Origin: Bacilli bacterium
GTDB lineage: Bacteria > Bacillota_I > Bacilli_A > RF39 > UBA660
Length of the DNA: 64,000 bases
Direction: 5' to 3'
Assembly (NCBI GenBank): GCA_017404385.1
Contig: JAFRCK010000014.1
Location: forward strand, 82,588-146,587
The notes under the pieces were generated by a model, which worked only from the letters and a program-made list of their open reading frames with translations, did no database searches and was not told the origin of the DNA. Positions 1-64,000 of this stretch are shown one piece after another. The position numbers and the translations under genes are program-made. Each line of letters starts with the position of its first letter. The first letter of the stretch is position 1.

Positions 1-725
1 GAAAAATCGATTCCTATATATTTATCATAAAATTGGTTGGGTGTAATAGATTTATCAATATGATAAACCCCTTTTCTATCTTTATATTCAAAATCAAATC
101 TATCTACTGGGCTTCCATATACCATAGTAAGTATTTTATATACTTGTTTTAAATATGTTTCTTTCGCATTTTTATCACCTAAATTAAGATAATACTTCCT
201 TAATAATCTCGATAAAATATCATTCAATTCACCAGTATCATTTGTTTGAAAACCATTAGAATATTTGTTTTTAGGTACCACTCCATATTTTTTAATTAAT
301 ACCTTAAACTCAGTAAAATTGCTTCCATCATCAAAGCCTGTCTTTAATATTCTTTGAATATCCCTATCGTATTCATTTCCTTTTTTAGAATAATCTTCTA
401 ATTTATCCATCAGATAACTAAATCTCTCCAATTTATCATAAAAAGCAATGTAGCTGCCAGATAATTCAAAATTCTCTAAATTACATTTTTCAATCACTTT
501 TTCTCTTAAAATATTGAGACCAGCATAAGACCAACACCTCCCAGTTGCTTTCTGATCCAAAACTCCATGAGTACCTATTTCAATATTGAATACTTTATCT
601 AAATTATCATAATAATCAGTAACTAAGTTTACAAAAGATGTTTTATTAAATATTCTATTTTTTATTCTTAAATCTTCTAATGCAACAGACTCTTTTAAAT
701 CTTTCAATATTTTCTTATTTAACAT
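1..725 (-). CDS. pepC: Aminopeptidase C / bleomycin hydrolase family (PepC), N-terminal part, runs off left edge
   Basis: This is a cytosolic papain-like cysteine aminopeptidase (family C1B) that trims N-terminal residues from peptides. Only the first 241 or so residues are present because the gene continues beyond base 1. I translated it from the ATG at 725, which has AGGTG about six bases upstream. The active-site block QKATGRCWSYAGLNILR places the nucleophile at Cys64. It is followed by an SYIAFYDKLERFSYLMDKLE stretch that matches the family pattern after the Cys helix. The catalytic His and Asn lie outside the window. It is the last visible gene upstream of a terminator at 764-793, and it is transcribed separately from the HerA-like gene. 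The family call is firm; activity cannot be judged from a fragment. Confidence 0.88.
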   Translation of the reverse strand, partial: MLNKKILKDLKESVALEDLRIKNRIFNKTSFVNLVTDYYDNLDKVFNIEIGTHGVLDQKATGRCWSYAGLNILREKVIEKCNLENFELSGSYIAFYDKLERFSYLMDKLEDYSKKGNEYDRDIQRILKTGFDDGSNFTEFKVLIKKYGVVPKNKYSNGFQTNDTGELNDILSRLLRKYYLNLGDKNAKETYLKQVYKILTMVYGSPVDRFDFEYKDRKGVYHIDKSITPNQFYDKYIGIDF

Positions 726-763
726 AAATTTCACCTAATTATATTATTCTCAAACAAATAAAA

Positions 764-793
764 AAAATTCTCTAATTGTAGAGAATTTTACTT
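764..793 (-). terminator. Rho-independent terminator after the HerA-like gene
   Basis: On the minus strand AAATTCTCT, a 6-base loop and AGAGAATTT are followed by a run of T. It overlaps the end of the gene that stops at 788. Confidence 0.75.
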
Positions 794-2296
794 AAAAATA
801 CCTTTAAAAATCTTGTTAAGTACTCTATTTAAAAGTTTATCTGTTGTTTTATTAACAACTTTCTTGCCTAACTTATATTGTGGACTATTCTTTTTTTCTC
901 TTTCTTCCTTAGCCTTTTGTTTTTCTTCTTCAGCTTTTATTTTAGCTTCTTCCTTTTTTGCCTTTTCTTCAGCTATTTTCGCATCTTCCTCAGCTTTTTT
1001 TGCAGCCCTTTCTTCATTTTTTTTAGAAATAACTTCATGAGCCGATTCGTTATCTACATCTTCATCATATTTTCCACATAAAGGACTGTTGTTAATAAAC
1101 TTATTTCTAGTAAAATCATCTATTACACCTATTTTACTTTGTGGTGGAAGTATACTTACTCTTTCAACTATACTAGGTGCACCTTTCTCATCTTGAAATG
1201 CTACTAGTGCTTCTCCAGTTGATAACTCCAAAATAGTTTCATATGTATTAAAATTTGGATTTGTTCTAAATGAATCAGCAGCTGCTTTTACAATTTTTTG
1301 ATCTGCAGGTGTATATGCTCTTAAATTATGTTGAACTCTATTACCAAGTTGATCTAAAATGGTATCTGGAATATCAGTTGTATAATGGCTTATAAAATAT
1401 AATCCTATTCCTTTAGACCTTATTAATCTTACCACTTTTTCAATTTGTTTAAGTCTATATGTTGGCATTTCTCTAAATAAGAAATATGCTTCATCAAAAA
1501 AGAATACAATTTTTGGTTTATCTAAATCTCCTACTTCAGGCATGGAATCATATAATTTTGTAAATAAACATAGCATAACCGCTGAATATAAATCAGGATT
1601 TTTATATAATTCAACTGCATCAAGTATGTTTACAATTCCTCTACCATTGTTATCTACAGATATTAAATCTTGTATATTTAAGCTTGGCTCACCAAAAAAC
1701 TTATCTAAGCCTTGATTTTCTAATATACTTAAACTTCTAAGTATCACTCCTACACTTTGTGTAGTGATATTTCCATAGTCTATTGTATATTTAGCACGAT
1801 TTTCTCCTATATAATTAAGACTTGATTGCAAATCTTTTAAATTATCAAGTTTCAAACCTTCGTCATTAGCAATTTTAAATAGTATGTTTAATACTCCTTC
1901 TTGTGCTTCAGATAACCCTAACATCATTGACAAAATGCTAGGCCCTACTTCAGATACTTTAAATCTAATAGGATGACCTTTTTCCCTGTACACATCCCAA
2001 AATCTAACAGGAAATTCTTTTACATTAAAACTTTCCAATTTTAAATTTTCTACTCTTTTTGATATATTATCATTCATTTCTCCTGTAACCGCAGTTCCAG
2101 CCAAGTCTCCTTTTACATCAGCCATAAATACGGATACACCAGCATCCGAAAAACTTTCAGCCATTACCTTTGATGTTATTGTTTTTCCAGTACCAGAAGC
2201 TCCTGTGATAAGTCCATGTCTATTTGCCAAATTAGGTAATAAGCATACTTCTTTTTTATCAGTTTTACCTATTAGTAATTTTCCATTTATGTACAT
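788..2296 (-). CDS. HerA/DUF853-type P-loop ATPase
   Basis: This 502-residue protein belongs to the helicase HerA-like DUF853 family (E. coli YjgR type), cytosolic ring-forming P-loop ATPases of uncertain physiological role. Walker A, GASGTGKT, is at about residues 32-39. The Walker B stretch IVFFFDEAYFLF is near residue 266. The C-terminal 80 residues are a Lys/Glu/Ala-rich coiled coil ending in a basic tail. I place the start at the ATG at 2296, eight bases after GGAGGG; a TTG at 2308 overlaps that ribosome-binding site and is unlikely. It is a single gene with its own terminator. The family is clear, but the substrate is unknown. Confidence 0.85.
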   Translation of the reverse strand: MYINGKLLIGKTDKKEVCLLPNLANRHGLITGASGTGKTITSKVMAESFSDAGVSVFMADVKGDLAGTAVTGEMNDNISKRVENLKLESFNVKEFPVRFWDVYREKGHPIRFKVSEVGPSILSMMLGLSEAQEGVLNILFKIANDEGLKLDNLKDLQSSLNYIGENRAKYTIDYGNITTQSVGVILRSLSILENQGLDKFFGEPSLNIQDLISVDNNGRGIVNILDAVELYKNPDLYSAVMLCLFTKLYDSMPEVGDLDKPKIVFFFDEAYFLFREMPTYRLKQIEKVVRLIRSKGIGLYFISHYTTDIPDTILDQLGNRVQHNLRAYTPADQKIVKAAADSFRTNPNFNTYETILELSTGEALVAFQDEKGAPSIVERVSILPPQSKIGVIDDFTRNKFINNSPLCGKYDEDVDNESAHEVISKKNEERAAKKAEEDAKIAEEKAKKEEAKIKAEEEKQKAKEEREKKNSPQYKLGKKVVNKTTDKLLNRVLNKIFKGIFK

Positions 2297-2404
2297 AATA
2301 CCCTCCAAATAATATAATTATTTAATTCTTTGATTTCATTATATCAAAAATTTTGATGTATTTATATTTTTTATTTAAAATTTAACATTTTATTTTTATA
2401 AGTA

Positions 2405-2434
2405 TTGACAAGACAAGCATAAATTTAGTATACT
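2405..2434 (+). promoter_or_regulatory. Sigma-A promoter of the tRNA Asp-Phe-Arg group
   Basis: TTGACA at 2405-2410, an 18-base spacer and TATACT at 2429-2434. It lies 20 bases before tRNA-Asp. Confidence 0.75.
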
Positions 2435-2453
2435 TAAAGAGCATTTTGGTTTT

Positions 2454-2529
2454 GGTTCCGTGGTGTAGTGGTTAACACGTCTGCCTGTCACGCAGAAGAT
2501 CGAGGGTTCAAGTCCCTTCGGAACCGCCA
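2454..2529 (+). tRNA. tRNA-Asp (GTC)
   Basis: A full cloverleaf with encoded CCA. The anticodon loop CTGTCAC gives GTC. The acceptor stem is GGTTCCG/CGGAACC. Confidence 0.97.
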
Positions 2530-2542
2530 TTTTTTATTTGTT

Positions 2543-2618
2543 GGCTCTGTAGCTCAGTCGGTAGAGCACAGGACTGAAAATCCTGGTGTCGGCAGTTCGA
2601 TCCTGCCCGGAGCCACCA
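2543..2618 (+). tRNA. tRNA-Phe (GAA)
   Basis: A full cloverleaf with encoded CCA. The anticodon loop CTGAAAA gives GAA. It lies 13 bases after tRNA-Asp and is probably co-transcribed. Confidence 0.97.
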
Positions 2619-2695
2619 TTTTAATTAGGTTTTTTGATAACCTTTTTTTATTGATTTTAATTGTTAAATATGGTATCATATTGGTGAATTCACAT

Positions 2696-2772
2696 GCACC
2701 CGTAGCTCAATTGGATAGAGTGTTTGGCTACGAACCAAAAGGTTAGGGGTTCGATTCCCTTCGGGTGCACCA
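2696..2772 (+). tRNA. tRNA-Arg (ACG)
   Basis: A full cloverleaf with encoded CCA. The anticodon loop CTACGAA gives ACG, normally edited to ICG. Confidence 0.97.
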
Positions 2773-2778
2773 TAAAAA

Positions 2779-2808
2779 ATAGGCTTTGCCGAAGGGGGCA
2801 AAGTTTTA
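2779..2808 (+). terminator. Terminator after tRNA-Arg
   Basis: Stem CTTTGCC / GGCAAAG with loop GAAGG, followed by TTTTAAT. Confidence 0.75.
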
Positions 2809-2839
2809 ATATTATATTGCAAATAAAATAATAATAGTA

Positions 2840-2868
2840 TTGACTTTTAATCTTAATAATGATATTAT
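2840..2868 (+). promoter_or_regulatory. Sigma-A promoter of tRNA-Pro
   Basis: TTGACT at 2840-2845, 17 bases, TATTAT at 2863-2868. It starts 12 bases before tRNA-Pro. Confidence 0.7.
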
Positions 2869-2880
2869 TTATATGTCTTT

Positions 2881-2957
2881 CGGGAAGTAGCACAACTTGG
2901 CAGTGCGCGTGGTTTGGGACCATGAGGTTGCAGGTTCAAATCCTGTCTTCCCGACCA
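2881..2957 (+). tRNA. tRNA-Pro (TGG)
   Basis: A full cloverleaf with encoded CCA. The anticodon loop TTTGGGA gives TGG. Confidence 0.97.
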
Positions 2958-2965
2958 TTAATTAA

Positions 2966-2997
2966 ATTAAGTAACTTATATAGTTACTTTTTTTTGG
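2966..2997 (+). terminator. Terminator after tRNA-Pro
   Basis: AAGTAACT, a short A+T loop and AGTTACTT followed by eight T. It also lies just past the convergent endonuclease gene. Confidence 0.75.
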
Positions 2998-3015
2998 TCC
3001 CAAATCACTATATTT

Positions 3016-3756
3016 TTAAGAAATTTCATCAAACAATAACTGTAGATCACTCTTTTTAATACTAAAATTAACCCCTCTATCATGCGGTTGGCCAATTCTT
3101 TTACCGTATCTATATACTCCTACATTAAAACAAATATTAATTTTTCCCTTTTCAATTAGTTCTATAAAGGTATCAAAATCTTTTAATTTATAAAATTTTA
3201 TATCATCATAATGAAAATACTCCTCGTTCTTAATATACTTTGAATCTGCACTTATTACAGCTAAATTACTTAGTTTTAAAAACAATTTATTCTTTAGCAT
3301 ATCAAAAGACCATGAGATATCAACATTTAAATTATTTCCATTATTATCAAATGCTAATAGATCAACCTTTTTATTATTTCTATTAACAACAATTATTCCC
3401 TTTTTATAATATCCAATCCATCTTGTTTTATTTCCATAAAAATCAACATTAAAAACTTTACTGTTTTTCATTTTTTTATCAGGATATCCTAATATATCAA
3501 CTACTCTTTTAATGGGAAATAAAAAATCCCCATCTGGTGTAGCACTAAATAAATGAATTGATTTATTACTTTTTTTTCTATAAGTTTTTATTTCAATTGA
3601 ATTATAGTCTGGAATTGGAAAATTTTCTTCCGGTTTCTGTATTAATTCTTCAAAAGTATAACCAATTCCTGTATCACCCCTCCTTTTAGATTTTATGAAT
3701 CCCAGTTTCTTAATATTTAAGAATAATTCTTTCAATTTTTTTACATCATCCTGCAT
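3016..3756 (-). CDS. Orphan MvaI/BcnI-type restriction endonuclease-like protein
   Basis: This 246-residue protein matches the MvaI/BcnI family (type II enzymes cutting CCWGG/CCSGG as monomers, structurally close to MutH). The block KSKRRGDTGIGYTFEELI is the conserved N-terminal signature. PDYNSIEIK supplies Asp50, Glu55 and Lys57, the same spacing and numbering as the published MvaI catalytic triad. A later GQPHDRG contains a conserved His. The start is the ATG at 3756 with GGGAGG upstream; an upstream ORF extension has no ribosome-binding site. No methyltransferase gene is adjacent; neighbours are tRNA-Pro and a DUF368 gene. It may be a lone restriction enzyme, a MutH-like nickase or a leftover of a broken restriction-modification system. 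Confidence 0.85.
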   Translation of the reverse strand: MQDDVKKLKELFLNIKKLGFIKSKRRGDTGIGYTFEELIQKPEENFPIPDYNSIEIKTYRKKSNKSIHLFSATPDGDFLFPIKRVVDILGYPDKKMKNSKVFNVDFYGNKTRWIGYYKKGIIVVNRNNKKVDLLAFDNNGNNLNVDISWSFDMLKNKLFLKLSNLAVISADSKYIKNEEYFHYDDIKFYKLKDFDTFIELIEKGKINICFNVGVYRYGKRIGQPHDRGVNFSIKKSDLQLLFDEIS

Positions 3757-3807
3757 GATTTTTCCTCCCTTCAATAAATATATTCTCCGTCGAGAGGCCA
3801 AATTCCC

Positions 3808-4578
3808 CTATTCTCCTCTATTTTTTAAGATAAAAGAAATAATAAAGGAAAAAAGGAAAATAATTAATCCAAAAATACTCACTTTTGGAATCATAATAAA
3901 AACAGATGATAGAATTAATCCAATAATGATACTATATAATAGACTATATTTATTAGTCACCATATATTTTAATAATTTAACAAAAAAAATACCTCCTACT
4001 AACATACCAATAAAAAATGGAAAATATAAATATAAATTATTTATTAATAAAAAAGGATTTGTAATAATAAGAATTATATTTTCATATATACCAAGCAATA
4101 ATAAAAAAAAGGAACTACTTACTCCTGGAAATACTTTTCCAAATGAAAATAAGATTCCTCCTATAAAATATTTTATAGGAGATGATTCGATTACAGAATT
4201 ATTATTCATTAAATCTAAAAAAATAGAGATTAAAAATGAAACAATACAAGGAATAATTTGTACACTTTTATTAGTTTTTAATTTAATTCTTTTTATTAGG
4301 CATGGTAATTCACTTATAATTATCCCTAATAGAATAAAATATAATATGACATTATTTTGCAATATAATTAATAAAAAGTAACTGGTAACATAAATACCAA
4401 TTAATATTCCAACTGTTACAATAATTATAAATTTTTTGTTTTCTTTTATTTTTTTATTATCTGTAACAATAACAATAAATTTTTCATAAATACCAAATGA
4501 AACAGCTATAACAGATCCACTTATTCCTGGAAGAATAGCACATATACCGATAATAATACTTTTAATAAACAAAATCAT
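3808..4578 (-). CDS. DUF368 membrane protein (PopT-type undecaprenyl-phosphate translocase)
   Basis: This is a 256-residue polytopic membrane protein. It carries the DUF368 signature near the N terminus (ILPGISGSVIAVSFGIYE) and a second internal copy (VFPGVSSSFFLLLLGIYE), consistent with an inverted-repeat fold. Family members (PopT) recycle the C55-phosphate lipid carrier across the cytoplasmic membrane for cell-wall synthesis, which is established for this family. I chose the ATG at 4578, preceded by AGGTGAG; an upstream GTG overlaps that site. About eight hydrophobic segments are visible. The specific substrate here is inferred from the family. Confidence 0.85.
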   Translation of the reverse strand: MILFIKSIIIGICAILPGISGSVIAVSFGIYEKFIVIVTDNKKIKENKKFIIIVTVGILIGIYVTSYFLLIILQNNVILYFILLGIIISELPCLIKRIKLKTNKSVQIIPCIVSFLISIFLDLMNNNSVIESSPIKYFIGGILFSFGKVFPGVSSSFFLLLLGIYENIILIITNPFLLINNLYLYFPFFIGMLVGGIFFVKLLKYMVTNKYSLLYSIIIGLILSSVFIMIPKVSIFGLIIFLFSFIISFILKNRGE

Positions 4579-4624
4579 ATTTCTCACCTATTAAAAATAT
4601 ATTAATTTTTTAAATTAATAATGA

Positions 4625-4660
4625 AAAAAGAATAACTATTTTAGTTATTCTTTTTTCTTC
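4625..4660 (-). terminator. Terminator overlapping the end of the Cys-rich gene
   Basis: AAGAATAACTA and TAGTTATTCTT with a 3-base loop, followed by T residues on the minus strand. The stop codon of the Cys-rich gene lies inside the stem. Confidence 0.75.
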
Positions 4661-4781
4661 CACATTTCTTATCTGATTTTTTTTCCTTGCTACCACACTC
4701 ACATTTACCTTTACAAGTACATTTTTTTCCTTGTTGGCAGCCACATTCACATTTTTCTGAACAATTACATTTTTTCGCCAT
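4641..4781 (-). CDS. 46-residue Cys-rich metallothionein-like protein
   Basis: This short gene starts MAKKCNCSEKCECGC and has ten cysteines in 46 residues, at positions 5, 7, 11, 13, 15, 21, 23, 27, 29 and 40. They are arranged as CxC and CxCxC, with Lys and Glu between them. Such packing is typical of small metal-thiolate proteins, but I do not recognise a named family. A strong AAGGAAGG lies upstream of the ATG at 4781, and a terminator overlaps the stop, so it is a complete one-gene unit. A likely promoter (TTGTGT, 17 bases, TATAAT) overlaps the upstream tRNA terminator. Metal binding is inference. Confidence 0.7.
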   Translation of the reverse strand: MAKKCNCSEKCECGCQQGKKCTCKGKCECGSKEKKSDKKCGRKKNN

Positions 4782-4819
4782 AATTTACCTTCCTTTATAT
4801 AACTAATTATATCAAAAAT

Positions 4820-4846
4820 ATAAAAACAACACAACGTGTTGTTAAA
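4820..4846 (-). terminator. Terminator of the minus-strand tRNA group
   Basis: AACAACAC GTT GTGTTGTT followed by TTTATATTTTT on the minus strand, directly after the initiator tRNA. Confidence 0.75.
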
Positions 4847-4852
4847 ATCAAA

Positions 4853-4929
<77 letters not shown>

Positions 4930-4948
4930 ATAAAAACAAATAAAATAA

Positions 4949-5043
<95 letters not shown>

Positions 5044-5046
5044 GCA

Positions 5047-5135
5047 TGGTGCCTCAGGCCGGACTTGAACCGGCACGAGATTTGACTCTCGCAGGATTTT
5101 AAGTCCTGTGCGTCTACCAATTCCGCCACTAAGGC
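5047..5135 (-). tRNA. tRNA-Leu (TAA)
   Basis: A class II tRNA with encoded CCA. The anticodon loop CTTAAAA gives TAA. Confidence 0.97.
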
Positions 5136-5170
5136 ATGGCACCATATGGTCCTTTTGCTTGGACTTTTTA

Positions 5171-5199
5171 ATTATAATATGTTTTTATTATTTTTGCAA
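5171..5199 (-). promoter_or_regulatory. Promoter of the Leu-Ser-fMet tRNA group
   Basis: On minus: TTGCAA (5199-5194), 17 bases, TATAAT (5176-5171). Confidence 0.7.
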
Positions 5200-5253
5200 T
5201 ACTTTTTTAATATTATACGTTAAAAAATATAGAATTATTCCTATTTTTATAAT

Positions 5254-5284
5254 AAAAAAAAACGTTGTAACAACGTTATTTTTA
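5254..5284 (-). terminator. Terminator after tRNA-Lys
   Basis: AACGTTG TTA CAACGTT followed by a T run on minus. It splits the minus tRNAs into two transcription units. Confidence 0.75.
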
Positions 5285-5288
5285 AAAA

Positions 5289-5364
5289 TGGTGTCTCGTA
5301 TGCGACTTGAACGCATGACCCCTTGATTAAAAGTCAAGTGCTCTACCGACTGAGCTAACGAGAC
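5289..5364 (-). tRNA. tRNA-Lys (TTT)
   Basis: A full cloverleaf with encoded CCA. The anticodon loop CTTTTAA gives TTT. Confidence 0.97.
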
Positions 5365-5371
5365 ATACAAA

Positions 5372-5446
5372 TGGCTGCCTTGGCTAGATTCGAACTAGCG
5401 CATGTCAGAGTCAAAGTCTGATGCCTTACCACTTGGCTACAAGGCA
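5372..5446 (-). tRNA. tRNA-Gln (TTG)
   Basis: A full cloverleaf with encoded CCA. The anticodon loop CTTTGAC gives TTG. Confidence 0.97.
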
Positions 5447-5453
5447 AACACAC

Positions 5454-5537
5454 TGGTGGGAAGAGGTGGATTCGAACCACCGAACCCTAAGGAGCAGATT
5501 TACAGTCTGCCGCGTTTAGCCACTTCGCTATCTTCCC
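5454..5537 (-). tRNA. tRNA-Tyr (GTA)
   Basis: A class II tRNA with a long variable arm and encoded CCA. The anticodon loop CTGTAAA gives GTA. Confidence 0.97.
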
Positions 5538-5546
5538 ATAAAATAA

Positions 5547-5622
<76 letters not shown>

Positions 5623-5627
5623 ACACA

Positions 5628-5704
5628 TGGTGGACTCTGTGGGACTCGAACCTACGACCTCCTGCTTGTAAGGCAGATGCTCTAACCAACTGAGCTAAGA
5701 ATCC
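5628..5704 (-). tRNA. tRNA-Val (TAC)
   Basis: A full cloverleaf with encoded CCA. The anticodon loop CTTACAA gives TAC. It is the first tRNA of the five-gene unit. Confidence 0.97.
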
Positions 5705-5724
5705 AAATTTCATTGACGTTATTA

Positions 5725-5753
5725 AATATAACATTGATATCCCTTTTTGTCAA
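5725..5753 (-). promoter_or_regulatory. Promoter of the Val-Thr-Tyr-Gln-Lys tRNA unit
   Basis: On minus: consensus TTGACA (5753-5748), 17 bases, TATATT (5730-5725). Confidence 0.8.
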
Positions 5754-5776
5754 TGAGATTTACAATTTTTTTTAAT

Positions 5777-6133
5777 TTATTTACTATTTTCTAATTCTTT
5801 TTTCGTAACATCTATCCATTCAGGTAATTTATCACGCAATTTATCAAATCCCATACCTTCTTCTTCTAGATTATTACTTTCATCTATTATTTTATCCATT
5901 ATTATATCTCTAGTACTAAGACTAAGATGCTTTTTTTCTTCATCTATAGCGATTATTTTAGCTTCAACAATATTTCCAATTCTAAAATACTTAGAAATAT
6001 TTCTAATATATCCACCAGTTATTTCAGATATATGAATTAATCCAGTATACCCATAATCTGCATTTACAAACACACCATATGGAACAATAGATGAAACTGT
6101 TACATTAATTATTTCATCAATTTTGTACTTCAT
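5777..6133 (-). CDS. S1 RNA-binding domain protein (CvfD/YugI-like)
   Basis: This 118-residue protein has one S1 domain in residues 1-75 (VSSIVPYGVFV, TGLIHISEI, IIAIDEEKKHLSLS). A short acidic C-terminal region follows. This is the layout of general stress protein 13/CvfD, small proteins that bind RNA or ribosomes and affect translation or stress responses. The ATG at 6133 has AGGTG upstream. It is divergent from the NifU-domain gene with about 90 bases between. The S1 assignment is firm; the specific role is inferred. Confidence 0.85.
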   Translation of the reverse strand: MKYKIDEIINVTVSSIVPYGVFVNADYGYTGLIHISEITGGYIRNISKYFRIGNIVEAKIIAIDEEKKHLSLSTRDIIMDKIIDESNNLEEEGMGFDKLRDKLPEWIDVTKKELENSK

Positions 6134-6225
6134 CTCTTTTTCACCTGCAATTATTATAACATTGTTTTTAATATTTTGAAATAATTATTTTCTATAGTAT
6201 AATATAGTAAGTTGGAAGTGATATT

Positions 6226-6459
6226 ATGGAAACAATTGAGCATATTAAGTTTATTATTGAAAAAATTAGACCATTTTTAATGAATGATGGTGGTGATGTG
6301 GAATTTATAAAATATGAAGATGGTGTTGTCTTTGTAAAACTAATTGGTGCTTGCGCAGATTGCGAAATTGCTGATTCTGAAATAAAAGACACCGTAGAAT
6401 CAATTCTTATTTCAGAGATTCCAGAAGTAATTGAAGTTAGAAATATTTCTAATATTTAA
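6226..6459 (+). CDS. NifU C-terminal domain protein (NfuA/YutI-like)
   Basis: This 77-residue protein consists only of the NifU C-terminal scaffold domain. Its conserved CxxC is GACADC, Cys43 and Cys46. The N-terminal half has the family pattern IRPFLMNDGGDVEFI. Such proteins carry a [4Fe-4S] cluster between two subunits and pass it to target enzymes. The ATG at 6226 follows GGAAGTG. Its last bases overlap the convergent YutH-like gene. Length is normal for the stand-alone YutI type. Confidence 0.92.
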   Translation: METIEHIKFIIEKIRPFLMNDGGDVEFIKYEDGVVFVKLIGACADCEIADSEIKDTVESILISEIPEVIEVRNISNI

Positions 6460-7360
6460 TTAACCAATCAATACAAGGGATATTAATCTTTTTAATATTT
6501 ATAAAATAATAGAATGTATTTTTTAAGAAATTTGCATATTCATCTTTCTTATCTAATACATTTTTTATATTTTCCTCAGGAAATTCTTCATTTAGTATTG
6601 AATCATATAAATCAAAAAAATAAGTTGGAAAAAGTAATCTTGAAATAAGAAGAATACATTCTTCTCTACTAAAGTTCATATAATCAACAAATCTTTTAAA
6701 CTCATCAAAGGACAATGTTCCATAAAAAAATTGGGTCTTTACATATTCGGAAAAATCTCTAACTCTGCTATCAATGATAAAATTTAAAGGATTATAAAAA
6801 TCAAAAGTTGAATTATTTATATTTATTCTTTTATGAGATAAAACATAATTAGTTTTTTTTACACTATTATAAGACAAATAACTAATAGCATTTTCTCCAA
6901 GTCCAATATAATAATCTATAAATTTATTTAACAAGGGATATTTTTTCAAGGATCCATTAATGTTTTTTTCATAATAATCTATTTTTATCTCCCACATCTT
7001 TATCCAATTATTTCTAAATATTTTTTTGTCACATTTTATATTTACTGTATTATTTTGGATGTACAATAAATCATTCATATTAATTCTATTATTTTTAGTA
7101 TTGTCTTTTATCAAAACAAAAGTTTTATTATCAACTATACAAACTATTTGCCCATTTTTATTTAAAATTAAATCGTTAACAAAAACATTTCTTATCTTTA
7201 ATTCTTTATACAAATTGTATATTGCATTAATTTCATTCAAATCCCTCATGCAACACATGAACACATAACTATCATTGTTATAATTGAAATAATAGCCATT
7301 ATTAATACTATATATTTCAATTACGTTAAAATTATAGAAGAAGTTTATGATATTTTTCAT
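6449..7360 (-). CDS. Uncharacterised protein, possibly YutH/CotS-like kinase fold
   Basis: This is a 303-residue, Asn/Ile/Tyr-rich protein. The C-terminal half (YYIGLGENAISYL, NYVLSHKRI, FYNPLNFIIDSRVRDFSEYV) faintly resembles the catalytic region of YutH/CotS spore-coat proteins, relatives of aminoglycoside phosphotransferases. The usual HGDLH catalytic motif is not intact (LSHKRI at that place), so it would be a pseudokinase. The start has AGGTG at good spacing. It overlaps the tail of the NifU-domain gene by 11 bases. A structure prediction would settle the fold; I hold this loosely. Confidence 0.4.
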   Translation of the reverse strand: MKNIINFFYNFNVIEIYSINNGYYFNYNNDSYVFMCCMRDLNEINAIYNLYKELKIRNVFVNDLILNKNGQIVCIVDNKTFVLIKDNTKNNRINMNDLLYIQNNTVNIKCDKKIFRNNWIKMWEIKIDYYEKNINGSLKKYPLLNKFIDYYIGLGENAISYLSYNSVKKTNYVLSHKRININNSTFDFYNPLNFIIDSRVRDFSEYVKTQFFYGTLSFDEFKRFVDYMNFSREECILLISRLLFPTYFFDLYDSILNEEFPEENIKNVLDKKDEYANFLKNTFYYFINIKKINIPCIDWLIKY

Positions 7361-7416
7361 AAAATCACCTATTAAATTTTATGTTTTTTATATTTTATTA
7401 TGAAAAAAGAAGCTAA

Positions 7417-8961
7417 TTATTTAGCTTCTTCTATTACTCTTGTTTCTCTTATTAAAACAACTTTAATAGTACCTGGATACTGAAGTTCTTCTTCAATTTT
7501 ATTTTTAATATCTCTGGCAAGTTTAACTGAAGTTAATTCATCAATTTCTTCTGGTTTTACTATAACTCTCAATTCTCTACCTGCTTGTACTGCATAACTT
7601 TTTTCAATTCCATTAAAATTATTTGCTATTTCTTCTAATTGTTGTAATCTCTTAACATAGTTTTCTAATGAATCATTTCTTGCACCTGGGCGAGATGCAC
7701 TAATTGAATCAGCTATAGCAACTAGTTCAGCAATTATACTTGTTGGTGCCACATCACCATGATGAGACATAATAGTATTTAAGACAACTTCATCTTCTTC
7801 ATATTTTTTTGCTATTTCAGCACCTAATTCAACATGACTTCCTTCAACTTCAAAGTCAATTGCCTTCCCAATATCGTGAAGTAAACCAGCTCTTTTAGCT
7901 AATGTAACATTTTCACCTATTTCAGCAGCCATAATACCAGATAAATTTGCTACTTCTATAGAATGTTGAAGGACATTTTGACCATAACTTGTTCTAAAGT
8001 ATAGTTTACCAATAGTTTCAATTAACTCTGGATCTACTTTACCTAATCCTAATTTGAATACGGCTTCTTCACCTTTTTCAATAATAGTCTTTTTAAATTC
8101 TTCACAAGTTTTATCATATAATTCTTCAATTCTGCCAGGATGAATTCTTCCATCCTTAATTAAATTTTCTATTGTTACTTTGGCTATTTCTCTTCTTAAA
8201 GGATCAAAGCTTGAGATAACAATTGCTTCTGGAGTATCATCAATAATCAAATCTACACCAGTAACAGCCTCAATTGTTCTTATGTTTCTACCCTCTCTAC
8301 CAATTATTCTACCCTTCATATCATCATTAGGTAGATTAATAACAGATACTGTTATTTCATTAGTTACATCTGCACTATACTTTTGCATAGAGGAAACTAA
8401 CATTTCCTTTGCTTTTTTGTCAACATCAAGTTTAGCTTCTGCTTCTCTATCCTTAATATATGCAGCTATTTCTTTTGTCATAGTTTCTTCAACTTTTGAC
8501 ATAATTTGCTTTTTAGCTTGTTCTTTTGTTAAGCCTGATATTTCTTCTAAACGTCCTAATTCTTCCTTTACAATTTCGTTAGCTCTGTCTTCCAATTTTT
8601 GAATTTCTTTTTGTCTTTCAATAATATTATTTTCTTTTTCTGATAATAAGTTTTCTCTTTCATTAAGTATTTGATCTCTTCTATCAATACCACTTTCTCT
8701 TTGAAGCATTCTTTCTTCTAATTCTTTTGCTTCTTCTTTTTTATCTTTTAATTCTTTTTCAAAATCTTGTTTAAGCTTAAGTTGTTCTTCTTTTAATTCT
8801 AAAATTGCATCTCTTTTATGTTTTTCAGCTTCTTTTTTAGCTTTTTCAATTATATTATCAGATTTTTTTTCTTTAGATTTATTCATTATGAATGTAATTA
8901 TAAATGTTATTATTACACCAAAAATCAATCCAAATATGGAAAACAATAATTTTTGTTCCAT
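7417..8961 (-). CDS. rny: Ribonuclease Y
   Basis: Ribonuclease Y is the membrane-anchored endoribonuclease that starts mRNA decay in Firmicutes. The 514 residues show an N-terminal membrane anchor (residues 4-26) and a long charged coiled coil to about residue 190. A KH domain follows ([19 protein letters not shown]), then an HD domain with LLHDIGKA near residue 360 and [20 protein letters not shown] beyond it. Length and order match the family exactly. GGAG precedes the ATG. It lies three genes from recA as in many Firmicutes, and a short hairpin follows the stop. Confidence 0.97.
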
Positions 8962-9069
8962 ATTTTTCTCTCCTTTATTTTGTATAACTCATTTTATAAA
9001 CTATACACTTCTAGTATAAAATTTATTTTTGATAAAGTCAATGAAAATAAAAAAAGAAAAAAAGATGGA

Positions 9070-9678
9070 TTATTCCATCTCTTCTATTTCCTTAGAAAAA
9101 TTCATAAAGAAATCATCATAATAATACGCCCTATCAAATATTAACCACCCATCTGATGCATGTTTTATTTCCGTTATTTGTGATTTAACATCTTCTGGAT
9201 AATTCTTTATATCTTCTTTTGCATTTTCGATTGTAAAATCTCCATTTTTTTCATAAATTTTAGCTTGTATATCTGATTCTAGCTTACATACTTGCTTTGC
9301 AAATTTAGCTTCCTTGGTTTTTTGTGAATCATATTCATCATATATGCTTAATAGTTCTCCACTTGTAGCTAATTTTGATAATACTCTCTCAACTAATTCT
9401 TTCTTATTATCTGCCTTATTTGAAGAAATAATAGATTCTTCTTTATTAGATACTCCTTTATATAATTCTTTTATTAGAATCATTTTGAAGATTTTCTCAA
9501 CATCTACATCTAATTTTTTTTCAGAAATAATAGCTAATGATAAAATTAATGTTCCATATATATGATCAGCTACTGATTCTACTTTTTCATTTGGTATACC
9601 CACTTCTACCCATCCAGTTCTAACAACTTTTTTTAAATTATTTGCCATAATATAAAATTCAATTACATTATTATACAT
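9070..9678 (-). CDS. YfbR-like HD-domain protein with lost HD residues
   Basis: This 202-residue protein has the YfbR/HDDC2 layout. RTGWVEVGIPNEKVESVADHIYG supplies the first metal-binding His, and KLESDIQAKIYEK the later Asp. At the place where active enzymes have HDLAE it reads IKELYKG, so the His-Asp pair that defines the family is absent. Normal members are nucleoside 5'-monophosphatases; this copy is probably inactive or a binding protein. AAGGAGATG precedes the ATG. It lies between rny and recA, all on minus. Confidence 0.75.
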   Translation of the reverse strand: MYNNVIEFYIMANNLKKVVRTGWVEVGIPNEKVESVADHIYGTLILSLAIISEKKLDVDVEKIFKMILIKELYKGVSNKEESIISSNKADNKKELVERVLSKLATSGELLSIYDEYDSQKTKEAKFAKQVCKLESDIQAKIYEKNGDFTIENAKEDIKNYPEDVKSQITEIKHASDGWLIFDRAYYYDDFFMNFSKEIEEME

Positions 9679-9731
9679 ATTATCATCTCCTTATCGATAT
9701 TATAACACTTTAAAAGAAGAAGAACAAATTC

Positions 9732-10754
9732 TTATTTTTCCTCCTTCTTTATAGGTAAATTATGTTTCTCTCGTATTTTTATTTCTAATTCTTCAGCTAA
9801 TTTTTTATTTTCTTTTAATAATGCTTTAACAGTTTCTCTACCTTGTCCTATTTTCTCTCCATTATATGAATACCAAGAACCACTTTTTTCAATTATTCCA
9901 TCTTCTGCGGCTATATCAACTATTTCTCCTTCTTTACTTACACCAGTTCCATACATAATTTCTATGTTTGCAGACTTAAATGGAGGGGCTACCTTATTCT
10001 TTACTACTTTCACTTTTGTGTAGCTACCTACAACATTATCGCCCATTTTAATTTGATCTGCTCTTCTAACATCTAATCTAATTGATGAATAGAATTTTAA
10101 AGCCCTTCCACCAGTAGTTGTTTCAGGATTGCCAAATAGAACTCCTACTTTTTCTCTTAATTGATTAATAAAAATAGCAATAGTATTTGTCTTGGCTATA
10201 TTACCAGATAATTTTCTTAAAGCTTGTGACATTAATCTTGCTTGAAGTCCAACATGGTTATCTCCCATTTCACCTTCAATTTCAGCTTGTGGTACAAGTG
10301 CAGCTACAGAATCTATAACAACTATACTAATTGCACCACTTTTTACTAATGCATCACATATTTCAAGAGCTTGTTCACCGGTATCAGGTTGTGATAATAA
10401 TAATTCTTCAGTATTTACGCCTAAATTTTTAGCATAAACAGGATCAAGAGCATGTTCGGCATCTATAAATGCTGCTCTTCCTCCTCTTTTTTGTACTTCC
10501 GCTATTGCATGTAATGCAAATGTTGTTTTACCACTTGATTCTGGTCCAAATATTTCAACTATTCTTCCTTTTGGGAATCCCCCTACACCAAGTGCTATAT
10601 CCAAATTAAGTGATCCACTTGAAACAGCATCTATTTCTAAATGAGAATCACTTCCTAATTTCATAATTGCTCCTTTACCAAATTGTTTTTCTATATCGTT
10701 TAAAACTTGTGATAAAATTGCATCTTTTTCTTTTGCTTCGTTTGTTTTTGCCAT
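9732..10754 (-). CDS. recA: Recombinase RecA
   Basis: RecA forms filaments on single-stranded DNA, catalyses strand exchange and triggers LexA cleavage. This copy has 340 residues, a normal length, with Walker A GPESSGKT at residues 70-77. It also has the Walker B region [15 protein letters not shown], the L2 region [22 protein letters not shown] and a Lys/Glu-rich tail. AGAGGAGG lies eight bases upstream of the ATG. The order pgsA-recA-(HD)-rny is the usual Firmicutes cluster without cinA. No clear SOS box was picked out by eye upstream. Confidence 0.98.
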
Positions 10755-10913
10755 TTTAATCCTCCTCTATGACTACAATTACATTATAAACTATAAAAAA
10801 CAATAAATCAAGTGTTTTTCGAACAATTGTTTGATTTATTATTTTTTACTGTAAAAATACTATTTTTTGTATAGAAAAAAAAGATCTTTTGTAAAAAAAT
10901 CTTCTTAAAAATT

Positions 10914-11525
10914 CTATTTTAAATCTATAAATTTTTTATAAATTCTATAATACTCTACAGCTGAAAGGATTGCTAATAAAGTACCTGTAATTATAAAGAA
11001 ATCATCTAATGATACATTCCATAATCCTAATGGATAATTTCCAATTAACTTTAAAGTTATTCCTACCATTAAGAAAAATGTTTTAAATTTTCCAGATACT
11101 ATAGATCCTACTACTTCACCATTTTTAGATGCTAACATTTTAACTGCATCAATAAATATATCTCTAATAATAATTACTACTGGAATTATTGGGCTTATAT
11201 ATCCTTGTCCACAAAGAACCACTAAAATCGCGTCTATCAATATTTTATCAGCTATTGAATCCATTACTTTTCCAGTATCTGAAACTAAATTATATTTTCT
11301 TGCAAGACGTCCATCTAAAAAATCAGTAACAGCGGCAATTACAAATAAAACTGCGCATATAATTAATTTAACATCAATGATTACAGTATCATTAATCAAA
11401 TATTTAGAAAAACTAAAATTAATCATATCAAAAGGAAATAATAATAGAATTACTATAATTAATGATAGAATCATTCTAGTTAATGTTAGACGAATAGGCA
11501 TATTTTTGTTAATTTCTTTTTTCAT
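10914..11525 (-). CDS. pgsA: CDP-diacylglycerol-glycerol-3-phosphate 3-phosphatidyltransferase
   Basis: PgsA makes phosphatidylglycerol phosphate from CDP-diacylglycerol and glycerol 3-phosphate, the first step to anionic membrane lipids. The 203-residue membrane protein carries the complete CDP-alcohol phosphotransferase signature DGRLARKYNLVSDTGKVMD followed by SIAD (DG-x2-AR-x8-G-x3-D-x3-D). Four or more membrane segments follow. I start at the second of two adjacent ATGs because it has the better distance from GGAGG; that site lies in the last codons of rodZ, so the two genes are translationally coupled. Confidence 0.95.
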   Translation of the reverse strand: MKKEINKNMPIRLTLTRMILSLIIVILLLFPFDMINFSFSKYLINDTVIIDVKLIICAVLFVIAAVTDFLDGRLARKYNLVSDTGKVMDSIADKILIDAILVVLCGQGYISPIIPVVIIIRDIFIDAVKMLASKNGEVVGSIVSGKFKTFFLMVGITLKLIGNYPLGLWNVSLDDFFIITGTLLAILSAVEYYRIYKKFIDLK

Positions 11526-12001
11526 CATTTACCTCCATCTAGATAACTTACATCAAATGATGGATTTTTATCTGGTTTTATAAAATAATTATAACAGAAA
11601 AAAACAATTGCAATTACTAAAAGTACCACTAATACAATAATAAGAATCTTAGATGTATTATTCTTATTTTCTGTCGCTGTATATGGAGATTTAATTTTAA
11701 CATCTCTTCTTTTTTCTTTTTGTTTACTTGCTTTAGCAATATCGTCTAAAGGTATTTTAGATGTAGATTCAAATACAAAATCATTAAATTCATCTATAAT
11801 CTCATCTGCATCTAGTCCTAGATATTTAGCATAATCAGTTATAAGTGTTTTTAATAAAAATTTATCTTTAAAGTTCTTATAATTACCTATTTCTATTTCT
11901 TCTAATTGAGATACTTTATAATTTAAATCTTCTGCGGCCTCTTCAATAGAAACACCAGTTGCCTCTCTTGCACTTTTTAATTTTTCTGCAATATCTTTCA
12001 T
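11525..12001 (-). CDS. rodZ: RodZ/YmfM-like membrane protein with HTH domain
   Basis: A 158-residue protein with a cytoplasmic helix-turn-helix (LKSAREATGVSIEEAAEDLNYKVSQLEEIE) and a basic linker. One membrane segment lies at about residues 117-140, with a very short outer tail. RodZ links MreB to the cell-wall elongation machinery. The outer domain is much shorter than in E. coli RodZ, as in B. subtilis YmfM relatives. It is coupled to pgsA and lies just downstream of rnpB. Confidence 0.88.
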   Translation of the reverse strand: MKDIAEKLKSAREATGVSIEEAAEDLNYKVSQLEEIEIGNYKNFKDKFLLKTLITDYAKYLGLDADEIIDEFNDFVFESTSKIPLDDIAKASKQKEKRRDVKIKSPYTATENKNNTSKILIIVLVVLLVIAIVFFCYNYFIKPDKNPSFDVSYLDGGK

Positions 12002-12035
12002 TTATTTCACTCCTTAATTAAAAAATAATAATTCT

Positions 12036-12366
12036 TAATAAGCCATGTTTTGTACCATAAAGGTGGCAAACATTTATCTATGATTTCTCATCTCTCATTT
12101 GATTCAATTCTCATTTAAGAGTTCCCCTACCATATTTTGGGTTTCTCACTTGCGGGGTTTACCAACGTTTCACTTTTCTTTTTCAAGAAATATCGTCACT
12201 GTGGCACTTTATGAAATTTATCCATAGTAAACTTTAGGACTCATTTCGCCGTTAGCAAAGCTACTATAGGTTATTTATTCCCTATACACAAACACTACTA
12301 TCATCGCAGATAGTGTGAGCATGGACTTTCCTCTACATTACATTTAAAATGCAGCGTTTGCCTAAA
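12036..12366 (-). ncRNA. rnpB: RNase P RNA (rnpB), type B
   Basis: RNase P RNA is the catalytic RNA that removes 5' leaders from tRNA precursors. On the minus strand the conserved blocks appear in order: GAGGAAAGTCCATGCTC, ACGGCGAAATGAGTCC, ACAGTGACG, GTGAAACGTTGGTAAACCCC, GGTAGGGGAAC and a terminal ACAAAACATGGCTTAT. The size of about 330 bases and the arrangement suit the Bacillus (type B) class. Ends are estimated from the conserved core. It lies between gpsB and rodZ and is probably driven by the promoter at 12714-12742. Confidence 0.95.
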
Positions 12367-12372
12367 AAACTA

Positions 12373-12696
12373 TTATTCTTCTTTATCGCCAAATACTATT
12401 TTTTCTAACTGAGATACTCTTCTTATTATATCTAGATTAGTAACCTCTTTTTCACCATTCTTAATTAATTGCATACTTTCATTAGCACTTCTTAATTGAT
12501 GTTTTAGATCAAGTATTTCTTTATTTTGTTCTTCTATTTTTTTTTGTAATGCAGCTATTTTTCTATCATAAGCTTTATAATCGCTTATAACAATATCTAA
12601 AGCTTTATCAACTTCTTGTGGTCTATAGCCTCTTGCATCAATTTTGAAATCCCAATTAAGTAATGTTTCAGGGTTTAGTACTACTTCGTTTTTCAT
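12373..12696 (-). CDS. gpsB: Cell-division regulator GpsB (DivIVA family)
   Basis: A 107-residue coiled-coil protein with the DivIVA/GpsB N-terminal motif DFKIDARGYRPQEVDKALDIVISDY, a central coiled coil and a C-terminal RRVSQLEKIVFG segment typical of GpsB. It coordinates class A penicillin-binding proteins between side wall and septum. The partner pbp1 gene is the next gene unit, transcribed divergently. I use the ATG at 12696, eight bases from AGGTG, rather than the GTG at 12705. Confidence 0.93.
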   Translation of the reverse strand: MKNEVVLNPETLLNWDFKIDARGYRPQEVDKALDIVISDYKAYDRKIAALQKKIEEQNKEILDLKHQLRSANESMQLIKNGEKEVTNLDIIRRVSQLEKIVFGDKEE

Positions 12697-12713
12697 TTCA
12701 ATCACCTAAAAAG

Positions 12714-12742
12714 ATTATATTAAGAAATAATACTTTTGTCAA
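12714..12742 (-). promoter_or_regulatory. Perfect-consensus sigma-A promoter for gpsB-rnpB
   Basis: On minus: TTGACA (12742-12737), exactly 17 bases, TATAAT (12719-12714). This is the best promoter match in the chromosomal part. It would drive gpsB and, through it, rnpB. Confidence 0.85.
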
Positions 12743-12743
12743 T

Positions 12744-12854
12744 TTACAACAATTTACTTGCTTTTACGTTGACTTTATAAACTAAGTCAAGTTTTAATTC
12801 ATTACAATCTTCTACCATATTGTTCATGATATAAATCACATATAAATTGTTCAT
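12744..12854 (-). CDS. Putative 36-residue protein upstream of gpsB
   Basis: This short ORF starts MNNLYVIYIMNNMVEDC and ends VNVKASKLL, preceded by GGGAGGAATT directly before the ATG at 12854. It fills most of the 300-base gap between gpsB and recU and runs in the gpsB direction. The stop codon lies two bases before the consensus gpsB promoter. No family is recognised; there is one Cys and no membrane segment. The ribosome-binding site is its main support. Confidence 0.4.
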   Translation of the reverse strand: MNNLYVIYIMNNMVEDCNELKLDLVYKVNVKASKLL

Positions 12855-13009
12855 AATTCCTCCCAATTCTATTATATATTAAGGTTTAATTTTTTTCATT
12901 ACTTTCGACAAATAAGGAATTAATAAGAAAATATATAACATTTTTAATTTTTTTTAAACTAAACCTACCATAAAAAACAAAAATATAGTATAATTATATA
13001 GGTGGTAAT

Positions 13010-13570
13010 ATGAACTATCCTAACAAAAAAAATAAAGCAGCAAATAATTATATAGAATATGGAAAAAGAGGAATGTCTTTAGAAAGTGATATAAATAGTT
13101 CGAACAAATATTATTTAGAAAATGATATTGCAATTATATATAAAAAACCAACTCCAGTAAGAGTAGTAAAAGTTGATTATAATAAAAGAATAAATACTAA
13201 AATAGTTGAAGCTTATTATGAGGTACCATCTACTACTGATTATAATGGAATATATAAAGGCAAATATATTGATTTTGAAGCAAAAGAAACAAAATCAAAA
13301 ACGTCATTTTCATTAAACAATATTCATAAACATCAAATTGAACATCTAGTTAAAATAGAAAAACATGGTGGTATATCATTCTTAATAATAAGATTTGTGA
13401 CATTAGAAAAAACATTTTTAATATTTACTAAAGATTTTATGTCATATATTAATAATAATGATAGAAAATCTATTCCTTTATCTTATATAGAGGAAAAGGG
13501 ATACTTAATTAAGGAAAAATATAATCCAATAATTGATTACTTAAAAGTTATTGATTCGATAGGAGAATAA
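13010..13570 (+). CDS. recU: Holliday junction resolvase RecU
   Basis: RecU cleaves four-way DNA junctions at the end of homologous recombination and repair. The 186 residues carry the signature GKRGMSLESDINSSNKYYL, the nuclease core (DYNGIYKGKYIDFEAKETK, with catalytic Asp, Glu and Lys) and IHKHQIEHLVKIEKHGGISF. AGGTGG precedes the ATG. It is the first gene of the classical recU-pbp1 operon, one base apart from pbp1. Confidence 0.96.
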   Translation: MNYPNKKNKAANNYIEYGKRGMSLESDINSSNKYYLENDIAIIYKKPTPVRVVKVDYNKRINTKIVEAYYEVPSTTDYNGIYKGKYIDFEAKETKSKTSFSLNNIHKHQIEHLVKIEKHGGISFLIIRFVTLEKTFLIFTKDFMSYINNNDRKSIPLSYIEEKGYLIKEKYNPIIDYLKVIDSIGE

Positions 13571-13571
13571 T

Positions 13572-16500
13572 ATGGAAAAATTTAAAATTATAGTAAAAAA
13601 AATAATACAATATGTAAAGGATTATCCAATATTTGCTTTACTGAATATAATATTTTTTCTACTCGTTATATTTGGTTTTAAAACAAAAGCATTATTAGGA
13701 TTTTTATTAATAATACTCTGGTTGTTATTAATAATTGCATTTATAAAAAGTGGAGGTTATGCGAAGATGATAAAGAAGAAAAAGGGATTAATTACTAAAA
13801 GTTCTAAAGAAAAGAATACTATTATAGAAGAAAAAAGAACAGGTAGTAAAATGTTAATAAAAAAGGCTATTAATAATGATGACAGAAAGATTAACAAAAT
13901 AAAAAAGGAAACAATAAAAAAAGATAAAAAAACTATAGAAGAACTAAGAATAGAAGGCCAAGATAAAAATAAAAAAGGAAAGAAAAAGAAAAAACATAAA
14001 GTTTTAAAATTCTTCCTAAACTTTTTCTTAGTATCAGTACTTCTAGTACTTGTATTATCAGTTGTATTTGCCATTTATATAGTAGTTGAAGCTCCAGATT
14101 TTAATCCTGAAAACTTATATAGAGCGGAATCATCAATCATATATGATAAAGATGGTAATCAAATAACAAAACTTGGTATTGAAAAGAGAAAAAAAGTTAG
14201 TTATGATGATCTTCCACAAATATTAATTGATGCAATAGTTGCTACAGAAGATTCGAGATATTTCCAACATAATGGTTTCGATTTACCAAGATTTGCTAAA
14301 GCATCATTTGGTCAAATAATAAGTAAACTTACTCATAGAGGAGATCCAGGAGGAGGTTCTACTCTATCAATGCAGGTTGTTAAGAATAACTTTACTGATG
14401 TTGAACAAACTATAAAAAGAAAATTCACAGATATATATCTTGCAATATTTAAATTAGAAAAAAACTATTCAAAAGAAGAGATATTAGAATACTATGTTAA
14501 CACTCCTTTCTTAGGAAATGGATCATATGGTGTTGAACAAGCTTGTCAAAGTTATTTTGGTAAATCTGTATCAGATATAAACTTAGCAGAAGCTGCTATA
14601 ATAGCTGGTCTATTCCAAGCTCCATCTGCTTATGATCCATATAGATTCCCAGAAGCTACAGAAGAAAGAAGAGAAACAGTTTTATACCTAATGAAAACTC
14701 ACGGATATATAACTGAAGAAGAAGAAAAACTAGCTAATTCTATACCAGTTAAATCGCTAATTAAAAGTTCTAATCCAGAAGTTCAAGGAAATGAATTCCA
14801 ATCATTTATAGACGTAGTTATAGATGAAGTTGAAGAAAAAACTGGTAAGAGTCCATATACTACAGGAATGAAAATATATACAACGTTAGATACTGGAAAA
14901 CAAAGAGTATTAAATGACATAATGAATGGTGTTACATGGACATGGAAAGATGATTTAATACAAGCTGGTGTTGGTGTAGTTGACACTCAATCTGGTGCTA
15001 TACTTGCTATTGGTGGTGGTAGAGGAAGATCAGGTGAAAGACAATATAACTATGCTACAATGATTCAAAAACAAATAGGATCAACTGCAAAACCAATTTT
15101 CGATTACGGACCAGCAATTGAGTACAATAATTTCTGTTTAACTACTCCATTTAACGATGCACCTTATACATATTCAAGTGGTGGTTCATTAAAGAACTGG
15201 GACTTCTCTTTCCAAGGAGTAGAAACATTAAAAAGAGCTTTAGCTGAATCTAGAAATATACCAGCAGTTAAAGCATTCCAATCAGTAGAAAATAGTAAAA
15301 TAAAAGAATTTGTTACAAATTTAGGAATGACTCCTGAAATAGATAGTGAAGGAAAATTACATGAAGCACATGCTTTAGGAGCATTCACAGGAACTAATCC
15401 AGTACAATTGGCTGGAGCATATGCTGCATTTGGTAATGGTGGTTACTTCACTAAACCTTATTCAGTTAATAAAGTAGAATTTATTGATAATAATAAAACA
15501 GTTAGTTTAAAAGGAAAGAAAACTAAAGTAATGGAAGATTCAACTGCTTATATGATTACTGATACATTAGTTTATGCAGTTGAAAGTTATGGTAATATAG
15601 GTGGTACTGTTTGGGGAGTTAAGTTAGCTGCTAAAACAGGTACAACTAACCTAGATTCTGAAACAATCGCTAGATATAATTTCCCAAGTAATGCTGTTAA
15701 CGACATGTGGACTGCTGGATATACTCCAGAAATATCAGTAGCATTATGGTATGGTTATGATAAGTTAGTTGAAGGATATTATAACGTATGGGGAAATGTT
15801 AAAAATGAATTATATAGACAAATAATAGATTCACTTTCAAATAGAGAAGCTAAACAAACATTTGATGTACCTAGTTCTGTAGTCAAAGTATCTGTTGAAA
15901 GAGAAACATATCCAGTAGCAAAACCAAGTGCTAATACTCCAAGTGATATGATAGTAACTGATTATTGTAGAGTTGGAACTGAACCAACAACGGTAAGCCC
16001 AAGATATAATAAATTAGAAAATGTTTCTGGTTTATCATCAAAAGTAACAGACGAAACAGTTACATTATCTTGGAAAGAAGTTGGACAACCAGCATTCTAT
16101 TCACCAGAAAACTTCAAAAAATACTATGAAGTATTATATGCTCAACATATAGATGAAAAATTAGCAGAATTCCAAGCAAATAATGGTACATTTGGATATC
16201 AAATAATAGAAAGAAATCATTCCACAGGTGTTGAAAAAGAAATAGATTTTGTCACAGGAAACTCAGTAAGCTTTAAGAGACCTTCTTATGATGCAACATA
16301 TACTGTAAGAACTAGATACAAAAACTTAGAAGCAACTGCATCTCCAGGGGTAAGCGTTGATGTAGAAGGAAAGATTACAACAATAGAAATTGATCCAAAA
16401 GACTATGATGTTTCATTTAGTGATGGAAAAGATACTGATACTGCAACATTTGATGGAACAAATGCTACATTAGCTAATGTATCTGATAATGTAGTAGTAA

Positions 16501-16697
16501 CTGATAAAAATGGTGATCCTGTTAAAGATTATGAAAAAAATATAACATGTAAAGCTGTTACTCCTGATACAAATACTTGTTCTGTTTCATCTGATTTAGC
16601 AACATTTAGTGATAAAGGTACATATTCAATTGGAATAAGTATATCAATAGATGGAACTAGAATTGATACAATTTATAAGGAAATTACAGTAAATTAA
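13572..16697 (+). CDS. pbp1: Class A penicillin-binding protein 1 (transglycosylase/transpeptidase)
   Basis: This bifunctional cell-wall synthase polymerises glycan and cross-links peptides outside the membrane. Two extra membrane segments lie at about residues 18-58, then a Lys-rich cytoplasmic stretch of about 85 residues and the usual anchor at about 145-172. The GT51 domain has its catalytic Glu in ATEDSRYFQHNGFD (about 226) and RGDPGGGSTLSMQ. The transpeptidase has GSTAK (about Ser504), SRN (about 560) and KTGT (about 688). The last 250 residues contain a fibronectin III-like and an Ig-like segment. The two added N-terminal helices are unusual for the family. A terminator follows. Confidence 0.96.
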   Translation: MEKFKIIVKKIIQYVKDYPIFALLNIIFFLLVIFGFKTKALLGFLLIILWLLLIIAFIKSGGYAKMIKKKKGLITKSSKEKNTIIEEKRTGSKMLIKKAINNDDRKINKIKKETIKKDKKTIEELRIEGQDKNKKGKKKKKHKVLKFFLNFFLVSVLLVLVLSVVFAIYIVVEAPDFNPENLYRAESSIIYDKDGNQITKLGIEKRKKVSYDDLPQILIDAIVATEDSRYFQHNGFDLPRFAKASFGQIISKLTHRGDPGGGSTLSMQVVKNNFTDVEQTIKRKFTDIYLAIFKLEKNYSKEEILEYYVNTPFLGNGSYGVEQACQSYFGKSVSDINLAEAAIIAGLFQAPSAYDPYRFPEATEERRETVLYLMKTHGYITEEEEKLANSIPVKSLIKSSNPEVQGNEFQSFIDVVIDEVEEKTGKSPYTTGMKIYTTLDTGKQRVLNDIMNGVTWTWKDDLIQAGVGVVDTQSGAILAIGGGRGRSGERQYNYATMIQKQIGSTAKPIFDYGPAIEYNNFCLTTPFNDAPYTYSSGGSLKNWDFSFQGVETLKRALAESRNIPAVKAFQSVENSKIKEFVTNLGMTPEIDSEGKLHEAHALGAFTGTNPVQLAGAYAAFGNGGYFTKPYSVNKVEFIDNNKTVSLKGKKTKVMEDSTAYMITDTLVYAVESYGNIGGTVWGVKLAAKTGTTNLDSETIARYNFPSNAVNDMWTAGYTPEISVALWYGYDKLVEGYYNVWGNVKNELYRQIIDSLSNREAKQTFDVPSSVVKVSVERETYPVAKPSANTPSDMIVTDYCRVGTEPTTVSPRYNKLENVSGLSSKVTDETVTLSWKEVGQPAFYSPENFKKYYEVLYAQHIDEKLAEFQANNGTFGYQIIERNHSTGVEKEIDFVTGNSVSFKRPSYDATYTVRTRYKNLEATASPGVSVDVEGKITTIEIDPKDYDVSFSDGKDTDTATFDGTNATLANVSDNVVVTDKNGDPVKDYEKNITCKAVTPDTNTCSVSSDLATFSDKGTYSIGISISIDGTRIDTIYKEITVN

Positions 16698-16727
16698 AAA
16701 TAGAGTTAATAAACTCTATTTTTTTGT
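16698..16727 (+). terminator. Terminator of recU-pbp1
   Basis: AAATAGAGTTAATAAACTCTATTT followed by T residues. It also serves the convergent gene ending at 16716. Confidence 0.8.
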
Positions 16728-16988
16728 ATTGTGATAATAATTAAACTCAGCTATTTCTTTAGAAACATCTTCTAAATCCACTAGATCCTCATATGAGTTA
16801 TTTAATATATCATCTATCTCATACATTAATGACTCTATACTCATACTTTTATACTCTATATCATATCTTTCTAATACTTCAATCTGCTTTTTCGACAAAT
16901 ATAGGTTATCATTTATTTTATTAAAATTAAAATTATCATGTGCCTCTTTATCTAATGAATCAATTATTTCTTTATTCATTTCTATCAT
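16716..16988 (-). CDS. Small acidic protein of unknown function
   Basis: A 90-residue, acidic, helix-rich protein (KQIEVLERYDIEYKS, ESLMYEIDDILNNSYEDLVDLEDV). No family is recognised and there is no membrane segment. GGAAAGG lies upstream of the ATG at 16988, which sits inside the last codons of the preceding gene (17-base overlap). It is the third of three small genes on minus and ends in the terminator shared with pbp1. Confidence 0.6.
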   Translation of the reverse strand: MIEMNKEIIDSLDKEAHDNFNFNKINDNLYLSKKQIEVLERYDIEYKSMSIESLMYEIDDILNNSYEDLVDLEDVSKEIAEFNYYHNTKK

Positions 16989-17370
16989 TTTTTAATACCT
17001 TTCCTTTTAACAACCCTAATCTTCTCATTTCTAAATAAAATATTAATACATCTTCCAATAAATGAATATCTAATAAACAACATTCATTAAATCTTTTAGG
17101 ATTATTTTTATAATCCTCAATTACCATATTTAAAGATTTTTCATCATACTCTTCAATTGCTTTTCCTATATTCTCTGGTTTAGAAAAAATAGCATTATTA
17201 ATACTCTTTATTGTTTCATATACTTCATCTGGACAACTTAAATACATATTTTGTAAAAAACCAGATAACATAGTTGTAATAGTATACTCATCCACTAGTA
17301 AATCTGTTTTATCTAGTTTTTCAAAGAAAAGAGAATAAAAAAAATAGATTAAATCTTCATTTATTTTCAT
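16972..17370 (-). CDS. Small protein of unknown function
   Basis: A 132-residue acidic protein rich in aromatic residues (DLIYFFYSLFFEKLDKTDLLV, LLDIHLLEDVLIFYLEMRRLGLL). It is predicted soluble and helical. It overlaps the next gene by 17 bases, which suggests coupled translation. I recognise no family. Its neighbours on minus are equally small unknown proteins, and the three look like one lineage-specific operon. Confidence 0.6.
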   Translation of the reverse strand: MKINEDLIYFFYSLFFEKLDKTDLLVDEYTITTMLSGFLQNMYLSCPDEVYETIKSINNAIFSKPENIGKAIEEYDEKSLNMVIEDYKNNPKRFNECCLLDIHLLEDVLIFYLEMRRLGLLKGKVLKNDRNE

Positions 17371-17418
17371 GTTATAAATTAACTTATCCCTACCGTGTAA
17401 TTCCGTAATACTTGATAA

Positions 17419-17823
17419 TTATTCTTGTTGATAATCTGCTAATGACCTAAAATGATTAATTTTTCCTAATATAGGCATCTTAAAAAAGTTATCAACAGCA
17501 TCAATTGAAAATAATATATAATCATCTCTTCTTGAATACAAATCTATTACATCTTCCATAGATCCAATAGTCGAATAAAAATAATACATTTGCATTTCTT
17601 CAACTGAAGAAAAACCATTTTTTAATTTATCAGACAATAATTTATAGGAATCAATGAATAATATGGGAATAATTGTCTTTCTTATAAATTCATTTTCTCT
17701 ATCATTTAAAGTTAGAGATAATTTAATCTTTTTCAACAGTTCAAATTTAGAACTATTATCTACATTTGAATCTGAAATTACTCTTCTTAATATATCATTG
17801 CTATTAATGAAGTTATATATCAT
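17419..17823 (-). CDS. Small protein of unknown function
   Basis: A 134-residue protein starting MIYNFINSNDILRRVISDS; helical, no membrane segment, no known motif. AGGTGGG stands before the ATG, inside the gap of eight bases after the upstream methionine gamma-lyase-type gene, so it is probably in the same transcript as that gene and the SDR gene. Function unknown. Confidence 0.6.
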   Translation of the reverse strand: MIYNFINSNDILRRVISDSNVDNSSKFELLKKIKLSLTLNDRENEFIRKTIIPILFIDSYKLLSDKLKNGFSSVEEMQMYYFYSTIGSMEDVIDLYSRRDDYILFSIDAVDNFFKMPILGKINHFRSLADYQQE

Positions 17824-17831
17824 AAACCCAC

Positions 17832-19055
17832 CTACTTTGTTAATTCTTTTATTGCACTAATTAACCCTAATTTACCATATTCATATGTTAAAGAACCTTG
17901 TTGATAAGCTATATAAGGTGGTCTAAGTGGTCCGTCACAAGATAATTCTATAGAAGAACCCTGTGTAAAACTACCACTAGCCATTATTACTTTATCATCA
18001 TAACCAGGCATATCTGTTGGCATGCATACAGCAAAGCTATCGATTGGAGAGCCTTTTTGAATTCCAACACAATACTTAATTAACTTATCTTCATCTTTAA
18101 ATATAATATTTTGTACAATATCAGCCCTATTATCATTATACTTAGGTTCAACTTCATAACCTAATTCTTCCATAACTTTACTAGTTAATATAGCAGTTTT
18201 AAGAGAAGATGCTACAACTGAAGGGGCAAAAAATAAACCTTTTAAAATATCTTTATTAATACCTAATGTAGGGCCTACATCTCTACCCTCACCTGGAAGA
18301 GTTAATCGTTCTCCAGCTAAATCTACTAATTCTTTTTTACCAACTATATAGGCACCATTAGGAGCAATTCCAGCACCAAGATTCTTTATCAATGATCCAA
18401 CTACTAAATCAGCGCCTACTTCAGTTACTTCTTTTTTATTAACAAATTCTGAGTAACAATTATCAACCATTATTACAACATCTTTATCAACTTTTCTTAT
18501 TTCCTTAATAACTTTTTCTATTTTATCAATTGTTATACTTTTTCTAGTACTATACCCCTTTGATCGCTGTATCTCTATCATTTTAACTTTATTATTTCTT
18601 AAATAATTAATTATATTTTCATAATCAAAATCATCATTTATTAAATCAATTTGATCATATTTAACTCCATAACTCTTTAATGAACTTGGATTATCTTTAA
18701 TGCCTATTACTTCATGAAGAGTATCATATGGAAGTCCAGAAATACTTAATAATAAATCCCCAGGTCTAAGTATACTAAATAAAGCTACATTAAGTGCATG
18801 TGAACCAGAAATGAACTGACTTCTAACTAGCGCACTTTCGCATTTAAATATGTCACAAAAAACAGCTTCTATAACATCTCTTCCTAAATCGTTATATCCA
18901 TACCCAGTTGTTGAATTAAAATGTGACTCAGATACTTTATTCTTTTGAAAAGCATCTAATACTTTTTTAGAATTATATGAACATAACTCATCTATCTTTT
19001 TAAATTCATCTAGACATTTTAATTCACATTTATTAACTAATTCCTCTATATTCAT
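17832..19055 (-). CDS. Methionine gamma-lyase family PLP enzyme (YnbB / 'aluminium resistance' type)
   Basis: A 407-residue PLP-dependent enzyme of the family PF06838. The N terminus has NSTTGYGYNDLGRDVIEAVFCDIF, then RSQFISGSHALNVALFSILRPGD. The PLP lysine is in SLIKNLGAGIAPNGAYIVG, and ASGSFTQGSSIELSCDGPLRPP ends the active-site region. Family members probably cleave sulfur amino acids; the aluminium label comes from an old screen. It overlaps by a single base-pair junction with the upstream SDR gene, so the pair is one operon. Exact substrate unknown. Confidence 0.9.
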   Translation of the reverse strand: MNIEELVNKCELKCLDEFKKIDELCSYNSKKVLDAFQKNKVSESHFNSTTGYGYNDLGRDVIEAVFCDIFKCESALVRSQFISGSHALNVALFSILRPGDLLLSISGLPYDTLHEVIGIKDNPSSLKSYGVKYDQIDLINDDFDYENIINYLRNNKVKMIEIQRSKGYSTRKSITIDKIEKVIKEIRKVDKDVVIMVDNCYSEFVNKKEVTEVGADLVVGSLIKNLGAGIAPNGAYIVGKKELVDLAGERLTLPGEGRDVGPTLGINKDILKGLFFAPSVVASSLKTAILTSKVMEELGYEVEPKYNDNRADIVQNIIFKDEDKLIKYCVGIQKGSPIDSFAVCMPTDMPGYDDKVIMASGSFTQGSSIELSCDGPLRPPYIAYQQGSLTYEYGKLGLISAIKELTK

Positions 19056-19754
19056 TTAAATTCTCCTTATTTCACCAGTAGTAATATTATCATCAAATGC
19101 TAATTCAACTATTTTTTTAGCTACTTCATCAGGTTCTTCCAATTTATCTTGACCTATTCTTTCTAATTCTGATTTTAAAAATTCAGGATTCATTTCTTTA
19201 ACACTTTCTGTATTAGTCCAGTTAGGCATAACACCTATTACTTTTATTTTTTTAAAGTCATACGCAAATACCTTAGTAAGCATATTAATACCAGCTTTTG
19301 ATACCGAATAATCTATATTTAAATTATTATATGTATCTACAGAATCCGTTGATGAAATATTAACTATTACACCATCATCCATATACTTATATAAATACTT
19401 AGTCACTAAAAAAGTACCTACTACATTAACCTCTAATACTTTCATAAACTCTTCTTTTGTTTTATCATCAATACTATTATCAATAGCTAAAGCAGCATTG
19501 TTAATTAGAATATCTATTTTATCATATTGTTCTAAAACTTTTTTCTTTAATAAAGCAATATCTTCTTCTTTAGATATATCACACTTAAGAGCCATAACAT
19601 TAACTTTATAAGTATCTTTAATATATTCTTTTAATTCTTTTGCTTTATCTAGATTGGTATTATAAGTAATAACTATATCATAATTTTTTTTAGCTAATTC
19701 AATTACTAATTCTTTACCAATACCTTTACTAGATCCAGTTACTATCGCAAGCAT
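19056..19754 (-). CDS. SDR family NAD(P)-dependent oxidoreductase
   Basis: A 232-residue Rossmann-fold short-chain dehydrogenase. TGSSKGIG at residues 6-13 binds the dinucleotide, NNAAL is the second motif, and YSVSKAG gives the catalytic Tyr and Lys. It is FabG-like in length, but there is no fatty-acid gene nearby, so the substrate is open. It abuts the PLP enzyme gene with no gap, which suggests a shared pathway or only shared expression. Confidence 0.88.
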   Translation of the reverse strand: MLAIVTGSSKGIGKELVIELAKKNYDIVITYNTNLDKAKELKEYIKDTYKVNVMALKCDISKEEDIALLKKKVLEQYDKIDILINNAALAIDNSIDDKTKEEFMKVLEVNVVGTFLVTKYLYKYMDDGVIVNISSTDSVDTYNNLNIDYSVSKAGINMLTKVFAYDFKKIKVIGVMPNWTNTESVKEMNPEFLKSELERIGQDKLEEPDEVAKKIVELAFDDNITTGEIRRI

Positions 19755-19837
19755 ATCATCACTTCCTTAAAAGAATTATATCATATTTTATATATAAACT
19801 GACTATAAAATATGTTATTATTAATATAGGTGATAAT

Positions 19838-20431
19838 ATGAAGTTGGATAAATATAAGAGAATAGGAGTACTATCCTTAATAATAGTAGTATCGGGTATA
19901 TTTGGATGGGTATATGAGTTTATTTTCTATTACTTTAATGGTGGTATGAAAGAATTTTACTGGAGAGGTGGTAATTTTCTTCCTTGGATAAATATCTACG
20001 CTATTGGGGCTATTTTGATACTCATAATGACTAAAAGATTTCAAAAGAAACCTTTAATGGTATTTTTAATATCTGTTGTAGTGACTGGTGTTCTCGAATA
20101 TATATCAGGATACTTAATATATGAACTTCAAAATGGTACTAGATACTGGGATTATAATACTGAAATATTAAACTTTGGTAATATAAATGGATTTATTTGT
20201 TTAAGAAGTGTACTCTTCTTTGGAGTATCTGCCTTAATCTTAGTTTATATTATAAAACCATTTTGTATTAAATTAGCGCAGAATAAAAATAGTAAAAAGT
20301 TTATGATTATATGTTTAATAATAGTATCTATATTCTTACTTGATGAATTCTATAATCTTTATTTTCATAAACTATTAAATTTACCTAGGGCAATTGAAAT
20401 ATATAAATCTATTGGTTTTCATTTTATGTAA
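19838..20431 (+). CDS. Putative ABC transporter permease, CmpB family (PF06541)
   Basis: A 197-residue membrane protein with about five hydrophobic segments and the family blocks GIFGWVYEFIFYYFNGG, FLPWINIYAIGA and YWDYNTEILNFGNINGFICLRS. The name in databases is historical, and no ATPase is adjacent. It may be a stand-alone membrane protein. AGGTGATAAT precedes the ATG. It shares a bidirectional terminator with the convergent FAD gene. Confidence 0.85.
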   Translation: MKLDKYKRIGVLSLIIVVSGIFGWVYEFIFYYFNGGMKEFYWRGGNFLPWINIYAIGAILILIMTKRFQKKPLMVFLISVVVTGVLEYISGYLIYELQNGTRYWDYNTEILNFGNINGFICLRSVLFFGVSALILVYIIKPFCIKLAQNKNSKKFMIICLIIVSIFLLDEFYNLYFHKLLNLPRAIEIYKSIGFHFM

Positions 20432-20463
20432 TAAAAAAAGTTCATTATTTTGAACTTTTTTTA
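20432..20463. terminator. Bidirectional terminator
   Basis: AAAAAAGTTCA, short loop, TGAACTTTTTT between two convergent genes; T runs on both strands. Confidence 0.85.
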
Positions 20464-21854
20464 TTTCTTTTTAATATATCTCTTGCTGATACTAAACCAG
20501 TAGCAGCAGCAATTACTATATTTCCTGCTTTACCGGCACCATCACCTATAAAGTATATATTATTCTTATCTATTTTAAAATTATCATCTGTTGTTATTTC
20601 ATTACTAAAGAATTTTATTTCTGGTCCATAAAGAAGTGTTTCATCATTATTTACTCCAGGTATTATTTTATCTAATTGTTCTAATCCTTCAAGTATATTA
20701 ACTATTATTCTATGAGGAAGAACTAATGCTAAATCGCCAGCAACAGCATCTTTTAAAGTAGGCGTTATAAACATCTTATCAATTCTTTTCCACTTACTTC
20801 TTCTTCCTTGTTTTAAGTCACCTAGTGATTGAATAATCGGCTTTGAATCACCTAATACATTTGCTATTCTTGCTATTGATTCTCCATATTCTCTAGTATT
20901 AGTAACAGGTTCTGTTAAATTAACTTTAGATATAAAAGCAAAATTTGAATTATTAGATTTAATATCTTTTAGAGAATGTCCATTAACACATATATAGCCA
21001 TAATAATTTTCTTTTGCTACAAATCCACCAGGATTTGTACAAAATGTTCTAATTTCATCTGCGTAAGTCTTAGTCTTTATAAACATAGTTGGATCATATA
21101 TAACATTTGTTATTTCTTCAAGAACATCTTTTCTAACTTCTACTCTAACTCCTATCTCAATACTCTTTGATAGATAGTCAATTTTATATTTATCTGCAAG
21201 TTTTTGTACCCATTTAGCTCCTGTTCTTCCAGGCGCGACTACTACATTTTTTGCAATTACTTCTAACTGTTCTTTACCCTTTTTATATTTAACTACATGT
21301 TTATCTTCTTTTTCAGTGTCTATTGTTATTACGTCAGTTTTCTCTTTAACTTCAACGCCTTTTTCTTCTAAATAATTAACTAATCCTTCTATATAACTTG
21401 GTAAATGATCACTACCTAAATGTTTTTGTTTAATAAGAAGTAATCTCATTCCTAACTTAGTACATTTCTTTTGAATTTGTTTAGCTTCAGTCATATCTGA
21501 TGGAAATACTTCCGCATCCATATTAAATTTATTAAATATTTCTTCTGTTTCATCAACTAGTTTATAAGCTTCTTCTTCAGACATATATCTAAATAAATCA
21601 GATTTACCTAGTTTTGGAATAAAGTTTAGTTTACCATCCGAAAAAGTACCTGCGCCTCCATAACCAGATAATATATTACATGGATTACAGTTCTTACATT
21701 CAGTCTTTAATTTATTCATAGGGCATACTCTATTTTTAACTAAACTACCCTTTTCTAGCATCAATACTTTTAATTTAGGATTCTTTTCTATAAGCTCATA
21801 CGCACAAAATAATCCTGCTGGTCCTGCCCCTACTATTACTACATCATATTTCAT
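20445..21854 (-). CDS. NAD(P)/FAD-dependent oxidoreductase (COG2509 type)
   Basis: A 469-residue flavoprotein with the N-terminal dinucleotide fold VGAGPAGLFCAYELIEK. A cysteine cluster CPMNKLKTECKNCNPC comes next, followed by GYGGAGTFSDGKLN. The C-terminal FAD motif is YFIGDGAGKAGNIVIAAATG. These match the uncharacterised FAD-dependent dehydrogenase family common in Firmicutes. The Cys cluster could bind a metal or an iron-sulfur cluster (inference). GGAGG precedes the ATG. Single-gene unit. Confidence 0.9.
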   Translation of the reverse strand: MKYDVVIVGAGPAGLFCAYELIEKNPKLKVLMLEKGSLVKNRVCPMNKLKTECKNCNPCNILSGYGGAGTFSDGKLNFIPKLGKSDLFRYMSEEEAYKLVDETEEIFNKFNMDAEVFPSDMTEAKQIQKKCTKLGMRLLLIKQKHLGSDHLPSYIEGLVNYLEEKGVEVKEKTDVITIDTEKEDKHVVKYKKGKEQLEVIAKNVVVAPGRTGAKWVQKLADKYKIDYLSKSIEIGVRVEVRKDVLEEITNVIYDPTMFIKTKTYADEIRTFCTNPGGFVAKENYYGYICVNGHSLKDIKSNNSNFAFISKVNLTEPVTNTREYGESIARIANVLGDSKPIIQSLGDLKQGRRSKWKRIDKMFITPTLKDAVAGDLALVLPHRIIVNILEGLEQLDKIIPGVNNDETLLYGPEIKFFSNEITTDDNFKIDKNNIYFIGDGAGKAGNIVIAAATGLVSARDILKRNKKSSK

Positions 21855-21943
21855 ACCAATACCTCCATTATCATTATAACATAAATAAAAATAGATTAGA
21901 TAAAAATCTAATCTATAATTTTCTGTTTTTTATCGCTTTTTAC

Positions 21944-21972
21944 TTGGTGTAAATACAAATGTTTGGTATAAT
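21944..21972 (+). promoter_or_regulatory. Promoter of the toxin-like mRNA
   Basis: TTGGTG (21944-21949), exactly 17 bases, consensus TATAAT (21967-21972). Predicted start near 21979, giving a 5' leader of about 57 bases before the ATG. Confidence 0.7.
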
Positions 21973-21995
21973 CATTTTGGATATGTTTGAAATAT

Positions 21996-22034
21996 ATCAG
22001 ATGTTTTCCCTTCAACTATGAAGGGAGGTGATAT
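21996..22034 (+). promoter_or_regulatory. Structured 5' leader that can mask the Shine-Dalgarno
   Basis: CCCTTCA (22008-22014) pairs with TGAAGGG (22019-22025), enclosing part of the AAGGGAGG ribosome-binding site. Just before it, ATCAGATGTTTT (21996-22007) is the exact complement of 22120-22131, and TCAACTATG (22012-22020) is the complement of 22137-22145. The leader can therefore fold locally or with the mRNA 3' end. Confidence 0.65.
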
Positions 22035-22035
22035 A

Positions 22036-22110
22036 ATGACTAAAAGAGAAAGATCTCTATACTTCATTATACTCCTTCTATTTATTTTGATATTTATTAT
22101 ATTAATATAA
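22036..22110 (+). CDS. 24-residue hydrophobic peptide, candidate type I toxin
   Basis: The peptide begins MTKRERSLYF and continues as an uninterrupted Ile/Leu/Phe membrane segment to the stop. It has a charged N terminus and one transmembrane helix, the pattern of type I toxins such as Fst, TxpA and BsrG, though the sequence is not one I recognise. AAGGGAGGTG lies seven bases before the ATG. It has its own promoter, a 5' leader hairpin over the ribosome-binding site, a terminator at 22163-22206 and a possible antisense RNA over its 3' end. Toxicity is inference. Confidence 0.6.
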   Translation: MTKRERSLYFIILLLFILIFIILI

Positions 22111-22115
22111 TTAGA

Positions 22116-22205
22116 AACAAAAACATCTGATCTCAACATAGTTGATTTCAGATGAATCCACTAAGGGATTACGTCTGATTCGCAAGACTCAAACGTATCC
22201 TTTTT
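22116..22205 (-). ncRNA. Candidate antisense antitoxin RNA
   Basis: On minus a TATAAT lies at 22212-22207 with a weak TGAATG 17 bases before it. Transcription from about 22200 would end at a very clear terminator at 22154-22116 (CATCTGA, inner TCAAC/GTTGA stem, TCAGATG, then TTTTTGTTT). The RNA of about 85 bases would be fully complementary to the 3' end of the toxin-like mRNA. The terminator may also serve the phosphoketolase gene. Confidence 0.45.
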
Positions 22206-22206
22206 T
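22163..22206 (+). terminator. Terminator of the toxin-like mRNA
   Basis: GGAT-ACG pairs with CGT-ATCC around an inner TCT/AGA stem, followed by TTTTTT at 22201-22206. Confidence 0.6.
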
Positions 22207-22267
22207 ATTATATGAAGTTTCCTTCATTACATTCATACTATCATATTTTTTATTATTATTCAAGCAA

Positions 22268-24571
22268 TTACCATTTAAAATCTGTTATCTCTGGCATATC
22301 AATACCATATTCTTTGATATAACCATTATGTTTATCAAGCATATTTAAACAATATTCTCTTAGAGGTTCTTCATTTTCTACCTCAACATATTTTAATACA
22401 TCTAATACTATATGATACCTATCTATTTCATTTTGAACTCGCATATCAAATGGAGTTGTTATTGTTCCTTCTTCTTTATAACCATGTACATGCATATTAG
22501 TATTATCTCTATTATAAGTTAATTGATGTATTAAATTAGGGTATCCATGGAAATTAAATATAATTGGTTTATCAGTAGTAAATATTTCATTATATTCAGG
22601 ATCTGTTAGACCATGAGGATGTTTAGTATTAGATTCTAGTTTCATTAAATCCACTACATTTACTACTCTAATTTTAATATTTAAATATTCTTTTAATAGT
22701 TTAACTGCTGCGAATACTTCAAGAGTTGGTGTATCGCCAGAAGCCGCTAAAACAACATCTGGATTATCATCAGAACACAATTTCACTATATCTATTCCTT
22801 TAGCACATAGTTCTATTGCTTCGTCTTTAGTGAACCACTGTAAACTTGGATGTTTAGAAGCAACTATTGTATTAACATAATTTCTAGTTTTAAGACAATG
22901 GTCTACCGTACATATTAATGTATTAGTGTCTGGTGGTAAATATACTCTTACTGTATCACTTTTCTTAGTTACTATATGGTTTAAGAAACCTGGATCTTGA
23001 TGAGTATATCCATTATGATCTTGTTGCCATATATGTGATGTAAGAATAAGATTAAGAGATGATAAATCCTTTCTCCAACCTAATTCTTTTGATACTTTTA
23101 ACCATTTTGCATGTTGTGAAACCATTGAATCAATTATTCTAACAAATGCCTCATATGATGTGAATAAACCATGTCTACCAGTAAGTATATATCCTTCAAG
23201 TAATCCTTCACATATATGTTCTGATAATACTGAGTCTATTACCCTACCATCATTGTTTAAATATTCATCTGTATCCAATATTTTGGCATTAAATTCTCTA
23301 TTTGTTTTTTCAAACACATGATTTAATCTATTTGATAATGCTTCATCTGGTGAGAATAATAAGAAATTATCTTTATTCTTATCTACTACATCTCTTAAAT
23401 AATTACCTAGTTCCATCATATCTTGTTTCTTAACTTCCCCTGGGGAAAACTCATACATATAATCTTCAAACTTAGGTAGTTTTAAATCTTTAATTATACC
23501 TTTATAAGTAATAGGATTCATACCCATTCTTTTTTCACCTTTAGGTAAATAATCCTCTATATCTTTTAATAACTTTCCATCTTTATCAAAAAAATCATCT
23601 ATTTTATAACTTCTAAGCCAGTTTTCTAATGGAATTATATTCTCAGGATGTTCTTCATCCACTAATAATGGTACTTGATGTGATCTAAATGAATTTTCCA
23701 CCATATTACCATTAACTATCTTAGGGCCTGTCCAACCTTTAAGTGATCTAAATATTATCATCGGATAAATAGCTCGTGTAACACTAGTATCTTCTTTTAT
23801 AGTCTTGATCTTTCTAATTGAACTATCTAGTGCCTTAGCCATTTCTTTATGCATAGTTTCTATATCATTATGTTCAACTATAATAGGATCATATCCATAT
23901 CCTTTAAATAAATTAATTAGTTCGTTATTACTAATTCTTGACAAAATAGTTGGATTTGCTATTTTATATCCATTTAGATGAAGTATAGGAAGTACTACTC
24001 CATCTTTATTTTTATTTATTATTTTATTAAGATGCCATGAAGCAGATAAAGGTCCTGTTTCAGCTTCTCCATCACCTACTACACAAGATACAATTAAATC
24101 TGGATTATCTAATACAGCACCATATGCATGGGCTAAACTATATCCTAATTCTCCACCTTCATGAATAGAACCTGGAACTTCAGGAGAACAATGTGATGAA
24201 ACTCCTTTTGGAAATGAAAACTGTTTAAATAATTTTTTAAGTCCTTCTTTATCCCTAGTTATATCAGGATATATTTCAGAATAACTACCTTCTAAATAAG
24301 TATTCGCTATCATAGCATTTCCACCATGACCTGGACCAGAAATATATATCATATTTAAATCATATTTTTTAATAATCCTATTTAAATGAGTATATATAAA
24401 ATTTTGACCTGGAGTTGTTCCAAAATGACCTACTATCTTTTTCTTAATATCAGATATTTCAAGTGGTCTTTCAAGTAATGGATTATCAAGTAAATATAAC
24501 TGCGCAACTGATAAATAATTTGCCGCATTAAAGTATCTATTTAGTATATTTAATTCTTTCTTACTTATCAT
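22268..24571 (-). CDS. xfp: Xylulose-5-phosphate/fructose-6-phosphate phosphoketolase
   Basis: A thiamine-diphosphate enzyme that splits xylulose 5-phosphate or fructose 6-phosphate with phosphate to acetyl phosphate plus a shorter sugar phosphate. The 767 residues show SGPGHGGNAMIANTYLEGS, SSHCSPEVPGSIHEGGELGYSL, VVGDGEAETGPLSASW (ThDP/Mg) and SHIWQQDHNGYTHQDPGF in order. It is slightly shorter than the usual 790-800. With acetate kinase at 27,506 it would give ATP from acetyl phosphate. AGGAAGGTG precedes the ATG. Confidence 0.96.
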   Translation of the reverse strand: MISKKELNILNRYFNAANYLSVAQLYLLDNPLLERPLEISDIKKKIVGHFGTTPGQNFIYTHLNRIIKKYDLNMIYISGPGHGGNAMIANTYLEGSYSEIYPDITRDKEGLKKLFKQFSFPKGVSSHCSPEVPGSIHEGGELGYSLAHAYGAVLDNPDLIVSCVVGDGEAETGPLSASWHLNKIINKNKDGVVLPILHLNGYKIANPTILSRISNNELINLFKGYGYDPIIVEHNDIETMHKEMAKALDSSIRKIKTIKEDTSVTRAIYPMIIFRSLKGWTGPKIVNGNMVENSFRSHQVPLLVDEEHPENIIPLENWLRSYKIDDFFDKDGKLLKDIEDYLPKGEKRMGMNPITYKGIIKDLKLPKFEDYMYEFSPGEVKKQDMMELGNYLRDVVDKNKDNFLLFSPDEALSNRLNHVFEKTNREFNAKILDTDEYLNNDGRVIDSVLSEHICEGLLEGYILTGRHGLFTSYEAFVRIIDSMVSQHAKWLKVSKELGWRKDLSSLNLILTSHIWQQDHNGYTHQDPGFLNHIVTKKSDTVRVYLPPDTNTLICTVDHCLKTRNYVNTIVASKHPSLQWFTKDEAIELCAKGIDIVKLCSDDNPDVVLAASGDTPTLEVFAAVKLLKEYLNIKIRVVNVVDLMKLESNTKHPHGLTDPEYNEIFTTDKPIIFNFHGYPNLIHQLTYNRDNTNMHVHGYKEEGTITTPFDMRVQNEIDRYHIVLDVLKYVEVENEEPLREYCLNMLDKHNGYIKEYGIDMPEITDFKW

Positions 24572-24627
24572 AAGACACCTTCCTATTCTATTAATATTAT
24601 ATAATATTTTTCTTTTTAATAAAAGAA

Positions 24628-24657
24628 AAAAGATTCAGAAAACTGAATCTTATTTTA
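24628..24657 (-). terminator. Terminator of the SPFH gene unit
   Basis: AAGATTCAG TTTT CTGAATCTT followed by T residues on minus. Confidence 0.8.
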
Positions 24658-24658
24658 T

Positions 24659-25765
24659 TTATTCAAATTGATGACCACATTCAGTACAGAACTTAGCACT
24701 AACTTTGTTATCAACATTACATTCTGGACATTTTTTAACTGGTGTTTGGCCACCTGATACTCCAGAAACAGCTCCTGCGGTAACTGCTTGTCCTGCAGCT
24801 CCAGCCATATTATATCCTACAAATCCACCCATTGCTCCATTAGCATTTTCTGATGCATTTAGTAGACCTTGACCTGCAGCATAAGCTTGTGCACTACCAT
24901 ATAACTCACTCATTCTCTTAGTAGTAGCAACATTAGTATCCATCTTAGCTATTCTTTCTTTAGCTTCTTCTGATGCATTTATTCTTAATGATACGTCATC
25001 TATAACGATACCATATCTTTGTCCCCATTCTTCATCTAATAAATCATTCATAACATCAGTTATTGCTGATTTCTTAGTTTGAATTATATTAAATGATACT
25101 TGTTCATCAACCATTACTCTTGCAATTGCTTCACTAATTTTTTGAACAAATTTAGATTTTAATTGATTTTCTCCTTCATTAGTGAAAATATCATCAAATG
25201 TAACTGTATCCATTGGATTAGCTCCAATAAAACCATTTACAAGTACTACTGGATCATCTACTCTAAATGAGAATTCTCCATTATATGTAACTTCAACACT
25301 TCCATATACTGGATCAGCAATTACTTCTGGTTGTTGAGAACCAAATGTATTTCCTGTAATTGTTTTAATATTTACATAGTAAACTCTTTGGTCTTTTGCT
25401 GGATGTCCACCATATGTTATACGTTGACCAATTGTTTTAATAGTATTAATAATACTTTCACTTAATTTACCTGTAAATATTGATGGTTCACTTGATTTAT
25501 CCCATATAAAATCTCCAGGCTCAGCAGTAAATTCAACTACTTTACCATCTTCAATAACCATCATTGCCATTCCTTGTGGAACAATGATTTTTGAACCAGC
25601 AGAAATTATTCCTTCAGTAGGATTTAGATTACCTGAACCATGTTCAACTACACCTCTTTGAATGATAACTCCTTTTTGATCACTTGCAGGACATTTAACA
25701 ACTTCCTTAAATTGATCACCTACTACTTTAGTAGCAGCATTTAAACTAGCTAAAATTAAACCCAT
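24659..25765 (-). CDS. SPFH domain protein with C-terminal zinc ribbon (YdjI-like)
   Basis: A 368-residue protein: an SPFH (band 7-like) core to about residue 270, a Gly/Ala-rich linker, and a zinc ribbon CPECNVDNKVSAKFCTECG at the end. It lacks a membrane segment. In B. subtilis YdjI is recruited to the membrane by zinc-ribbon partners in the phage-shock-like YdjGHI system. The next gene upstream here is also a zinc-ribbon protein with a membrane anchor, 11 bases away, so the two very likely act together. Role in membrane stress is inferred. Confidence 0.88.
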   Translation of the reverse strand: MGLILASLNAATKVVGDQFKEVVKCPASDQKGVIIQRGVVEHGSGNLNPTEGIISAGSKIIVPQGMAMMVIEDGKVVEFTAEPGDFIWDKSSEPSIFTGKLSESIINTIKTIGQRITYGGHPAKDQRVYYVNIKTITGNTFGSQQPEVIADPVYGSVEVTYNGEFSFRVDDPVVLVNGFIGANPMDTVTFDDIFTNEGENQLKSKFVQKISEAIARVMVDEQVSFNIIQTKKSAITDVMNDLLDEEWGQRYGIVIDDVSLRINASEEAKERIAKMDTNVATTKRMSELYGSAQAYAAGQGLLNASENANGAMGGFVGYNMAGAAGQAVTAGAVSGVSGGQTPVKKCPECNVDNKVSAKFCTECGHQFE

Positions 25766-25776
25766 AATTTTCCTCC

Positions 25777-26478
25777 TTATACCTCAGCTATATTATTAAT
25801 TACCCATGTTCTTTTGACTATATCTTCGGTTCCACTTCCACAGTATACACAAACTCTTTGTCCTACTCCTCTTAGTGGCGCTCCGCAATTTGGGCAATTT
25901 AATCCAATTGTTTTTTCCCTCTTGCTAACTTTACTATCATCAACTATATAAATAAACATAGTATTCATTCTTGATTGAATCTTATCTGTTTTATTACCCA
26001 CTCTTTTAACATATTCAAAACTTGATTGAAATGTTAAAGTAGCTATTCCAGCTCTATTTTCATATTTATTTAATACAGTTCTATGAACTTTGCAAGAAGA
26101 ATAATGAGTATCTGTGTTCTTTGCATCATCTATTTTATTTATGATGAATTGTCTTACCTGACCTGCTTCTTTAAATACTTTTTTATCTTTATCTTCTATA
26201 GAATTATATGCTTTAAGAATAACACTCTCTGCTTCTGATCTTAATTCATTAAGATTTAAACTTGGAAAATCTTTTCTTATTTTTGAATCATATATATTTT
26301 CCATACTTGATAAAGATTTTGGTGTTGATTCTTCTTTTAATTCACTATTTTTAAAAGCTTCTTTCAAGCTACCAGTATTAAAGTTTTCTTTCAAGAATCC
26401 CTTCATTTTAAATAATAAATAGAAAATGACTAGTAAAACTATAATGATTATTACAACTATTGTTATTATGAACCACAT
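25777..26478 (-). CDS. Tim44-like domain protein with membrane anchor and zinc ribbon
   Basis: A 233-residue protein. A membrane helix (about residues 2-24) is followed by a charged linker. A Tim44-like domain covers residues 70-190, and a zinc ribbon CPNCGAPLRGVGQRVCVYCG lies near the C terminus. It is in one operon with the SPFH gene and may be its membrane tether (inference from context, by analogy with YdjG/YdjH). The fold call rests on the pattern ILKAYNSIEDKD and FEYVKRV and is moderate. Confidence 0.75.
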   Translation of the reverse strand: MWFIITIVVIIIIVLLVIFYLLFKMKGFLKENFNTGSLKEAFKNSELKEESTPKSLSSMENIYDSKIRKDFPSLNLNELRSEAESVILKAYNSIEDKDKKVFKEAGQVRQFIINKIDDAKNTDTHYSSCKVHRTVLNKYENRAGIATLTFQSSFEYVKRVGNKTDKIQSRMNTMFIYIVDDSKVSKREKTIGLNCPNCGAPLRGVGQRVCVYCGSGTEDIVKRTWVINNIAEV

Positions 26479-26533
26479 TTACCATACCACTCCTACTCAT
26501 TATAATTATATCAAAAATTATATAAATTGAATA

Positions 26534-27490
26534 CTATTTACGATAGTTTTTACATAACTCTTCTAAATCATTAATTATCTTTTCAACATCATCTTTATTC
26601 TTTAATCTAGCACCAGAAGCCATTGGATGGCCTCCTCCACCATACTTTTCTAATACTGTATGTATTTCTGGTCCTCTTGATCTAGCATTAACTTTAATAA
26701 GTTCATTTTTCCTATCTTCAGTAAATATTACCCATACTAATACTTCATTAATATTATTAAATGAGCCTATTACATTACCAGCTAATGCAGCGTCTCCACC
26801 AAATCTTTGAACTATTTCATCTGGTATAATTAAATAACCTAATCCACCTTCAGTAACAGTCATAGTTTGAGCTACATATCCCATAAATCTAACATCAATT
26901 AATGGTCTTGAATACAAATTATTATAAAGACTTGTTATATCTATTTTAGTATCTTGAATTAATTTAGATACAAGCATAAATGTTTTAGGTGATGTATAAT
27001 CATATAAAAATCTATTAGTATCTGATACAAGACCCATAAATAATTTTTCAGCTGCTTCCTTATTCATCTTTAATCTTGTTTCATATGTTAGTTCAATTAA
27101 CATTTGACAAACTGATGAAGCAGATGTATCAACCCATTTTAAATCTTCAAATTTTTCTATTGCTGGGTGATGATCTATCTTTATAACATATGCATAATCC
27201 CTTGGATTAGTAACACCATCTATTCTTTCTACGTTAGGTGTATCACATACTATTAATAATGAATCTTTTATTTCATTTTCATTAAGTTTATCCATTCTTC
27301 CCATATATTTAAATACTGAAGAATATACACCTATAACTGATACTTTCTTTTCAGGGAAAGTATTTAGAATAAGTTCTTTTAATCCCATAGTACTACCTAA
27401 AGCATCAGGATCAGCTCCTATATGTCTAGCTATAACTATCTTGTCATATTCCTTAATTTTTTTATATATTTCCTTATATAATTCTTTCAT
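26534..27490 (-). CDS. nrnA: DHH/DHHA1 phosphoesterase, NrnA-like
   Basis: A 318-residue two-domain phosphoesterase. DHH-domain motifs are ADPDALGS, IVCDTPN, KIDHHPAIE and DTNRFLYDYTS. The DHHA1 motif GGGHPMASGARLK is at the C-terminal end. NrnA-type enzymes degrade nanoRNAs, pAp and in some species cyclic dinucleotide products. No GdpP-type PAS/GGDEF part is present, which favours the NrnA group. The ribosome-binding site is weak. It lies 15 bases after the acetate kinase gene. Confidence 0.92.
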   Translation of the reverse strand: MKELYKEIYKKIKEYDKIVIARHIGADPDALGSTMGLKELILNTFPEKKVSVIGVYSSVFKYMGRMDKLNENEIKDSLLIVCDTPNVERIDGVTNPRDYAYVIKIDHHPAIEKFEDLKWVDTSASSVCQMLIELTYETRLKMNKEAAEKLFMGLVSDTNRFLYDYTSPKTFMLVSKLIQDTKIDITSLYNNLYSRPLIDVRFMGYVAQTMTVTEGGLGYLIIPDEIVQRFGGDAALAGNVIGSFNNINEVLVWVIFTEDRKNELIKVNARSRGPEIHTVLEKYGGGGHPMASGARLKNKDDVEKIINDLEELCKNYRK

Positions 27491-27505
27491 TTAATCACAT
27501 CGTTT

Positions 27506-28696
27506 CTATTTCATTAAATTTAAAGCATCTCTTGCCATCATTAATTCTTCATTAGTCGCAACTACATAAACAGGTATTTTAGAATTTTCAGTACTTATTT
27601 TACCTTCTTTACCTAATCTAGTTACGTCATTTAATTCTCTATCACATTCAAATCCTAAACAGTTTAATCTATCTACAACCATTCTTCTAATATGTGAAGC
27701 GTTTTCTCCAAGCCCAGCAGTAAATACTAATGCATCAACTTGTCCTTTTAATTCAACATAATATCTAGCAACATAATCTACTATTGAATTAACTAATATT
27801 TTATGCGCTAAATATGCTTGCTTATTACCAGCAGTAATCGCATCATCAACATCTCTCCAGTCATTTGATACTTTACTTAAACCTAGTAATCCACTCTTTT
27901 TATTTAATGCTGTATCTACTTCATCAAATGTCATACTTGCTTCACTCATCATATACTTAATAATTCCATAGTCTATATCACCACTTCTAGTACCCATGAC
28001 TACACCAGAATTAGGAGTAAATCCCATAGAAGTATCAATACATTTTCCTTTTTCAATAGCACTAATAGAAGCTCCTTGCCCTATATGACATATAATTGCA
28101 TTAACTTCTTCTTTATTTAATATTTTAGCTATTGTTTCAGCAACAAACTTATGACTTTGTCCATGGAACCCATATTTACGTACTTTATATTTTTCATACC
28201 ATTCATATGGTACTGGATAAATATATCTTTCTTTATCTATAGTTTGATGGAATGCTGTATCAAAACAACCTACTTGAACAGCTTTTGGAGCTTTTTCCAT
28301 AAAAGCTCTAACACACATAACGTTAGCTGGGACATGTAATGGAGCTAAGTCGGTAAAACTTTCAACTGCCTTCAACGACTCATCATCCAATATTACAGAA
28401 TTTGGATATTTATCTCCACCATGAACTAATCTATGCGCTACTGCTGATAAATCATCAAGTGAATCAATAACACTATTATCAAAACATTCTTGAATTAATA
28501 TTTCAACTGCATCACTATGACTATTAAGTGGTGCATTCTTTTTATATTTATTATCACTAGTTTCTATACTATAAAAACTATTTGCACTATCTCCTATTCT
28601 TTCAAATCTTCCAGAGATTATAACTTCTTCACTAGGCATTTCAAACATTTTAAATTTTAATGATGAACTACCTGCATTAACTGCTAAAACTTTCAT
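27506..28696 (-). CDS. ackA: Acetate kinase
   Basis: Acetate kinase converts acetyl phosphate and ADP to acetate and ATP. The 396 residues start MKVLAVNAGSSSLKFKMFEM. They contain VGCFDTAFHQ, RKYGFHGQSHKFVA, ICHIGQGASISAI and FTAGLGENASHIRRM, all diagnostic. I use the ATG at 28696 with GAGGTG upstream; the ORF could be extended ten codons but without support. Functional partner of the phosphoketolase four genes downstream on the same strand. Confidence 0.97.
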   Translation of the reverse strand: MKVLAVNAGSSSLKFKMFEMPSEEVIISGRFERIGDSANSFYSIETSDNKYKKNAPLNSHSDAVEILIQECFDNSVIDSLDDLSAVAHRLVHGGDKYPNSVILDDESLKAVESFTDLAPLHVPANVMCVRAFMEKAPKAVQVGCFDTAFHQTIDKERYIYPVPYEWYEKYKVRKYGFHGQSHKFVAETIAKILNKEEVNAIICHIGQGASISAIEKGKCIDTSMGFTPNSGVVMGTRSGDIDYGIIKYMMSEASMTFDEVDTALNKKSGLLGLSKVSNDWRDVDDAITAGNKQAYLAHKILVNSIVDYVARYYVELKGQVDALVFTAGLGENASHIRRMVVDRLNCLGFECDRELNDVTRLGKEGKISTENSKIPVYVVATNEELMMARDALNLMK

Positions 28697-28766
28697 TCTT
28701 TTCACCTCAAGAATATTATACACCAAAAGTTCTTGATTTTAAAACATTTTACCTTTTAAAATAATA

Positions 28767-28797
28767 AAAAAAGATGAATAAATTCATCTATTTTAAT
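28767..28797 (-). terminator. Terminator of the tail-anchored protein gene
   Basis: AGATGAATTTATTCATCT followed by T residues on minus. Confidence 0.75.
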
Positions 28798-29687
28798 TTC
28801 ATAACCAAATTAATTATTATAACTGCATATACTAATACAATTACTGTTAATACAAAGATATCAGCAAATCCAGCACTTGATGATACTCCTCCAGTTGATT
28901 CATCTTTAAATACATTTGGTTTTGGATTATTTTCAGGTTGTACTGGTGTATTAACCGGTACAGATACTGAACCATGTAATTCTTCTTTTATTTTATCTAT
29001 ATATGTTTTCATTAATGTACTTACCTGACCATCAGTATAATTAGCTTGATCAGAATACATTTTTGAAGCATCTAGATATAATTTAACATTATTAAATGAT
29101 TTTACTATTTTTTCATCTTCACTACTAGATCCATTAATTGGTGTTCCATTATATTTTCCATCTATATCGTACTTAGTTAAGTCTGTATCAAACTCATAAC
29201 CATTACGTATAGCTTTCTCTACTTCGTCCATAGTGTTTCTTGTTACCTTTTTTATTGCCTCTGTTATATCAATTAGACCTGTTGATGGATTAACAGCAAA
29301 TTTTTTTATTAAATTATTTAATCCTTCTTTATTTTTTAATTCATTTAATATTTTTATATCATTTAATGTTTCTTTACTTAAATCTTCTTTTTCAGTTAAT
29401 AATACTTGTTCTCTATTTTCAGGAACAATTTCAGCATTTACTACTGGTATAGATGCATTAACTTGTGGTGTTGGTGCACTTTGTGGATTTACAGTTGGTG
29501 CTGGATTAAACAAATCTATCAAATTCATTTCAGAAGTAATTGATTCTAATTTATCAACTGAAACATTTTTCTTTTGACCATTATATTCCAATACTACTTC
29601 ATTTGCTACTTGATCAATTCCCTTTATATATTTTTGAATAAATTGATTATTTTTATAATAGTTTAATACTCTAGTCTTAATATCCAT
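28788..29687 (-). CDS. Tail-anchored protein of unknown function
   Basis: A 299-residue protein: a basic/charged N terminus, a Pro/Asn/Thr-rich linker (residues 70-95), a helical middle, a second low-complexity linker, and one C-terminal membrane helix (about 275-296) followed by KLK. This layout places most of the protein in the cytoplasm. No family is recognised. The second ATG is used because AAGGCGGT abuts the first. Similar in build to the protein at 32,057. Confidence 0.65.
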   Translation of the reverse strand: MDIKTRVLNYYKNNQFIQKYIKGIDQVANEVVLEYNGQKKNVSVDKLESITSEMNLIDLFNPAPTVNPQSAPTPQVNASIPVVNAEIVPENREQVLLTEKEDLSKETLNDIKILNELKNKEGLNNLIKKFAVNPSTGLIDITEAIKKVTRNTMDEVEKAIRNGYEFDTDLTKYDIDGKYNGTPINGSSSEDEKIVKSFNNVKLYLDASKMYSDQANYTDGQVSTLMKTYIDKIKEELHGSVSVPVNTPVQPENNPKPNVFKDESTGGVSSSAGFADIFVLTVIVLVYAVIIINLVMKLK

Positions 29688-29751
29688 ACTCATACCGCCT
29701 TATTTTATATAATTATATCATATCAACACTTAAAATAAAATATAATTTTAC

Positions 29752-29780
29752 AAAAAAGTAGACTATTTGTCTACTTTTTT
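29752..29780 (-). terminator. Terminator of the Ser/Arg/Lys-rich gene
   Basis: AAGTAGACAAATAGTCTACTT followed by T residues on minus. Confidence 0.75.
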
Positions 29781-29782
29781 AA

Positions 29783-29935
29783 CTAATTACTAGTTCTTCT
29801 AGAAGAATTCTTTTTACTAGTAGAATTACTTGATCTACTAGACTTATTTGAACTAGTTCTCTTTGATTGTCTTGAAGAACTTTTAGTAGAATTTCTAGAT
29901 TTAGAATCACACGATTTCTTTGATGTACGTGCCAT
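29783..29935 (-). CDS. 50-residue Ser/Arg/Lys-rich basic protein
   Basis: The protein begins MARTSKKSCDSKSRNSTKSS and continues in the same style. Nearly half of its residues are Ser, most others are Lys, Arg, Thr or Asn, and it has one Cys and no hydrophobic core. Such composition suggests a disordered nucleic-acid- or polyanion-binding protein; a spore or nucleoid role is only a guess. AGGTGG precedes the ATG at 29935, and a terminator follows the stop immediately, which supports a real gene. The sequence is low in complexity, so homology searches will be weak. Confidence 0.6.
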   Translation of the reverse strand: MARTSKKSCDSKSRNSTKSSSRQSKRTSSNKSSRSSNSTSKKNSSRRTSN

Positions 29936-29981
29936 TATTCCACCTACTTTCTTTTTATAGAAGATGTTTTAAAAATTAAAT

Positions 29982-30035
29982 CTATTTTATTATATATAAT
30001 ACTATTCTTCTTATATTTATTTCTAGATTTTTCAT
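29982..30035 (-). CDS. Possible 17-residue leader or micro-peptide
   Basis: The peptide MKNLEINIRRIVLYIIK follows AGGAGATGATTTT in the gap before the Ser/Arg/Lys-rich gene. It might be a leader peptide of that gene, or chance. The rest of the 29,936-30,104 gap shows only a terminator. Confidence 0.25.
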   Translation of the reverse strand: MKNLEINIRRIVLYIIK

Positions 30036-30092
30036 AAAATCATCTCCTACATTATTATTGTTTACAATTATTGAATAATAATACTAGAAATA

Positions 30093-30120
30093 AAAAAACA
30101 ATGATTAATTATCATTGTTT
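30093..30120 (-). terminator. Terminator of the DUF1292-like gene
   Basis: AACAATGATAATTAATCATTGTT followed by T residues on minus, overlapping the gene end. Confidence 0.75.
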
Positions 30121-31010
30121 TGTAATACGCTTAGAATACCATCCATTTTCTTTTGAACACCATTTAATTGTTCTTCAAGAACTTGGCTTTTCTTAACAAT
30201 TTCTTCCTTTTCATTACTTAAAGTTAATGCTTCTTTTTGTTTTTCAAATAAATCAAATTTAGTTTTTGATAATTCTTCTTCTAATTCTTCTATATGCTTT
30301 TGTTGTTTAGCATAAACATCTAATAATACTGGTTCTACGTCCTTTTTGAATTTTTCTTCGTAATCAACTCTTATATTTCTAGATTCATATGTAGGAGTCT
30401 TTGGTTCTTCTCTAACTGGAGCTGATTCAACTGGCTTTGGTGTTATGATTGGAGTTTCTTTAACAGTTTCCATTGCTGCTTGTATATTTTTATTTCTAGC
30501 TTGTAATTCTTCAAAAGTAGGAATTTTTATTGTTTTTTCTAATTCTGGTTCTGGAGTTTTAACTGGTTCTTCAACTATTGGTTCATATGCTGGAATCTCT
30601 AATTCTGGTTCAGCCACCACTTCATTTTCTTCAGAATATTTACTTGCTAATACGTTAGCAAATTTTTCAGAAACTAATAATTTTTTTGCTTTTCTAATAG
30701 AAATTTCTTCTCCAATTATTCTATAATCACATTTTATTGTTTCTGGAAAAGATTCATTTTCATCTCTAGCTAATGTTTTTAATATTGTTTTAATATCATT
30801 CCATTCATCATCAGATGATATTTCTCTATAAGAAAAAATTCCATTATCATCTACAATACCAGAAACATATATTTTTATCATTCCATCATCATTATATTCA
30901 TCATAAGTATATGTTAAATAACTTTTTCCACTATTTAAAGTGAATTTTGATAAAGCTCTAGCATCAACTCTTATACCATCTTCATTTATTACGTAAAATT
31001 TGTTATCCAT
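30105..31010 (-). CDS. DUF1292-like N-terminal domain with long coiled coil
   Basis: A 301-residue cytosolic protein. Residues 25-80 (YLTYTYDEYNDDGMIKIYVS, YREISSDDEWNDIKTIL) resemble the YrzB-like DUF1292 domain. A Glu/Pro/Thr-rich linker follows at 130-210. The last 70 residues form a coiled coil (LLDVYAKQQKHIEELEEELSK). The combination is not one I know. AGGTG precedes the ATG. It is downstream of YutD and YunB genes on the same strand. Confidence 0.6.
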   Translation of the reverse strand: MDNKFYVINEDGIRVDARALSKFTLNSGKSYLTYTYDEYNDDGMIKIYVSGIVDDNGIFSYREISSDDEWNDIKTILKTLARDENESFPETIKCDYRIIGEEISIRKAKKLLVSEKFANVLASKYSEENEVVAEPELEIPAYEPIVEEPVKTPEPELEKTIKIPTFEELQARNKNIQAAMETVKETPIITPKPVESAPVREEPKTPTYESRNIRVDYEEKFKKDVEPVLLDVYAKQQKHIEELEEELSKTKFDLFEKQKEALTLSNEKEEIVKKSQVLEEQLNGVQKKMDGILSVLQNNDN

Positions 31011-31044
31011 TTAATTACACCTCATTTACTATATAGAAATTATA

Positions 31045-31332
31045 TCATACTATTATCCTTTTAGCAACAAAATATTTGCATCCAAAAGCACAATTCTCCT
31101 CTAAATACTTATCCAAATTACCTATCTTATTAATTTTTGTTGATTTTTTATTATTATCTTCATAAAAACCTTTTAATCTTAATTTCCCGTAGGACCAATC
31201 TCCCACTATATAATCAAATTCTTTAAAGTAATCTGTATATCTATTTATAAATTCTTCTTTAACATAACCTTCTCTATTATCTTTTATTATTTCATATTTG
31301 TTTTTATCTTCCATTTCAACTATTGTTTTCAT
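31045..31332 (-). CDS. yutD: YutD-like domain protein (DUF1027)
   Basis: A 95-residue protein with the family core NREGYVKEEFINRYTDYFKE, FDYIVGDWSYGKLRLKGFY and a C-terminal YLEENCAFGCKYFVAKRI. YutD proteins are small cytosolic proteins of unknown role, widely present in Firmicutes. The yutD/yunB neighbourhood is like that of B. subtilis. The ATG at 31332 follows GTTGGTG. Confidence 0.88.
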   Translation of the reverse strand: MKTIVEMEDKNKYEIIKDNREGYVKEEFINRYTDYFKEFDYIVGDWSYGKLRLKGFYEDNNKKSTKINKIGNLDKYLEENCAFGCKYFVAKRIIV

Positions 31333-31363
31333 AATATCACCAACTTAATTATATCATATTCTA

Positions 31364-32008
31364 TTAATTATATGAAGATAATAATGAAGAAACATTTCCC
31401 TCAACTATCTTTATAGAAATAGGAACTTCATTAACTATTTTGATTTGTTCTACTCTAAGTGGCACTAATATTTCTACATTAGCTTCAATTTTAATAGATA
31501 TCTCTACTAATGCACTATTCATACCATATTCTTTAACTCTAGTCTTCAAACTAGTCAAAACATTACCAACTAAATTGAGCCTTACTGGTACCTTTGGACC
31601 TAAGTTCTCTAAGAATAGATTATTTGTTACCATACCCATTGGTATTCTTGTTATTATATTATCCTTCTTTTTGGATAGAATATCAAAATTTTTAATAACA
31701 GTTTTAGATGCAACTCCTAATACTTCATTAACTACTTTAGTATTATAGTTTATCATTTCTATGTTACCATTATTATCTTTATCTAATTCAAATATATTAT
31801 TCTTATCTAGAACTCTGACTACTTCATCACTAACATTTTTACTTACTATATCTATACCTATTTTTTTACTTTCTATTTTAGCGTATTTAATTAAACTAAT
31901 CGATATCTTTTTATCATATAAATATAATAAAAAGAAAGAAAAAACTATTACTAATAATATTATTACTATTATTATATTCTTTCTATTATGTTTTTTCTTT
32001 AACTTCAT
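31364..32008 (-). CDS. yunB: YunB-like sporulation protein
   Basis: A 214-residue protein with an N-terminal membrane anchor (residues 13-33). Its outer domain carries the family motifs IPMGMVTNNLFLENLGPKVP, VRLNLVGNVLTSLKTRVKEY and VEILVPLRVEQIKIVNEVPI. YunB is made in the mother cell of B. subtilis under SigE and is needed for normal spore formation. Its presence hints at sporulation ancestry. The ATG at 32008 follows AGGTG. Confidence 0.85.
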   Translation of the reverse strand: MKLKKKHNRKNIIIVIILLVIVFSFFLLYLYDKKISISLIKYAKIESKKIGIDIVSKNVSDEVVRVLDKNNIFELDKDNNGNIEMINYNTKVVNEVLGVASKTVIKNFDILSKKKDNIITRIPMGMVTNNLFLENLGPKVPVRLNLVGNVLTSLKTRVKEYGMNSALVEISIKIEANVEILVPLRVEQIKIVNEVPISIKIVEGNVSSLLSSYN

Positions 32009-32056
32009 ATTATTCACCTAGTAAATAATATGAAAAAAAATAGAAGATTATCTCTT

Positions 32057-32848
32057 CTATTTAAGTACGTAATTTGTTACTACATAATAGGCAGCTAGAC
32101 CTATAGCTACTACTAATAAGAATATTAATACTTTAATAAACTTATTAGTGCTAGATAAATGTTCTTTTAAGCTATCTTCAGTAACAAAATCCCTTTTATC
32201 AAACATAAAAGTATTAGTATTATATTCAGTTGTTGTATCTTGATTAGTATATTCATCTTCTAAAACTTCTGGTTCTTCTTTTTCTACTTTTTTAACATCT
32301 AAAGAACCTGTCTTAAATTTATTAGCTTCAGTTGTTAAATCTTTATAAGCATCCTTTTTTGGTTTTCCATCATCAACAGTTGTTAATGTATTCATAATAT
32401 CAAGAAGTTCAGTTTCTTCTTGTAATAATTTATCATAAACTTGTCTCGTTTTAGCTAGTTCTTCTTCTATAGTAATATCTTTATCATAAGTCTTTCTATT
32501 TGTTTTACTTTTTTCACTAGCTTCCTCTAATATATCTCTTTTACTTTTAGCTTCTTTTAATACTTCATTTATATCGTATACTTTTTCATCTACTTCTTCA
32601 TTTAATATCTTTAAATCGTTATAGAAATCTAATGTAGGTCTTGCATTTTTTCTTTCTTCTTTATATTCTTGTTTATCAATAATTTCTTTAATTTTATTAA
32701 TATCTACTTCTTTAGAGTCATCTAAAACCACTGAATTATTATATTCAGTATTAGTATATAAATCATCATATAATTGTCTATTTCTACTACTTCTACTAGT
32801 AGTAATATTAGAATCATTGGATTTATATTTATCCATTCTAGAATTCAA
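32057..32848 (-). CDS. Tail-anchored coiled-coil protein of unknown function
   Basis: A 263-residue, highly charged protein with coiled coils (DINKIKEIIDKQEYKEERK, EEELAKTRQVYDKLLQEETE) and one C-terminal membrane helix (about 237-258). I favour the TTG at 32848, six bases after AGGTGA; an ATG at 32836 has no ribosome-binding site. No family is recognised. The C-terminal anchor and linkers resemble the protein at 28,788; both may act at the membrane in division or envelope work (inference). Confidence 0.6.
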   Translation of the reverse strand: MNSRMDKYKSNDSNITTSRSSRNRQLYDDLYTNTEYNNSVVLDDSKEVDINKIKEIIDKQEYKEERKNARPTLDFYNDLKILNEEVDEKVYDINEVLKEAKSKRDILEEASEKSKTNRKTYDKDITIEEELAKTRQVYDKLLQEETELLDIMNTLTTVDDGKPKKDAYKDLTTEANKFKTGSLDVKKVEKEEPEVLEDEYTNQDTTTEYNTNTFMFDKRDFVTEDSLKEHLSSTNKFIKVLIFLLVVAIGLAAYYVVTNYVLK

Positions 32849-32955
32849 GCGCAATCACCTACTTTACTCTATATATAAAATAATAACACATTTTTTTATT
32901 TTTTTAAATAATTTTATATAATTTTATAGTATAATAAGTTTTAAGGAGTGATAAT

Positions 32956-33147
32956 ATGGCTAATTTTAAGGTAGACCAAGACAAATGTTTAAGATGTGGT
33001 ATGTGTACTGGTACCGCAATGGATATTTTTGAATTTGATGATGAAGGAAATATCAAAGTTAATAATGAACAAATAAATGATGAAAATATTGATGAAGTAA
33101 ACGAAGCAATGAATAATTGCCCAGTTGGAGCTATTTCAGAAGAATAA
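32956..33147 (+). CDS. fer: Ferredoxin, single [4Fe-4S] cluster
   Basis: A 63-residue ferredoxin with cluster ligands Cys11, Cys14, Cys17 (CLRCGMC) and Cys55 (NCPVGAI). It is acidic, as expected for an electron carrier. AAGGAGTG precedes the ATG. A bidirectional terminator separates it from rluB. No redox partner gene is adjacent. Confidence 0.95.
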   Translation: MANFKVDQDKCLRCGMCTGTAMDIFEFDDEGNIKVNNEQINDENIDEVNEAMNNCPVGAISEE

Positions 33148-33148
33148 A

Positions 33149-33180
33149 AAATAGGAATTATAAAATTCCTATTTTTTTAT
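33149..33180. terminator. Bidirectional terminator between ferredoxin and rluB
   Basis: AAATAGGAATT, short loop, AATTCCTATTT with T/A runs on both sides. Confidence 0.85.
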
Positions 33181-33885
33181 TAATGAATATAATACTTTTA
33201 TTTCTTTTATGGATAATTCTTTATACTTTCCAGATGCTAAATTACCTAATCTTAAAGAACCATAACCAGTTCTTTTTAATTTTAGAACATCTAAATTAAA
33301 ATGTTCAAACATTTTTCTAACCTCATGATTCTTACCTTCATGAATAGTTATTTCTATAAAACTAATATTTGAATTCTTATCAATAGATTTAACTCTTACT
33401 TTATCTGGTACACATTTATGTTTATCAATTACAATTCCTTTTTTTAATTCATCTAATTCATCTCTAGATAAAATACCATTTACTTTAGCTAAATAAATTT
33501 TTTGTATTCTATTACTAGGTTTCATCATAGCATTTGCAAATTCACCATCATTTGTTAATAATATTAAACCAGTTGTATCATAATCTAATCTACCTATTGG
33601 ATATATTCTAGTATCTATATCAAAATAATCAAGTACTGTTTTTCTACCTTTATCATCACTAGTAGTTGTAACAACTTCCCTTGGTTTATTAAACATAAAA
33701 TATCTTTTTTCTTGTTTAACAAGAATATCTTCACCTATTCTAATTTCATCACTAGAATTTACTTTTGAACCAAGTTCTGTTATCTTTTTACCATTAACAA
33801 AAACTTTTCCTTTAACAATTAATTCTTCTGCCTTTCTTCTAGAACAATATCCAAGATCGGCAATTGCCTTTTGTAATCTAATCAC
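33169..33885 (-). CDS. rluB: 23S rRNA pseudouridine synthase RluB-type
   Basis: A 238-residue enzyme that isomerises a uridine of 23S rRNA. An N-terminal S4 domain (RLQKAIADLGYCSRRKAEELI) is followed by the RsuA/RluB catalytic core with GRLDYDTTGLILLTNDG, where the Asp of RLDYDT is the catalytic residue. I use the GTG at 33885, six bases from GGGGTG. Typical length. Confidence 0.95.
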   Translation of the reverse strand: MIRLQKAIADLGYCSRRKAEELIVKGKVFVNGKKITELGSKVNSSDEIRIGEDILVKQEKRYFMFNKPREVVTTTSDDKGRKTVLDYFDIDTRIYPIGRLDYDTTGLILLTNDGEFANAMMKPSNRIQKIYLAKVNGILSRDELDELKKGIVIDKHKCVPDKVRVKSIDKNSNISFIEITIHEGKNHEVRKMFEHFNLDVLKLKRTGYGSLRLGNLASGKYKELSIKEIKVLYSLIKK

Positions 33886-33940
33886 ATAAATCACCCCAAA
33901 ATCTTAAATGAGTATATCATATTTAAATAAATTAATCAAA

Positions 33941-34639
33941 TTAAAAACCAAAGATTGTTTTTTTCTTATAATTCTTATCTATATATAAAGGTTCTCTATG
34001 TATCTCTTTATCATTAAATTTAACACTTATATAACCTAATTTATCTTCTTTTCTATCTATTATTGCTTCTGTACTAATATTTTTATATTCACCTTGTTTT
34101 AACAAATAATAATAGTTATTTTTCACATATACATTATTATATCCTTTTATCTTTAAATTTTTTTTATTAATAATTAAATACTTCTTATATGTATCAAAAC
34201 CATATTCATATAATCTTTTATGTGTATTAAAATCATCACTATCTACAAAAGTAACAGCAATTAAATTAACGTCAGATTTAGTTGCCGATGTAACTAATGT
34301 TCTTTTTGCCTTTTCAGTATAACCTGTTTTACCACCAGTAGCATATTTATATGAAAACAATAATTTATTCTTATTTGTCCAAGAATAATAATTTTTGTTA
34401 GTTTCTACATTTATTTTTTTAGTACTATCTATCTCTCTAAAATCATATAAATTATTTGCGTATTTCATAAGTAATGCCATATCATATACTGTAGAATAGT
34501 TTTCTTCACCTGATTCATCTAAGCCATGACTATTTTCAAAAACAGTATCTTTCATACCAATTTTTTTAGCCTTTATATTCATTTTTTTTATAAATGTATC
34601 ATGTCCACCTAAATAATTTTCAATTGCAATAGCAGCATC
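33941..34639 (-). pseudogene. dacA: D-Ala-D-Ala carboxypeptidase (dacA-type), 3' part, cut by element insertion
   Basis: About 233 C-terminal codons of a low-molecular-weight penicillin-binding protein: DAAIAIENYLGG, AKKIGMKDTVFENSHGLDE, the KTG box in YATGGKTGYTEKAKRTLV, and a C-terminal domain. The SxxK nucleophile region and the first half of SxN are missing: the codons before DAA are element sequence (CTHQ/SVHTR). The ORF appears to begin at 34708 inside the integrase gene with MCLIQKMTLLILINFCC, an accidental start. The missing N-terminal part is expected at the other end of the element beyond 64,000. A complete gene would make a membrane-linked peptidoglycan carboxypeptidase. Confidence 0.88.
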
Positions 34640-36305
34640 TCTGGTGTGTACAGAAAAGCAGCAAAAATTTATCAAAATTAAAAGTGTCATCTTTTGAATT
34701 AAACACATTTAGTTTTGCATGAAGAATAACCTTTTGATCTGTTTCATCATCTTTAATTGATTCTACTCTTATATCATCAAATATTAATTGAGCAATTTCT
34801 AAAACCTTTTCATCGTCAGAAAAAACTATATCATTTATTTTCTTTTTGAAATCATCAAAATTCTTTTCACTTGATTCTTGATTTTGTTCTTCTTCAATTA
34901 GTTTTCTTTTAGTTTCTTCTAACTTTTCTATTTGTGAGTCTAAATCATTTTTAAGAGTATTATATTCATTTAAGTCAATTTCTTTTCTCATTCTCATCAT
35001 TATTAATTCTTTTTTTTCATTATTAATTTTAAATGTTTTATCTTCTACTTGTTTTATTTCTTTCTTATAATCTTTTTTTGTTCTAATATCACTTATCATA
35101 TCATTTATTTCACTAATTAAATCATCTTGACAAGTAAGTATAAGTTTTAAGATTTTTTTACAAATTTCAACTAATTCTTCGTAATATATAACAGGAGAAT
35201 TGCACCCCTCAGTTTTTTTCTTTCCATGTATTCTATAATTATTACAAGCCCAAAACTTCCTTCTTCTACTTCTATCTCCCTTACCTATTTGATAAGTCCC
35301 TCTTACAAAAGTAGCACCATCATAATAACAATGCATTAATCCTGAAAAGGCAAATTTGTTATATTTATTATTCTTGTGTATTTGATCGTGTTTCTTACTC
35401 CTAGCATCAAGAATTTCATTTGCTTTATCCCAAAGCTCCTCTGATACAATAGGAGGACAAGTTTCATTATCTTTATATACTATCCACTCATCTCTTTTAA
35501 ATCTTTTTCTTTTTCTATCGTGGTAATCGACTGTTGTTTCTTTATGAGCACAAAAATAACCTTTATATTTTGGGTTTCTTATTATATTCTTTATAACTGT
35601 TCCTGCAATCGGTTTGCCAGAATAATTAGTAACACCATATTCATCAAATAATTTAAAACCTAATCTATGTACTCCTATATTTTCAGATACATAAGTTTCA
35701 AATATTAATCTAATAAATTTAGCCTGTTCTTCATCAATTACTAGCTTACCTTTATTTTTTGTATAACCATATATATTATTACTACCTGGCACAATTCCCT
35801 TTTCTACACTTCTTTTATATCCAAATCTAATTCTCTCTGATAGTTTTCTTATTTCCTCCTGTGCAATACTTGACATAATTGTAAGTCTTAATTCAGAGTC
35901 AGGTTGAAAAGTGTTGATATTATCACTTAAAAAATGAACACCAACACCATTTGAAAGTAATTCCTGTGTATATTTAATACTATCTAAAGTATTTCTTGAA
36001 AACCTTGATATTTCTTTTGTTAAAATTAAATCAAACTTTCTTTTTTTAGCATCATCTACCATTCGTAAAAAATCTTCTCTTTTTTTTACACTTGTACCAC
36101 TAATACCTTCATCTACATAACCATCTACAAAAGTCCAATTTTCTTGTTCTTTTATAAAATTACTAAAATATGTTACCTGATTTTCCAATGAATTTAATTG
36201 TTCATATCTATCGGTAGATACACGAGCATAAAATGTAACCCTTAATGGTAAATCATAAATACTTTTCCCTTGACCTAGCATATTTCTTATAGTATATAAA
36301 TCCAC
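34620..36305 (-). CDS. Large serine recombinase (integrase)
   Basis: The 561-residue enzyme integrates and excises the element. The resolvase domain contains TFYARVSTDRYEQLNSLENQ with catalytic Ser30 and ISRFSRNTLDSI. The recombinase domain and a zinc-ribbon region follow (the usual first CxxC is reduced to CYYD; later Cys are in FWACNNYRIHG and EGCNSP). A long coiled coil covers about residues 395-480. I start at GTG 36305, six bases from GGAGGTG. The final ten or so codons (THQRCCYCN) lie across the attachment junction, so the tail depends on the integration state. Confidence 0.95.
   Translation of the reverse strand: MDLYTIRNMLGQGKSIYDLPLRVTFYARVSTDRYEQLNSLENQVTYFSNFIKEQENWTFVDGYVDEGISGTSVKKREDFLRMVDDAKKRKFDLILTKEISRFSRNTLDSIKYTQELLSNGVGVHFLSDNINTFQPDSELRLTIMSSIAQEEIRKLSERIRFGYKRSVEKGIVPGSNNIYGYTKNKGKLVIDEEQAKFIRLIFETYVSENIGVHRLGFKLFDEYGVTNYSGKPIAGTVIKNIIRNPKYKGYFCAHKETTVDYHDRKRKRFKRDEWIVYKDNETCPPIVSEELWDKANEILDARSKKHDQIHKNNKYNKFAFSGLMHCYYDGATFVRGTYQIGKGDRSRRRKFWACNNYRIHGKKKTEGCNSPVIYYEELVEICKKILKLILTCQDDLISEINDMISDIRTKKDYKKEIKQVEDKTFKINNEKKELIMMRMRKEIDLNEYNTLKNDLDSQIEKLEETKRKLIEEEQNQESSEKNFDDFKKKINDIVFSDDEKVLEIAQLIFDDIRVESIKDDETDQKVILHAKLNVFNSKDDTFNFDKFLLLFCTHQRCCYCN
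34637..34652. other. Attachment-site junction (element/chromosome boundary)
   Basis: Conserved dacA coding sequence (Asp-Ala-Ala codons, GATGCTGC on minus, starting at 34639) meets the 3' end of the integrase gene here. The crossover dinucleotide must lie within or next to this stretch, but cannot be fixed without the other junction. Confidence 0.7.
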
Positions 36306-36329
36306 ATAAATCACCTCCATTTTCTATTT

Positions 36330-36536
36330 CTATATTCTTATATCAACTTTCATTGGATAAGAGTATTTATCCTTATCTTTTTCTAATTGTTCTTGTAATT
36401 TTAAAATCTTTTCATCACACTTTGAAATTAATACTTCATACTCACTAATAGTAATTTCGTTATTTTGATATAAATAATTTATTATCTTTTTTTGAACTTC
36501 TTTTTTTACTACTTCATAAGTAATATTATCGTTCAA
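36330..36536 (-). CDS. Small SHOCT-like protein upstream of the integrase
   Basis: A 68-residue protein, MNDNITYEVVKKEVQKKI then NNEITISEYEVLISKCDEKI, in which the second part looks like a short C-terminal (SHOCT) helix-pair often found in element-encoded proteins. The start is a TTG at 36536, seven bases after AGGAGGAG; the longer ORF upstream is in the terminator region and lacks a ribosome-binding site. It lies 24 bases before the integrase and is likely co-expressed; it could help control excision (inference). Confidence 0.6.
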   Translation of the reverse strand: MNDNITYEVVKKEVQKKIINYLYQNNEITISEYEVLISKCDEKILKLQEQLEKDKDKYSYPMKVDIRI

Positions 36537-36586
36537 AGTAATTCTCCTCCTGATTAAGTCTATTAATTGAGTAAGAAAAAAATTAA

Positions 36587-36622
36587 TAAAAAAGAGGAGA
36601 ATTATCCTACACAACTCTCCTC
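36587..36622 (-). terminator. Terminator or attenuator before the integrase operon
   Basis: GAGGAGA (36622-36616) pairs with TCTCCTC (36600-36594) followed by TTTTTT on minus. The first base of the stem overlaps the stop codon of a nine-codon ORF. Confidence 0.7.
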
Positions 36623-36650
36623 AAAAAATTATTAATTTTTCAAAGATCAT
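36621..36650 (-). CDS. Nine-codon leader peptide (MIFEKLIIF) before the attenuator
   Basis: The ORF ends TTT TGA, the stop sharing bases with the terminator stem. An inverted repeat (TTAATTTTT/AAAAATTAA) at 36633-36670 covers its start region. No good ribosome-binding site is seen, so the call is weak. Confidence 0.3.
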   Translation of the reverse strand: MIFEKLIIF

Positions 36651-36708
36651 TGTGCAGATAAAAATTAATTATTCAACCTAGCACTACGAAGCATAACTAT
36701 TTATGTTT

Positions 36709-36742
36709 TTTTAGTAATGCCTAACATTACTATTTTTTTATT
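36709..36742 (+). terminator. Plus-strand terminator-like hairpin
   Basis: TAGTAATG CCTAA CATTACTA followed by seven T on plus. No plus-strand gene is seen before it; a small RNA is possible. The rest of 36,623-36,757 holds the inverted repeat described with the leader. Confidence 0.4.
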
Positions 36743-36757
36743 GTATGAAATCATATT

Positions 36758-37261
36758 TTAAACTTTCTGATTTTGAATTAAATGTGCAATATCAAAACCA
36801 CTTGTCTTTGTATCAAATGGTATCGATATGATGTTATTGGTAAAATATGTTTTGTTATCATATCTTATTATAACTTCACTAAACACATCTAATTTTTCGT
36901 TGTAATTCAATTTTTCAAATTGTGAATCAAGTTTTTTATCGTCTTTATCATAAACAATACCTAAAATATTGCCATTATCTTCATAAGCACTTTCATTAAT
37001 AGTTAATTTGTTATAAAGCATTGCAAAATATTGTAATAATAAAGTACAAGCATTTTTTGATAACCCAATAGTTTCTAGTGTAAATATTTCCATTTCATCA
37101 TTTTCAACTAAGTCTGGGTTTGCCTCGTTCTTATCATTTATTTGATTATTATTTAATAAGCCAAATGTATATATAAGAAACTTTAACTTTGTTAAATCTT
37201 CTTTCCCTTCTAATTCGTTTATTAATTTTTTTACATTTTCAGTAGTATCAGTAATATACAT
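36758..37261 (-). CDS. Element protein of unknown function
   Basis: A 167-residue acidic, soluble protein (MYITDTTENVKKLINELEGK, FTLETIGLSKNACTLLLQYF, FTNNIISIPFDTKTSGFDIA). No known family. Its GGAGGAAAG ribosome-binding site lies inside a 21-codon leader ORF that overlaps its start by 14 bases. The repeated element promoter lies 190 bases upstream, so it probably belongs to the regulated genes of the element. Confidence 0.6.
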   Translation of the reverse strand: MYITDTTENVKKLINELEGKEDLTKLKFLIYTFGLLNNNQINDKNEANPDLVENDEMEIFTLETIGLSKNACTLLLQYFAMLYNKLTINESAYEDNGNILGIVYDKDDKKLDSQFEKLNYNEKLDVFSEVIIRYDNKTYFTNNIISIPFDTKTSGFDIAHLIQNQKV

Positions 37262-37313
37262 AAATCTTTCCTCCTTTTACATTACTTCTAATTCCTGTAA
37301 TCTGTTCTTTCAT
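37248..37313 (-). CDS. 21-residue leader peptide coupled to the next gene
   Basis: MKEQITGIRSNVKGGKIYVY plus one Tyr, preceded by GAAAGGAG. The ribosome-binding site of the 36,758-37,261 gene is formed by its Lys-Gly-Gly-Lys codons and the two ORFs overlap out of frame. This looks like translational coupling. Confidence 0.45.
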   Translation of the reverse strand: MKEQITGIRSNVKGGKIYVYY

Positions 37314-37342
37314 AAAGCAACTCCTTTCATAATCGTGAAATA

Positions 37343-37438
37343 AAGCCGTTTTAAGAGGTTTTATTTTTTGACACTTATAACTGTTCAACCCCACATATCA
37401 AGTCTAATACCGATTAAATTAGATATACTTAACGGCTT
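37343..37438 (-). promoter_or_regulatory. Structured 5' leader closed by an inverted repeat
   Basis: AAGCCGTT (minus, 37438-37431) and AACGGCTT (37350-37343) can pair and enclose an inner TCTAAT/ATTAGA hairpin. It sits between the repeated promoter and the leader peptide. Confidence 0.45.
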
Positions 37439-37452
37439 TTTTCCTTCGTTCC

Positions 37453-37492
37453 ATTTATCACTTAAAAAATGAAATTTTGCAAGAGTTTTTTT
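37453..37492 (-). promoter_or_regulatory. Repeated element promoter, copy 1
   Basis: On minus: TTGCAA (37482-37477), 17 bases, GATAAA (37459-37454), with ACTC before the -35. 37 of 40 bases equal copy 2 at 61,912-61,951. Confidence 0.6.
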
Positions 37493-37511
37493 GCAAAAAA
37501 TCTTAAAAAGT

Positions 37512-40500
37512 TTATCTTTCCATTTCTTCTTCATTTTCTTGCTCGACACTTCTAGCATTTTCTTGTTTATCTAAATCAAGTTCACTATCTATTCGTGCCT
37601 TTTCTTTTTGAAGTTCCCTAATCCTATCTTGTTGTGTAAAAGGCTTGTCAAGTTCATCTTTTATATCAATAAGTTGCTTTTCATTATAAGCAATTTGTTC
37701 TTTAACGGTATTAATCTTATTCTCAAAACTTTTAAGCATATTTTCAATTTTGTAAATATTACCTATTTCATCTAAATTACTTATTTCAACTTTATACTTT
37801 CCAACACCTTTTACATATATAATAGGTTTAAACCATAATTCATCTTTTGTACCAACAATATCAAATCCACTTATTTGTCCTAGTACAGTTTCTTGTCCTG
37901 TTTTTAATAATGAAAAACTTTCATATAACTTTGTACTAGCATCTTTTCTTGAATCATATATCTTATCTCTAATCATTATCATAAACTTATCAGCAGATAA
38001 ATCTTTTACATTTTTAATATCTTCTTCAAGTCCACTCAAATATTGTCTTTGATATTTTAATTGTCTTGGTATTTCATTATTATATTTAGACTCAAGTTCT
38101 ATATGTGATTTATCATACCTACTTTTTGATAAATATAATTGTTTTAATTCGTTTTCAACTTTAAATTTTTCAAGTATTAATGGATTACCACTAGCAAGAG
38201 CTTTTACTTCGGCATAAGTCAAAGTATCTCTATCTAAATCTTCTGCTGTTCTTCCTCCACCATTACTATTAGCCATTATTTGATTTATGAAAGTTGATTT
38301 TGTTTGAATTAATTGATATGAATAAGCATCAAAACTACCTTCGGTAACATATCTATATATTTCAACTTCTTCATTTTGATTTCCCTGTCTTAATATTCTA
38401 CCTTCTCTTTGTTCAATATCAGATGGTCGCCATGGACAATCTAAATGGTGTAAAGCAATCAATTTATCTTGAACATTCATACCTGCTCCCATTTTTGAAG
38501 TTGATCCTATCAATATTCTTTTAGTGCCATTTCTCATATCTTCAAAAAGTTTTAATTTTTGTGGATTAGTTTTAGCATTATGAATAAATTCTATTTCTTC
38601 TTCTGGAACACCTTTTGCAATTAATTTATTTTTAATATCATCATAGACATTAAATGTCCCATCAGTTTTAGGTGTAGATAAATCACAAAAGACAAGTTGT
38701 GTTAACTTGTCCTCTTTGTTTTCTAACCAAATTCTATAAATATTTTCAACTGCCATATTTATTTTTGAATCAGGTAAGTCTGGCATATTTTCATCTACCA
38801 TTCGTAAATCAAGTGCTGCTTTTCTACCATCATTGGTAACCAAAAGCATATTATCAATTCTAGGATCACAACCATTTCTAATTGTTTCACTTCTTTCTGC
38901 TAATTTTTCTACATACTCTCCTAATTCAACACTTTTAGGTGCAACTATTGTTTTATAATCTCCACCTTTTAATTTAGGAACAGGAAGATTTAACATTTTA
39001 GATGTTTTAATATCTGCTACTTCTTTAAATAAAGTCATTAATTCAGGAATATTAAAGAATTGAGCAAATCTTGCTTTCGTTCTAAAACCACTACCATCAG
39101 GAGCAATTTCAAAACTATTAACTACTTCTCCAAAAGTTGATGCCCATTCATCAAAATGTTCTAGTCCCATTTCTCTTAATCTATCAAGTTGAAGATATTT
39201 TTGCATAGCAAATAATTCTCCCATTGAATTAGATATTGGAGTACCTGTTGCAAATACTGCTCCTTTTCCCCCATTGTTTTCTAATATATAACTTATCTTC
39301 ATAAATAAATCAGTTGCTTTTTTACTTTCACTATTATTAATACCTGCAACATTTCTTATTTTTGAAAACATTGGCAAGTTCTTAAACATATGTGCCTCAT
39401 CTACAATTAATTCATCTACTCCAAGTTCTTCAAATGTTACTACATCATCTTTTGGTGCATCTAACAATGTTTTTAATTTTGTTTCCATACTTGTTTTCAT
39501 TTGTTCAAGTTTCTTTACACTTAATCCATCATTAGTTTCTGCTTTAATTCTTTCAATAGCATTTACTACTTCATCTATTTGATTTTCCATGTGTCTAGTT
39601 TCATATTCCTTACTCATAGGAATTAAACCAAAACTTGAATGAGCAATTAAAACTGCATCCCATTCTCCTGTTGCTATTTTTCCCATTAGTTTTTTTCTTC
39701 TTGTTTTTTCAAAATCTTTTTGAGTTGCAACAAGTATATTTGCAGTAGGATATAATTTTAATATTTCATTTGCCCATTGTCCTAATAAATGATTAGGAAC
39801 AACAAACATTGGCTTACTAACTATACCTAATCTTTTTAATTCCATAGCACTTGCTATCATTTCATAAGTTTTTCCTGCACCTACTGCATGAGCAAGTAAA
39901 GCATTACCACCATATAAAACACGAGCAACTGCATTTTTTTGATGCTCTCTTAATTCTATATTTGGATTCATACCATCAAAAGTAAGATGACTACCATCAA
40001 ACTCTCTTTCTCTCATACAATTAAATTGTTCATTGTAAAGTTTCGTTAGTCGGTTTCTTCTTTCTTCATCTTTCCAAATCCATTCTTTAAATTCTTGCTT
40101 TATTAGTTCTTGCTTTTCTCTTGCATTTGCAGTTTCTATTGGATTAACAACTTTTCTATCATCTTCTAATGTATCGTAAACTGTTACACTTTGAAGATTT
40201 AAGGCATTTTTAATTAGTGATAAGGCATCTGCTCTTTCAGTTCCCCAAGTATTTGTATTCTTAACACCATAACCATATAAACCACTAGCTTGAAATAACC
40301 AAGTATTAACTTCTTTGGCATATTTTATTTTCAAACGACTTTGCGACCATCTAGGAATATCTAATAGTTCTGAGCAAAATTGATGGTATATATCTTCTGG
40401 TATCCAAGTTGATCCTAACTTAACACTAATCTCATCATATTCAAGTGGTATAGGTTGTACTCTTTCAAGTGCAGTAATATTCTTATCAAACTTATTATCT

Positions 40501-43500
40501 TCATTTACTGATTTAGCATAATTTAGTTTATGCTTTACATTACCACTTAAATATTCACTTGCTATTACCCAACCTTTATTAAAATCGTGTAATCTTTCAG
40601 GATCTTGATAAATTAAATTATCAAGTTCTTCAATTATTTCTTCTTCACTTTTCGGATATAATGTTTTCATATATTCAAAATCTACACAACCACGATTATT
40701 AAGTGAATACCTTAAAGCATCTTCGGCATTTTCTGCATTAGTTATTACTTTACTTTTTCTAATTGTTCTTTTTGTAAAAACATCTCCTTTTTCATATTTA
40801 GGTTTATCGTTTTCATCTTCATCTTCTTTACTAACTTTATTTTCAATAGAAGTTAATAGGTAATAATCTGGATCACTATCAAATGCTCTTGCATTGGCAC
40901 TATCATTTATATAACCATATCTTTTATAAAACTCATCATATTCTTTATTTAATATTGCTTGTGCATTTTCAAGTTCTATATCACTACCATCACGAAGTTG
41001 AACATTGAATACTTCTCTTAAAGCATCTTTTACTTTACATAGACCAATTATTCTTTTTGCAATCATACCTTCTTGAATACCATAAGGTACTAAACTAGAA
41101 AATGACCTTTGATAAATAATATCTTTACCATCTTTATTTATAATAGTAAAAGCATTATTCTTAATACTATCATCTGCATCTAAAATATCATAATTAGTAT
41201 CTTCACTTTGTATAAAAGCAGTTTTCTCATATATATTACTTGGCAAATTTTCTAATGCTTGATCTAATAATACATTTATATCTTCATCTATCGGAGATAA
41301 TGTATTGTCATAACCATAAGCAGTTGATTCAAGTTCCATTTTTCCAAGCATCATATTTGGATTATCAATATAATAATTATTTATATTTATTCCATCTTGA
41401 TATTCACTTGTATATATCCACTTTTCATCACTAACATCTAGTTTTAATTCATCTCTCTTTTTTAAGAAAATAATATCAGATGTTACACTAGCATTTGCAT
41501 TTCCTTTAAATGTATTATTTGGTAATCTGATTGCACCTAAAAACTCTGCTCTTTTTGCAATATACTCTCTTACTCGTGTATCTTTTTTATCTAATGTTCC
41601 ATCAGTAGTTATAAATGCTATTATTCCACCATCTCTAACTTTATCTAATGTTTTTTGAAAGAAATAATCGTGTATTAAGAACTTATCTTTATATCTTTTA
41701 TCAAATACTGTATTACTTCCAAAAGGAACATTACCAATAGCAACATCAAAGTATTCATCAGCAACTTTTGAATTTTCATAACCTGTTATTTCTATCTTTG
41801 CATTTGGATAAAGTTTTTTAGCAATTCTACCACTAATGCTATCTATTTCTACACCATACAATTTTGATTTATCAAATTCACTAGGTAATCTTCCAAAGAA
41901 ATTACCAATAGCACAACTTGGTTCTAATATATTTCCTTTTTCAAATCCAAATTGTTTTAATGCTTTATATATTTCATCTATTGCATTATTTGGTGTATAA
42001 AAAGAAGATAATGTGGAATGTGCAGCTGCTTTATATTCTTCATCATTTAAAAGTAGTTTTAATCTTTCTCTTTCATTTTTCCAATTATCTTTTCTTTCAT
42101 CAAAAGCATCAGCAATTCCTCCCCAACCTACATAACGAGATAAAATATCTTGTTCTTCCTTTGTGGCATTCCTATCTTCACTTTCTAACTCTTTTAATAA
42201 TTCTATTGCTTTTACATTATCTTCAAATCTTGATTTAGCACCAAAACTTGTATCCACTTTATCATCACTAATGTGATAATTAACTTTCGGATATTCTTCT
42301 TTTATTTCATCTCCATCACTATTATAAGAATGTTCTTCTATCACATTAGTTTCTATACCATCACGAGTTGGTATTATTTCGGCAGTTGTAACCTTATAAT
42401 CAATTTCATCATCTAGGGTAGCAGATACTTCATTATCTATTTGTTCTAACTCTTGATTATCAATTTCACTTTGATCTACCAATTTTGTACTTGGTATATT
42501 CATATCAAATTGTTTCTCATCAAAGTTATTCCAATAAATATGTATAAGATCAGGAGAAATATAAATAGAAAAGTCCTTATCTTTATATAATGATTGAATA
42601 AAAGCATTGTTCTTTATTCCCTCATTTAATTTTATTTCATCAGTTTTATCACTATTAAAATATGAGAAAGCATTATCACTCATATCAGCAATAGGACTAG
42701 ATAAAAGTATAGATAAATTTCTCTTATTTGATTTTATATGTTCCCATACTTGCAATTCAACATTACGAATTTCAAATGTATTTTGATATTTAGTATCAAA
42801 AGAGTTAAATATATCACATATCTTATTTGCAAGTTCTTCTTCTCGTGGAGCAAATAAACTCATTTGTTCTACACTATCTTTATTATCGGATATAGTTTCT
42901 TTAACTTCCTCAACTTGTGGTATTTCTTCTTTTTCTATTTCAGGAGTTTTATCTATTTTCTTTTTAAATGTATGCTCATATCTATTTATATAACCATCAT
43001 ATATCTTTTCTAATATTTCATTATCAAATGGTGTATTAACTTCTATACCAGATAGAAAGTTTTGCTTTTCTTCATTATCTAATAACTTATCATCTTTAAA
43101 TTGAAAAAGCACATTAGTTTGAATATAGTTTTGTATGTTTTCAAGACTTGTTGCTTTTTCCATAAAGTCATTATAAAGAATAGCAGTTTCTTTATTGGCA
43201 ATTTGCATACATTTTAAAATATCATCAGTATCAACTATTTCATCAAGTAGTTCATAGGAACTTGGGAGATTATATATATTAAAGTTAGCTTTTGCTAAAA
43301 AAAGTGAAGTCATTGTTTTAGCAACGAACTCCACTTCATCAGCAGACATAGTAATATAATTGTTCATTATTTGTTTTATAGACAACTCATAGAAAGTATC
43401 ATAGAAGTTTTCATATAAAGATTTGTTATCATCATTTGTAATACCTGCTTTATCTTGATAATACTCTAAGACAGAATTATCTACAAAATGATTATAATTC

Positions 43501-43814
43501 CATATCTTATAATCTTTTCCATAAGTTTGTTTTATATCAAAAACATATGCTTTCCAATTATTAAGAATAATAGGTATTCCTTTGCTTTTAGGTTTTATTC
43601 TTCTTCCTACTTCTTCACTATTCCACTCATCAAAAGTCATAAATGTTCTACCTGTATGATTATACATATATAGATTAAGAACATTATCCACACTATATTT
43701 ATCTAATATCTTTGACCAATAAATAATAAACTTATTCCAACTATTATTATCTAGTTGAATGTTTTTTAAACTTTCATCTCTTGTGGCAATATATTCTTCA
43801 AAAAAATTATCCAT
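37512..43814 (-). CDS. 2100-residue polyvalent protein: adenine methylase-like plus SNF2-type helicase
   Basis: This is a giant element protein. The first 550 residues are partly low complexity (the start, [20 protein letters not shown], is a small helical domain). A methylase domain follows at about 560-800 ([16 protein letters not shown] near 630, IGNVPFGS near 693 in the NPPF position). Helicase motifs come next: HAVGAGKT near 1308, DEAH near 1471, and [20 protein letters not shown] near 1800. A C-terminal coiled coil ends in EEEMER. Such proteins travel in conjugative elements and are thought to protect incoming DNA. They are described as polyvalent proteins. AAGAAGGTG precedes the ATG. 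Confidence 0.88.
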
Positions 43815-43829
43815 CTTTTACACCTTCTT

Positions 43830-45803
43830 TCACATTTCTCTTTGTCTATCTTCCAAAGATATTTCTATCAAAGAATTTCTATTTTTCTTATTTATTTTTG
43901 TTTTATCTGATATTGCATTATAAAAGAAGTTTAATTCACTGCTTAATTCTTCTAATCCTTTTAAATCATTAGTTGAAAGTGGTGGTGCTAAATATAACTG
44001 TGCAACAGGTATATTATTCTCTTTTGTATATTCTACATTTGAATCAACCTTACCAAATATTTTTATAACTTCATTTATAATTGAAATTAGTTTAGTTTTT
44101 ATTTGTGATTCAGCAGTATCTATTTTTTGTTCTTGATTATTGTTGTTATTATTAAACTTTAACTGTTCTACTGTGAAATATGTATCAAATAATCTAGCAA
44201 GTGGTCTTACTTTTCTTTCAATGCAACCAGATTTATAACAACTAAATTTTTTATAAATAACTGTATCACGAAATATCGGATGACTTATTGTTGGAAGTAT
44301 TATTGTTTTATAATGTAATTGCTTTATCTCATCTGGTGTCATTAAATTTCTTGACATCAAACTTGTTCCTTTACTTCCATTATTATTCAAAAAACTCATC
44401 GAATAATTTAATGAAGAAGTTTCAATAGTTTTATTACCAAGTCTTTTTGAAATACTTTCAGCAGTTTCTTGTGTATTTGTTTTCAAATATGCAAGTCCAC
44501 AGTTATCTTGTATTATTTGACTAACTTCTTTTCCATATAAATTATCTAATTGAGCAAAACTTTGTAAAAAGAATTGAAAATACATACCTCTACTTCTTGC
44601 TACTGATACTATTGTTTCAATATCTTCAAGTGGTGGTGTATTTGCAAATTCATCTAATAAAAAAACAAGATCATAAGGTAATCTCTTGTTTGGTTGTGTA
44701 TTTGATAATAACACCAATGTTTTATATATTAATGAAACAATTATTGATATTAACGAATAATATATTTTTGATTCATCAGGAATACAACAATATAATACTG
44801 TTGGTTTCTTTCCTAATATATCAAATTCAAAATCAGAATTTGATGTAATATTCTCTACATTAATATCATCAAATAAACTCATTCTTTCATTAAATACACT
44901 CGTAATACTACGATAAGTATTCTCACTAGAAGAAATAACAGGAATTAATTTATCTTTACTTTTAAATCCATAAGGTTTTTCTTCTACATACTTTTTTAAG
45001 AGTTTTTGATTTTTATCAGTTAAAGAACTATTTTGAAATTTCTTAATAGATGATAATGTTATTTGTTCTCTTTTAATTTTTCCATCAGCATATTCTTCTA
45101 AAAACAAAGATATAAGACCATATAACAAATCACTAGCAGTATTATTCCAAAATGCTTCTTTTGCAGTTTTATCTTCCATAATTATTCTTGATATGGATTC
45201 AATTAACTGATTACACTCTGCTAAATGCTCTATTGATTTATTTTGATATTTTATTTTTTTCTTATTACTCTTTTCACTTTGTGCTAATTTTTCGTTTTTA
45301 CTAAATTGTTCATATTCACGAATAATTGGCTCTAATATATTTAAATGATTAGACAAACTTGGATTTCTAAAATCTAATGTTAAAATGTTATATCCATTAT
45401 CTTCAAACATTTTACTTGTAGTAGAAAATATCTCTCCTTTTGGATCAGTTATGAAAACACTTTGTTTTATTTTTGCAGTTGCAATAAAACTACATTGTGG
45501 AATTACTGCCGTTACTGATTTACCACTACCTGTTGATCCTAAATATATCCAATGAGGTGTTTCCATATCAAACCATACATATTTATTATTTTTAGAATAA
45601 TAAACTGGAAACCCACTTTTTTCAATATGACAAACTTCTTCTTTTTTGAATTTTTCATCTATTTCTTTTTTAGTTGCCCATCTTGCACTACCATGTTCAT
45701 TATTATTTTTTATCTTTTGTCTAGTTATAAGTGGCTCAATAAAATATAAAAATATAATTATTAAAGCTACTATAACTAAAATAACTATATACATTATTGG
45801 CAT
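43830..45803 (-). CDS. virD4: VirD4/TraG-type coupling protein
   Basis: A 657-residue type IV coupling protein that delivers the relaxase-DNA complex to the secretion channel. N-terminal membrane anchor at residues 4-24, Walker A GSTGSGKS at 89-96, Walker B VFLLDEFANTPP near 383, and SRGMYFQFFLQSFAQL after it. Start ATG at 45803 just after the upstream stop. It is followed at 16 bases by the large polyvalent protein gene. Normal length for Gram-positive VirD4 proteins. Confidence 0.93.
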   Translation of the reverse strand: MPIMYIVILVIVALIIIFLYFIEPLITRQKIKNNNEHGSARWATKKEIDEKFKKEEVCHIEKSGFPVYYSKNNKYVWFDMETPHWIYLGSTGSGKSVTAVIPQCSFIATAKIKQSVFITDPKGEIFSTTSKMFEDNGYNILTLDFRNPSLSNHLNILEPIIREYEQFSKNEKLAQSEKSNKKKIKYQNKSIEHLAECNQLIESISRIIMEDKTAKEAFWNNTASDLLYGLISLFLEEYADGKIKREQITLSSIKKFQNSSLTDKNQKLLKKYVEEKPYGFKSKDKLIPVISSSENTYRSITSVFNERMSLFDDINVENITSNSDFEFDILGKKPTVLYCCIPDESKIYYSLISIIVSLIYKTLVLLSNTQPNKRLPYDLVFLLDEFANTPPLEDIETIVSVARSRGMYFQFFLQSFAQLDNLYGKEVSQIIQDNCGLAYLKTNTQETAESISKRLGNKTIETSSLNYSMSFLNNNGSKGTSLMSRNLMTPDEIKQLHYKTIILPTISHPIFRDTVIYKKFSCYKSGCIERKVRPLARLFDTYFTVEQLKFNNNNNNQEQKIDTAESQIKTKLISIINEVIKIFGKVDSNVEYTKENNIPVAQLYLAPPLSTNDLKGLEELSSELNFFYNAISDKTKINKKNRNSLIEISLEDRQREM

Positions 45804-45805
45804 AA

Positions 45806-46201
45806 CTATCTATCCATTTCATCTTGTTCCATAGCAATTCTTACATCATCTAACATATCTTCATCTATTACTTTATAATCTTTAACTTCTGCATCTCCCA
45901 TTTGTAAACTTGCTAATCTATCAATTATATCGGCTCTTACATTTGGATCACATTTATTTAAAAATGGACCAAATGTTGTTAATATTGGATTATCAATAAG
46001 TGGATTATCAAATGAATAAACTTTTAAATCAGTTGATCCAAGTTTATCATTTATATCTACTATTACATCTGGTAAATCTTCATATCTAGCAACTATTTCT
46101 TCACTACCATTATCAATATAAACTAGTTTTTCATTACTCTCTAATAGTTGCTTTATTTCTTCTTCATTATACTGTTTTAGTAGTCCCTGATTCTCGTTCA
46201 T
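45806..46201 (-). CDS. Element protein of unknown function
   Basis: A 131-residue very acidic, soluble protein (LLESNEKLVYIDNGSEEIVA, LTTFGPFLNKCDPNVRADII, DRLASLQMGDAEVKDYKVID). No known family. The C-terminal tail reads DEMDR before the stop, a variant of the element's recurrent tail. It overlaps the previous gene's end by 35 bases and stops two bases before virD4, so expression is coupled. Confidence 0.6.
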   Translation of the reverse strand: MNENQGLLKQYNEEEIKQLLESNEKLVYIDNGSEEIVARYEDLPDVIVDINDKLGSTDLKVYSFDNPLIDNPILTTFGPFLNKCDPNVRADIIDRLASLQMGDAEVKDYKVIDEDMLDDVRIAMEQDEMDR

Positions 46202-46442
46202 TGTTTTCTTCCTCCTTAATAAGACTTTCTAAAAATGTTGTTTCATTTTTTAATGAAATAACTAACATCTTTAAACTTTCTTTTTCTAAATTACTTTTAG
46301 TATTTTTTATTCTAGTTTCATACTTACTAATATCTCTTGAATTATTCTTAATTCTATTTTTTATTTCAGATACTAAATCATTATATTTAGTAATTGTATT
46401 TTGCATATTAGCAAATTCAACATTTAATTTTGTAAAATCCAT
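46167..46442 (-). CDS. Small coiled-coil element protein
   Basis: A 91-residue helical protein, mostly coiled coil (YNDLVSEIKNRIKNNSRDIS, ESLIKEEENNERESGTTKTV). The ribosome-binding site GGAAAGGTAAGGTG lies in the last codons of the previous gene. The 3' end overlaps the following gene by 35 bases. No function recognised. Confidence 0.6.
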   Translation of the reverse strand: MDFTKLNVEFANMQNTITKYNDLVSEIKNRIKNNSRDISKYETRIKNTKSNLEKESLKMLVISLKNETTFLESLIKEEENNERESGTTKTV

Positions 46443-46451
46443 AATTACACC

Positions 46452-46790
46452 TTACCTTTCCATTTCTTCTTCAATGCAAAAATCGTAGTCGTCATTATCT
46501 ACTGCTTCAAGAATATCATTCCAACTAGCATCTTCCATTTTTTCTAATGATACATTATGTTCTACATAACATTCGGTTAAAAAATCACTTATTCTTGCTG
46601 ATGAAAATTTGTAATACTCATCTTTTAAATAAGCATAATGTGATAGTTCTTTAAGTCTTTCAATCTCATCATCACTTATTTCATAATCATTATTTCTTGC
46701 TATATCATATATAGAATCATATATAGCATAAACTGTTAAATTATTTTTATCTTCTCTTGATAGTCTTTTGTACATTTCTAATGTGTTCAC
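46452..46790 (-). CDS. Element protein of unknown function, tail EEEMER
   Basis: A 112-residue acidic protein starting at GTG 46790 (MNTLEMYKRLSREDKNNLTV), directly after GGAGGAAAATC. It is soluble and helical (ISDDEIERLKELSHYAYLKD). It overlaps a 47-residue membrane peptide gene at its start. It ends EEEMER, whose codons GAAATGGAAAGG form the ribosome-binding site of the next gene. Function unknown. Confidence 0.55.
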   Translation of the reverse strand: MNTLEMYKRLSREDKNNLTVYAIYDSIYDIARNNDYEISDDEIERLKELSHYAYLKDEYYKFSSARISDFLTECYVEHNVSLEKMEDASWNDILEAVDNDDYDFCIEEEMER

Positions 46791-46890
46791 GATTTTCCTC
46801 CTCTCTTGAACATCTACCTGATACTACACAAGCAGAGTAAATAAAAAGCAACAGGAATAATCCTATTGCACCAAATATAATTACTAACAT
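46747..46890 (-). CDS. 47-residue single-pass membrane peptide
   Basis: It starts MLVIIFGAIGLFLLLFIYSA, one membrane helix, and continues with a Cys-containing CVVSGRCSREEENREHIR and a basic tail. It overlaps the next gene by 44 bases in another frame. Small membrane peptides like this are common among transfer genes. The upstream ribosome-binding site is weak (AGGAAAAATAAT), but the hydrophobic segment is clear. Confidence 0.5.
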   Translation of the reverse strand: MLVIIFGAIGLFLLLFIYSACVVSGRCSREEENREHIRNVQKTIKRR

Positions 46891-46891
46891 A

Positions 46892-47098
46892 TTATTTTTC
46901 CTCACTTTTGTTATTTTTCTTCAAATTACTATATGTTGTTTTTAAATCTCTTGATGATGAATAAATTGATTTAACAACATCATCAATTTTCCAATAATGC
47001 TTTGGTAAATATTTTCTAGCATAAAAATATTCTTTGCATATTTTAGAAATATCACACACTATGTGATAAAGTTTAATTTCATCTTCTTCGTTTATCAT
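46892..47098 (-). CDS. Small element protein
   Basis: A 68-residue protein (MINEEDEIKLYHIVCDISK, YLPKHYWKIDDVVKSIYSS), mixed charge, soluble. AAAGGAG lies ahead of the ATG at 47098. It starts after the terminator at 47,122-47,147. No family recognised. It is one base from the following membrane peptide gene. Confidence 0.5.
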   Translation of the reverse strand: MINEEDEIKLYHIVCDISKICKEYFYARKYLPKHYWKIDDVVKSIYSSSRDLKTTYSNLKKNNKSEEK

Positions 47099-47121
47099 AA
47101 CATTCTCCTTTCATTGCATAA

Positions 47122-47147
47122 AAAAAGACCACATCAAATGGTCAAAC
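47122..47147 (-). terminator. Terminator within the transfer region
   Basis: GACCA TTTGATG TGGTC followed by seven T on minus, between the gene ending at 47154 and the gene starting at 47098. Confidence 0.7.
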
Positions 47148-47153
47148 TAATTT

Positions 47154-47384
47154 TTATTCTATTATTTGTATTCTATCTATATTTTCAACTAATGTTTCAT
47201 TATAGACAGTGAAGTTATTCATAGCATCTTTAAATGATGAATAAACTTTTTTTCTTGTTTGATATAACTCGGCATATACTTCAACACCTGTATCAACTTT
47301 TTTAATAATATATTCTAAACTAAATAGTTTAAATTTTACTTCATTAGAAGTATTAAACTTATTTTCTAATTCTTGATACCTCAA
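47154..47384 (-). CDS. Small element protein
   Basis: A 76-residue protein (MRYQELENKFNTSNEVKFKL, YAELYQTRKKVYSSFKDAMN) without membrane segment or known motif. It follows the relaxase gene at 38 bases and ends just before a terminator, so it closes the relaxase transcript. Confidence 0.5.
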   Translation of the reverse strand: MRYQELENKFNTSNEVKFKLFSLEYIIKKVDTGVEVYAELYQTRKKVYSSFKDAMNNFTVYNETLVENIDRIQIIE

Positions 47385-47422
47385 TATTGATCACCAACTT
47401 CTGTCTTAATTATACCATATTT

Positions 47423-48787
47423 TTACTTGCTTTTTTCATCATAATTAAATAGCTTACTAAATTCCTGTGATGCTTTTTCCATTTCATAATTTATATTTTT
47501 TAATGCCTTTTCCATTTTGTGCTTACTAGGAAATTTAGTAATACTACTATTACCTTTAAAATAATTATCTAATACAAACCTTCTTCTTTGTTTATCAGTA
47601 AATTTATTCTTTCTATCATTTTGATAAGCAACTTCTTGAATTAAATCTTCTATTGAAATACTCTGCTTATCATATTTAGTTTTAACTATCATAGATATAT
47701 GATTATATTTATATAAAGAATGATTAACTATTGCATTATAAATATAATTATCAATATATTCCTCTTTCTTATCAACAATACTATTCTTGTTTATTTCAGC
47801 CACTACATTATTATTCTCATTTAATGTATCAAAATATTCATTCAATTTTTGCAAATCTTTACTAATATCTTTTCTACTTGCATATAGAATTGATGTTTCA
47901 TCATTAAATAAATATTTCTTAATCTTTTTAGTTAAAAACTTTATTTCACTTCCTAACTTATCATTTTTAATTGAATTATATTTTACTTTTTTTGAAGATT
48001 GATTATTTTTTTCTCTATATTGTTTTAATAACTCTCCTAGTTTTAAAATATCTTCTTCAACATAAATCTCATTAATATTTTTCAAAGTAAAGTTTCTTTC
48101 TTTTGGATTAAAATATGATTTTAAATAATCTATATCTTCATTAGTCTTTTTAAGTAGTGGTGTGTAATATTTTTCTCTTTGAATAGCAAGATCCACTAAC
48201 CTTTTTAAATATCTTTGTTCATCAAGACTAATCTTACCTTTTCTTCTATAATTAATATTTTTATCACAATAAGAATAATTAGGTCTCTTTTCAATAAAAG
48301 CAAAATGTATATGAGGTTGATGTTTTCTATTTGTATGAATTGAAAAAACATAACTCATATTTTTAATATCCTTAAAACCACAATGCTTTAAAAATTGTGG
48401 CATTATTTCTTTTGCCATCTTTTGTTCAAGAGTTTTTATATCTATGTTTTCATCAAGATATTCTCTCTTAAAACTTAAAATACCTTTCCATAAATTAGAG
48501 TTCTCAATATATTTTTTATAATCATTTTTAATTTTTACTATATCTTTTTTAGTAGCATAGTTTCCATTTTCTAAAATTAAATTATAATTTTCATCTCTTG
48601 TATGTCCCATATAATATTCAAACATACCAACAGTTTTTTTCTTTTCGTTAGAAAAGTAATCAACCATATCATCTACATCTTTTAATCTATCATTCTTATA
48701 ATTTGAAGAAGTATTTTTATTATCTCTACAATTTAATGCTAAACAATATTTACTTTTAAATACAACATTGGGACTTTTCTTACTCAT
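47423..48787 (-). CDS. mobL: Relaxase, MobP2/MobL family
   Basis: The relaxase nicks one strand at oriT and stays bound to its 5' end during transfer. The 454-residue protein has the N-terminal WKGILSFKREYL, the metal-binding three-His motif in FSIHTNRKHQPHIHFAFIEK (about residues 150-165) and NYRRKGKISLDEQRYLKRLV. The catalytic Tyr cannot be assigned by eye; candidates lie in the first 70 residues. Its start overlaps the RHH gene by eight bases. Together with the RHH and HTH genes it forms a relaxosome set next to the oriT candidate. Confidence 0.88.
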   Translation of the reverse strand: MSKKSPNVVFKSKYCLALNCRDNKNTSSNYKNDRLKDVDDMVDYFSNEKKKTVGMFEYYMGHTRDENYNLILENGNYATKKDIVKIKNDYKKYIENSNLWKGILSFKREYLDENIDIKTLEQKMAKEIMPQFLKHCGFKDIKNMSYVFSIHTNRKHQPHIHFAFIEKRPNYSYCDKNINYRRKGKISLDEQRYLKRLVDLAIQREKYYTPLLKKTNEDIDYLKSYFNPKERNFTLKNINEIYVEEDILKLGELLKQYREKNNQSSKKVKYNSIKNDKLGSEIKFLTKKIKKYLFNDETSILYASRKDISKDLQKLNEYFDTLNENNNVVAEINKNSIVDKKEEYIDNYIYNAIVNHSLYKYNHISMIVKTKYDKQSISIEDLIQEVAYQNDRKNKFTDKQRRRFVLDNYFKGNSSITKFPSKHKMEKALKNINYEMEKASQEFSKLFNYDEKSK

Positions 48788-49109
48788 TGAAATTATCCTT
48801 ATTATTTAATATTTCATTAAGGCACTTATCTTCACTAATATCAGCGTTAGATAAATAACCAAAGTTAGCAAAATGTTGTTGTGATAATTTAAAATGCTTA
48901 TATTGTCTTTTAGAAATCTTTTCAAGATAATCAATTATGATTTGTAATTTATCGTTTAATTCTTTTAGATAATTTATTTCTTTTGGCTCATTAATATATT
49001 TTTCTACTACTGCATTAATAACTTTATTTGTAGAAGTAGAGTTTTCTTTTGCTACAAGAAATAATCTATCATAAACATAATCTTCAACTCTTACTGTTAC
49101 CTTTTTCAT
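48780..49109 (-). CDS. RHH-type relaxosome accessory protein (MobC-like)
   Basis: A 109-residue protein whose first 45 residues (KKVTVRVEDYVYDRLFLVAK, TSTNKVINAVVEKYI) look like a ribbon-helix-helix DNA-binding domain. A C-terminal helix and tail follow. Position between the HTH gene and the relaxase gene, with overlaps on both sides, points to a relaxosome role. It may bind the 13-bp repeats at the oriT candidate (inference). Confidence 0.65.
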   Translation of the reverse strand: MKKVTVRVEDYVYDRLFLVAKENSTSTNKVINAVVEKYINEPKEINYLKELNDKLQIIIDYLEKISKRQYKHFKLSQQHFANFGYLSNADISEDKCLNEILNNKDNFNE

Positions 49110-49467
49110 TTTCTACTCTCACTACAATATAAGTTGATAAACTTTTTTTATCAGAACAATTATCTATTGCTTTATAAGTAAATTCATTTTTATTTGTAAA
49201 ATAATCTTCTCCAAACTTTTTATATTTCTTAACCCAAGAACAAATTCTTTTTTGTGGTGTTCTATCATCAAGTATATTCATATCAAATCCACCTGCTACA
49301 AAAATTTGTCTTGCTGTTTTAGAAGTATCAGATAATTTTTCTTTAACTGCCCACAGTTTAAAACTATCTTTATAAACTATATGACATTTATTTCTTATTC
49401 TCTCAACATTAGAATTACCTAATAATATTTTAATTTCAGCATCATTATAAACTCGTATCTTATTCAT
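49084..49467 (-). CDS. HTH-domain protein of the relaxosome region
   Basis: A 127-residue basic protein. The middle region (TARQIFVAGGFDMNILDDRT, RICSWVKKYKKFGEDYF) resembles the helix-turn-helix of transposase- or element-type proteins. The start ATG at 49467 lies in the last codons of the upstream RHH gene with GAGTGAAG before it. The context suggests DNA binding at the transfer origin. No exact family is recognised. Confidence 0.55.
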   Translation of the reverse strand: MNKIRVYNDAEIKILLGNSNVERIRNKCHIVYKDSFKLWAVKEKLSDTSKTARQIFVAGGFDMNILDDRTPQKRICSWVKKYKKFGEDYFTNKNEFTYKAIDNCSDKKSLSTYIVVRVENEKGNSKS

Positions 49468-49669
49468 TATCTTCACTCTCACTTTTTATAATTTCATTTT
49501 GTCTTTCATAATACTTATCAAATTTTTCAAGATAAGTGTTATAACCAATATCTAATAAATAAGTTAACATTTTATTAAAACTTAAAGTGTTTTTAACTGC
49601 TAATAGTTCTATTCTAGTTTTTAAATTATTATCAATTCTAATTGTTGTTCTTACTAAACCTCTAATCAA
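49460..49669 (-). CDS. Small ribbon-helix-helix protein
   Basis: A 69-residue protein with an Arc/MetJ-like pattern (VRTTIRIDNNLKTRIELLAV, NTLSFNKMLTYLLDIGYNTY), where the TTIRID strand and the following helices form the RHH fold. AAAGGAGAATGTAAATTG stands before the start codon. First gene of the relaxosome group, right next to the structured region at 49,690-49,945. Confidence 0.7.
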   Translation of the reverse strand: MIRGLVRTTIRIDNNLKTRIELLAVKNTLSFNKMLTYLLDIGYNTYLEKFDKYYERQNEIIKSESEDNE

Positions 49670-49695
49670 TTTACATTCTCCTTTCTTAAATTATG

Positions 49696-49708
49696 AGTAG
49701 CCACTTTC
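49696..49708 (-). repeat. 13-bp repeat GAAAGTGGCTACT, inverted copy
   Basis: Exact reverse complement of the copies at 49865 and 49931. Confidence 0.85.
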
Positions 49709-49864
49709 TACATTTTTTAGGTATTTTTCATAATAAAAATATTGCATATTTTTAATGGGCATAAGGAGAACGACACCATAATTCCATTTATTCCTTATAA
49801 AACAAGGATAAATTGGTGGTGTCTTACTATTTTTGCACTTGCAAAAATGACCACTTTTTCATTA

Positions 49865-49877
49865 GAAAGTGGCTACT
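49865..49877 (+). repeat. 13-bp repeat GAAAGTGGCTACT, direct copy 1
   Basis: Identical to the copy at 49931-49943, 66 bases apart; partly inside the CCACTTT/AAAGTGG hairpin. Confidence 0.85.
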
Positions 49878-49930
49878 CCATATTCAAAATACCTTTAATA
49901 TCAATAAATTGTGTGGCTATCTTTTTACTT

Positions 49931-49943
49931 GAAAGTGGCTACT
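49931..49943 (+). repeat. 13-bp repeat GAAAGTGGCTACT, direct copy 2
   Basis: Identical to the copy at 49865-49877. Confidence 0.85.
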
Positions 49944-49989
49944 TTGTTAAAATAACCTCTTTTTATGTGCTTCCACTACTTTTAAAAAA

Positions 49990-50922
49990 CTATTGAATAA
50001 TATAATCATTATCATCATAAAGAGTATTATTAGGTGTTTGTAAATCTAAATGATAGTGTGGGCTTTTTAAGTTAAAATCTATTAACTGCATACCATCTAT
50101 TTTTTCTCTATTTGAGTTTTCTACTTGATAATGCAAATGATTTCCTGTTGAATGTCCTGTTGTTCCAACACTTGCAACTTCTGTCCAATGATGGACTTTG
50201 TCCCCAACTTTTACCTTTGCACTATTTGGATAAAGATGTGCAAACACAACATAGTATGTTTCATCATAATCTTCATCACATTTAATAGTTATTAAGTTTC
50301 CTACATTGTTTCCACTCTGATCGTATGGAACATTTTCATTTTGAGTAAACCTAACTTTCTCAACTGTTCCACTACAAACTGAATAAACAGGAGTTTGAGC
50401 AGGTGCTGCTAAATCCCAACCACCATGAACATTACTCTCTCCATAAATAACTCTTTGTTCATTAAAAAAACTTGTTACTGTAAAGTTCCGATCTAATGGT
50501 AAATTAAAATGTCCTGTACTTACTTCTAAGTATTCTTTGTTCTCAGCAATACTATTTTCAGTACATACTGTCATATTTTTTACTCTCTGATCTTCACATA
50601 CTACATTAATTTCTTTTGCATTTTTTTGTTCTTTGTTTTGATTCATTGTATATAAACCATCTAATGTTAAACTTGTATCTTCCAAATGAAAATATAAAAG
50701 TCTTTGAAGTGGTACATATCCATCTTTTAAATATTTATTAACTGCACTTATGTAAGCATCTGCATATTCTGCATTGTCCTGAACTTTTTCTTTTGTAAGT
50801 TTAGTTCCAAAAAAATCAAATATCATAAGTACACATATCAATATAACCATAGCAAAAGCTATTGTTAAGATAGAACTACTACCAATTATTTTTAAAAAAA
50901 GATTTTTCTTTTTCTTCTTCAT
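49990..50922 (-). CDS. Conjugation-associated M23 peptidoglycan hydrolase
   Basis: A 310-residue secreted or membrane-anchored hydrolase. It has a membrane helix at about residues 13-36, a spacer, then an M23 (LytM) domain with HGGWDLAAP near residue 165, FAHLYPNSAKVKVGD and the metal-site HLHYQV near 260. It would open peptidoglycan for the transfer channel (VirB1-like role). It overlaps the preceding 60-residue gene by one base. Confidence 0.88.
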   Translation of the reverse strand: MKKKKKNLFLKIIGSSSILTIAFAMVILICVLMIFDFFGTKLTKEKVQDNAEYADAYISAVNKYLKDGYVPLQRLLYFHLEDTSLTLDGLYTMNQNKEQKNAKEINVVCEDQRVKNMTVCTENSIAENKEYLEVSTGHFNLPLDRNFTVTSFFNEQRVIYGESNVHGGWDLAAPAQTPVYSVCSGTVEKVRFTQNENVPYDQSGNNVGNLITIKCDEDYDETYYVVFAHLYPNSAKVKVGDKVHHWTEVASVGTTGHSTGNHLHYQVENSNREKIDGMQLIDFNLKSPHYHLDLQTPNNTLYDDNDYIIQ

Positions 50923-51104
50923 TATTTATATTTATAGAAAAGAGAAGAATAATAATTCTCCCCTTTACCTATAATCTCCAACAATTTTTCTTTTGAAATT
51001 AAGTCTAACAAAAAATCCATAAATGATTCGTTAGGATCATCAAACTCATCAAAATATATTTTTTTGAATTTGTTTCTTAATTGCCTAACTGTTAATTGTT
51101 TCAT
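50922..51104 (-). CDS. Small element protein
   Basis: A 60-residue protein (MKQLTVRQLRNKFKKIYFDE, FDDPNESFMDFLLDLISKEK). Its ATG overlaps the stop of virB4 (ATGA) and its stop overlaps the hydrolase start, so it is clearly in the operon. Function unknown. Confidence 0.55.
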   Translation of the reverse strand: MKQLTVRQLRNKFKKIYFDEFDDPNESFMDFLLDLISKEKLLEIIGKGENYYSSLFYKYK

Positions 51105-53611
51105 ATTTTAAGTTCTTCCCCCATCAAGTCAACTTCAATAGGTGTTGCAAGTATCTTAACTCTAATTCTATTTTTTGAACTAATAGTGAGTAAGAACTCT
51201 CCCATTTCTGCTTGCATCAAAAATTCTTTTTGTGTATCAGTTAATGGGTTTTGATAAAACAATTTTAAGTATGTTGTTAAGTCATCTTCTTTTAACATAC
51301 CTACTAATTGATACTGACAATTATTAAATATTGCAGTAGCACTTCTAACACTATCATCATCTCCTAAAAAGTCATGTATTGATTGTGTTGCAGGAATAAA
51401 TGCTCCATGATATTTTCTAATCCTACGAGCAATTTGTTCAAAAGTTAATAGAACTTCACTATCAGTATTTTTTAAGTACAAGTGAAATTCATCAACCACT
51501 ACTGCTATATTTTTAATTCGTTTTTTATCTTTTACTTTATCATTTATAATCTTATTTCTTACAATAATATTATTTAAGTAAGTTAATAGATTTACTAATT
51601 GAGTTGTAATAATTCTTTTGTTTTTACTATACAATAAATCTTTTACATTAAATGCTATTAAGTTAGATTCAAGATTAACTGATGTATAACCATTAAATAA
51701 CATTGCATCAGTTCCTACTTTAAATCTATCTAATAATATTTCTAGTTTATCAACTATTTTTAATTGTTCTGGATTTGTTATCATATTACGATAATCAGGT
51801 AAGAAATCAATTAAATCCGAAAATATTGGATAATCAGTATTTTCTAATTTCTCTAAACTAGATATTTTAGTGTTTTTTGATATGCCAAATCTTTTATATA
51901 ATTTCTCTATCATATCTAGCATAACTACTACTTCACTCTCTTTAATTTCTTCAAAAGCACATTTAATAAATGTTTCAAGTGATCCAAGATGCTTTGCAAG
52001 TGGACAATCTTCATAGTTAATTGTATCTACATCATTGTCTTGTTGTTCCTCTTTATCACTTGGAAGAAATCTAACTTGTAATGGATTAATTATTCCACCA
52101 CTAGCAGAATACATATCAATATATTCCCCTTTATTTTTTCTAACTAGTTTTTCATATTCTCCCTCTGCATCAAACAAGAAACATTTATTACCACGATTAA
52201 TTTCATTGATAATCATTTTCTTTAAGGTAAAACTTTTACCTCCACCTGTTGAGGCAATAATTGCTAAATTGCTTGATGGTCTTGTTGCATCTTTATGAAA
52301 TATATCAAATATAGTAGGTAATGCAGTATGAATATCTGATCCTATCATATAACCTGTTTCATCATTAAAATGTGTAATTGTTAATGGGAATGATGCTGCA
52401 AGAGTTAAACTAGGAAGATAGTTGTGATAATCTTCAAAACTATTTTTAGTTATATCAAATGATTGCCAACCTTCTAGTTGCCTCATACGAGGTGTGTCTA
52501 ATTTAATATGAAAAACATCTGCTATCTTTTTAAGTTCTTTTATCTTTTCTTCTCGTTCTTTTTTACTACCATTTACAATGATAATAAAATCTACCTCTTT
52601 AATTTTTTCATCTCCGTTTTTAATTTGTGTCATAAGTGCTTGAAAGTTTTCTCTTTCAGTATCCATTTGTGTCGCATCACTTAATTTTCTTGTTGTAGTT
52701 CTTTCAGAGATTAAAAACTCATAATTACTATCCAATCTTCTAACTAATTCATCAGTAGGTATTGTATCTTTAATATGAATACAACCTCTTGTATTAGGAA
52801 CATTAAATAGTTCTTCAAAAAACAATTCATCAATAAATGGTGGTATTTTCTTTATTGTAACTACTTGTATTTCTTCATCATCTGCTTTTATATAACTCAT
52901 ATTTTCTTGAAAGAAAAATGGAGAGATTAATTCAATTAAATCACTCCACATTAATTGTTCTATACTAGCAGTAGATAGATAAAGATTTACAAGAAATTGA
53001 TAAACTTCCAACTTATTTGTTATTGTTTGAACATTGAGTCTAGGTGTCATATTATAGCAGTGCATTTTAACTTCTTCTGCAATATGTTCTAGTGCTTTAT
53101 CATTATCACTAACTAATACAAAATAATATCTACTTGTAGTAGTTAAGTTTTGTTCTTCCAATAACTCTAATCTATCATATCTTTCTTTTAAGAATTTAAC
53201 CTTTTCTTCATCATTAGAATATTCTTCCATTAGTTTTGTATAATAATCTTTATTTGCATTAAGATCTATCTTATCATCTAATTTGTATATTCTTAAATTT
53301 AAATCTTTTAATTGATATAGATATTTAAGTTGATGAAAGAAGTTATTTTTTTGAGTATTAGATGTTAAAGATAAGTCTATTGCATCTACTGAAAATACTC
53401 TTGCATAACTTCCATCACGAAGTTTGATAATACCATCTGCATTAACAAAATCAGTATTAGTAAAATTTTGAGCATTTTTGAACTTCTTTTTAAGAACTTT
53501 TTTAGTCATATATTTTTGTTTAAATTTATCTCTTTTCTTAACAAATTTTTCTATGAGTTTATGTTCTTTATTTTTTCTCTTTTCTTCTTTACTCATTTGT
53601 TGTTTCTTCAA
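51101..53611 (-). CDS. virB4: VirB4-type secretion ATPase (TraE/ConE-like)
   Basis: The 836-residue ATPase powers the type IV channel. Basic N terminus; a CagE/TrbE/VirB region across residues 60-420; Walker A ASTGGGKSFTLKKM near 455; Walker B IAVVVDEFHLYL near 704; and RIRKYHGAFIPATQSIHDFL after it. The start is the TTG at 53611, seven bases after GGAGTG, inside the end of the PrgI gene. Normal length for this group. Confidence 0.94.
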   Translation of the reverse strand: MKKQQMSKEEKRKNKEHKLIEKFVKKRDKFKQKYMTKKVLKKKFKNAQNFTNTDFVNADGIIKLRDGSYARVFSVDAIDLSLTSNTQKNNFFHQLKYLYQLKDLNLRIYKLDDKIDLNANKDYYTKLMEEYSNDEEKVKFLKERYDRLELLEEQNLTTTSRYYFVLVSDNDKALEHIAEEVKMHCYNMTPRLNVQTITNKLEVYQFLVNLYLSTASIEQLMWSDLIELISPFFFQENMSYIKADDEEIQVVTIKKIPPFIDELFFEELFNVPNTRGCIHIKDTIPTDELVRRLDSNYEFLISERTTTRKLSDATQMDTERENFQALMTQIKNGDEKIKEVDFIIIVNGSKKEREEKIKELKKIADVFHIKLDTPRMRQLEGWQSFDITKNSFEDYHNYLPSLTLAASFPLTITHFNDETGYMIGSDIHTALPTIFDIFHKDATRPSSNLAIIASTGGGKSFTLKKMIINEINRGNKCFLFDAEGEYEKLVRKNKGEYIDMYSASGGIINPLQVRFLPSDKEEQQDNDVDTINYEDCPLAKHLGSLETFIKCAFEEIKESEVVVMLDMIEKLYKRFGISKNTKISSLEKLENTDYPIFSDLIDFLPDYRNMITNPEQLKIVDKLEILLDRFKVGTDAMLFNGYTSVNLESNLIAFNVKDLLYSKNKRIITTQLVNLLTYLNNIIVRNKIINDKVKDKKRIKNIAVVVDEFHLYLKNTDSEVLLTFEQIARRIRKYHGAFIPATQSIHDFLGDDDSVRSATAIFNNCQYQLVGMLKEDDLTTYLKLFYQNPLTDTQKEFLMQAEMGEFLLTISSKNRIRVKILATPIEVDLMGEELKI

Positions 53612-53891
53612 CTTTGTTCACTCCTTCCTTTTGATATACAAATATTTTTTCTCTAATTAAGAACTTAAATATAAGTCCTATTACTTTATACATTCTATTT
53701 TTCTTACTGACATTGATAGGAAGTAAACAAAATACTCCTATCATTAAACCTACTATTGCAGGTATTTTTAATGGAGTAAAACAAAATAAAACTATAAATA
53801 AGATAATCATTGGTAAAGCTATAACAATATCAGATATTTCTATACCTTTAAATCCAAGATTTCTTTTTATTGATTTAACTGTTATATACAT
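53589..53891 (-). CDS. PrgI/VirB3-like membrane protein
   Basis: A 100-residue protein with two close membrane segments (ISDIVIALPMIILFIVLFCF, IPAIVGLMIGVFCLLPINVS) and the ending typical of the PrgI family in Gram-positive secretion systems. Overlaps virB4 by 23 bases, as usual for the VirB3-VirB4 pair. AGGAGG precedes the ATG. Confidence 0.85.
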   Translation of the reverse strand: MYITVKSIKRNLGFKGIEISDIVIALPMIILFIVLFCFTPLKIPAIVGLMIGVFCLLPINVSKKNRMYKVIGLIFKFLIREKIFVYQKEGVNKVEETTNE

Positions 53892-53903
53892 TTTTTATTC
53901 CTC

Positions 53904-55289
53904 CTATATCATGTTTTTTCTTCTTCTATAATAAGAAGTATTATAACTTGCTCGTGGCATTACTTTTCTAACAGTATTTCCTAAACTACTAGCACCTGCA
54001 TTAATGAAAGCATCACTTGCACTAAACTTATTTGAATCAGTTGTTCTTCCCATTCGTTGTCCTGTTGCATACATTTTGCTACCCATTGTGGTTGCAAATC
54101 GTTGCATTCTAGTTTGTGGTTTTCCACTATCTCCTGATCCCATAGTTCCAATAGCAATACCTGCTTGTGATAATGCTTGTGATCCTACTGCTTTGCCACC
54201 TTTCATTGCTGCTCCTGTTGCAAGTAATCCTCCACCTATTGCTGCACCTGCTCCAAGTGTTGCACCAATACCTGCCATTTTTCCATATCCCATTAATGAC
54301 ATTAATTGTTCTCTACCACTTGCTGCACTTACATTTGCACCAATAAATCTATTTATTACTTGACTACCTGTTAAAATAAATGTTGCACATCCTAAATACA
54401 AAAGTGATTTTGTAGTTAAATTCATAAATGAATTGGTAAAGAAAGTTGTTACATTAATTTCTTGCATTACCATAACTGTTAAACTAACTATCAACATAAC
54501 TACTGCACTTTGGAGTGCTAATGATACTAATTGTTCTATTACTGCACCTCTCCTTTGTTTATTTCCTACACTAGTTGCAAATACTATTGGTGCTATTGAA
54601 AATAGAAATAAGAATTCTATTTGCCTACGACCTAACATTATTCCTGCAAAAAATAAACTATACAAGAAAAAGCCACCACTTATTACTGCCATAATCCAAT
54701 TAATATCATATTTATAATCTTTTTCATCAGATAATATTAACCTTGATTTTGTTACATACTTTGATATATATAATTCATCATCATTGAAAGAACCACTCGT
54801 AACAAGTTGTTCTATGCTTTTGTCCTCATCAAATTTATCACTATTCTTATATCCATCTGAATATGAAATAAACATTGTGAGCATTGTATCACTCATTTTA
54901 GAATTGGTACTGCTCTCAAAGATATTTCCTGTATAATTTGAAAGTGTTATAGAAAAGTTAGATACTTGAACAAAAAGAAATGTGGACATCATGATTAATG
55001 TTCCACACTTTACTACTTCCATCATTATATATTTAAAAGTAGTTTCTTCATCTGGATCAAGTAGTTTATTCACAAATTTCCATATTATAAATAATGCAAA
55101 TAATGTTACTGCTATTGCCATAACACCTGTATAAAAATTTCTAAATGCTTGATTATTTGATAATGAATTGATAATATCAAAGGCATTTAATTTCTTTATA
55201 ATTTGTAAAAGCCCATCTATTAAGTCGTATATGAAATGAATTATATACCACCCTAGACTTCTTAATAAATCAAAAACTTTTGTCATCAT
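53904..55289 (-). CDS. VirB6/TrbL-like membrane channel protein
   Basis: A 461-residue polytopic protein with about six to eight membrane segments in residues 30-330 (MAIAVTLFALFIIWKFVNKL, LIMMSTFLFVQVSNFSITLS, AVVMLIVSLTVMVMQEINVT). A Gly/Ala-rich and then basic C-terminal tail follows. Position between the pilin-like gene and PrgI/VirB4 fits the VirB6 channel component. Moderately firm by context and topology. Confidence 0.82.
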   Translation of the reverse strand: MMTKVFDLLRSLGWYIIHFIYDLIDGLLQIIKKLNAFDIINSLSNNQAFRNFYTGVMAIAVTLFALFIIWKFVNKLLDPDEETTFKYIMMEVVKCGTLIMMSTFLFVQVSNFSITLSNYTGNIFESSTNSKMSDTMLTMFISYSDGYKNSDKFDEDKSIEQLVTSGSFNDDELYISKYVTKSRLILSDEKDYKYDINWIMAVISGGFFLYSLFFAGIMLGRRQIEFLFLFSIAPIVFATSVGNKQRRGAVIEQLVSLALQSAVVMLIVSLTVMVMQEINVTTFFTNSFMNLTTKSLLYLGCATFILTGSQVINRFIGANVSAASGREQLMSLMGYGKMAGIGATLGAGAAIGGGLLATGAAMKGGKAVGSQALSQAGIAIGTMGSGDSGKPQTRMQRFATTMGSKMYATGQRMGRTTDSNKFSASDAFINAGASSLGNTVRKVMPRASYNTSYYRRRKNMI

Positions 55290-55300
55290 AAAGCATACAC

Positions 55301-55582
55301 CTATGTGAATAATCTGATTATAATATTAACTAATGAAATTGCTAAAATGATTCCAAATATTCCTAGTAATGTTTGTAGTATTCTTGTCTTTACTCTTGGT
55401 TTTTGATCTACATCTACAACTGCATACATTATAAAACTTACAACTAGTGCAACACCTGCAAGTGATATACCAACTGCTAATGCCCAATCAGTTATTTGTT
55501 TAATTACTTTTAATACAGTATCAACTGTATATGTTCCACCTTCTAATTGTTGAATTGCTAAAACATTAAATAATTTATTCAT
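55301..55582 (-). CDS. VirB2/TrbC pilin-like protein (Mbov_0395-type)
   Basis: A 93-residue protein with two hydrophobic segments (ALAVGISLAGVALVVSFIMY, TLLGIFGIILAISLVNIIIR) joined by a short polar loop DVDQKPRVKTR, the pattern of pilin-like VirB2/TrbC proteins of Gram-positive systems. I start at the ATG at 55582 behind AAAGGGTG. First gene of the secretion operon, after two tandem hairpins at 55,617-55,720. Confidence 0.78.
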   Translation of the reverse strand: MNKLFNVLAIQQLEGGTYTVDTVLKVIKQITDWALAVGISLAGVALVVSFIMYAVVDVDQKPRVKTRILQTLLGIFGIILAISLVNIIIRLFT

Positions 55583-55616
55583 TATATTCACCCTTTCTTT
55601 TAATTTTGTCTATAAA

Positions 55617-55675
55617 CAAAAAAAGAACTGTGTAATCATCAATAACATTGATTAATAACTACACAGTTCCAAGAA
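55617..55675 (-). terminator. Strong hairpin/terminator before the secretion operon
   Basis: GAACTGTGTA (minus, near 55673) pairs with TACACAGTTC, then TTTTTTTG. It lies between the 55,762 gene and the VirB2-like gene, so transcription of the secretion genes must read through it or start after it. Confidence 0.7.
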
Positions 55676-55695
55676 AGACTTGTCCTTTAAAAATT

Positions 55696-55722
55696 AAAAC
55701 ACTACACCTTAAATGAAATGTG
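55696..55722 (-). promoter_or_regulatory. Second hairpin in the same leader
   Basis: CTACAC and GTGTAG flank an A+T loop, followed by TGTTTTAATTTTT on minus. Together with the hairpin at 55,617 it forms a tandem that could be an attenuator. Confidence 0.45.
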
Positions 55723-55761
55723 TAGCTATTAACCTAAATTTCAAAGAACATCAGTTTTTTT

Positions 55762-56436
55762 TTATTTTGACATTTCTTTATCTTGTTTTTCTAATCTTTC
55801 TATTAGTGAATCATTCATATAGGAATTAACTAAATCCTTATTACAAATGACATCTTCTATATCAACCCTATCATCATTACCTGCAACAAAATGTTTACCA
55901 TCAAAAGAATTATCTTTATCACTAAAATTTCTTTCAAAAATTAGTGGTACTGTGCTTTCACAATTAGAGTGATATATTGCAAAAAAACCTTTTTGCTGTG
56001 AGTTTAATTTTGAATCCAAATAAATATTATTATCAACGATAAAGCCGATAACTGAATAATATTGATTAAACTCTTTGCTATATGCTTGTCCCCTTACTAA
56101 TGGACCAATTTCGGTTGGTCTTAATTCAAAATCTTTTGTATTTGAATTTTTAATAATATCCAAGCATCTTTTAATTTTTTCTTCCATAGATGAACTATCT
56201 AATTCTTTCATTGATTGATAATACCAAGTGGCATTTTCAATAATGTCAGACTTTTCATCTAATACTTCTTTTATAAATATATTACTTTTAGACATAAAGC
56301 CCTGTTCTTTATCACTCCATAAATCAAGAGTTGTAAAGAATATTTGGTCATCATAATCTAGTCCTAGAAAATAATATTTATTATCATCTACTCCTATGAA
56401 TGCTTGACCTTTTTTTAATTCATCTTTCAAGTTCAT
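55762..56436 (-). CDS. Element protein of unknown function
   Basis: A 224-residue soluble, acidic protein (GQAFIGVDDNKYYFLGLDYD, GPLVRGQAYSKEFNQYYSVI, HSNCESTVPLIFERNFSDKD). No family is recognised. Candidate starts are ATG 56436 and TTG 56430; the TTG has the better distance to GGAAGTG. Its start lies in the last codons of the preceding gene. Confidence 0.55.
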   Translation of the reverse strand: MNLKDELKKGQAFIGVDDNKYYFLGLDYDDQIFFTTLDLWSDKEQGFMSKSNIFIKEVLDEKSDIIENATWYYQSMKELDSSSMEEKIKRCLDIIKNSNTKDFELRPTEIGPLVRGQAYSKEFNQYYSVIGFIVDNNIYLDSKLNSQQKGFFAIYHSNCESTVPLIFERNFSDKDNSFDGKHFVAGNDDRVDIEDVICNKDLVNSYMNDSLIERLEKQDKEMSK

Positions 56437-56923
56437 CACTTCCTTTATCTCTATCATCATTAAACATTGTTTGTAAGCAACCATAACCACATATCATATA
56501 TTCTCCATCATCAACTGTGATTAAATCATCAAGATTATACTTTTTAATCTCATTATTTAAAGTATTTATATCGTCATCTAAAAAATCATAATCTTCTTTT
56601 AATTCTTCCCACTCATTATAGTCAATATGACACATATTTGATTCACTTTCACAAACACAATCATAGACATATTTTAATAATGGACTTAATTCACTTACCT
56701 TTGGCATATTAAACTCTAACCCATTATTTTTTTCAATAAGTCTATATAAATGATTTTCTATTACTTCTTCTGATTCAGTATTATAATCACAACCAATATC
56801 AGATGTATTATGATAATCAATACAATTTGCTATTTCATTTGTTTCCAAATTCTCAACTGTATAGTTGATATACAAATCATCTTGATCGTTCCAATAATTT
56901 AATAATTTATATTGGTACTTCAT
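56420..56923 (-). CDS. Element protein of unknown function, tail DELER
   Basis: A 167-residue very acidic protein (MKYQYKLLNYWNDQDDLYIN, YVYDCVCESESNMCHIDYNE, EYMICGYGCLQTMFNDDRDK) with six Cys, possibly a metal site or DNA-mimic-like acidic surface (both inference). The ribosome-binding site is GGAAAG in the last codons of ssb. No family recognised. Confidence 0.55.
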   Translation of the reverse strand: MKYQYKLLNYWNDQDDLYINYTVENLETNEIANCIDYHNTSDIGCDYNTESEEVIENHLYRLIEKNNGLEFNMPKVSELSPLLKYVYDCVCESESNMCHIDYNEWEELKEDYDFLDDDINTLNNEIKKYNLDDLITVDDGEYMICGYGCLQTMFNDDRDKGSDELER

Positions 56924-56925
56924 AA

Positions 56926-57339
56926 TTATCTTTCCATTTCAGTATCGTTTTCTTTATTTGAAGTTAATTCTTGAACTTGACCATCAGAAGTATAAACTTT
57001 ATTGTTTTTTCTATCAGTGATTTCAAAACCTAAAATATCAATAGCTTTATCTTTATAAGTTTTTCCATCTCTTTCAATATCTTTTGAATAAGTAGAAATT
57101 CTACCTTTTACAGAAATCCAATCTCCTTTTTGAATTTCATTACCATAAGAGTTTACCAATTCTCCTCTTAATACAATAGGAACAAATTGTGTATTCCCAT
57201 TATTATTTTGTGCTAAATCAAATCTTAATGATTTTTTACCATTTTGATTTTCGTAAACATCATTAATGTTAGCAACATTTCCTTCTAATTCAAATGTATT
57301 TTTTGAATTTCTTACTTCTCTTTCAACTTCGTTATTCAT
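56926..57339 (-). CDS. ssb: Single-stranded DNA-binding protein
   Basis: A 137-residue OB-fold protein: FELEGNVANINDVYENQNGK, SLRFDLAQNNNGNTQFVPIV, YGNEIQKGDWISVKGRISTY and KAIDILGFEI follow the SSB pattern. The acidic tip needed for partner proteins in housekeeping SSB is replaced by ENDTEMER. Such element-borne SSBs coat transferred strands. Its ATG overlaps the stop of the preceding gene. Confidence 0.85.
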   Translation of the reverse strand: MNNEVEREVRNSKNTFELEGNVANINDVYENQNGKKSLRFDLAQNNNGNTQFVPIVLRGELVNSYGNEIQKGDWISVKGRISTYSKDIERDGKTYKDKAIDILGFEITDRKNNKVYTSDGQVQELTSNKENDTEMER

Positions 57340-57713
57340 CTTTCTTTCTCCTCCTTCTTTTTACTAAATCTATTAAAGATTTCTTTATACAAAGTTAAAT
57401 CTAATCCGTCCATACTTTCTATTTGACAATTGTTATCATCTAGGAATTTTAAAAACTCCATATTATAGACAGTATTTCTTGATAATTGTGCAATATCTTT
57501 TATTACAACTTTTGAATATTCTTTATTTTCAATATCATCCTTTAAATTATTTAATTCTTTTCTATCTAAATCTAAACGGCTTTTTACTTTATCAAAATAG
57601 ATAGTATAATCATAATTTTTCATAAGACAATAATCTGCAATTCGTTTTAAAAAAAAGTCTATTGACTTTCTATTTTGATTTTTAAAACTAGCATATACTG
57701 CGACCTTTTCCAT
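57336..57713 (-). CDS. Degenerate serine-resolvase-like protein
   Basis: A 125-residue protein matching only the catalytic-domain part of serine recombinases: VAVYASFKNQNRKSIDFFLK aligns with the YARVSTxxQ block and VVIKDIAQLSRNTVYNMEFL with the DRxSRN block. The expected catalytic Ser position reads Lys or Phe and the first Arg of the second block is Gln, so strand cleavage is unlikely. No DNA-binding domain. Coupled to ssb; may be a regulator or a remnant. Confidence 0.6.
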   Translation of the reverse strand: MEKVAVYASFKNQNRKSIDFFLKRIADYCLMKNYDYTIYFDKVKSRLDLDRKELNNLKDDIENKEYSKVVIKDIAQLSRNTVYNMEFLKFLDDNNCQIESMDGLDLTLYKEIFNRFSKKKEEKER

Positions 57714-57727
57714 AGTATCTATCCTTT

Positions 57728-58366
57728 CTAGTAGTTTTCATATCCTACCAATGTTGCAACATAAACAACTTGCTTATTAGTTCCACTAATACAAGTAATA
57801 AGTGTTATATCAGATATATTAGTTTGTTTTAATTCAGTTGTTCCTGTTTTTTCTATTTCGTATTTATTAGATACTTCATAGATATACTTGACACCTTTAT
57901 AATAAAAATATATTTTGTCTTTCATATCTATTTTTTTCAAATTTCTAAAAAATGAAATATAACTATTACCAGAATGAGCTGCTAAAATAATATGACTATT
58001 AATCTGCTCATCTGGTAAAGTTGTTTCTTTAAGTATATAAATATTTCTATTTACATTATTACTTGAACTATTTTTATCAAATAGTCCTCGTTTTAAATTA
58101 ATTTTAGGTATTTCTAAAACTGCCATATAATTAACTACTTCCTGTTTGATAGGTTGCTCTTGTTGTTCTTCTTCAACAACTTGTTCTTCATCTTCTATTT
58201 CAAAAAACTCCTCTATCATTTCCTTTTCAATATTATCTTGTTTTTTATTATCATAGTGGTTATACACCAAATATGAAATACCTAAAAAGAATAAAAAGAT
58301 ACCCAACAATATAATTAATGAGTATCTTTTATTTTTTCTTTGATTTTTTACTTTTTTTGATTCCAT
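57728..58366 (-). CDS. Sortase, probably dedicated to the element adhesin
   Basis: A 212-residue transpeptidase: membrane anchor (about residues 18-36), Glu-rich linker, then the sortase barrel with the catalytic His in LAAHSGNSYISFFRNL (about 125) and Cys in ITLITC (about 191). The usual Arg after the Cys strand is replaced by Lys-Gln in TNKQVVYVATL, which is unusual. The start ATG at 58366 overlaps the adhesin gene end. It would link the adjacent surface protein to the cell wall. Confidence 0.88.
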   Translation of the reverse strand: MESKKVKNQRKNKRYSLIILLGIFLFFLGISYLVYNHYDNKKQDNIEKEMIEEFFEIEDEEQVVEEEQQEQPIKQEVVNYMAVLEIPKINLKRGLFDKNSSSNNVNRNIYILKETTLPDEQINSHIILAAHSGNSYISFFRNLKKIDMKDKIYFYYKGVKYIYEVSNKYEIEKTGTTELKQTNISDITLITCISGTNKQVVYVATLVGYENY

Positions 58367-61055
58367 AAGCAACTACTCCTAGTCCTATTACTGTTACTCC
58401 AAACATAATAAAAGGTAAATAATCATTGTTTAAAGTATTAGGTACTTCTACTACTATTTTTTCATCTTTCATTGTACACTTAACTATTTCTCCATCTTCT
58501 AAAACTTCAAAATACATTTTTTCAGAATTCAATGTATAACCCTCTGGTGCTTCTTTTTCAATGAAATAGTATTTTCCATATCTTAATTCTTCAATAATAA
58601 TTTTTCCTTCTTCATTAGTTCTGCCACTATAAATAAGTTCATTAGTTTCAGCATTATATACTTCGATTAATGTGTTAGGTAGTGGCTCACTAGTTGAAAT
58701 ATCAATTTTAGTTATTTCTACAGTCGAAGTAATAGGTTTATTTTTCATTTCTGCTTTTACAATTTCTCCATTTTCTTTTAATTCAAAATAAACTTTTTCA
58801 TCAGTAATAACATAACCTGTTGATGCTTCTTTTTCCAAAATGTAATACTTACCTAATGTTAATTCATCAATGATAATTTTACCATCTTTATCAGTTTTAC
58901 CTGTAAAGATTAATTCATCATTTTCAGTATATATTTCTAAAATAGTATTAGGTATAACATCTCCATTAACAAGATCAGTCTTTGTTATTTCAACTTGTGC
59001 TTTTTTCAAAGCATTAGTCATTTCAAGAGAACTATAAACAATTGCTGTTCTATTATCAATTTCAGTTAATTCTATAAAATATTCAGTTTGATCAAGAACA
59101 TAATTTTCTTGCGTTTCAACTTCAACTACTTTATATTTTCCTAATGGTAATTTTTCACTTATTGCATAACCTTCGGCATTTGTTGTAATTGTACCAACTA
59201 AATCTCCTTCATTATAGTATAAATAATTACCATCAGATGATTTTATATCTTCATTAGCATAAATATTATATTTAATACCATCTAATAAAGTTCTTCCGTT
59301 ATAATTGAATGTTCCATCTTCAATAGTGAAAACTTCCCCATCTTTTATAACTTCAATTTGTCCTTTTATTGCAGTGTTTTTATAGTTTACAGTAACAAAA
59401 GGTCCATAAGTTGTATATGCATAATGAGTATTATCCCCAATAGTAAAATCTAAACCATCTTGATCTAACAAATACCCTTTTGGACTTGTTACTTCAACTA
59501 ATTTATAATTACCTGCACTTAATTTAAGATAAGTTATAAATTTACCATTCTCATCAGTTTTAAATTCACTATATACTTTACCACCTACATATTGTGATAC
59601 ATATTGATTAGTATCTTTATTTAATATTTTAAAAGTAGTATTTGCAAGTGCAATAGTTTGTCCTGTTTCAATATCAGTTTTAAATACTTGCAAATAAGCA
59701 GATAATGCATTATTTAAAATATTATAATATTGTTCTAATTCACTATCGTAATTAACTGTGATAAAGAAATCGTATATTTTTTCATAACCTGATGTTGAAT
59801 TTACTTGATGAAATTTCCAAACACCATAAGGTATATTTAAAGTAGCATAACCATTTTTATCAGTTGTAATCGTATCATATAAAGTTCCATTTGGATAATA
59901 TATTTCAAAAGTTATATTTTTTTCTGCATTTAAAAATGTAGTATTACCATCTACATATTCATATTGTTTTAAAATGCTTATATAGTTTTTTACAACATCT
60001 TCTCCAACATTTTTTGATACTTTTGCTACTCCTTTACTATCAAAATCATATTTAGTGTTATCTAAATAATAACCTTCACTTGCAGTAATTTCTTGTAAGT
60101 AATAACTACCATAAGATAATACTTCATTACTTCTTGCATAACCATTTTCATTAGTAGTTATTTTTGTTACTAATGTTCCATCGGTTTTATAAACTCCATA
60201 AACTGCACCACTTAATGTTGCTTGTCCCTGTGCAGTAGTAGTTTCATTATCACTCTTATTTATTTCAACACTTCCATAATAAGATTTTACTTGTATTCTT
60301 GCTATAACAGGATCTGTTCTACCAGATACAATCATATTTTGTATTCCATCTCCATAGAATATTTTAAAATTATCTTGGTATGGCATCTTCTTTGTCATAG
60401 TAAGAGTTATTGTTCCATTAGTTGTTGGAGTGATAGTTAAATTATTACCATTTACTGAATAACTTGCACCACTCACACTAATATCATAATTAGATAATAC
60501 ATTATTTGTATCAGTTAAAGTTATACTTTGACCAACCTGTAATGTATAACTTTGTGCATTAAAACTAGGTTTTGTGTAATGATTAGCAATTAATCTTTCT
60601 ATTTCATTTTTTTCAGCTGATATATCTAATGGAGTACCTGCACCATATCTTTCAGTAGAAAAATTAACAGTAGTATTATTTCCTAGAATTGTTGCCCATA
60701 TCATTCCTTGTGCTGCTGCACGATACTTTAATGTTTGATGGTTAGGATATGTATAACCATAATAAGCAAGTAGTGATACTCTTTCTCTTAACGAATCAGA
60801 TAATCCTGTGTTGCTCCAATTACCTTGTTGCATAGGTGTTCCTTCTGGAATACCTGGCTCAATACAATATGCTACTTCTCCATCAACATAATAGTTTTCT
60901 AATTTCCAAGAACTATAATTGTTTCCATTTTGATCATATCTTTCATACCAATAACCTGTCCAATCATAGTTTAGTGATGCAGCACTTACATTTTGTATTC
61001 CTACAATAGCAGTAAAAAATAATGCTATTATAAAAAATATTTTTTTAAAATTCAT
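58329..61055 (-). CDS. Surface adhesin: thioester domain plus SpaA/CnaB repeats, sortase substrate
   Basis: The 908-residue protein starts with a signal peptide (residues 1-26, ending NVSAAS). A thioester domain follows, with Cys64 in VAYCIEPGIP and Gln116 in RAAAQGMIWATIL, the pair that forms an internal thioester bond. Six SpaA/CnaB-like repeats run from about residue 260 to 860, each ending in a KYYLxExxxxxGY pattern. The last two are close duplicates (about 75 residues each). The wall signal is VPNTL instead of LPxTG, then a membrane helix and KKSKKSKKK. Likely binds a host or recipient surface and is attached by the neighbouring sortase. Ribosome-binding site GGGAGG. Confidence 0.92.
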   Translation of the reverse strand: MNFKKIFFIIALFFTAIVGIQNVSAASLNYDWTGYWYERYDQNGNNYSSWKLENYYVDGEVAYCIEPGIPEGTPMQQGNWSNTGLSDSLRERVSLLAYYGYTYPNHQTLKYRAAAQGMIWATILGNNTTVNFSTERYGAGTPLDISAEKNEIERLIANHYTKPSFNAQSYTLQVGQSITLTDTNNVLSNYDISVSGASYSVNGNNLTITPTTNGTITLTMTKKMPYQDNFKIFYGDGIQNMIVSGRTDPVIARIQVKSYYGSVEINKSDNETTTAQGQATLSGAVYGVYKTDGTLVTKITTNENGYARSNEVLSYGSYYLQEITASEGYYLDNTKYDFDSKGVAKVSKNVGEDVVKNYISILKQYEYVDGNTTFLNAEKNITFEIYYPNGTLYDTITTDKNGYATLNIPYGVWKFHQVNSTSGYEKIYDFFITVNYDSELEQYYNILNNALSAYLQVFKTDIETGQTIALANTTFKILNKDTNQYVSQYVGGKVYSEFKTDENGKFITYLKLSAGNYKLVEVTSPKGYLLDQDGLDFTIGDNTHYAYTTYGPFVTVNYKNTAIKGQIEVIKDGEVFTIEDGTFNYNGRTLLDGIKYNIYANEDIKSSDGNYLYYNEGDLVGTITTNAEGYAISEKLPLGKYKVVEVETQENYVLDQTEYFIELTEIDNRTAIVYSSLEMTNALKKAQVEITKTDLVNGDVIPNTILEIYTENDELIFTGKTDKDGKIIIDELTLGKYYILEKEASTGYVITDEKVYFELKENGEIVKAEMKNKPITSTVEITKIDISTSEPLPNTLIEVYNAETNELIYSGRTNEEGKIIIEELRYGKYYFIEKEAPEGYTLNSEKMYFEVLEDGEIVKCTMKDEKIVVEVPNTLNNDYLPFIMFGVTVIGLGVVAYGIKKSKKSKKK

Positions 61056-61085
61056 TTTTTAACCTCCCATATAATTTCATAAAAA

Positions 61086-61108
61086 AAACACCTTATAGGT
61101 GCTATAAA
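61086..61108 (-). terminator. Terminator of the secreted-protein gene
   Basis: CACCTATAAGGTG followed by eight T on minus, just before the adhesin gene. Confidence 0.75.
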
Positions 61109-61111
61109 ATT

Positions 61112-61837
61112 TTAATCATAATTAGATATATTTATTAAAGACTTATATCTATTACAATTACCACTCTCACAGTATATATTTAAATAATAACCCATTATAG
61201 TATTTGCTTGTGATGTTACTTGATAACAAGCAGGATACCTAATATCCACATCTTTTGTGTTATCATGTTCTGCATTATATTCAATAACTTGATTTAATTC
61301 TATATTAACTATATCATTCCCTGCTTTTTCACATCCTGAATTAGTAGAAAACTCTACTATTCCTTTATGTATTCCATAATTAATATCATTAGTTGATACA
61401 ACTTTGGATAAATCAACAGTCGGTTGTGTTTGAGCAGATGCTTGATTAGAATTATTGTTTGATTGTTCATTTGATACAGTTGGATTATTGCTTTCATTAT
61501 TAGTATTGTTATTTTCTTTTTTTTCAATAACAGATGATTTCTTTTGATTTTCTTGTGTATTTGTTTTTGGAGTGTTACTAACCTCTTTTTTTGTTTCTAC
61601 GGTTGCACTTTCTTCTCCCTTATTATCTAATATTTCTTCAAAAGTATTTATTTCATCTTTTTCATCTTCGTCTAGTTCAATGTTGCTTATTTCCTTTTCG
61701 TTAATTTGCTTATAATTAGAATTAGCAAAAGATGAATTATTATTATATTTAAATATAACAAATAAAGATACTATAATAGCAATAATTCCTACAATTAAAA
61801 TAATCTTAATTTTACGACTTTTTATTTTTCCTCTCAT
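61112..61837 (-). CDS. Membrane-anchored secreted protein with Cys-containing C-terminal domain
   Basis: A 241-residue protein: basic N terminus and membrane helix (about residues 10-28), an Asn/Ser/Thr/Glu-rich low-complexity spacer (35-145), then a compact C-terminal domain (NYGIHKGIVEFSTNSGCEKA, YPACYQVTSQANTIMGYYLN, IYCESGNCNR) with four Cys that could form two disulfides outside the cell. No known family. Preceded by repeated promoter copy 2 and a terminator at its 3' end, so it is a single-gene unit. Confidence 0.65.
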   Translation of the reverse strand: MRGKIKSRKIKIILIVGIIAIIVSLFVIFKYNNNSSFANSNYKQINEKEISNIELDEDEKDEINTFEEILDNKGEESATVETKKEVSNTPKTNTQENQKKSSVIEKKENNNTNNESNNPTVSNEQSNNNSNQASAQTQPTVDLSKVVSTNDINYGIHKGIVEFSTNSGCEKAGNDIVNIELNQVIEYNAEHDNTKDVDIRYPACYQVTSQANTIMGYYLNIYCESGNCNRYKSLINISNYD

Positions 61838-61911
61838 ACCATATCAACCCTTTCTCTCAAACTTGTTAAATCGGCTTTAAATAGGCAAATAATGAGTTTT
61901 TAATCTATAAT

Positions 61912-61951
61912 ATTTATCACTTAAAAAAGTGAATTTTGCAAGAGTTTTTTT
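61912..61951 (-). promoter_or_regulatory. Repeated element promoter, copy 2
   Basis: On minus: TTGCAA (61941-61936), 17 bases, GATAAA (61918-61913). A palindrome CACTT-TTTT-AAGTG lies in the spacer (61934-61920 region). 37 of 40 bases equal copy 1 at 37,453-37,492. Confidence 0.6.
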
Positions 61952-61973
61952 ACCATTTTTCATTTTTTTGTAT

Positions 61974-62009
61974 CTATGGTATTTTTTGCTTGTGATGTAT
62001 AATATACAT
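61974..62009 (-). CDS. Possible 11-residue leader peptide
   Basis: MYIIHHKQKIP with a strong GAGAGGAGTGATTAGGA upstream of the ATG, located before promoter copy 2. The rest of 61,838-62,129 holds that promoter and the terminator of the ArpU-like gene. Real translation is uncertain. Confidence 0.3.
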   Translation of the reverse strand: MYIIHHKQKIP

Positions 62010-62084
62010 TCCTAATCACTCCTCTCTAAAATATTTAGTTTTTTTATAATGAGATCCCTATAAACTCATAAATTAAAGCATTAA

Positions 62085-62108
62085 AAAAAGAGCCAAATTG
62101 ACTCTTGA
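62085..62108 (-). terminator. Terminator of the ArpU-like gene
   Basis: AAGAGTC AATTT GGCTCTT followed by T residues on minus. Confidence 0.65.
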
Positions 62109-62129
62109 ATGGTTACTACTTTAATTTTG

Positions 62130-62606
62130 TTATTTGTAAACTATTATATTAAATACTATTCCAAATCTTACGATAGCACTATCTTTTATGACTTCAAATG
62201 CCCTTCTTGGAATATCAAACTTTGTCTTTACTGATGCTTCTGATCTACCACATATAAGACAATCATTAATATAAGCATTTTCTTCCTTTGACATTATTGA
62301 ATACAATTTATTAAGTTGTATATTAAATAAATTATATTCTTCCTCATTATCTAATTTAAATTCAACTGCTCTACCAACAGGATCAGAAACATTTTGAGTA
62401 AATTGTTCTAATCTCGGTCTATAATTTGGTGTTAATCGCACATGATAACCATTAATAAATTTATTTCTAGCAATTTTTAACTCCCTTAACTTATCAATAA
62501 CTTTTTCAAATGTTGCAGGAATATCATATACTAGCATTTCCTCCTTTGTTAAAGTAAAGTTGTCAGCAAATTCATCTTGTAGTTCTGTTTTTAAATTTGT
62601 TTCCAT
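62130..62606 (-). CDS. ArpU/RinA-like transcription regulator
   Basis: A 158-residue sigma-like protein. The first half has a helical core (EKVIDKLRELKIARNKFING), and the C-terminal part (INDCLICGRSEASVKTKFDI, RRAFEVIKDSAIVRFG) has the ArpU-type helix-turn-helix. Such proteins switch on late genes in phages and elements. The ATG at 62606 follows AAAGGGTGG; a GTG three codons upstream overlaps that site. It may control the repeated promoters or the secretion operon (inference). Confidence 0.6.
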   Translation of the reverse strand: METNLKTELQDEFADNFTLTKEEMLVYDIPATFEKVIDKLRELKIARNKFINGYHVRLTPNYRPRLEQFTQNVSDPVGRAVEFKLDNEEEYNLFNIQLNKLYSIMSKEENAYINDCLICGRSEASVKTKFDIPRRAFEVIKDSAIVRFGIVFNIIVYK

Positions 62607-62632
62607 AGTAACCACCCTTTCTTATAACAAAA

Positions 62633-62672
62633 AGAGAGAAAATTGGGGGAAGAAATCCTAATTTTCTCTCTT
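62633..62672 (-). terminator. Hairpin before the ArpU-like gene (terminator or attenuator)
   Basis: AGAGAGAAAATTAGG ... CAATTTTCTCTCT followed by TTTTTG on minus, overlapping the stop of the 41-residue ORF. Confidence 0.6.
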
Positions 62673-62783
62673 ATTGATATTTAACATATTGTCCATTTTT
62701 TTGGAGTCTGCAAAAAATTGTGATAGTTCACAAGGGACATCTTTTGCAAAATTTGAAGTATAGACACATTCATTATAATTCAT
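62658..62783 (-). CDS. 41-residue protein before the ArpU-like gene
   Basis: MNYNECVYTSNFAKDVPCEL and a Lys/Asn-rich end. GTGGTTGATG precedes the ATG at 62783; an upstream ATG at 62801 would add six residues. It lies 158 bases after a good promoter and its stop is inside a hairpin. No family recognised. Confidence 0.45.
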   Translation of the reverse strand: MNYNECVYTSNFAKDVPCELSQFFADSKKMDNMLNINKREN

Positions 62784-62940
62784 ATCATCAACCACTTTCA
62801 TTAAAAAAAGGGTCAAAAAAGTCAGTCAACTGTTCTAATAGAAATTGATACTGCTTCTTCTACCCTTAACAATTTAATTCACTCGTTACAAATAGCAACA
62901 CAGCTATCAATAACTTCAAACTACAAATTAATTGTTTTCT

Positions 62941-62969
62941 ATTCTAATCTTTTTGGTAAAATATGTCAA
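62941..62969 (-). promoter_or_regulatory. Sigma-A promoter of the 41-residue ORF/ArpU-like unit
   Basis: On minus: TTGACA (62969-62964), 17 bases, TAGAAT (62946-62941). Between 62,802 and 62,940 I see no gene. Confidence 0.7.
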
Positions 62970-62985
62970 TACCTTTTTATAACAA

Positions 62986-63022
62986 AATGAAAAAAAACAA
63001 AGGAAACATCATATTTCCTTTG
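62986..63022 (-). terminator. Terminator after the 63,134 gene
   Basis: GCAAAGGAAATATGATGTTTCC then TTTG and T residues: stem CAAAGGAAA/TTTCCTTTG followed by a T run on minus. Confidence 0.8.
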
Positions 63023-63040
63023 CACATTTAATTCATTTTA

Positions 63041-63068
63041 CCATATTATACCACTTGACAATACATAG
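63041..63068 (-). promoter_or_regulatory. Promoter directly before a terminator
   Basis: On minus: TTGACT, 16 bases, TATAAT near 63046-63041. Any transcript would meet the terminator at 63,022 after a few tens of bases. Confidence 0.45.
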
Positions 63069-63076
63069 TCAAGCTT

Positions 63077-63118
63077 ATTTCATGACCAATTTATGCTATT
63101 TTGTGTACATTTTATGAC
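63077..63118 (-). repeat. Direct repeat GTCATRAAAT, possible operator
   Basis: GTCATAAAAT (63118-63109) and GTCATGAAAT (63086-63077), 32 bases apart (about three helical turns), just upstream of the promoter at 63,041. Confidence 0.45.
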
Positions 63119-63133
63119 AACACTTAAATCTTT

Positions 63134-63658
63134 CTATTTTTTATCATTTATTTGTTCTAAAATGCTCTTTTCTATCTCATCTAAAAGTTCATCTAATGGA
63201 TTATTTTCTATTTTTGATTTTAAAACATTATATTTATCAAGTGCAATATGGTCATCATTATCAACACCACCAAATACTCCACTTATACTATAATAACCTG
63301 TTTCATCACTAGTGGACACTACTGCACCATATTCAAATACTTTATTTTCTTTTAAAGGTAAAGGTTTATAATTATCATCTAACTCAATAGGTTCTGTATG
63401 AAGAAAATGAATTAAATATAAATTAAAAACTATATCTCCTTTAGTAATTTTATCTTTTGATATATATGCATCTTCTAATTGTTTTTTTCTTTCATCAGAT
63501 ATATCACGATTAGATTCATTCATTTCATTTTTTAGATATTCTTCAAAAGATCCAATGTTTTTTTCAATTTTAGATAATCGTTCATAATCATCTCTATAAT
63601 TTTTTTCTTGTAATTGATTTGATAAATCATATATTTTTTTAAACTTTGCATTAATCAT
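63134..63658 (-). CDS. Element protein of unknown function
   Basis: A 174-residue acidic protein with a helical N-terminal half (KKIYDLSNQLQEKNYRDDYE, FEEYLKNEMNESNRDISDER) and a C-terminal region (FEYGAVVSTSDETGYYSISG, VFGGVDNDDHIALDKYNVLK). AGAGG lies upstream of the ATG. No family recognised. It ends before the operator-like repeats. Confidence 0.55.
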   Translation of the reverse strand: MINAKFKKIYDLSNQLQEKNYRDDYERLSKIEKNIGSFEEYLKNEMNESNRDISDERKKQLEDAYISKDKITKGDIVFNLYLIHFLHTEPIELDDNYKPLPLKENKVFEYGAVVSTSDETGYYSISGVFGGVDNDDHIALDKYNVLKSKIENNPLDELLDEIEKSILEQINDKK

Positions 63659-63758
63659 ATAAATATCCTCTTTTCATTACTCTAATACTGCTCAAATAAT
63701 TATTTTGGACTTATATAATACATTTTACCACATAAAATCGGTATTGTATCATAATTAC

Positions 63759-64000
63759 TCACAAATTTATTACAAAATCTTTTACATTTTGAAAAAGTGT
63801 TGTATTTGCTATTTTGTAAACTAACCAGAAACCAATGGCAAACTCAAAAACTGACAATAGAATAATAATGTTATTAGCAAATCCTGCACTCATTATAGTT
63901 AATGATAAATCTCTAGGTATTTCTAGTTCATCACTAATATAATATGCAAAATTAATATTAGTATGTAAAAGATAACCTATACCGAATATTAAAAGAATAA
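63759..64000 (-). CDS. Membrane protein, C-terminal end only, runs off right edge
   Basis: Read on minus from the edge, the last 79 or so residues contain two hydrophobic segments (ILLIFGIGYLLHTNINFAYY and NNIIILLSVFEFAIGFWLVY) and end QNVKDFVINL. It is in frame without stops to base 64,000. The family cannot be named from this piece. The gap between it and the next gene (63,659-63,758) shows only a possible extended -10 (TGATACAAT). Confidence 0.6.
   Translation of the reverse strand, partial: ILLIFGIGYLLHTNINFAYYISDELEIPRDLSLTIMSAGFANNIIILLSVFEFAIGFWLVYKIANTTLFQNVKDFVINL

Follow-up and report, generated by a model that had tools for sequence, protein, structure and literature searches.

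Why does the gene for a large serine integrase (LSR) in the genome of an uncultured member of the gut Bacilli read directly into a D-Ala-D-Ala carboxypeptidase gene that lacks its 5' part, and is the point at which the two meet a preferred target or an accident? The window analysed here is a stretch of 64,000 nucleotides (C38:82588-146587) from a 1.30-Mb draft metagenome genome of 43 contigs (G000). We consider it highly probable that an integrative conjugative element (ICE) was put by its LSR into a D,D-carboxypeptidase gene, most likely dacB, and that this integrase belongs to a clade specialised on the codon site. The features at the integrase-side junction are as follows.

33169..33894, minus strand: rluB-like pseudouridine synthase by appearance, a host neighbour also found downstream of the intact orthologue in relatives
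33941..34639, minus strand: remnant of an interrupted S11 D-Ala-D-Ala carboxypeptidase gene (most likely dacB), comprising its 3' part from the Asp that follows SxN through to the stop
34638..34639, minus strand: inferred 2-bp core GA, positions 1-2 of the Asp codon, taken from 12 relatives, the window having attR only
34640..34661, minus strand: attR arm on the element side, CTGCTTTTCTGTACACACCAGA, which makes up one half of the attP dyad by comparison with relatives
34620..36320, minus strand: LSR with Resolvase, Recombinase and Zn_ribbon_recom domains

On the minus strand, positions 34642 to 33944 read RDAAIAIENYLGG...GGKTGYTE..., and the remnant matches positions 106-235 of the 239 in the Pfam Peptidase_S11 profile (E 3.9e-34). 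Since intact orthologues of the same genus (G001, G006, G008, G009 and G011) read LRSGNDAA at the same place, host sequence starts at the GAT (Asp) at window position 34639; the AGA preceding it is non-host, hosts having AAT, and CTGTACACACCAGA, the bases ahead of GATGC in the window, is likewise non-host sequence. The integrase gene runs into dac, and its last codons and stop are host DNA. The orthologues bear out the original prediction that the remnant begins at Asp-Ala-Ala and that the residues preceding it derive from the element. The insertion had also been placed inside the SxN motif; site-specific integration at the SxN-Asp codons holds, but the break falls between Asn and Asp, the Asp codon holding the core, and not within S-x-N. 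Restoration of SxN at attR by the element's own bases was considered and rejected, S-V-N being read in L070 only.

The identical fusion recurs in diverged S11 genes of other genomes, which argues that the junction is more than chance. It was found at the same codon in loci L033-L035 of other metagenome-assembled genomes (integrases 90-91% identical), on one IMG/VR contig and in 16 loci with 55-61% identical integrases; in all, the base-exact fusion is seen in 20 loci besides that of the window. Relatives of the integrase insert here, and at other conserved codons in sporulation genes, throughout an entire bacterial family. Judged from these sequences, the integrases come back to one true target site, and the insertion is no accident. 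On an integrase tree of 51 rows, the integrases with this target (S11, SxN|D) form one group, clade A. Both junctions were seen in 12 related elements of 2.1 to 16.6 kb, in which the core common to the two junctions consists of just GA, bases 1-2 of the codon for the Asp after SxN, and the attR and attL element arms form a rough dyad around it. In-script joining of the flanks gave an open ..S-(G/A)-N-D-A.. frame in 12/12 of these relatives with both ends, the set covered by this test, the window itself having one junction. The 5.8-kb element of G042, inserted at the same place as in G150, has both ends on one contig, with ..AGTGGCAAT-GA-ACTGGCAC.. at the left junction and ..AACGCCAGG-GA-TGCAGTTG.. 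at the right. Where the integrases are 55-61% identical, 16 hosts were checked, and every one of them has both halves of a split S11 gene, each of them open; other S11 matches were found in 15 of these 16 (partial ones only in G335) and none in G085. The host genomes are small, at 0.8-1.8 Mb.

Cargo varies widely among clade A elements. That of a 5.8-kb element (L046:3851-7326) looks like an AAA (MoxR-type) ATPase and a VWA-like protein, with no conjugation genes. At L088:1807-7751, two consecutive elements lie in one dac gene, the first, at SxxK, being the end of an ICE whose integrase belongs to clade B, and the second a 3.4-kb element at SxN with a DUF4143-like ATPase by appearance, a small ORF and a frameshifted clade A integrase.

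In the window, the integrase matches PF00239, PF07508 and PF13408, all above cut-off, and contains a YARVS motif; with these three domains in one protein, and a 2-bp core and dyad attP (the core from the 12 relatives), it is predicted to be an LSR. Upstream of it, the element encodes the following.

36330..36614, minus strand: small ORF conserved in clade A, directly upstream of the integrase, candidate directionality factor, no Pfam match
36758..37261, minus strand: 167-aa ICE backbone ORF with a homologue in the L088 ICE
37512..43814, minus strand: 2100-aa SNF2-type helicase (Pfam), its end with 83% DNA identity to L088
43830..45803, minus strand: conjugative coupling protein, T4SS-DNA_transf (Pfam)
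47423..48787, minus strand: 454-aa protein without a Pfam match, a candidate relaxase from its position and appearance
51101..53611, minus strand: VirB4/TraG-like conjugation ATPase (Pfam)

The stretch from 34640 to the contig end also carries an M23 peptidase, a sortase and a SpaA-repeat protein. Integrase, coupling protein and VirB4-like ATPase lie in one element, which by its gene content is an ICE of at least 31.8 kb, running off the contig, with a relaxase that is putative from position and appearance. The small ORF was kept in 15/15 clade A elements examined, including one of 2.1 kb that has space for little else, and is perhaps a directionality factor. The integrase-proximal end of the ICE is 74-83% identical to that of the L088 ICE, whose integrase belongs to clade B, and integrase modules have therefore been swapped on a single backbone.

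G000 has three S11 genes, two of which are intact. The interrupted one is paralogue I (76% to G001), and the rluB-like gene lies downstream of it here and in the examined intact same-genus orthologues; we take rluB next to dacB to be part of the dacB neighbourhood. Downstream of paralogue I, L048 and L088 have Gate-domain proteins resembling SpmA (and, in L048, SpmB too), and in the window's genus spmA and spmB do not adjoin it. Paralogue II adjoins SpoVAC, SpoVAD, a SigF-like and a SpoIIAA-like protein, presumably the dacF neighbourhood. In B. subtilis, dacB, spmA and spmB form an operon (PMC8745062). Sporulation sigma factors control dacB and dacF, both of which shape the cortex; dacF is a forespore gene (PMC5376575). 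Because NCBIfam models do not separate dacA, dacB and dacF among these S11 genes, the gene was named by synteny, from which it is most likely dacB, a sporulation gene. The vegetative dacA identity originally proposed was dropped for dacB on the strength of the neighbourhood, rluB here and SpmA/SpmB-like proteins in relatives. The expectation of altered peptidoglycan trimming fell with it: with a gene that is most likely dacB and two other intact S11 genes, no vegetative change would be expected, and a phenotype in the spore cortex is more likely. Most relatives insert in dacF, and integrases about 90% identical target both paralogues (I in the window, L033 and L088; II in G150), which favours recognition of the codons that the two genes share. 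Spo0A was found in 27/28 hosts and SpoIVA in 26/28.

The SxxK-bearing 5' part of the gene had been expected at the far end of the element, beyond the window. It does lie there in the 12 relatives that show both junctions; in the window's own assembly it was not found, being absent from the window, from the 2,464 bp by which the contig extends beyond it and from the rest of the incomplete assembly. Searches by family, orthologue 5' half, attL pattern and upstream neighbour gave no far junction in this genome. The lipoprotein-like gene that precedes the 5' half in relatives is also absent from the assembly, so the stretch with the 5' half is probably missing or unbinned rather than moved. In L088, the second insertion removes the SxxK-bearing portion of the 5' part.

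The proposal that the integrase targets codons of an invariant catalytic motif gained support from related clades, whose cores likewise cover the first two bases of the codon for a conserved residue: the Asp that follows SxN, the Lys in SxxK or the Gln in TPxQ. Clade B targets S11 genes at SxxK; in five of its elements the core is AA, from the codon for the catalytic Lys. Clade C targets a class B PBP with a PASTA domain, adjoining an mraY lookalike, with the core CA of Gln in TPxQ, and clade E targets a class B PBP at SxxK, where the sequence shared in L149, ACTTTTAA, is consistent with the core AA of Lys; from the PASTA domain and the neighbours, this PBP may be spoVD-like. Clades B and E are sisters (SH-aLRT 91), and both make use of the S-T-x-K-I-x-T codons although their target genes belong to two different protein families, which suggests how targets switch. 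Clade D integrases target spoVS. Among unoccupied S11 genes, the AAT-GAT-GC bases were conserved as AAT in 14/14, GAT in 12/14 and GCN in 13/14, and no attB base preference beyond codon conservation was visible in these 14. The data, being comparisons of sequences, show targeting of conserved codons, as distinct from a constraint on host escape. They suggest a rule in which the core sits on those bases of a conserved codon that are least degenerate, whereby attB would be protected by protein function and the target would be stable across genera.

Some genes carry more than one insertion and some genomes more than one split gene. In L147 and L149, two elements lie in one class B PBP gene: one is of E type and sits at SxxK, and the other shows as a C-type left junction at TPxQ, where the PBP piece that follows the E-type element stops. 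The right ends of L103 and L104 carry clade D integrases (50-52% identical) inserted near the spoVS 3' end. In the window's own genome, where dac is split, spoIVA is split as well, by an 8-kb element with a 526-aa LSR (L150:1903-11530, G000:C12). At least four further genomes (G117, G211, G217 and G325) likewise have spoIVA in two pieces, split at that position.

In the mechanism that we propose, the S-x-N-D-A codons would serve as the attB that the LSR recombines with attP, and the GA of the Asp codon, read in relatives and presumed in the window, as the 2-bp core. The clade would be specialised on the SxN-Asp site in dacB and dacF, and related clades on other conserved sporulation-PBP codons. 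With conserved codons as its target, in a gene that growing cells can do without, one type of integrase could spread into many genera at a low cost to growth, and the split gene would be rebuilt by precise excision. Codon recognition, low growth cost, the role of the small ORF and excision are steps that we infer, and integrase activity is predicted from sequence.

That the junction is an assembly chimera joining the element to an unrelated dac fragment might be suspected in a draft metagenome genome of 43 contigs with one junction only, but the base-exact recurrence of that junction in independent assemblies refutes this, leaving it a negligible probability. Another reading would add a timed step to the integration proposed above, and hence does not exclude it: the element would be a sporulation gene-intervening element, excised in the mother cell by the integrase and a directionality factor to rebuild dacB. 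We hold this to be possible, if somewhat doubtful. Those targets that were identified for the related clades are, or look like, sporulation genes (dacB, dacF, spoVD-like and spoVS), another LSR splits spoIVA, and Spo0A and SpoIVA are retained in nearly all hosts. Both S11 halves are open in the 16 of 16 hosts; in G117 and G217 their dN/dS values are 0.03 and 0.12, with a common age of the insertions unproved. The small ORF persists throughout the clade A elements examined, even with little other room, and gin (PMC5595907) and SP-beta (PMC4191935) are precedents. On the other hand, sigma-E-type promoter signals upstream of the small ORF and integrase were no better than in shuffled sequences, the small-ORF starts being set roughly; excision in dacF, a forespore gene (PMC5376575), would be inherited, which counts against a general rule; and an ICE of more than 30 kb has its own reasons for excision. 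The precedents and the set of targets make it plausible that the element would leave during sporulation, as skin and gin do.

Timed excision stands opposite a permanent knock-out, in which sporulation is gone or on the way out in these lineages and the genes, as neutral landing sites, will decay. This would fit the small genomes (0.8-1.8 Mb) and the splitting of both dac and spoIVA in G000, but the halves remain open with their catalytic motifs and nearly all hosts keep Spo0A and SpoIVA, and we regard it as rather doubtful. Beyond the preferred reading of site-specific integration by a specialised clade, a broader one is put forward tentatively: in a family of small-genome gut Bacilli, serine integrases may have radiated in sporulation genes (dacB, dacF and spoVD-like, with other LSRs at spoVS and spoIVA), specialising on codons that are conserved and mostly belong to catalytic motifs, with the core fixed on codon positions 1-2, moving between protein families that share SxxK and splitting several genes at once, to be rebuilt by mother-cell excision.

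LSR groups with one conserved intragenic attB are already known, for example in genes for a Mg chelatase/ATP-dependent protease and a prolyl isomerase (Durrant et al., PMC10083194), and so are split sporulation genes (PMC5595907). Like those groups, the integrases here are diverse LSRs that use one conserved point in a coding sequence in many hosts; unlike them, they have other target genes, and several clades each place the core on positions 1-2 of a conserved-residue codon, often in a catalytic motif. The word 'carboxypeptidase' is absent from the main text of PMC10083194. The known intervening elements gin in gerE (PMC5595907), SP-beta in spsM (PMC4191935) and skin in sigK (PMC5025042) likewise split a sporulation gene by means of an LSR element with a restorable frame, and many elements here are, like gin, small and non-phage; the genes differ (dacB, dacF, spoVD-like, spoVS and spoIVA), the hosts span many genera and one member is an ICE. 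Among the open-access papers searched, we found none joining serine integrase, D-alanyl-D-alanine carboxypeptidase and attB, and none on a serine recombinase prophage integrated into an alanine carboxypeptidase. The set of targets and the regular placement of cores on conserved, mostly catalytic-motif codons across clades appear to be new with respect to those papers. Sporulation genes may be a common refuge for elements in this little-studied gut lineage, which bears on the prediction of spore formation from metagenome genomes, where split genes can be misread as lost. The att site pairs are directly testable.

ICEs with serine integrases of the Tn5397/TndX type occur in Firmicutes. In its general features, the window element resembles them in combining an LSR with a conjugation module and differs in its single codon-level site and in the exchange of integrase modules on a common backbone. 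Between integrase module and backbone lies an inverted repeat, AGTAATG..CATTACT with T/A runs (window 36690-36750), which resembles a bidirectional terminator and is a possible module border. Farther into the ICE, on the minus strand, are a 125-aa lookalike of the N-terminal half of a serine resolvase (57336-57713), which reads YASFKN.. for the usual YARVS and may be inactive or regulatory, and a sortase followed by a 908-aa surface protein with SpaA repeats and a thioester domain (57728-61055).
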